A stretch of DNA of 27,500 nucleotides from Candidatus Goldiibacteriota bacterium HGW-Goldbacteria-1. GTDB lineage: Bacteria; Oederibacteriota; PGYV01. Made by a program: the position numbers and the translations under genes. The stretch is taken from the NCBI GenBank assembly GCA_002839855.1, contig PGYV01000002.1, positions 154,691 to 182,190 of the forward strand, given 5' to 3'. The notes beneath the pieces were generated by a model, which worked only from the letters and a program-made list of their open reading frames with translations, did no database searches and was not told the origin of the DNA. Positions 1-27,500 of the stretch are shown piece after piece (position 1 is the first letter of the stretch; each line of letters opens with the position of its first letter).

Positions 1-79
1 GCCGTGCCCCAGAGGGTACGCCCACCATATTTTAAAAATATCATACGGCCGTGCCCCAGAGGGTACGCCCACCATATTT
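1..79. repeat. Two-copy 32-bp direct repeat, each copy with a hairpin
   Basis: The same 32 bases occur at 1-32 and 48-79, separated by a 15-base AT-rich spacer (period 47). Within each copy GTGCCC-CAGA-GGGTAC can fold into a six-pair stem (one G-T pair) with a four-base loop, followed by GCCCACC. The array may continue to the left of the window. It looks like a REP-type intergenic palindromic unit. The 15-base spacer is too short for a CRISPR array, and there are only two copies. Confidence 0.7.
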
Positions 80-130
80 AGCATCTTGTCATTTTTACAG
101 CTAATGTAGCCTGTCTGCATAAATAAAAAA

Positions 131-157
131 AGCGCGGTTTCCCGCGCTTTTTTTATT
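131..157. terminator. Bidirectional intrinsic terminator
   Basis: AGCGCGG (131-137), loop TTTC, CCGCGCT (142-148) is flanked by an A-run on the left and a T-run on the right, so it can terminate transcription in both directions. It ends the leftward lipoprotein gene. It would also serve a rightward gene lying before the window start. Confidence 0.85.
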
Positions 158-178
158 TATATCAGATGATTTAATACT

Positions 179-928
179 TTAGTATTTAACGTCAGGCGGA
201 GGAGGGCAGTAAACTGCCGCTTCCGGGTTGTAATACATTGTGGCGGCGTGTGCCGCGCCGTTGTTGGTGTGCTGAATTATAAGGTGTATCTGGTCAAGGC
301 CGTCGCATGTTGCCATAGGCGCCGTGTAGGTTCCTTCAAGTACAAGTTCTTCTCCGGCTGCTATTGAAACATCCCTCCAGTACATCATTGAATCGCCGGG
401 CATTGCTTCTCCCTTAGCTACCGAAACATTCTGCGGGTAAGGGTACCACCATCTGTCGCATTCATCGGACTCATAATATTCATGAATAGCGGCAACGTCA
501 AGGTGTTCATAATTACGGTTGCCGGTATTTTTAATGCGTACTTCATAGTTCATGGGCAGGCCTATGTAATATCCGGCATAACCTTCGGCTGTATAAAAAT
601 ACGGCGCTTCAAATACTATGTCAATGTCCAGCCATTTTAATTCTCCGGCGTGCTCGCCGATTCCCTGAATGTGGCCGGCGGTAATTGTGGTTACATCCCA
701 GTCAACAGAGCCGTCTGTAGGGTCTGTTGTGTAGGTGTATTCGGTGTTAACAGGAATATCGCCATTTTCCGCTATGGCTGTTGCCCATGCTGTCGGGACT
801 GCCTGCGGCCCTGTAACAGCGCCTATTTCTTCTTTTGATGGGGAAGTGGGATTAACGCCTGTATCGCATGAAATGAAAAGCAAACCTGCAGATAAAACCA
901 TTGAAACAATCAATAACATTTTCTTCAT
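179..928 (-). CDS. Putative secreted lipoprotein, unknown function
   Basis: Predicted lipoprotein of 249 residues. The start at 928 is chosen because GGGAGGT lies 7 bases upstream; a longer reading from 967 has no such site. Residues 1-20 form a signal peptide (MKKMLLIVSMVLSAG then LLFIS), with the lipidated cysteine at 21, so the protein should sit on the outer face of a membrane. The mature part is acidic and rich in Tyr, Trp and Pro. It contains a stretch reading IKNTGNRNYEHLDV, reminiscent of beta-sandwich domains of the CARDB/DUF11 kind, and ends in PPPPDVKY. Two further cysteine-containing segments (around DECDRWWYPYP and MATCDGLDQ) might form a disulfide. I do not recognise the family and propose no function. 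It is monocistronic, with its own promoter and terminator. Confidence 0.8.
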   Translation of the reverse strand: MKKMLLIVSMVLSAGLLFISCDTGVNPTSPSKEEIGAVTGPQAVPTAWATAIAENGDIPVNTEYTYTTDPTDGSVDWDVTTITAGHIQGIGEHAGELKWLDIDIVFEAPYFYTAEGYAGYYIGLPMNYEVRIKNTGNRNYEHLDVAAIHEYYESDECDRWWYPYPQNVSVAKGEAMPGDSMMYWRDVSIAAGEELVLEGTYTAPMATCDGLDQIHLIIQHTNNGAAHAATMYYNPEAAVYCPPPPDVKY

Positions 929-982
929 TATTAATACCTCCCTAATAGACATATATTGAATCAACAATTTGTTTGATGAGAA

Positions 983-1011
983 AGTATATAATTATATTTC
1001 AACTTTGTCAA
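983..1011 (-). promoter_or_regulatory. Promoter of the lipoprotein gene
   Basis: On the minus strand TTGACA (1011-1006) and TATACT (988-983) are separated by 17 bases, a near-consensus sigma-70-type promoter. Transcription would start near 976 and give a leader of about 48 nt before the start codon at 928. Confidence 0.75.
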
Positions 1012-1047
1012 ATCTGCACGTTAGGTATTTTGTAAGGTGCGATTTTT

Positions 1048-1082
1048 AACCGGTTTAAAGGATATTATTTTGATTATCAAAA
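1048..1082. promoter_or_regulatory. Two dyads in the divergent intergenic region
   Basis: AACCGGTT (1048-1055) is a perfect 8-bp palindrome. TTTTGAT-T-ATCAAAA (1068-1082) is a perfect 7-bp inverted repeat around one central base, ending about 10 bases before the rightward -35 element. Either could be an operator for the LUD gene or the divergent lipoprotein gene. The regulator is unknown. The half-site spacing does not fit the FNR consensus. Confidence 0.4.
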
Positions 1083-1092
1083 ACATCCCTTC

Positions 1093-1120
1093 TTGTAAAA
1101 ATCCTTTTAATTGATATAAT
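1093..1120 (+). promoter_or_regulatory. Promoter of the LUD-domain gene cluster
   Basis: TTGTAA (1093-1098), 16 bases, then a perfect TATAAT (1115-1120) preceded by TGA, giving an extended -10 TGATATAAT. The start of transcription would be near 1127. It probably drives the tightly packed genes from 1179 to 7010. Confidence 0.7.
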
Positions 1121-1126
1121 ATGCCT

Positions 1127-1151
1127 ATCCCCGAATTGACCGAACGGGGAT
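1127..1151 (+). promoter_or_regulatory. Inverted repeat at the transcript 5' end
   Basis: ATCCCCG (1127-1133) and CGGGGAT (1145-1151) are a perfect 7-bp inverted repeat with an 11-base loop. It begins where the transcript should start, so it could act as an operator in DNA or as a 5' stabilising hairpin in RNA. Confidence 0.5.
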
Positions 1152-1178
1152 AATACTGCGGTCACAGGAGTGATGGAA

Positions 1179-1772
1179 ATGTTAAAAGATGTAGAAAAGA
1201 AACTTGAAAGCGTAGTAGAGAATTTAAGGAAGAATCACTTTAAAGTAACCCGGGTTGATAATCTGGAAGCTGCCAAAGATGAAATGCTTAAACTTATAGG
1301 CGAAGATGAAGTGGTGGGAGTGGGCGGGTCACAGAGCGTGCGTGAGACCGGAATAATAGAAGAGCTGATAAACAGGGGAAATAAAGTGATTCACCACTGG
1401 CTTCCGGGCACTTTTATTGAAGAGATAAAGGATGCCAGAAGAAGGGCTGTGCGCCTTGCCGACACTTATCTTACAAGCACAAACGGTATCACCCTTGATG
1501 GTTTTCTGGTGAATATGGATACTTTTGGCAACCGGGTATCCGCCATGATATACGGCCCAAAAAAAGTCATCATAGTTGCCGGAATAAATAAAATAGTTAA
1601 AAACGTTGATGATGCTTTTAAAAGGATAAGGGGAGAAGTGGCGGTAAGAAACGCGCAAAGGCTTAATATGGACAACCCCAATAAACTGTGCAAAGTAGCT
1701 TCGATAATTTATGAACGCCCGGATGATACAGATATTACAATAATACTGGTCGGCGTGGAAACCGGTTATTAA
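1179..1772 (+). CDS. LUD-domain (lactate utilization-like, DUF162) protein
   Basis: 197-residue protein of the LUD (DUF162, LutC/YkgG-like) family. Members occur in lactate oxidation complexes or stand alone with unproven function. The family pattern is clear: VGVGGSQSVRETG near residues 45-57, then HHWLPG, DTYLTSTNGIT, a GFLVNMDTFGNRVSAMIYGPKKV core and a C-terminal TDITIILVGVETGY. The start at 1179 is used because AGGAG ends 8 bases upstream; ATG/GTG codons at 1170-1175 are too close to that site. Stand-alone members usually carry a cysteine-rich PCxxxGxCxDC segment before the end. Here that segment is shortened to a stretch with a single Cys (NPNKLC), so a metal site there is unlikely. It is the first gene of the cluster; 25 bases separate it from the glycoside hydrolase. 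There is no lutA or lutB partner nearby. Confidence 0.85.
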   Translation: MLKDVEKKLESVVENLRKNHFKVTRVDNLEAAKDEMLKLIGEDEVVGVGGSQSVRETGIIEELINRGNKVIHHWLPGTFIEEIKDARRRAVRLADTYLTSTNGITLDGFLVNMDTFGNRVSAMIYGPKKVIIVAGINKIVKNVDDAFKRIRGEVAVRNAQRLNMDNPNKLCKVASIIYERPDDTDITIILVGVETGY

Positions 1773-1797
1773 TCCGCACCGTCTTTAAGGAGCAGCC

Positions 1798-3912
1798 ATG
1801 AAAAAACAGATAAGCCTTAATGGTATTTGGGATTTTAGAGCGCAGGGACAATACAGAAAGATAAAAGTGCCGTCAAACTGGTATTTGCAGGGCTGTGATT
1901 TTGCCGGCCGGGCGGAGTATTCAAGGAAATTTACCCTTAAAAAAAAGAGCGGTAAAAAATATAAGATTGCGTTTAAAGGCGTTGATTACTTTGCGGATGT
2001 TTATATAAATGGCAAATTCGCGGGCAGCCACGAAGGCTACTTTCAGCATTTTAATTTTGACGCGACAGCTGTTTTAAGAAGCGGCAGTAACGAAATAACC
2101 TTAAAAGTTAATTCGCCAAAAGAGCCGGAAGAAAAATGGCCGGATGAAAAATACCTTATTAAAGGCATATTTAACCACCATGACGCAAGGCCGGGGTCCT
2201 GGTCAAAGAAATACGGACAGGACAAGAATACCGGCGGTATATGGAATGATGTATATATTGAAGAGACGGATGAAATAGAGATATGCAGGATTAAGATAAC
2301 CCCGTGCCTTAAGGATGACGGGATATGGAACGTTGGAAGCGAAATCATAATAGAAAATAGTTTAAAATCACCGGTAAAGGCAAAGCTTGCAAAAACAATA
2401 AAACCGGAAACCTTTAAAGGCAAACCATTAACCATAAAAAGGGATGTCATTTTATATCCCGGTAAAAATACTTTCTTATTGCATACGGATATTGCACAGC
2501 CGCACCTGTGGTGGACCTGGGATTTTGGAACCCCTGATTTGTATAATTTTTCATATTCCATCGCCGCTGAAAACGGGATTAAGGATACTTACGCTGACAT
2601 AAGCGGTATTAAAGAACTTAAAAAAGGCGCGGATAATTTATGGTACTTAAACGGAAAAAGGATATTCCTGCGCGGTTCCAACATAATTCCCACGCAGTGG
2701 CTGTCGGAATACACAGAGGATAAAATAAAGAAAGATGTAAAGATGATGAAAGAGGCAAATTTAAACACTATAAGGGTGCACGCCCATGTAAACAGGGAAG
2801 AGCTTTACCGTGAATTTGACAGGCAGGGAATAATGATATGGCAGGATTTCGCGCTGCAGTGGAGCTATGAAACCACCCCTGAATTTATGGAAAACGCCTC
2901 GCGCCAGATAAAGGATATGATTAACCTCCATTACAACAGGCCAAGCATTGCCATCTGGTGCTGCCATAATGAACCTTCGGTAAACGCAAAACAGCTTGAC
3001 CCTGTACTGTACAGAAAAGCCCGTGAAGAAGATTCCGTGCGATACATTGAACAGTCTTCCGATTTTAAGCAGCACCCTTATCAGGGGTGGTATTATGACA
3101 GTAATTTCATAACATCATCATCCACGCTGGACAGCCTTAAAGACGCTTTTATTAATACCGAATACGGCGCGCAGGCGCTGCCGTGCATGGAGACCATGAA
3201 AAAGATGGAAAAAATAGCAGCCGCAGGCATGTGGCCGCCGGATTTTGAAGCGTGGGAATACCACGATTTTCAGTTTAAGACCACTTTTGACATCGCGCGG
3301 GTTAATAAAGGGAATTCGCTTCAGGAATTCATAGAAAATTCACAGCAGTATCAGGCCGATTATTTAAAAGAGCAGACAGAGACATTCAGGCTGCAGCGGT
3401 ATAAAAGCCTTAACGGGCTTTTACAGTTTATGTTCTGCGAATGCTGGCCGTCTATTACATGGGCGGTGGTGGACTATTACAGAAATCCCAAAAAAGGTTA
3501 TTATCAGCTTAAGGAATCCATGCAGCCTGTTTTGCCGGGCTTTCGCCTTTTTACCACAAGAATCGCGCAGGGCGATGACATAGGGTTTGGGCAGTTATGG
3601 AGCATGGTCTTTATAATCAACGACACGCTTAAAACCTTAACTGACACTGTATTAAAAATAACTCTTACCGGGCCGGATAAAAAAGAGTATTTTTCAGAGA
3701 CACAAAAACTTGGTGCTATAATGCCGGACAGCCTTACTTTTCCTTTTCAGGGCGTAACAAACATAAAAAGTAATTTATTTAAAGCCCCGGAAAATGCCAT
3801 TTTAGGAAGACACACAATGAATATCACGCTTAATGATTCCAAAGGAAAAGTAATTGGGGTAAATTCCTACAGCTACGAAATTGTTAAGTCTAATAAAAGA
3901 GGCAATAATTGA
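1798..3912 (+). CDS. Glycoside hydrolase family 2 protein (beta-mannosidase/exo-glucosaminidase-like)
   Basis: 704-residue family 2 glycoside hydrolase. The N-terminal jelly-roll sugar-binding domain (about 1-160; SLNGIWDF, VPSNWY, FADVYINGKFAGSHEGYF) is followed by an immunoglobulin-like domain and a TIM barrel (about 285-560). The acid/base glutamate is E392 in SIAIWCCHNEPS. The likely nucleophile is E455 in INTEYGAQALP, a pattern typical of the beta-mannosidase and exo-beta-glucosaminidase branch rather than LacZ. A further beta-domain fills the C terminus. No signal peptide is visible, so the enzyme should work on imported oligosaccharides in the cytoplasm. AAGGAG lies 7 bases before the ATG. 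Its last four bases overlap the TTG start of the next gene, so the two are probably translationally coupled, though no functional link is obvious. Exact substrate cannot be told from sequence. Confidence 0.9.
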   Translation: MKKQISLNGIWDFRAQGQYRKIKVPSNWYLQGCDFAGRAEYSRKFTLKKKSGKKYKIAFKGVDYFADVYINGKFAGSHEGYFQHFNFDATAVLRSGSNEITLKVNSPKEPEEKWPDEKYLIKGIFNHHDARPGSWSKKYGQDKNTGGIWNDVYIEETDEIEICRIKITPCLKDDGIWNVGSEIIIENSLKSPVKAKLAKTIKPETFKGKPLTIKRDVILYPGKNTFLLHTDIAQPHLWWTWDFGTPDLYNFSYSIAAENGIKDTYADISGIKELKKGADNLWYLNGKRIFLRGSNIIPTQWLSEYTEDKIKKDVKMMKEANLNTIRVHAHVNREELYREFDRQGIMIWQDFALQWSYETTPEFMENASRQIKDMINLHYNRPSIAIWCCHNEPSVNAKQLDPVLYRKAREEDSVRYIEQSSDFKQHPYQGWYYDSNFITSSSTLDSLKDAFINTEYGAQALPCMETMKKMEKIAAAGMWPPDFEAWEYHDFQFKTTFDIARVNKGNSLQEFIENSQQYQADYLKEQTETFRLQRYKSLNGLLQFMFCECWPSITWAVVDYYRNPKKGYYQLKESMQPVLPGFRLFTTRIAQGDDIGFGQLWSMVFIINDTLKTLTDTVLKITLTGPDKKEYFSETQKLGAIMPDSLTFPFQGVTNIKSNLFKAPENAILGRHTMNITLNDSKGKVIGVNSYSYEIVKSNKRGNN

Positions 3913-6503
3913 AACTTATAACCTCGCATTTTAACCTTGATTTTGACGGGCTTGCGTCAATGGTGGCGGCGTCAAAACTTAATGAAGGTGCTGTCATGTA
4001 CCTGCCGTGGAGCTTTGGCCCGGAAGTCAGGCGTTTTTATACTTTCTTTAAACATAAATTTAAGGTGTTAAAAGAAAAGGACATTGATTTTTCAAAGGTT
4101 GAAAAAGTAATAATTGTGGATGCCATGTCGCGCGTGCTTTCGCCCGCGCTTAAAAAAATCATTGAAGAAAAATCAATTGAAACTGTTATTTATGACCACC
4201 ACATGACCGAAGATAAAATAAGCGGCGGCAATGTTAAAATTATAAAAACAGCATACGGCGCGTGCACCACGTATTTTGTGGAAGAATTATTAAATAAGGG
4301 AATTGAAATTTCACAGGACGAAGCCATGCTGTTTATGCTGGGAATTTTTGCGGATACGTCCAGTTTTACAAGTATTAATACCACGCCTACGGACATGCGC
4401 GTTGCAGCCAAGCTTATGGAAAAAAATGTAAATATGAAGGCTTTTTCGGACTTCTTAAAAGAACACTTTGAAACGCCTCAGATAAAGCTTTTTGACAGGC
4501 TTCTAAAGAACCTGCAGGTTTTTGACATGCGCGGGCATAAGATTCTTTTAACCTACGCGCGCCTTACAGAACACGTGCAGCAGCTTGCCGACGTGACATC
4601 ACATATCATGAGCATGAACGCAGCGGACGCCATTGTGTCGGTGGTGCAGATGGGCAACAAGATATTTGTGGTGGGCAGGAGCAGCGATGAAAAAATAGAT
4701 ATAAGCAGGGTGGTGCTGCAGTTTCAGGGCGGCGGCCATAAAACCGCTGCCGCGGCTGTAATCTCGGTTAAAAAAGGCGTGGCAATAAAAAGCATACGTG
4801 ACAAGGTTTATGAAGCCATGCTTGAAACAGTTCAGGATAGGTTCACGGTCAGCGATATTATGACATCTCCGGTGCGTGCTATTTCTCCGGAACTTACCAT
4901 GGAAGAAGCTTACAGGATCTGCATCCGTTTTAACAATAACGGCCTGCCGATAGTAAAAGATAATAAGTTAATCGGCTTCATAACAAAAGAAGATATTGAA
5001 AAGGGCATCCTTCACAACCTTGGTTCTATTCCCGTAAGCGGCTACATGAGCGGAAATGTAATTACCGCCGAGGAAAGTTTTTCAATTATGAAGGCGCAGC
5101 AGATTATGATTAAATACAATATAGGGCACCTGCCTGTGGTAAAAGACGGAAAATTAACCGGCATACTGACAAGGGCGGATATTTTTGAGTTTCTTTACAA
5201 AGAAAAGCCCATAAAAAAAGAGAAGATTATTTTTCACGAAAAAGATATTAATATGAAAGATAAGATGGAAGAAAAGCTGGACAAGGACACTTACGGCCTT
5301 ATCATGAAGATAGGGGAATATGCCGATGAAATGGGCGTTAACGCGTATCTTGTGGGCGGCATAGTAAGGGATCTTTTTTTGAATGAAAAAGATATGGACA
5401 TTGATATCACCGTGGAAGGCGACGGTATGCAGTTCGCCAGATTTCTGGCGGATAAAATGGGCGGCGCGTATAAAGGGTTTGAAAGGTTTAAAACGGGCAA
5501 GGTTTTCCTTGATAAGGGCAGGCGGATAGATGTCACCAGCGCGCGCGCCGAGTTTTATGAATTTCCGGCGGCGCTTCCTGAAATAGAATTTACCCCTATC
5601 AGATACGACCTTTACAGAAGGGATTTCACCATTAATGCCATGGCTGTGCAGATTAACAGGCAGTACTTTGGAAAATTTACCGATTATTTTAACGGGTTTG
5701 AAGACCTAAATAACGGCATTATAAGGACTCTTTATAATATGAGTTTTATTGACGACCCCACAAGGATATTAAGGGCCGTGCGTTTTGAGCAGAGATATAA
5801 TTTCAAAATAGAAGAAAACACGCAGCGGTTCATTGAACAGACTTTAAAATACAACATTTTTGAAAACCTGCCCGGCGAACGCATAAAGGATGAACTGTTT
5901 ATATCGCTTGATGAAGCCAATCCGTACAAGGTTTTCAAACGCATGCATGACATGAATATACTTTCAAGGCTTGGGAAAAAATTCAGGCTGGATATGACGG
6001 TTGATAAAATGCAGCAGAAAGCCGCGGCGTTTGTGCCGGAAAAATTAAAACCGCTGGTATATTTTATGATATTTACCTATAACATGCCTGAAGAGGATTT
6101 TCTGCTGCTGGTTGATAAGTTAAAGTTTAAAACAGAGTGGCGCGACGCTGTGGCAGCCGGAAAAAAAGACGAGGACAAAGTATTTAAGGGGCTGCATAAA
6201 AAAGCCGCGGATAACAGCGAAATTTACGCGCTTTTAAAAGGGTACAGGGATGAAACCCTGTATTACTTTATGGCGGCGTGCGACAGTGATTACGTGAAAA
6301 ACAGGATAGAAAACTATATTCATAATTTAAAAAACATTAAGCTTGAAATATCGGGCAGGGATTTAAAAGAGATGAAAATAAAGACAGGGCCGGAATACGG
6401 CAGGCTTCTTGAAAAGGTATTGGATGCAAAACTTGACGGCAAAATAAAGTCAAAAAATGAAGAGCTGGGATACATAAAGAAGTTATTAAAAAATAAAAGG
6501 TGA
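3909..6503 (+). CDS. DHH/CBS/tRNA nucleotidyltransferase fusion protein
   Basis: 864-residue multidomain protein. Residues 1-300 are a DHH phosphoesterase unit (HFNLDFDG 7-14, IVDAMS, DHH at 96-98, ADTSS 149-152) with a DHHA1 part marked by GGGHKTAAAA (274-283). Two CBS domains follow (about 313-368 and 374-430). Residues 460-864 form a class II tRNA nucleotidyltransferase/poly(A) polymerase: LVGGIVRD (481-488), the metal-binding DxD at 497-499, RRDFTINAMA (570-579) and DDPTRILRAVRF (615-626). This architecture is known from scattered bacteria, where the polymerase part adds CCA or only A to tRNA 3' ends and the DHH part may be a nuclease. The start is TTG at 3909, within a TTGA overlap with the previous gene; the protein would lose the conserved N-terminal strand if it began later. 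Whether it adds full CCA cannot be told here. Confidence 0.93.
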   Translation: MKLITSHFNLDFDGLASMVAASKLNEGAVMYLPWSFGPEVRRFYTFFKHKFKVLKEKDIDFSKVEKVIIVDAMSRVLSPALKKIIEEKSIETVIYDHHMTEDKISGGNVKIIKTAYGACTTYFVEELLNKGIEISQDEAMLFMLGIFADTSSFTSINTTPTDMRVAAKLMEKNVNMKAFSDFLKEHFETPQIKLFDRLLKNLQVFDMRGHKILLTYARLTEHVQQLADVTSHIMSMNAADAIVSVVQMGNKIFVVGRSSDEKIDISRVVLQFQGGGHKTAAAAVISVKKGVAIKSIRDKVYEAMLETVQDRFTVSDIMTSPVRAISPELTMEEAYRICIRFNNNGLPIVKDNKLIGFITKEDIEKGILHNLGSIPVSGYMSGNVITAEESFSIMKAQQIMIKYNIGHLPVVKDGKLTGILTRADIFEFLYKEKPIKKEKIIFHEKDINMKDKMEEKLDKDTYGLIMKIGEYADEMGVNAYLVGGIVRDLFLNEKDMDIDITVEGDGMQFARFLADKMGGAYKGFERFKTGKVFLDKGRRIDVTSARAEFYEFPAALPEIEFTPIRYDLYRRDFTINAMAVQINRQYFGKFTDYFNGFEDLNNGIIRTLYNMSFIDDPTRILRAVRFEQRYNFKIEENTQRFIEQTLKYNIFENLPGERIKDELFISLDEANPYKVFKRMHDMNILSRLGKKFRLDMTVDKMQQKAAAFVPEKLKPLVYFMIFTYNMPEEDFLLLVDKLKFKTEWRDAVAAGKKDEDKVFKGLHKKAADNSEIYALLKGYRDETLYYFMAACDSDYVKNRIENYIHNLKNIKLEISGRDLKEMKIKTGPEYGRLLEKVLDAKLDGKIKSKNEELGYIKKLLKNKR

Positions 6504-6509
6504 AATGAT

Positions 6510-7010
6510 ATGGATTTTTTTGAAGCTGTAAAAAACAGGCGGAGCATAAGAAAATATAAAGCGGGCGCGAAAATAGAAAAAGAAACCCTTGTTGAAATTG
6601 CACAGGCGGGCTGCCTTGCGCCAAGCGCGCGGTCTGTGAATCCATGGAAATTTGTAATTCTAACTGAAAAAGACAGAATTAACGGCCTTCAAAAAATAAT
6701 AGGAAATAACGGCAGTTTTCTTACAGAAGCGTCTGCCGCCATTGTCATAATCTGCGAAGACACCAGATATTACCTTGAAGACGGCTGTGCCGCAGCCGAA
6801 AACATGCTGCTGGCCGCTGCAGCGCTTAATTTGGGTGCGTGCTGGATAGCGGGGGATAAGAAAGATTACAGTGATGATGTCCTTAAATATCTTGAAGTTC
6901 CTGCCGGATACAGGCTTATATGCAGTATTGCCATTGGTGTTCCTGATGAATTTCCTGTTAAGGAAAAACCCAAAGCGCAGGATGTAATAAGATGGGAAAA
7001 GTACCAATAA
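6510..7010 (+). CDS. Nitroreductase family FMN oxidoreductase
   Basis: 166-residue nitroreductase-fold flavoprotein. The N terminus has the FMN phosphate-binding RRSIRKY (10-16) and the APSARSVNPWKF segment (37-48). The alanine-rich stretch around residues 90-113 (DGCAAAENMLLAAAALNLGACW) is the conserved helix lining the flavin at the dimer interface. The protein ends with GVPDEFPVKEKPK, usual for short members that reduce quinones, nitro compounds or enones with NAD(P)H. The Shine-Dalgarno AGGTGA overlaps the stop of the preceding gene, and the gap is only 6 bases, so it belongs to the same transcript. The physiological substrate is unknown. Confidence 0.9.
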   Translation: MDFFEAVKNRRSIRKYKAGAKIEKETLVEIAQAGCLAPSARSVNPWKFVILTEKDRINGLQKIIGNNGSFLTEASAAIVIICEDTRYYLEDGCAAAENMLLAAAALNLGACWIAGDKKDYSDDVLKYLEVPAGYRLICSIAIGVPDEFPVKEKPKAQDVIRWEKYQ

Positions 7011-7031
7011 TAAAAGCGGAACAAATAACTG

Positions 7032-7060
7032 TTGACAATTATTTGTTAATGTTATATATT
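7032..7060 (+). promoter_or_regulatory. Promoter of rplM-rpsI
   Basis: A perfect TTGACA (7032-7037), 17 bases, then TATATT (7055-7060). Transcription would begin near 7067, giving a leader of about 60 nt that contains a small stem (TATCCT/AGGGTA, 7070s). I cannot match this leader to a known L13 autoregulatory motif. Confidence 0.85.
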
Positions 7061-7125
7061 TCTTTATCCTTAAAGGGTATGTGAATAAGGAATTTTTTTT
7101 ATTTGATTAGGAGGACTTTTTTTAC

Positions 7126-7551
7126 ATGAAGACTTTCATCGCAACAAAGGAAACGGTTCAGAGAAAATGGTACATCGTTGACGCCGACGGTAAGGTTCTT
7201 GGCCGCATGGCATCAAGGATAGCATCTGTATTAAGAGGCAAACACAAGGCAACTTACACACCCCAGGTTGACACGGGGGATTTTGTTATCGTTGTAAACG
7301 TGGAAAAGCTTATTCTTACAGGAAAGAAGATGGAAAAGAAAGTTTACCAGAGCCACAGCGGTTATCCAAACGGTTTTAAAGAAGAAACGTTTGAATCCCT
7401 TATGGCAAGAAGGCCTGAAAAAGTTCTTGAAGAAGCGGTTAAAGGGATGCTTCCTAAAACCAAGCTTGGCAAGGATATGCTTACAAAGTTAAGAATTTTT
7501 AAAGGACCAAAGCACACGTTTACTTCAATCAAACCGTTAGAACTTAAATAA
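7126..7551 (+). CDS. rplM: 50S ribosomal protein L13
   Basis: 141 residues, the usual length for bacterial L13 (uL13), an early-assembling protein of the large subunit that binds 23S rRNA. Characteristic segments are KWYIVDADGKVLGRMAS (about 14-30), LRGKHKATYTP, GDFVIVVNVEKLILTGKK, YQSHSGYPNG and the AVKGMLPKTKLG region near the end. A strong AGGAGG lies before the start codon. It is followed after 14 bases by rpsI, the conserved bacterial pair. Confidence 0.98.
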   Translation: MKTFIATKETVQRKWYIVDADGKVLGRMASRIASVLRGKHKATYTPQVDTGDFVIVVNVEKLILTGKKMEKKVYQSHSGYPNGFKEETFESLMARRPEKVLEEAVKGMLPKTKLGKDMLTKLRIFKGPKHTFTSIKPLELK

Positions 7552-7565
7552 GGAGGAACCTTAAA

Positions 7566-7955
7566 TTGGCTTCAGTATTATATGGAACAGGAAGAAGAAA
7601 GACATCAATAGCTAAAGTATGGGTAAAAAACGGAACAGGTAAAGTTACTGTTAACGGAAAAGACGTAAAGGAATTTTTTAACAGAAGCACGCATATTGAC
7701 CATTTAATGGAACCGCTGGAAGCAATTACAGCGTCCGGAAAATATGACCTTAACTGCAAGACGCTTGGCGGCGGACAGACAGGCCAGGCAGGCGCAATAA
7801 GGATGGGCGTTGCAAGGGCCCTTTCAAAAACAGATGAAAACACGCACACGATTCTTTCAAAGGGCGGATTTTTAATGCGCGATGACAGAATGGTTGAAAG
7901 AAAGAAATACGGTAAAAAGAAAGCCAGAAGGTCTTTCCAGTTCAGCAAACGTTAA
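7566..7955 (+). CDS. rpsI: 30S ribosomal protein S9
   Basis: 129 residues, full length for S9 (uS9), a small-subunit head protein whose C-terminal tail reaches the P-site tRNA. Seen here: VLYGTGRRKTSIAKVWVKNGTG at the N terminus (about 4-25), GGGQTGQAGAIRMGVARAL in the middle, and the basic C terminus KKYGKKKARRSFQFSKR. The final Lys-Arg is the conserved tail. The start is TTG at 7566, supported by AAGGAGGA 8-9 bases upstream and by alignment to the family N terminus; no ATG is available. A strong terminator follows. Confidence 0.98.
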   Translation: MASVLYGTGRRKTSIAKVWVKNGTGKVTVNGKDVKEFFNRSTHIDHLMEPLEAITASGKYDLNCKTLGGGQTGQAGAIRMGVARALSKTDENTHTILSKGGFLMRDDRMVERKKYGKKKARRSFQFSKR

Positions 7956-7974
7956 TCGCAACTTTAACATACAA

Positions 7975-8005
7975 AGCCCGGGTCAAAAGCCCGGGCTTTT
8001 TTTTT
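7975..8005 (+). terminator. Intrinsic terminator after rpsI
   Basis: AGCCCGGG (7975-7982), loop of 7 bases, CCCGGGCT (7990-7997), then a run of nine T. A classical strong terminator ending the ribosomal protein unit. Confidence 0.95.
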
Positions 8006-8026
8006 AACTTAAAGATTGTTTATAAT
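7998..8026 (+). promoter_or_regulatory. Possible promoter of the aldo/keto reductase gene
   Basis: A perfect TATAAT stands at 8021-8026, 21 bases before the chosen start codon. The -35 position falls in the T-run of the terminator (TTTTTT) and is poor, so this is a tentative call. A start near 8033 would exclude the upstream ATG at 8029 and favours initiation at 8047. Confidence 0.4.
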
Positions 8027-8046
8027 TTATGGGAGCGGGGGAAAAT

Positions 8047-8982
8047 ATGAAATATAAAAAACTTGGCGGAAGTAATCTTGAAATATCCACAATAGGGCTT
8101 GGTATGTTTGCCACGGGAGGAGAAGGGTGGAAGTTTGCGTGGGGGCCGCAGGATGACAATGAAACTATTAACGCTGTTAACGCTTCGCTTGACTGCGGAA
8201 TTAACTGGGTGGATACCGCGCCCGCGTACGGGCTTGGCCACGCGGAAACAGTCCTTGGAAAAGCAATTAAGGGCAAACGAGATAAGTTATATATTTTCAC
8301 CAAGTGCGGAAGGGTGTGGGATGATAAGGGCGATATGTCCGCGGTACTTGATAAAGAATCTGTAATAAAAGAGTGCGATGACAGTTTAAAAAGGCTTGAT
8401 ATTGATTGCATAGACCTTTATCAGATACACTGGCCGCAGCCCGATGAAAAAATTGAAGAGGCGTGGGAAGCGATATGTGATTTGAAAAAAGCGGGTAAGA
8501 TAAAATACGCGGGCGTGTCAAATTTTAACGGGGCTCAGATGAAACGCGTGCAGGATATCGCGCCGGTAACATCGCTGCAGCCGCCGTACAGTTTAATGCG
8601 CCGTGAAGCGGCGGTGGATTTTAAGTTCTGTGAAGAAAACAATATAGGAATTATAGTTTATAGCCCGATGGCAAAAGGGCTATTATCAGGCAAGTATAAC
8701 AAGGATAATGTATCGGCGTTTGCTGAAACGGACCACAGAAAAAATGATGATATGTTCAAGGGTGATAATTTAGAAAAAGCATTACGTCTTGTTGAACTGA
8801 TGAAACCAATGGCGGTTATCAGGGGATGCGAAGTCTCCAATATCGCGGTGGCATGGACGCTTTCAAACAGCGCCGTCACAGGCGCTATCTGCGGGGCGCG
8901 CAGCGCCAAACAGGCAAAGACAAATGCCGTATCTGCGGATATTACGCTTACGCGGGAAGAATTAAATTTATTAAACAGCTGA
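8047..8982 (+). CDS. Aldo/keto reductase
   Basis: 311-residue aldo/keto reductase, a cytoplasmic NADPH-dependent (beta/alpha)8 barrel enzyme that reduces aldehydes or ketones. The catalytic tetrad is visible as D56 and Y61 (WVDTAPAYG), K86 (FTKCG) and H128 (YQIHWP). The C-terminal cofactor-binding part reads GAICGARSAKQAKTNA, usual for the YdbC/general stress type. The start at 8047 is chosen over 8029 because GGGGGA lies 5-6 bases upstream and the family normally begins right at the MKYKKLGGSNL strand. It leads a group of small genes: the next starts 16 bases after its stop. Substrate unknown. Confidence 0.92.
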   Translation: MKYKKLGGSNLEISTIGLGMFATGGEGWKFAWGPQDDNETINAVNASLDCGINWVDTAPAYGLGHAETVLGKAIKGKRDKLYIFTKCGRVWDDKGDMSAVLDKESVIKECDDSLKRLDIDCIDLYQIHWPQPDEKIEEAWEAICDLKKAGKIKYAGVSNFNGAQMKRVQDIAPVTSLQPPYSLMRREAAVDFKFCEENNIGIIVYSPMAKGLLSGKYNKDNVSAFAETDHRKNDDMFKGDNLEKALRLVELMKPMAVIRGCEVSNIAVAWTLSNSAVTGAICGARSAKQAKTNAVSADITLTREELNLLNS

Positions 8983-8998
8983 TATAAAAGGAGGGTTT

Positions 8999-9385
8999 AT
9001 GGCATCGTGGGGAACGGCAATTTCCTCAAATGATACATATGAAACAATAAGAGACGCCTTTTTTGAAAAATATGATGACGGCGCGGAAGTAAAGGATATT
9101 ACAGAGAATATTTTAAAGGAATACAAAGAGCTTTACGAAAACCCTGAAGAATTAAATAACTTCTGGTTCGCGCTGGCGAAATTTCAGTGGGAATGTAAAG
9201 CGCTGGATAAAGAGATTTTTGAAAGGGTTAAGGGGATAATAGATTCCGGAAGTGATATAGAACTATGGAAAAAAACAGAGGATGTTCAGGAAGAGGATAT
9301 ATTAAGACGCCAGAAGGTATTAAGGAAATTTATTGAAGAACTGTCATCTGAAAAATTTACGGCAAGGAAAAGAAAAAATATATAG
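8999..9385 (+). CDS. Conserved-looking small protein, unknown function
   Basis: 128 residues, no signal peptide or membrane segment, acidic helical middle part and a basic tail (FTARKRKNI). It opens with MASWGTAISSND, which resembles the W-G...ND opening of DUF4259-type and several immunity-like small proteins; this is a resemblance, not an assignment. A central NNFWFALAKFQWECKALD segment is rich in aromatic residues. GGAGG lies 6 bases upstream of the ATG. The gene follows the aldo/keto reductase and precedes the TIGR04076-like gene by 13 bases, so they are probably co-transcribed. A diverged copy of its last 22 codons survives at 10795-10863. Confidence 0.8.
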   Translation: MASWGTAISSNDTYETIRDAFFEKYDDGAEVKDITENILKEYKELYENPEELNNFWFALAKFQWECKALDKEIFERVKGIIDSGSDIELWKKTEDVQEEDILRRQKVLRKFIEELSSEKFTARKRKNI

Positions 9386-9398
9386 TTGAGGTGCTGAT

Positions 9399-9734
9399 AT
9401 GAAAAGAAAAATTGATCTGAACATAGATATGTCATCAATAAAGAACCATCAGGATTACAGGGCAGTGTGGGATGACCTTTGTCCCATTGAGATTAAAATG
9501 GTGGAGCAGTACGAAGAGTGTAAACACAAAATAGGCGATACATTTATATACGAAAACCCTTATACAAAACCTGCCGGGCTTTGCGGCGCGCTTATGCATG
9601 TCGCGGAGCTGTATCTGTGGCGCGCGGAACTTGGGTTTCCGTCATGGAATGAGGATAACAGAAGGGTATTCAGGGTGCATTGTCCTGACGCAAAAGGGAC
9701 GGTATGGGAAATAAGGAAGGTGGAGAAGAAATGA
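9399..9734 (+). CDS. TIGR04076-like small protein
   Basis: 111 residues. The order of motifs fits the TIGR04076 family of small proteins of unknown role: a Cys followed by HKIGDTF (about 42-49), then KPAGLCGALMHVA (about 57-69), and near the end HCPDAKGTVWEIRKV. Three cysteines stand at family positions (CKHKIGD, GLCGAL, HCPDA), so metal or redox function has been thought possible, but I know of no demonstration. GAGGTG lies 6 bases before the ATG. Its stop overlaps the ATG of the following lipoprotein gene (ATGA at 9731-9734), which suggests translational coupling. Confidence 0.75.
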   Translation: MKRKIDLNIDMSSIKNHQDYRAVWDDLCPIEIKMVEQYEECKHKIGDTFIYENPYTKPAGLCGALMHVAELYLWRAELGFPSWNEDNRRVFRVHCPDAKGTVWEIRKVEKK

Positions 9735-10792
9735 ACATATATTTGACTTTAAGGAAAATACTGTTTTTGACGGGCGTGATTGTTATTCTTCAGATGCTTA
9801 CCGGTTGTGCAACATATCAATCGCGCTATTACAGGGATGGAATCCGGATTAAAAAATTGGAATTGAAAAAGCCAATGGCAGGATTTACCGCAGATAACAA
9901 TATGGCGGTTTTAAAAAAACGTACGGTAATTTTGCCTTTTGAAGACAGGCGGGATATCAATGAAATATATGTTGGGACGTCTGAACCGATTTCTCTCCTT
10001 TTTGCAGGCGCTTTTTCTGATGCCGCTTCAGAATCGCTTATCTTTAAGAGTTCGGGCCTTCCGGGATTTGATGAACTGCACATGAAGGGAATAAAGCTTG
10101 AAGAAAAAAATATCCGTAAATTACTTGCCGGGTTTAGCGCTGAATATTTACTTGGCGGAACTGTCGATAAGTTTGAAATAAAAATAGAAAACCGTAATGT
10201 TATGGATGTTTATCTAAATGTTTCTGCGGAAGGTTCTGTTTATCTCTGCAGCGCAGACAGTGGAATGATTTACAAAAGTACTTTTCAGGCGAATGAGAAC
10301 ATTAAGGTTGATTATAGTGTTGCGCCTTATGGAGGATATAACGGAATAGAGATGTCCGGTCAAAAGATTAAAGATTTTATTTATAAAGTAGCAATAAAGG
10401 AAATTGATAAAATATTTAATAAAGCAGATAGGATTAATGCAAATCTGCCGATAAAAACCGGTTTGCCTGCACAAACCCTGCAATATCCGCCGGATTGGCC
10501 TTGTCCGATATATTCTGAAACGGATATCGCAAGAGCAGAGATGGGGGCTCAGGCAGCGGGTTATATTGGCGCGTTTGCCGGAGCGTTGGCAGGCTCGGGT
10601 ATAGCTATTGCAGCGGCAGGCGGAAATGATTCAGGTTTGGTTGTAGGGATTGCGGCCGGGTGCGCCGGGGCAGGGCTTGGATATCTTGCAGGCTGGTTAA
10701 TCGGGCAGGGAATGATTGATAATGACATTGAAAAAGCTAAGTTTATTGCTTCAGCTGATGGATTTATAATTACGCATAATTTTGATTTCTGA
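9731..10792 (+). CDS. Glycine-zipper lipoprotein, unknown function
   Basis: 353 residues. The start at 9731 is preferred over 9704 because it places a signal peptide (hydrophobic residues 10-22) and lipobox LTGC with Cys26 at the N terminus, has GGAGA upstream, and overlaps the previous stop by four bases. The mature domain (about 50-245; TVILPFEDRR, YLLGGTVDKFEIKIENRN, IKDFIYKVAIKEIDKIF) resembles the alpha/beta lipoprotein domain of ABC-transport auxiliary or LpoB/CsgG-like families, a loose similarity only. Residues 275-335 are a glycine/alanine-rich double segment (AGYIGAFAGALAGSG, AAGCAGAGLGYLAGWLIGQG) typical of glycine-zipper membrane-inserting stretches. Likely location is a membrane, perhaps the outer one if this lineage has one. 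Base use is somewhat more AT-rich than in the metabolic genes. Confidence 0.75.
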   Translation: MNIYLTLRKILFLTGVIVILQMLTGCATYQSRYYRDGIRIKKLELKKPMAGFTADNNMAVLKKRTVILPFEDRRDINEIYVGTSEPISLLFAGAFSDAASESLIFKSSGLPGFDELHMKGIKLEEKNIRKLLAGFSAEYLLGGTVDKFEIKIENRNVMDVYLNVSAEGSVYLCSADSGMIYKSTFQANENIKVDYSVAPYGGYNGIEMSGQKIKDFIYKVAIKEIDKIFNKADRINANLPIKTGLPAQTLQYPPDWPCPIYSETDIARAEMGAQAAGYIGAFAGALAGSGIAIAAAGGNDSGLVVGIAAGCAGAGLGYLAGWLIGQGMIDNDIEKAKFIASADGFIITHNFDF

Positions 10793-10794
10793 AA

Positions 10795-10863
10795 GCGCTG
10801 AAGAAGTTTATTGAAGAGCTGTCTTTTGAAAAAATTATGGTAAGAAAAAGAAAAAACGTATAA
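10795..10863 (+). pseudogene. Remnant 3' end of a paralogue of the 8999-9385 gene
   Basis: Directly after the lipoprotein stop an open frame of 22 codons plus stop aligns without gaps to the last 22 codons plus stop of the gene at 8999-9385 (positions 9317-9385). I count 53 of 69 bases identical, many differences being silent: shared words include KFIEEL and RKRKN. It has no start codon or ribosome-binding site, so it is the tail of a lost second copy, not a gene. Confidence 0.8.
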
Positions 10864-10873
10864 TAATGGCGGA

Positions 10874-10902
10874 TTGACACCACATCATATGTGATGTATA
10901 AT
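10874..10902 (+). promoter_or_regulatory. Consensus promoter with operator dyad (toxin-antitoxin pair)
   Basis: A perfect TTGACA (10874-10879) and perfect TATAAT (10897-10902) are 17 bases apart. The spacer holds the dyad ACATCA-N4-TGATGT (10882-10897), whose right arm touches the first base of the -10 element. An overlapping dyad CACAT-N3-ATGTG lies at 10881-10893. A full-consensus promoter blocked by a spacer operator is what one expects of autorepression by the downstream HTH antitoxin; the binding itself is inference. Confidence 0.85.
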
Positions 10903-10931
10903 TGATTTGAATAAAACATAGAGGGACAGAG

Positions 10932-11291
10932 ATGAAAGTAATATACTATTTTACAAGGTCAGGCAGGAAGCCTGTATTTGATTTTATTGAAGAACAGGGC
11001 GAAAAAGAACAGGCAAAGATATACCGTAATATTTCGATGCTGCGGGAACAAGGTTATATGCTGCATAGGCCCTATGCGGCAAAGATTACAGAAAAGATCC
11101 ATGAATTAAGGGTTGAAGCAGTACAGGATAATTTCAGGGTATTGTATTATTTTAATTTTGGCGAGCGTGTTGTTCTTTTACACGCTTTTAAGAAAAAGAC
11201 TCAAAAGTTAAACCGTGGTGATATAGAAACCGCGGAAAACAGAATGAAAGATTTTATTGAAAGAATTGAAAAGGGAGAAGTGATTATATGA
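10932..11291 (+). CDS. HigB-like (Gp49/RelE superfamily) toxin
   Basis: 119 residues, full length for the phage Gp49-like HigB branch of the RelE/ParE toxin superfamily, whose members cut mRNA on the ribosome. Family marks: MKVIYYFTRSGRKPVFDFIE at the start, KITEKIHELRVE (51-62), FRVLYYF (68-74), VVLLHAFKKKTQKL (80-93) and ETAENRMKDF near the end. The basic residues R60, K87-K89 and K92 are in the positions usual for RNA contact. GAGGGA precedes the start. The last four bases overlap the antitoxin start (ATGA at 11288-11291), and toxin-before-antitoxin order is typical for HigBA. The reading frame is intact. Confidence 0.93.
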   Translation: MKVIYYFTRSGRKPVFDFIEEQGEKEQAKIYRNISMLREQGYMLHRPYAAKITEKIHELRVEAVQDNFRVLYYFNFGERVVLLHAFKKKTQKLNRGDIETAENRMKDFIERIEKGEVII

Positions 11292-11593
11292 AAAAAATAA
11301 AACTGGCAGACGAGGACAAGTTTTTTGATAATGTACTGAATCGAAAGCTTAAAAATAAGGTGTTTAAAGATGCTTATGAAGCCGAAGGTCTGCGCCTTCA
11401 GCTTGCTCATGAACTTTATGAAGCAAGGCGTAAAAGGCATATTTCACAGAAAAAACTTGCCGATAAACTGAAAATGCCGCAGCAGCAGATATCAAGGATT
11501 GAAATGGGAAATCAGAATATCACACTTGATACGCTTAGCCGGATAACGTCTGCTTTAAATGTAAGGGCGGATGTGAAGTTAAAGTTGTTGTAG
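11288..11593 (+). CDS. HigA-like XRE antitoxin
   Basis: 101 residues. Residues about 42-95 are an XRE/Cro-type helix-turn-helix domain: ARRKRHISQKKLADKLKM with the recognition helix around QQQISRIEMGNQNITLDTL. The N-terminal 40 residues (LADEDKFFDNVLNRKLK) form the part that usually wraps the toxin. It should neutralise the HigB-like toxin and bind the dyad at 10882-10897. Translation is coupled to the toxin by ATGA overlap, with GGGAG about 8 bases before the ATG inside the toxin gene. Confidence 0.92.
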   Translation: MKKIKLADEDKFFDNVLNRKLKNKVFKDAYEAEGLRLQLAHELYEARRKRHISQKKLADKLKMPQQQISRIEMGNQNITLDTLSRITSALNVRADVKLKLL

Positions 11594-11598
11594 TGATT

Positions 11599-11608
11599 GT
11601 CAGCTGAC
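11599..11608. other. 10-bp perfect palindrome after the antitoxin
   Basis: GTCAGCTGAC begins six bases after the antitoxin stop. It has no loop-forming centre or T-run, so it is not a standard terminator. It might be a protein-binding site or chance. Confidence 0.3.
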
Positions 11609-11667
11609 TGTATAAATTATGAGGAAAAATTAATGTAATAATAATAAACTGAAGGTCTGAAAAATAG

Positions 11668-11947
11668 CTTGCAGATACTGAAAAAGTACCAGTAAAAAGT
11701 TCGGAGAAAAAGTTCAGAGAAAAGTTCGGAGAAAAGTTCGGAGAAAAGTTCGGAGAAAAGTTCGGAGAAAAGTTCGGAGAAAATACTTGCCATGTTTCGT
11801 AAGAATCCAAAGATGTCCGCTGCGCAAGCTTCTGAAATACTTGGTATTACAAGTCGTGGTGTTGAAAAACAGATTTCAGCGCTGAAAAAAGCAGGAATAC
11901 TTAAAAGGATAGGCGGGGACAAAGGTGGATATTGGAAAGTGAAATGA
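11668..11947 (+). pseudogene. Decayed C-terminal fragment of a winged-helix regulator/AlbA-type protein
   Basis: From 11783 to the stop at 11945-11947 the frame reads ILAMFRKNPKMSAAQASEIL, then GITSRGVEKQIS, ALKKAGILKRIGGDKGGYW and KVK. This is the winged-helix end found on putative regulators of the Schlafen AlbA_2/RecG-like group and some Fic proteins, which often carry SSEK-type linkers before it. Upstream, the frame continues through the tandem repeat, but an extra A in the run at 11707-11710 shifts it; beyond that, the other frame reads LADTEKVPVKSSEK back to a TAG at 11665. No N-terminal domain, start codon or ribosome site remains. An internal ATG at 11792 could give 51 residues, but nothing supports its use. 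Confidence 0.75.
11698..11782 (+). repeat. 12-bp tandem repeat encoding Ser-Ser-Glu-Lys
   Basis: Seven consecutive copies of AGTTCGGAGAAA. The first has an extra A (13 bases) and the second has one substitution (AGTTCAGAGAAA); the last five are identical. In the frame of the downstream fragment each unit reads SSEK. The sameness of the last five copies points to recent slippage or unequal exchange. Copy changes would not shift the frame because the unit is 12 bases. Confidence 0.9.
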
Positions 11948-11992
11948 ATATTATTATAGAAGACGGTTTGAATTTGAGAAAGGATGGGAACT

Positions 11993-12457
11993 ATGAAAGT
12001 TGAATATGCCCAAGGTTTAGATGGTCCGAAAGTTATAATGATAATTTTGTTTTTTATAATATTGTGGTGCATCATCAATTATTTATCTTCGAAAAAATCA
12101 GGATGGAATGAAATTGCAATTATATTTGGTCTGAAAAACGAAAATATTAAAAATATTAAATGGTTTGAAGTTATAGAGGCTTGGACTGAAAATTGTTATT
12201 TTTATGGCGGACTGTTATATTTTGCGATCAGAGATAAAAACATATTGTTAAAAGTAATACCGTTGTTTTCGATAGGATACCAAAAGCTTAGTATTCCGCT
12301 TCAACACATTGAATATAAAGAATGGAATAGCATATTCGGGATCCGATATTATATAATTACTTTCAAAAATATTGAGCATTTAAAGTTGAAAATACATAAA
12401 AGCGTGATATGGAAAAGCGGTTTGGCATCTAGGCTGGGTATGGTAAAGGGAAAGTGA
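11993..12457 (+). CDS. Small single-pass membrane protein, unknown function
   Basis: 154 residues. Start taken at 11993, with AGGA 8 bases upstream; ATG at 11984 is too close to that site. Residues about 13-31 (VIMIILFFIILWCIINYL) form one membrane segment, followed by a polar domain of about 120 residues rich in Ile, Lys, Tyr and Trp (IKWFEVIEAWTENCYFYGGL, VIPLFSIGYQKLSIPLQHIEY). The C-terminal part is probably cytoplasmic given the many lysines, with the short N terminus outside. The pattern resembles small bacterial PH-like or membrane-anchored unknowns, but I do not recognise a family. Clearly more AT-rich than the metabolic genes on either side, consistent with recent acquisition together with the neighbouring remnants. 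Confidence 0.7.
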   Translation: MKVEYAQGLDGPKVIMIILFFIILWCIINYLSSKKSGWNEIAIIFGLKNENIKNIKWFEVIEAWTENCYFYGGLLYFAIRDKNILLKVIPLFSIGYQKLSIPLQHIEYKEWNSIFGIRYYIITFKNIEHLKLKIHKSVIWKSGLASRLGMVKGK

Positions 12458-12500
12458 TAATTATTTAAATCAAATTTTATTTTTAGTGTTATATTTTCAT

Positions 12501-12529
12501 TTGACAGATGATATATAAAATGGTATAAA
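12501..12529 (+). promoter_or_regulatory. Upstream promoter (P1) of the ilv-leu operon
   Basis: A perfect TTGACA (12501-12506), 17 bases, then TATAAA (12524-12529) preceded by TGG, an extended -10. Transcription would begin near 12536, 23 bases before the leader ORF and about 367 bases before ilvD. Confidence 0.85.
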
Positions 12530-12558
12530 TTTATTAATAAAAAAAACGGAGGAAACAA

Positions 12559-12675
12559 ATGGCACACGCGGCAATAGCAAAAATTAACGCCGCAACCATT
12601 CTGTCCTCTACAACCCTTTTACTAACAGTCACGGTCCTTCTAGTCGGATTAGTGCGACTTACAGTCGTCCTTTAA
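12559..12675 (+). CDS. Putative branched-chain leader peptide (38 codons)
   Basis: ATG at 12559 has a strong GGAGGA 5-6 bases upstream and opens a 38-codon frame ending in TAA at 12673-12675. The peptide starts MAHAAIAKINAATILSS. From codon 20 to the end it has 14 Leu/Val in 19 residues, including LLL (codons CTT TTA CTA), TVTVLLV and TVVL; over the whole peptide 9 Leu, 6 Val, 3 Ile and 6 Thr. It sits just after the promoter of the Ile/Val/Leu operon, as do attenuation leader peptides such as ilvL and leuL. Its role would be to sense charged tRNA-Leu and tRNA-Val by ribosome stalling. It is also hydrophobic enough to be a tiny membrane peptide. Expression and function are inference. Confidence 0.75.
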   Translation: MAHAAIAKINAATILSSTTLLLTVTVLLVGLVRLTVVL

Positions 12676-12772
12676 CGGACAACTGGGCGCAAAAATCCGG
12701 CACCAACTTTAACAAACCCAATCAAAAACGATTTTTGCGCCGTAAAAGGTCTATTTTGCTATATTTTTACGG
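12642..12772 (+). promoter_or_regulatory. Structured ilv leader RNA (putative attenuator region)
   Basis: Four dyads lie in series. AGTCG/CGACT (12642-12646 and 12655-12659) falls inside the Leu/Val codons. CAGTCGTCC/GGACAACTG (12662-12670 and 12677-12685, one C-A mismatch) has the leader stop codon in its loop. GGCGCAAAAATC/GATTTTTGCGCC (12686-12697 and 12730-12741) is a perfect 12-bp stem with a 32-base loop. CCGTAAAA/TTTTACGG (12740-12747 and 12765-12772) shares two bases with the preceding stem, so the two compete at their junction. I do not see a GC-rich stem followed directly by a T-run, so the way transcription would be stopped is unresolved. No T-box motif is visible. Confidence 0.55.
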
Positions 12773-12786
12773 ACTTTTAAGGCTAA

Positions 12787-12844
12787 AAAACCCTATTTTT
12801 TTAAGGGTTTTATGGTTGAAGCAAGTGCCATTTTTTGATATAAT
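12787..12844 (+). promoter_or_regulatory. Second promoter (P2) just upstream of ilvD
   Basis: TTGAAG (12816-12821), 17 bases, then a perfect TATAAT (12839-12844) preceded by TGA (extended -10). Start of transcription would be near 12851, about 50 bases before ilvD, bypassing the leader ORF. Just upstream is the AT-rich hairpin AAAACCCT/AGGGTTTT (12787-12794 and 12804-12811) with a T-rich loop; its right arm ends 4 bases before the -35 element, so it may be an operator or a weak terminator for P1 transcripts. Confidence 0.65.
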
Positions 12845-12902
12845 TTTTAAGTTTTATCTTTACAGTTAAATGGTTAATATCACGTAAAACAGGAGGATTA
12901 TT

Positions 12903-14582
12903 ATGAGAAGCGATAAGATGACAAAAGGCCCGGAACGGGCTCCGCACAGGTCACTTTTTAAAGCTATCGGATACACTGACGAAGAATTAAAAAGGCCTAT
13001 AATAGGCGTTGTGAATTCATTTAATGAAGTTATTCCGGGGCATATTCATCTGCGTACAATTGCTGACGCCGTGAAAGCGGGCGTAAGAATGGCAGGTGGC
13101 ACGCCAATGGAATTTCCGGCAATCGGCGTGTGCGACGGAATCGCGATGGGACATCAGGGAATGAAGTATTCACTTGTATCACGCGAATATATTGCTGACA
13201 GCATTGAAATAATGGGAATGGCATATCCTTTTGATGGGCTTGTTTTTATACCAAACTGCGATAAAGTTGTTCCGGGAATGCTTATGGCGGCAGCGCGCTT
13301 GAACATACCAAGCGTTTTTATAAGCGGCGGCGCTATGCTTGCCGGCAAGTATAAAGGCAAAAACTACGATCTTATATCCGGCGGTTTTGAAGCTGTGGGC
13401 GAATGCGCCAACGGAAAAATAACAGAGAAAGAACTTGAAGCCATTGAAAACGTAAGCTGCCCAACCTGCGGTTCCTGTTCCGGTATGTTTACCGCGAACA
13501 CAATGAACTGCATGACAGAAGTGCTGGGATTGGGTTTGCCCGGCAACGGTACCATTCCCGCTGTTTATTCCGAAAGGATAAGGCTTGCCAAAACAGCAGG
13601 CATGCAGATTATGGAAATGGTGGAAAAAGATATTAAGCCGCGCGACATACTTACTGAAAAAGCATTTGAAAACGCGTTCACGCTTGACGTGGCGCTTGGC
13701 GGTTCCACAAATACAATTCTTCACCTTCCGGCAATCGCGCACGAAGCCGGCTTTGAATTCGGGCTGGCAAAGATAAACTCTATCAGCGACAAAACGCCCA
13801 CGCTGTGCAAATTGTCACCGGCACTTTTGCCGACAGGCGGACAGCATTACATACAGGACCTTTATGAAGCCGGCGGCGTGCAGGCAGTTATTAAAGAGCT
13901 TGCCAAAAAGAACCTTGTGCACCTTGACCTTATGACAGTTACCGGAAAAAAGATAAAAGACAATATTAAAGATGTTGAAAATATAAATCCAAACGTGATA
14001 AGGACGCCGGATAACGCGTATTCGCCAAAAGGCGGACTTGCCATACTGTTTGGAAATTTAGCTCCCAACGGCGCTGTTGTAAAGCAGGCGGCTGTTGCTC
14101 CGGAGATGATGAAACGGGAGGCCAGGGCCAGGGTTTTTGAGTCCGAAGAAGACGCGCAAAAAGCGATTCTTGGGAAAAAGATCAAGCCCGGTGATGTAGT
14201 GGTTATAAGGTACGAAGGCCCAAAAGGCGGCCCCGGAATGCGCGAAATGCTTGCGCCCACCGCGGCAATAGCCGGAATGGGATTGGATAAAGAAGTCGCG
14301 CTTTTAACCGACGGCAGGTTTTCAGGCGGAACACGCGGAGCCGCAATAGGCCACGTATCGCCTGAAGCGATGGAAGGCGGCGTAATTGCGATAGTAAAAG
14401 AAGGCGACATAATCGAGATAAATATTCCGGAGAAAAAACTTGAATTAAAAGTTTCTCAGGATGAGATAGATAAAAGGTTCGCGGCATGGACGTGCCCCGA
14501 ACCGAAAGTAAAGACAGGAGTCCTTTACCGTTATTCAAAGAACGTAACTTCCGCGTCAACCGGCGCGGTTTTTAAAGACTAA
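12903..14582 (+). CDS. ilvD: Dihydroxy-acid dehydratase
   Basis: 559 residues. Removes water from 2,3-dihydroxy-isovalerate and -methylvalerate to give the 2-keto acids in valine, leucine and isoleucine synthesis. Cluster-binding cysteines are seen in NCDK (C119) and in [18 protein letters not shown] (C186, C189, C192). The region [15 protein letters not shown] (37-51) lacks the Pro-Cys-Asn cysteine of the [2Fe-2S] plant/mycobacterial type. It matches the E. coli-like and clostridial types instead, so an oxygen-sensitive [4Fe-4S] enzyme is inferred. The C-terminal half shows [12 protein letters not shown] and [22 protein letters not shown] strong AGGAGGA precedes the start. First structural gene of the operon; 23 bases separate it from ilvB. 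Confidence 0.98.
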
Positions 14583-14605
14583 AAAATAAACACAAGGAGC
14601 CATTT

Positions 14606-16282
14606 ATGAACGGAGCAAAAATATTACTTGAATGCCTGAAAAAAGAAGGCGTGGACACGGTGTTCGGATACCCGGGCGGCGTTGTGCTTCCGCTTTTTGA
14701 TGAAATCTATAACGAAAAAGCCATTAAACTTGTTCTTGTACGCCATGAACAGGGCGCGGCGCATATGGCTGACGGTTATTCGCGTTCCACGGGAAAGACA
14801 GGCGTATGCCTTGCCACATCCGGGCCGGGAGCTACAAACCTTGTAACCGGAATAGCCACAGCGTATATGGATTCAATCCCCATGGTGGCATTAACGGGTC
14901 AGGTTAACAGCAGCCTTATCGGCAATGACGCTTTTCAGGAAGCTGACATGGTGGGAATAACCCGCCCGATAGTTAAACACAACTATCTGGTTAAAGATGT
15001 TAAGGACCTTGCGCAGACAATTAAAAACGCTTTTCACATCGCGTCCACCGGAAGGCCGGGGCCTGTGCTTGTTGACCTGCCGAAAGATGTTTTTACTTCG
15101 GAATTAGAGTTTTCAAAATATCCTGATCAGCCGCTGTTAAGGGGTTACAAACCCACTTATGACGGCAGCAAGGTTCAGATAAAGAAAGCCGCGGAGATGA
15201 TTGAGAAAGCACAGAGGCCGCTTTTATACGTGGGCGGCGGAGTGGTGCTTTCAAACGCGTCGGAAGAGCTGATTAAATTCGCGGAAAAGACTGATATTCC
15301 GATAACCACAACACTTATGGCAATGGATGTAATGCCGTCAAACCATAAATTAAACCTGGGTATGCTTGGAATGCACGGTACAAAGTTCGCCAACTACGCT
15401 GTTCAGGAATCTGACCTATTAATAGCGGTCGGCGCGCGTTTTGACGACAGGGTTACCGGGAAGGTTGCGGATTTTGCGCCGCACGCGGACATAATTCACA
15501 TTGATATAGACCCGTCCGCTATCAGCAAAATTATTAAAGTGGACCTGCCGATAGTTGGTTCGGCAAAAAATATACTTCCGGAACTGACAAAAGAGGTAAA
15601 GAAAAAAGAACACAAAGAGTGGAATACTCAGATATCGCAGTGGAAGAAAGATTTCCCGCTGTCTTACCGCGACAGTGATTCGGAAATAAAGCCGCAGTAT
15701 GTAATTCAGAAAATATCAGAAATGGTAAAAGATGACACCATAATCACCACGGAAGTGGGGCAGCACCAGATGTGGACAGCGCAGTTTTACAGATTCAGAA
15801 AAAACAGGACGTTTTTAACATCCGGCGGGCTTGGGACAATGGGTTATGGATTTCCCGCGGCAATCGGCGCGCAGGCAGGAAACCCGGACAAGCTTGTTAT
15901 AGACATAGCCGGAGACGGTTCCATACAGATGAATATTCAGGAACTTGCCACAGCGGTAAAATATAAGCTGCCTGTAAAAGTGGCAATTCTTAACAATGGT
16001 TATCTTGGAATGGTAAGGCAGTGGCAGGAGCTTTTTTACGGGAAACGTTATTCACACACAATTATTGATAACAGCGTTGACTTTGTGAAACTTGCCGAAG
16101 CGTACGGCGCCAAAGGGATAAGGATTGACAAAAAGCAGGATGTAGAAAAAGCCCTTAAAGAGGCGTTTGCGTATGACGGGCCGGTAATAATGGACTTTAT
16201 CACAGCACGTGAAGAAAACGTATGGCCCATGGTTCCGGCAGGCGCGGCGCTTGGAAAAATGATAGAAGGAGAGCTGGCCTAA
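14606..16282 (+). CDS. ilvB: Acetolactate synthase large subunit
   Basis: 558 residues, typical length. Joins two pyruvates, or pyruvate and 2-oxobutyrate, using thiamine diphosphate, FAD and Mg. The catalytic glutamate is E48 in [18 protein letters not shown]. The thiamine-binding motif starts at GDGS (436-439) and ends at NN (463-464). [15 protein letters not shown] (468-482) belongs to the active-site lid and herbicide-binding region, with W473 present. The middle FAD domain runs about 190-330. AAGGAG stands before the ATG. It is followed by the regulatory subunit ilvN after 22 bases, so this is the feedback-controlled anabolic enzyme rather than the catabolic AlsS. Confidence 0.98.
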
Positions 16283-16304
16283 ACAGCCGGTTGGGTGAAC
16301 TGAC

Positions 16305-16790
16305 ATGACAAAAACAAAAACAATTTCGGTAATAGTGGAAAACCAGCCGGGAGTGCTGGCAAGGATAGCAGGGCTTTTTTCCGGACGCGCGTACAACATT
16401 GATTCGCTTGCGGTAGGGGAAACAGAAGACAAGTCAACTTCGCGCATGACCATAATGGCAACCGGAGACGAACTTGTGCTGGACCAGATAGTAAAGCAGT
16501 TAAACAAACTGATAGACGTTATTAAAGTTGTGGATATGTCGCAGGAAAGTTATGTGGAAAGGGAGCTTGCGCTTATCAAGGTAAATGTGGCAGGCAAGGA
16601 TAAAACAGAGCTGATGAATATTGTAAACGTGTTCAGGGCAAGGATAGTTGACGCCACAAACGAAACGTACATGATTGAAGTGACGGGGACAGATGAAAAG
16701 ATAACGGCGCTGACGGAACTTGTAAAACCTTTCGGCATACAGGAAATGTCAAGGACAGGCGCTGTGGCATTAACAAGGGGTAAAAGGTAA
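16305..16790 (+). CDS. ilvN: Acetolactate synthase small (regulatory) subunit
   Basis: 161 residues, the long two-domain form (IlvN/IlvH type). Residues 5-78 are the ACT domain that binds valine or other end products: TISVIVENQPGVLARIAGLF, then GRAYNIDSLAVGETED. Residues 80-161 are the C-terminal ACT-like domain that activates the catalytic subunit (ELALIKVNVAGKDKTELMNI, ending EMSRTGAVALTRG). Ribosome site is modest (GGGTGA). Lies between ilvB and ilvC, as in many bacteria. Confidence 0.97.
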   Translation: MTKTKTISVIVENQPGVLARIAGLFSGRAYNIDSLAVGETEDKSTSRMTIMATGDELVLDQIVKQLNKLIDVIKVVDMSQESYVERELALIKVNVAGKDKTELMNIVNVFRARIVDATNETYMIEVTGTDEKITALTELVKPFGIQEMSRTGAVALTRGKR

Positions 16791-16817
16791 AAAAATGAAA
16801 TATAAAAAACTTTTTGA

Positions 16818-17876
<1,059 letters not shown>

Positions 17877-17888
17877 TAATTTCATATC

Positions 17889-17925
17889 CGGAAGAAAGCG
17901 CGGTTTAAAGCCGCGCTTTCTTCCG
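17889..17925 (+). terminator. 15-bp perfect hairpin between ilvC and leuA
   Basis: Perfect inverted repeat: arms 17889-17903 and 17911-17925, 7-base loop, core AAGCGCGG/CCGCGCTT. There is no T-run after it, only CTTTCTTCC inside the right arm, so it is not a full terminator. It may protect the 3' end of ilvDBNC mRNA, mark an RNase III processing point, or lower expression of the leu part of the operon. Confidence 0.6.
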
Positions 17926-17955
17926 CCTAAATAGTAAAATATAAGGAGATTACAT

Positions 17956-19533
17956 ATGGCACAGGATAAAGTAATCATATTTGACACCACATTAAGGGAC
18001 GGCGAGCAGGTACCGGGCGCGTCGCTTACTAAAAATGAAAAAATACAGATAGCCCTTCAGCTTGAAAAACTTGGGGTTGATGTCATAGAAGCCGGTTTTC
18101 CCATGTCCTCGCCGGGAGACTTAATATCGGTCGCGGAAATAGCAAAAGCGGTAAAAAAACCCATAATAGCCGGGCTTTGCCGCGCCGTACGCAAAGATAT
18201 TGACGCGTGCAGGGAAGCTTTTAAAAAGACAAGCAAAGGGCGCATTCACACTTTTATCGGCACATCGCCCCAGCATGTGCATTACATCACCCGCACCACA
18301 GAAGAAGAAGTTCTCCGCAGGGCAATTGACGCGGTAAAATACGCAAGGAATTATTGCGGCGATGTTGAATTTTCCGCAATGGACGCCACCCGCACGGATT
18401 TTGATTACCTTTGCAGAATAGTGGAAGAAGTAATTAAAGCCGGCGCGCGTACTGTTGACATTCCCGACTCTGTAGGCTACGCGGAACCATATGAATACGG
18501 CAACCTGATTAAAAAACTTATGAACACAGTCCCGAATATAAATAAAGCCGTGATAGCGGTTCACTGCCACAACGATCTTGGCATGGCAACGGCAAATTCC
18601 CTGATGGCTGTTTTAAACGGAGCCAGGCAGGTGGAATGTACCATTAACGGGCTGGGAGAGCGCGCGGGCAATGCGGCGCTGGAAGAAATTGTAATGGCAA
18701 TGCAGGTAAGAAAAGATATTTATAAAACTGTCACCAACATCAACACAGAAGAAATTTACAGGACATCAAAGCTTGTAACCAGGCTTACAGGAATGCCTGT
18801 TCAGCCGAATAAATCTGTTGTCGGCGAAAACGCGTTCGCGCACGCGTCCGGAATTCATCAGGACGCCATTTTAAAGCACGAATCCACTTTTGGCATAATG
18901 ACTCCGCAGGCAATCGGCATTCCGGGGCATGAACTGGTATTAACCGCGCGTTCCGGCAAACACGCGCTGCAGCACAGGCTGAATTACCTTGGCTATAAGA
19001 TTTCTGACGCGCAGCTGCCTGATACGTACGCGAAATTCCTGACAATTGCGGATAAGAAAAAAGAAGTTTTTGATGAAGACCTTGTACGCATGATGGAAGG
19101 TAATGACGCAAGCTCGCACGGTATTTACAACCTGGATTATATTTATGTGGCCACCGGCAATAAAATAGTACCGACAGCCACCCTTGAAATTACCAAAGAC
19201 GGCAAGTCGTGCACAAAAGCGGCGGTTGGCGACGGGCCGGTGGATGCTATGTACAAAGCAATAAACGAAATAACCGGAGAAAATAACCTTAAGCTTACGG
19301 ATTACCAGATAAAGGCAGTTACAAAAGGCACGGAAGCCATGGGTGAAGTGACGGTAAGAGTGGCAAAAGAAGGCAATGAAGTGACAGGGCGCGGCGCTTC
19401 AACGGATATCCTTGAAGCAAGCGCGAAAGCGTACCTTTCGGCAATTACAAAACTTTCAATGGATAAGAAAAATTCAGATGTAAAGAAAGCTGCGGTAAAG
19501 AAAGCAAAAAATAAAAAAGCGGCAAAAAAATAA
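17956..19533 (+). CDS. leuA: 2-isopropylmalate synthase
   Basis: 525 residues. Condenses acetyl-CoA with 2-ketoisovalerate, the first committed step to leucine. The catalytic TIM barrel begins FDTTLRDGEQVPGASLT (R14, D15), the metal-binding HCHNDLGMATANS lies near residue 200, followed by NGLGERAGNAALEE. FAHASGIHQDAILKH is in the linker region. The C-terminal LeuA regulatory domain (about 380-500) is the leucine feedback site (TATLEITKDGKSCTKAAVGDGPVDAMYKA fold). The length and these motifs separate it from homocitrate and citramalate synthases. The last 23 or so residues are a Lys/Ala tail (VKKAAVKKAKNKKAAKK). AAGGAG stands before the ATG. It follows the ilv genes in the same direction. Confidence 0.96.
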   Translation: MAQDKVIIFDTTLRDGEQVPGASLTKNEKIQIALQLEKLGVDVIEAGFPMSSPGDLISVAEIAKAVKKPIIAGLCRAVRKDIDACREAFKKTSKGRIHTFIGTSPQHVHYITRTTEEEVLRRAIDAVKYARNYCGDVEFSAMDATRTDFDYLCRIVEEVIKAGARTVDIPDSVGYAEPYEYGNLIKKLMNTVPNINKAVIAVHCHNDLGMATANSLMAVLNGARQVECTINGLGERAGNAALEEIVMAMQVRKDIYKTVTNINTEEIYRTSKLVTRLTGMPVQPNKSVVGENAFAHASGIHQDAILKHESTFGIMTPQAIGIPGHELVLTARSGKHALQHRLNYLGYKISDAQLPDTYAKFLTIADKKKEVFDEDLVRMMEGNDASSHGIYNLDYIYVATGNKIVPTATLEITKDGKSCTKAAVGDGPVDAMYKAINEITGENNLKLTDYQIKAVTKGTEAMGEVTVRVAKEGNEVTGRGASTDILEASAKAYLSAITKLSMDKKNSDVKKAAVKKAKNKKAAKK

Positions 19534-19556
19534 TATAAGCAAAAGGAGAGTCTATA

Positions 19557-20822
19557 ATGGGAATGAACATTGCGGAAAAGATATTAGCCGCCAAAAGCGG
19601 CAAGAAACAGGTGGAACCCGGTGAACTGGTAATAGCGGATATTGACCTTGTACTGGCAAACGACATCACAGCGCCCATTGCAATAAAAGAATTTAAAGGC
19701 GCCGGCGCCACAAAAGTATGGGACCGCACAAAAGTCGCGCTTGTACCGGACCACTTTACCCCGAACAAGGATATTAAGTCAGCGGAACAGGCAAAGATGT
19801 TAAGGGAATTCGCGCATGAGCAGAAACTTACTCATTATTATGACCAGTCAGATGTCGGCATAGAGCACGCACTTCTGCCGGAACAGGGCGTAGTGGTGCC
19901 GGGAGACCTTGTAATAGGCGCGGATTCGCATACCTGCACATACGGCGCGCTTGGCGCGTTTGCCACGGGTGTGGGCTCAACTGATGCCGCTTTTGGTATG
20001 ATGACCGGAAAAGCTTGGTTTAAGGTTCCGCCTTCAATAAAGTTTGTATATAAAGGAAAGCTTAATAAATGGGTAAGTTCAAAGGATTTAATACTGCACA
20101 CAATAGGCGATATAGGCGTGGACGGAGCCCTGTATAAAGCAATGGAATTTACAGGCCCGGTCATTGACAAACTTTCAATGGATGCAAGGCTTACAATTTC
20201 TAACATGGCGATAGAAGCCGGCGGAAAAGCGGGCCTTATGAATCCGGACGAGACCACAATGGAATATGTAAAAAAGCGCGCCGAGCATAAATGGAAAGTA
20301 TACACAAGCGATAAGGACGCGAAATACGAAAATGTTATAGAGTATGACTGCTCTAAAATAGAGCCTGTGGTATCGTGCCCGCATCTGCCGGAAAATACAA
20401 AGCCGGCTTCAAAACTTTCTAAAGTAGTCATAGATCAGTCGGTTATCGGGTCATGCACCAACGGCAGAATGGAAGATTTAAGGATAGCAGCCAAAATTTT
20501 AAAAGGTAAAAAGATAAACTCCCGCGTAAGGTGCCTTATTTTTCCCGGAACAAAAGAAATTTACATGCAGGCGATACACGAAGGGCTTGTGGATATTTTT
20601 GTCGGCGCGGGCGCCATATTCAGCATGCCCACGTGCGGGCCGTGCCTTGGAGGCCACATGGGAATTCTGGCAAAAGGTGAAGTTGCAATTTCCACGACAA
20701 ACAGAAATTTTGTAGGCAGAATGGGTCATACGGAATCATCCGTATATCTTTCTTCGCCCGCTATAGCTGCAGCATCGGCCATCCTTGGCAGGATAGGCAC
20801 ACCTGATGAGATTAAAAAATAA
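19557..20822 (+). CDS. leuC: 3-isopropylmalate dehydratase large subunit
   Basis: 421 residues, the short form (about 420) found in archaea and many anaerobes rather than the roughly 465-residue enterobacterial form. Aconitase superfamily; isomerises 2- to 3-isopropylmalate with a [4Fe-4S] cluster. Cluster cysteines: C300 (IGSCTNGR), C360 and C363 ([10 protein letters not shown]). [21 protein letters not shown] (121-141) is the substrate region. AAGGAG ends 8 bases before the ATG. Works with the leuD product, whose gene starts 11 bases downstream. A homoaconitase-type role cannot be excluded from the family alone, but the leu context settles it. Confidence 0.96.
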
Positions 20823-20833
20823 CGGAGGATAAT

Positions 20834-21331
20834 ATGAACATAAAAGGGAAAGTATGGAAGTTTAAGGATGACGTTGATACGGATCTTATAATTCCGGCAA
20901 GGTATTTAAATACATCCGACCCTGTGGAACTTGCAAAGCACTGCATGGAAGACGCGGATAAAACTTTTGCCGGCAAGGTAGGTAAGGGCGACATTATAGT
21001 GGCGGGAAAAAACTTCGGCTGCGGAAGTTCGCGCGAACACGCGCCTGTGGCTATTAAGGCTGTAGGAGTGTCATGTGTTATAGCCAAAGATTTTGCCAGG
21101 ATTTTTTACAGGAATTCATTTAATATCGGCCTTCCCATATTTGAATCTGAAGAAGCGTCCGCAAAGATTGCCGAAGGCGATACCGTGGAAATTGACGCGG
21201 CAAAGGGCGTAATTAAAAACATTACAAAAAACGAAACATACAAAGTAAAACCCATTCCGCCTTTTATGCAGGAACTTGTGGAAGCGGGCGGGCTTTTAAA
21301 GTACGCGAAAACAAAATACAAGATAAAATAA
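20834..21331 (+). CDS. leuD: 3-isopropylmalate dehydratase small subunit
   Basis: 165 residues, short form matching the short LeuC. Carries the swivel domain of the aconitase fold: [14 protein letters not shown] (12-25) and [19 protein letters not shown] (58-76), where the Ser-Arg contact the substrate. [12 protein letters not shown] near residue 95 is also conserved. GGAGGA lies 5 bases before the ATG. 48 bases separate it from leuB. Confidence 0.97.
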
Positions 21332-21379
21332 GAAATTCAAAATCAGATAAAAACTGAAAAAATTGAGAGGAGAATCAGA

Positions 21380-22456
21380 ATGGCCAAGTCAAAGTCGTAC
21401 AACATAGCTTTAATGCCGGGAGACGGAACAGGACCGGAAGTTTTAGCGGAAGGTTTAAAAGTTTTAAAAGTTGCCGGAGCAAAGTACGGGGTAAAATTAA
21501 ATTTAGAGAAATATGATTTTGGCGGGGAAAGATACAAAAAGACCGGCGAAACCCTTCCTGATTCGGCTATAGAAGAATTAAAGAAATCAGACGCCATTTA
21601 TCTTGGCGCCATAGGCCATCCTGACGTAAAGCCGGGAATACTGGAACTTGGCATACTGTTAAAATTACGTTTTGCCCTTGACCAGTACATCAATTTAAGG
21701 CCGGTAAAACTTTATCCCAACGTGGAAACCCCGCTTAAAGATAAAGGCCCGGAGCACATTGATTTTGTGGTAATCAGGGAAAACTCAGGCGGCATATACA
21801 CAGGAATGGGCGGAGTGGCGCAAAAAGGGACGCAGAACGAAGTTGCCACGCAGGTTATGGTTTACACAAGGCCGGTAGTTGACCGCTGCTTAAAGTATGC
21901 CTATGAATTTACAAAGAAGAGAAACAGCAAAAAGAAAATGCTTACGCTTGTACATAAAAATAATGTATTAACACACTGCGGCGACCTGTGGGTAAGGGCG
22001 CACAAAGAAATGGGCGACAAATATTATAAGGGAATCAAACAGGATTACGCGCACGTGGATGCCACCACAATGTGGTTTGTAAAGAACCCGGAATTTTTTG
22101 ATGTTATCGTAACAGAAAATTTGTTCGGCGATATCATCACCGACCTTGGCGCCATGATTCAGGGCGGCATGGGAATAGCAGCCGGCGGAAACATTAATCC
22201 GGAAGGCGTATCCATGTTTGAACCAATCGGCGGTTCTGCCCCCAAATACACGGGCAAGAACGTCATTAATCCGCTTGCTGCAATAAACGCCGGCGCGATG
22301 ATGATGGACACGCTTGGCGAAACAAAGATGGCAAAGTCAATTGATAACGCTGTAACAGCAGCGCTTGCATCCGGCAAAATTAAAAGCATGTCTGCCGGCA
22401 GAATGGGAATGGGAACAAAAGAAATGGGCGATTTTGTTGCGTCGCTGGTTAAATAA
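21380..22456 (+). CDS. leuB: 3-isopropylmalate dehydrogenase
   Basis: 358 residues, isocitrate/isopropylmalate dehydrogenase fold. Oxidises and decarboxylates 3-isopropylmalate with NAD. Motifs: [10 protein letters not shown] (12-21), the [22 protein letters not shown] segment (substrate arginines and the leucine-selecting region), [12 protein letters not shown], and the metal and cofactor part [19 protein letters not shown] then [22 protein letters not shown] precedes the start. The leu order A-C-D-B is complete, and asd follows after 28 bases. Confidence 0.95.
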
Positions 22457-22484
22457 AATAAATTAATATATAAGGAGAAGGAAG

Positions 22485-23501
22485 ATGAGCAAACAATATA
22501 ACGTAGCCATTATGGGCGCCACCGGTGCGGTTGGCGAGATAATGAGGGACATTCTTGAAGAAAGAAAGTTTCCGGTAAAGGATATAAAGTTTCTGGCGTC
22601 AGAGCGTTCAAAAGGCAAAAAAATGAAGTATCAGGGCAGGGATGTTGAAATTGAAGTTTTAAGCCCCGATTCTTTTAAAGGTGTTGATATTGTCCTTGCG
22701 TCAGCGGGCGCGTCTGTCAGCAAAGAGTATGTTAAACACATACTTGACGCAAAGGCGCTTATTATTGACAACAGCTCCGCTTTCAGAATGGATGACGATG
22801 TGCCTCTTGTAGTGCCGGAAGTAAATCCGGAAGATATAAGGTTAAACAAGGGAATTATCGCGAATCCCAACTGCTCCACCATTATTATGCTTGTGCCTAT
22901 CAAACCAATTCACGACAAGGCAAAAATAAAAAGGATTGTTGTTTCAACTTATCAGGCAACGTCCGGAGCCGGCGCAAAAGGAATGATGGAACTTGAACAG
23001 CAGACAAAAGACTGGGCGGCAGGAAAAGAAATTAAAGTGGATAAATTTGCTTACCAGATACTGTTCAACCTTATTCCGCACATTGATGTGTTCTATGAGG
23101 ACGGCTATACAAAAGAAGAAATGAAAATGGTAAACGAAACCCGCAAGATAATGCACGCGCCGGATATGCAGATAACCGCAACCACGGTGCGCGTACCCTG
23201 CCTGCGTTCGCATTCAGAGTCCGTAAACATTGAAACGGAAATAAAGCTTACGGCAAAAGAAGCGCGCGAACTTCTTGAAAAAGCTCAGGGAGTTACCGTG
23301 CAGGATGATATTCACAATAAAAAATACCCAATGCCGCTTTTTGTATCCGGCAAAGATGATGTTTACGTGGGCCGCATAAGGGAAGACTTCTCCATAGACA
23401 AAGGGCTAAACCTTTGGGTAGTGGGCGACCAGTTAAGAAAAGGCGCCGCATTAAACGCGGTTCAGATAGCTGAAGTTGTGGCAAAAGAAGGCCTTAAATA
23501 A
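22485..23501 (+). CDS. asd: Aspartate-semialdehyde dehydrogenase
   Basis: 338 residues. Reduces aspartyl phosphate to the semialdehyde, the branch point to lysine, threonine, methionine and, through threonine, isoleucine. NADP-binding GATGAVG (11-17); catalytic cysteine C130 in ANPNCSTI; SGAGAKGMMELEQQ; and RVPCLRSHSES containing the substrate-binding Arg and the active-site His. It is the Gram-positive/USG-1-like type by length. GGAGAAGGAAG precedes the start. Its place at the end of the ilv-leu operon ties supply of the aspartate precursor to branched-chain synthesis. A terminator follows directly. Confidence 0.96.
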   Translation: MSKQYNVAIMGATGAVGEIMRDILEERKFPVKDIKFLASERSKGKKMKYQGRDVEIEVLSPDSFKGVDIVLASAGASVSKEYVKHILDAKALIIDNSSAFRMDDDVPLVVPEVNPEDIRLNKGIIANPNCSTIIMLVPIKPIHDKAKIKRIVVSTYQATSGAGAKGMMELEQQTKDWAAGKEIKVDKFAYQILFNLIPHIDVFYEDGYTKEEMKMVNETRKIMHAPDMQITATTVRVPCLRSHSESVNIETEIKLTAKEARELLEKAQGVTVQDDIHNKKYPMPLFVSGKDDVYVGRIREDFSIDKGLNLWVVGDQLRKGAALNAVQIAEVVAKEGLK

Positions 23502-23510
23502 GAAGTAAAA

Positions 23511-23538
23511 GCCCCGCCTGAATAAGGCGGGGTTTTTT
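23511..23538 (+). terminator. Intrinsic terminator after asd
   Basis: CCCCGCC (23512-23518), 7-base loop, GGCGGGG (23526-23532), then six T. The flanking A-run and T-run extend the stem. It ends the ilv-leu-asd operon, but only about 20 bases separate the T-run from the purB start codon. Confidence 0.92.
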
Positions 23539-23558
23539 AATTTCAGGAGGTAATCATA

Positions 23559-24848
23559 ATGATAGCGCGCTATACAAGGCCCCAAATGGGTGCTCTTTGG
23601 ACTGAAGACGCAAAGTATCAGTCGTGGCTTGATTTGGAAGTGGCTGTGTGCCAGGCATGGGCAAAAAAGGGAAAGATTCCAAAAAAGGATATGGCCAGCA
23701 TAAAAAAGAACGCGGCGTATAACGTAAAACAGATTGAAAAAATAGAAGGTGTGGTAAGGCACGATGTAATTGCTTTTTTAACATCTGTGTCAAAACACGT
23801 GGGCGCTTCTTCGCGCTATGTGCATATGGGCATGACTTCATCCGACCTTGTGGATTCCGCAATGGCGCTTAGAATGGTAAAAGCGTGCGACATTATAATA
23901 GAAGGGCAGAAAAAACTTATAGCGGCCCTAAAAAAACTTGCGGTAAAGCATAAATATACGGTAATGATAGGGCGGTCGCATAATATTCACGCAGAACCAA
24001 TTACCTTCGGGCTTAAAGTGCTGGTGTGGTACTTTGAAGGAAAAAGAAATTTAGAACGTCTTATTGACGCCAAAGAAGAAATACGCGTGGGTAAAATTTC
24101 CGGGGCTGTGGGTAATTATGCAAATATAGACCCGGCAATAGAACTTGACGCGCTTACAAGGGTGGGATTAAAAAGGGCGGAAATTGCAAACCAGATAATT
24201 CAGCGCGACAGGTACGCGGCTTTAATGAATGCCATGGCTGTTGCCGCGGCATCTATTGAGAAAATAACGGTAAATTTAAGGTTAATGCAGCACAGCGAGA
24301 TTTTAGAGACAGAAGAACCATTCGCAAAAGGGCAAAAAGGCAGCTCCGCTATGCCGCATAAAAGAAACCCCGTGGTATGTGAAAACCTGTCCGGCCTTGC
24401 CAGAATAGTAAGGACAAACGCGCTTGCGGCAATGGAAAACATTGCGCTTTGGCACGAACGTGATATTTCGCACAGTTCTGTGGAAAGAATTGCCGTACCG
24501 GACAGTTTTATCCTTATGGATTACATGCTGTCCAAATGCACATGGATTATTGAGAATTTAAGTGTGTTTCCAAAAAATATGATACGTAATATGAACCATT
24601 TAAAAGGCCTTGTTTTCAGCCAGCAGGTGCTTTTAACCCTTATTTCCAAGGGTATATCAAGGGAAGACGCCTATAAGATAGTTCAGACAAACGCCATGAA
24701 AATATGGGCCGGAGATCCGGAAGATTTTAAAACAAAACTTTTAAATGATGAAAAAGTGGTTTCAAAGATGACAAAAGCTGAAATTGAGGGTATTTTTAAT
24801 GTTGATTATTACCTGAAAAATGTGGAAGAGTTTTATAAAAGAATGTAA
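23559..24848 (+). CDS. purB: Adenylosuccinate lyase
   Basis: 429 residues, the short bacterial form (Bacillus/Thermotoga type). Splits fumarate from SAICAR and adenylosuccinate in purine synthesis. Fumarase/aspartase superfamily: HMGMTSSDLVDSA (89-101), GRSHNIHAEPITFG (138-151, catalytic H141) and the signature GSSAMPHKRNP (261-271) containing the catalytic serine. AGGAGG lies 7-8 bases before the ATG. There is no convincing promoter between the asd terminator and purB, so it may depend on read-through or on a promoter inside asd. Own terminator at 24867. Confidence 0.97.
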   Translation: MIARYTRPQMGALWTEDAKYQSWLDLEVAVCQAWAKKGKIPKKDMASIKKNAAYNVKQIEKIEGVVRHDVIAFLTSVSKHVGASSRYVHMGMTSSDLVDSAMALRMVKACDIIIEGQKKLIAALKKLAVKHKYTVMIGRSHNIHAEPITFGLKVLVWYFEGKRNLERLIDAKEEIRVGKISGAVGNYANIDPAIELDALTRVGLKRAEIANQIIQRDRYAALMNAMAVAAASIEKITVNLRLMQHSEILETEEPFAKGQKGSSAMPHKRNPVVCENLSGLARIVRTNALAAMENIALWHERDISHSSVERIAVPDSFILMDYMLSKCTWIIENLSVFPKNMIRNMNHLKGLVFSQQVLLTLISKGISREDAYKIVQTNAMKIWAGDPEDFKTKLLNDEKVVSKMTKAEIEGIFNVDYYLKNVEEFYKRM

Positions 24849-24866
24849 GAAATCAATTCATCCCAA

Positions 24867-24896
24867 AGCCGCGGATTATCATCCACGGCTTTTTTT
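24867..24896 (+). terminator. Intrinsic terminator after purB
   Basis: AGCCGCGGAT (24867-24876), loop TATC, ATCCACGGCT (24881-24890) with one C-A mismatch, followed by seven T. Confidence 0.9.
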
Positions 24897-24959
24897 ATTT
24901 ATAGCCGGTCAAACCCCCTTAATTTAATCAATAAATACGGGTTTTTATATCTATTATAA

Positions 24960-25173
24960 TAAAACAGGGTTTGGGTATATTTTTTTCAGAAGCACCGCAA
25001 ATTGGTATTCTTGCATGTAAACAAACTTGAAATCATCGGGAAGGTTAACGTCATTGGCGAACGGGAGCTTGCGGCACATATAAATATGCCGCTGTGGCAT
25101 TACATCCGGATAGGCGGATAGAAAGTTTATTTGAGCGGTGCATCTGAAAAAAATATACCCAAACCCTGTTTTA
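24960..25173. mobile_element. MITE-like element with long terminal inverted repeats
   Basis: Positions 24959-24990 and 25143-25174 are perfect inverted copies (32 bases), with core ACAGGGTTTGGGTATA on the left. After one mismatch the match resumes for seven more bases (GCACCGC 24992-24998, GCGGTGC 25135-25141). Taking TA as the duplicated target (24960-24961 and 25172-25173), the element is 210 bp and its ends read AAACAGGG. TA targets and long inverted ends fit elements mobilised by IS630/Tc1-mariner transposases. There is no transposase inside. An internal frame ends NMPLWHYIRIGG (stop at 25119-25121) and may be a scrap of a captured gene. The two ends could also pair as one very long hairpin in RNA. 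Confidence 0.7.
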
Positions 25174-25453
25174 TATTTGATTTTACTAATTAATCAAAAC
25201 GAAATAAAAACCTTTAAAAATAAGCAGGTTTAATCTTAAATTCCGCGATAATTAAATTTGGCATCCTTGTTATTAAAGCGGCAATATACGGATAAATATT
25301 CTTTTGCGTAAATCAAAATAAAAAGTTATTTTAAATATTAGTTATATGCATAATATATAATACATATGGTTATTATCAAATAACGCTGTTATTGCTGCAC
25401 AATACGCAAGAAACAGGCGTATAAAAATAAATGAAAATAATTTGTTTTTTATG
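25174..25453. other. AT-rich region upstream of the rRNA promoters
   Basis: No plausible gene. Very AT-rich, with an inverted repeat GTTATT-N4-AATAAC (25369-25384) and an isolated TATAAT (25356-25361) lacking a good -35. It may act as an UP-element-rich region for the rRNA promoters. Confidence 0.4.
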
Positions 25454-25482
25454 TTGACAAGTATTTGTAAATTTGATATTAT
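25454..25482 (+). promoter_or_regulatory. rRNA promoter P1
   Basis: A perfect TTGACA (25454-25459), 17 bases, TATTAT (25477-25482) preceded by TGA (extended -10). It would give a 16S leader of about 440 nt. Confidence 0.75.
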
Positions 25483-25513
25483 CACTCTCACGTTGATGAA
25501 TTAGAAACAACAC

Positions 25514-25525
25514 GTTCTTTAAAAA
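25514..25525 (+). promoter_or_regulatory. boxA-like antitermination site
   Basis: GTTCTTTAAAAA shortly after P1 resembles the NusB/S10-binding boxA (TGCTCTTTAACA in E. coli). A similar GTTCTTAAAAAGC is at 25697-25709, after P2. Spacing after each promoter fits rRNA antitermination. Confidence 0.55.
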
Positions 25526-25629
25526 AGAATTAAGAGCAGCGCGGTGAAACGAAAAGTACCGCAAACGGAAATTAAAAACAGGCTTGTTAAAGCGGCAAAA
25601 AATAAATTAAAAATAATTTAAAATTTTTG

Positions 25630-25658
25630 TTGACAAACGAAGTTGTTTTTGGTAAAGT
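25630..25658 (+). promoter_or_regulatory. rRNA promoter P2
   Basis: A perfect TTGACA (25630-25635), 17 bases, TAAAGT (25653-25658). The start would be near 25665, about 265 bases before mature 16S. Tandem promoters are usual for rRNA operons. Confidence 0.65.
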
Positions 25659-25741
25659 TTGAATGTAGCTAGCAGTTAAGCAAAACTACAGAGCAAGTTC
25701 TTAAAAAGCACATAAAGTGTGACAGGGATAGTTTGCGCCGT

Positions 25742-25793
25742 TTTTTGCGTGTCCGCAAAAATCTTTTGAATAAAAAGGTTTTTCCGGATACGC
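25742..25793 (+). promoter_or_regulatory. Alternative hairpins in the rRNA leader
   Basis: TTTTTGCG-TGTC-CGCAAAAA (25742-25761) is a perfect 8-bp stem. The bases 25747-25763 can instead pair with 25777-25793 in a 17-position stem with one mismatch and two G-U pairs. The two folds share the CGCAAAAA arm and exclude each other. A further small stem GAACAG/CTGTTC lies at 25852-25857 and 25869-25874. Confidence 0.5.
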
Positions 25794-25929
25794 AGATAAT
25801 CAGAATGAATTTCAAATTTTCATCTGAAAGCAAAAAACACAAATGTCCCTTGAACAGGATATTTTTGTCTGTTCTTTACCAGATTACTATAGAATAGATT
25901 GAGTTTCGCCTGTAAGCAGAATCAATAGT

Positions 25930-27500
<1,571 letters not shown>

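Follow-up and report, generated by a model that had tools for sequence, protein, structure and literature searches.

The leaders of the Escherichia coli ilvGMEDA, ilvBN, and leu operons follow the classical protector, preemptor, and attenuator logic, with Leu/Val control codons and canonical terminators. The locus described here lies in a 27,500-nucleotide stretch of DNA (hereafter the window) from the 2.86 Mb genome of Candidatus Goldiibacteriota bacterium HGW-Goldbacteria-1, and appears to have the logic and the Leu/Val control codons in common with these leaders, whereas the canonical terminators belong to E. coli only. Leader-peptide attenuation is also known for operons that begin with ilvD. 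Staphylococcus aureus has an ilvD-first ilv-leu operon with a Leu-rich leader peptide, predicted alternative terminator and antiterminator structures, and a leucine-responsive expression shown by experiment, all of which except the last have a likeness in the window (PMC5794164). The S. aureus peptide, however, is a 26-aa Ile/Leu peptide, its predicted terminator hairpin lies 52 nt past the stop codon, the operon is under CodY control, and a bypass promoter is not mentioned in the accessible text (PMC5794164). Rli60 of Listeria monocytogenes, an experimentally supported attenuator of an ilvD-first operon, resembles the proposed control region of the window in that it lies upstream of ilvD, works through the ribosome, and has four segments that alternate in pairing, but differs in its 13-aa peptide, its mutationally supported terminator hairpin, and its single promoter (PMC5864092). 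The ilvBNC attenuator and ilvB-II motif of Corynebacterium likewise combine a Leu/Val leader with an overlapping antiterminator and terminator (PMC10272879, PMC11857589). Their first hairpin prevents translation of the leader peptide from starting, as proposed here for the window, and their leader ORF is leaderless, as in the sister families described below (PMC11857589); in contrast to our locus, the operon begins with ilvB, the peptide has 15-17 aa, and the terminator carries a U tract (PMC10272879, PMC11857589). Since attenuation of operons that start with ilvD has precedents in S. aureus and Listeria, the novelty is weaker than the first-pass annotation of the window stated: we found no description of such control for this lineage in the open-access literature, but the ilvD-first order itself is not new (PMC5794164; PMC5864092). 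What is new here is a probable attenuator that belongs to a candidate phylum and lacks a canonical terminator.

The leader ORF and its conservation

The region upstream of ilvD very probably controls the ilv-leu operon by ribosome-mediated transcription attenuation, with leucine as the main amino acid sensed and valine as a second one. The operon encodes the valine and leucine pathways, and the attenuation layout assigned to the region in the first-pass annotation largely holds on the conserved leader, the alternative helices, and the operon context. The features are listed in Table 1.

Table 1. Features of the attenuator region and its operon; positions are those of the window unless a locus is given.
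Feature	Position	Strand	Remarks
Promoter P1, TTGACA-17-TATAAA	12501..12529	+	Near-consensus; would drive the leader transcript
Shine-Dalgarno GGAGG of the leader ORF	12548..12552	+	
Masking hairpin over ribosome site and start codon of the leader	12548..12609 (12548-12553:12604-12609, 12558-12562:12596-12600, 12568-12572:12589-12593)	+	
Leader peptide ORF of 38 codons, second half rich in Leu/Val	12559..12675 (ATG to TAA)	+	MAHAAIAKINAATILSSTTLLLTVTVLLVGLVRLTVVL
CCTTTTAC over the Leu codons	12615..12622	+	Can pair with 12742-12749; may form a closing helix
Leu-Leu-Leu control codons 20-22, CTT TTA CTA	12616..12624	+	Sequence; footprint folding; a ribosome held up here would keep the antiterminator arm accessible
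Antiterminator hairpin	12643..12701 (12643-12670:12677-12701)	+	TAA stop 12673-12675 in loop; folding, synonymous and swap tests
3:4 hairpin, presumed OFF structure	12686..12741 (12686-12697:12730-12741)	+	Perfect 12-bp stem GGCGCAAAAATC/GATTTTTGCGCC
Purine-rich GTAAAAGG (12742-12749), then TCTATTTT	12742..12757	+	Recurring T-poor then T-rich pattern after 3:4
Short A/T-rich inverted repeat AAAACCCT/AGGGTTTT	12787..12811	+	Similar to the methyltransferase gene of G001 at its 3' end
Promoter P2, TTGAAG-17-TATAAT, TG 5' of -10	12816..12844	+	Between attenuator and ilvD
ilvD, first structural gene	12903..14582	+	TIGR00110 above cut-off
ilvB, ilvN, ilvC, leuA, leuC, leuD, leuB	14606..22456	+	Then asd, purB to 24848
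Tam-like SAM methyltransferase gene, three genomes	L112:12919-13710; L119:3093-3884; L121	- (L112)	

The -10 box of P1 ends 29 nt upstream of the leader ATG in the window, and P1 is present in all ten leaders found in the order, with its -10 end 25-36 nt from the leader start codon. Leucine and valine account for 14 of the last 19 codons of the ORF. An ORF like the leader did not arise in any of 5000 Markov-shuffled versions of the region, the runner-up among the short ATG ORFs of the window has a score of 8, and the folding of the leader transcript is 5 sd better than that of shuffled sequences; the promoter, the strong ribosome site, and the short Leu/Val-rich ORF with a Leu-Leu-Leu run, as first annotated, are borne out by the sequence and the shuffle test. 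The ribosome site and the conserved frame suggest that the ORF is translated, and its primary sensor is likely to be the Leu-Leu-Leu run at codons 20-22, followed by Val 24.

We surveyed 14 genomes of the order (one MAG of which, apparently G013, was deposited under the name candidate division FCPU426) and found the leader in ten of them, in a single copy each and invariably upstream of ilvD; only about seven of these leaders are independent. Among the genomes without a scorable leader, the contig of G008 ends inside ilvD, G005 and G011 have no ilvD match, and G006 retains ilvD and a P2-like promoter with the leader lost. The nucleotide sequences of the leaders are very different across families, and the start, the stop, a length of 36-40 codons, and the Leu/Val-rich second half are kept. 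The four changes between the leader ORFs of the window's genome (G000) and G002 are all synonymous. The cross-genome comparison that had been proposed as a check on the leader thus found the frame, stop, and Leu/Val richness kept in every leader (10/10).

No T-box riboswitch (RF00230) was matched in 45 genomes of the phylum, and the Rfam amino-acid leader families, including Leu_leader, gave no match to the leader at the gathering threshold or up to E = 1. Similar leaders were not seen upstream of trpE or hisG in the same genome. A tandem degenerate repeat (CACCTGTCACTTGCCAC-like) lies upstream of hisG there (L158, about 1180-1430).

Alternative helices and the proposed switch

The antiterminator pairs the last ~11 leader codons with RNA downstream of the stop codon, at an energy of -23 to -35 kcal/mol in every genome with a leader. 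Against synonymous codon choices, its pairing gave p 0.002 in the window, <0.001 in G003, G004, and G009, and 0.006 in G010, with weaker values of 0.04-0.06 in G013 and G007 and of 0.15 in G012; when partners were swapped between leaders, the own partner was best in 7 of 9. The perfect stem of the 3:4 hairpin is the sole one of 12 bp in the window (0/100 shuffles), and the alignment of the leaders shows two-sided changes at four of its 11 pairs. Because the antiterminator's 3' arm contains the 5' arm of 3:4, the two structures are mutually exclusive, and both are kept by compensation despite the change in sequence, the antiterminator through synonymous codon choice and 3:4 through its two-sided changes; this was the outcome of the check on the stems that had also been proposed. 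We placed the weight on the synonymous and swap tests, since the shuffle controls of alignment tools are not probabilities for related sequences. The masking hairpin, which pairs the leader's ribosome site and start codon with codons about 10-17, beats most synonymous alternatives in all families (p <0.001 to 0.06), and its own partner came first in only 4 of 9 swaps; the synonymous-codon tests thus support both the antiterminator and the masking hairpin. A lower stem from the bases flanking 3:4 was also sought by eye and rejected as inconsistent between families. The first-pass annotation had described a series of dyads, one with the stop codon in its loop and one a perfect 12-bp stem. Folding and the stem search recover the dyads and both of these features, but the best-supported switch is one long antiterminator centred on the stop codon against the 12-bp stem.

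On the attenuator reading, RNA polymerase would start at P1, with a ribosome trailing through the leader ORF. When Leu-tRNA (or Val-tRNA) is short, the ribosome would stall at about codons 20-25, upstream of 12643, the antiterminator would fold during transcription and take the 5' arm of 3:4, and the polymerase would continue into ilvD. When the amino acids are sufficient, the ribosome would reach the stop codon in the antiterminator loop and open this hairpin, 3:4 would form, and transcription would mostly end in the T-rich stretch downstream of the stem, possibly with protein factors involved. The masking hairpin would limit later ribosomes, so that the pioneer ribosome would decide, and P2, downstream of the attenuator, would provide a basal level that bypasses it. 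The geometry obtained by folding the window with the ribosome footprint masked fits this scheme: stalls at codons 16-25 weaken 3:4 and permit the antiterminator, and a ribosome at codon 26 through the stop leaves 3:4 intact. At equilibrium, however, the switch is partial in the window, where several of the stall positions still favour 3:4, and absent in G013, where all of them do, and the model therefore needs cotranscriptional kinetics. These should favour the antiterminator, which is completed before the 3' arm of 3:4 is transcribed.

Sister families (G015, G021, G026, G029, G032, G035; L124, L125, L126, L127, L128, L129) carry a Val-rich leader ORF upstream of ilvD. Its ATG lies only 5-9 nt past the -10 box, so this ORF is apparently leaderless. 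The stop codon again lies in a hairpin, with the compensatory changes GTGGGC/GCCCAC, TTGGGC/GCCCAA, and GTGGGT/ACCCAC, and the RNA past it is C-rich and G-poor; in these families we saw neither a counterpart of the 3:4 stem nor a terminator.

The output step

A canonical intrinsic terminator is absent after 3:4 in the window, where no U tract adjoins the foot of the 12-bp stem. The loop of 3:4 has 32 nt and is A/C-rich, and a T-rich tract starts 8 nt past the stem. This pattern recurs in the ten leaders, in which T makes up 7-20% of the first 8 bases after 3:4 and 57-78% of the next 8, and it agrees with the first-pass remark that no classical terminator is visible. Elsewhere in the window, a classical intrinsic terminator sequence is present at 7973-7999, downstream of ribosomal protein genes, which suggests that the organism uses classical terminators.

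It is possible, though we hold it to be unlikely, that the same leader and ribosome sensing act through Rho, the A/C-rich, G-poor RNA freed past the stop codon recruiting the factor and 3:4 merely pausing the polymerase. Rho is present in the order, a standard terminator is absent, and both the 3:4 loop and the RNA past the stop codon in the sister families are C-rich and G-poor. In its simple form, however, this scheme has the wrong sign, since stalling of the ribosome exposes more downstream RNA rather than less, and the recurrence of the T-rich tract at a similar distance from the stem in most members also speaks against it.

Doubtful, too, is an OFF state in the form of a multi-branched terminator, in which pairing of GTAAAAGG with the Leu codons at CCTTTTAC would place the T-rich tract immediately behind the closing helix. 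Should this be the OFF state, a stalled ribosome would not only free the antiterminator but also directly block the closing helix. The helix has 8 perfect pairs in G000 and G002 and was found unprompted by a consensus fold, 74.7% of its cells are paired against 37-53% when it is slid, and the T content jumps immediately past the purine segment. In G000, G001, G002, G003, and G009, the sequence most complementary to this segment is that of the Leu run, where the mean profile also peaks. Nevertheless, the helix did not outperform synonymous codon choice (p 0.05 to 0.99) and had no clear advantage over swapped partners, and its pairing is poor in G004, in G012, and in a large part of family f6; for its failure against these two nulls we dropped it as an established element and retain it as a rival. 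A similar pairing has been proposed for the actinobacterial LEU element upstream of leuA, between a Leu-codon run and a downstream purine-rich segment, but the LEU element involves a pseudoknot and pairing with the leuA Shine-Dalgarno sequence, whereas the purine segment in the window is not the ilvD ribosome site (PMC1262725).

P2, the methyltransferase gene, and the target of control

P2 recurs between the leader and ilvD in the order, above shuffles in 8 of 10 cases and weak in G003 and G013, and with it in place the attenuator would govern no more than a part of the transcription of ilvD. The genes ilvN and leuD fell below the E-value limit of the profile search and were named by position and sequence. 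The leuA matches in some relatives (L136, L137, L138, L141) cross one or two in-frame stop codons, possibly reflecting a shorter C terminus.

Three relatives (G001, G010, and G013) carry an intact methyltransferase gene directly downstream of the leader, followed by ilvD with its own P2. Its best NCBIfam match, in the run on G001 and G010, is trans-aconitate 2-methyltransferase, below the cut-off of that family, and a second copy was not found elsewhere in the order. G007 retains a remnant, inspection by eye points to another in G012, and the inverted repeat in the window is likely to be a relic of the gene. This arrangement raises the improbable reading that the leader originally served a methyltransferase now absent from the window, with ilvD driven by P2. 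Yet G003, G004, and G009 carry the leader and have no methyltransferase gene there, the gene was lost while the leader remained intact, and the Leu/Val codons suit the ilv-leu operon. That the methyltransferase might be tied to an intermediate of the leucine pathway is only a thought. That the leader structures act on the translation of ilvD or on processing of the mRNA, a reading which the first-pass annotation raised because no terminator was visible and which has no direct observation in its favour, is most improbable, since the ilvD ribosome site lies about 150 nt past 3:4 with P2 between them, and in relatives several hundred nucleotides or an 800-nt gene (a whole gene in three of them) intervene.

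The attenuator reading would extend ribosome-mediated amino-acid attenuation to an uncultured candidate phylum where the T-box was not found, and within this phylum it would take two architectures, one with a masked ribosome site and one, in the sister families, whose leader ORF is apparently leaderless. Testable questions on how attenuators of this kind stop RNA polymerase follow from the lack of a canonical terminator, from the bypass promoter, and from the recurring purine-then-T pattern.
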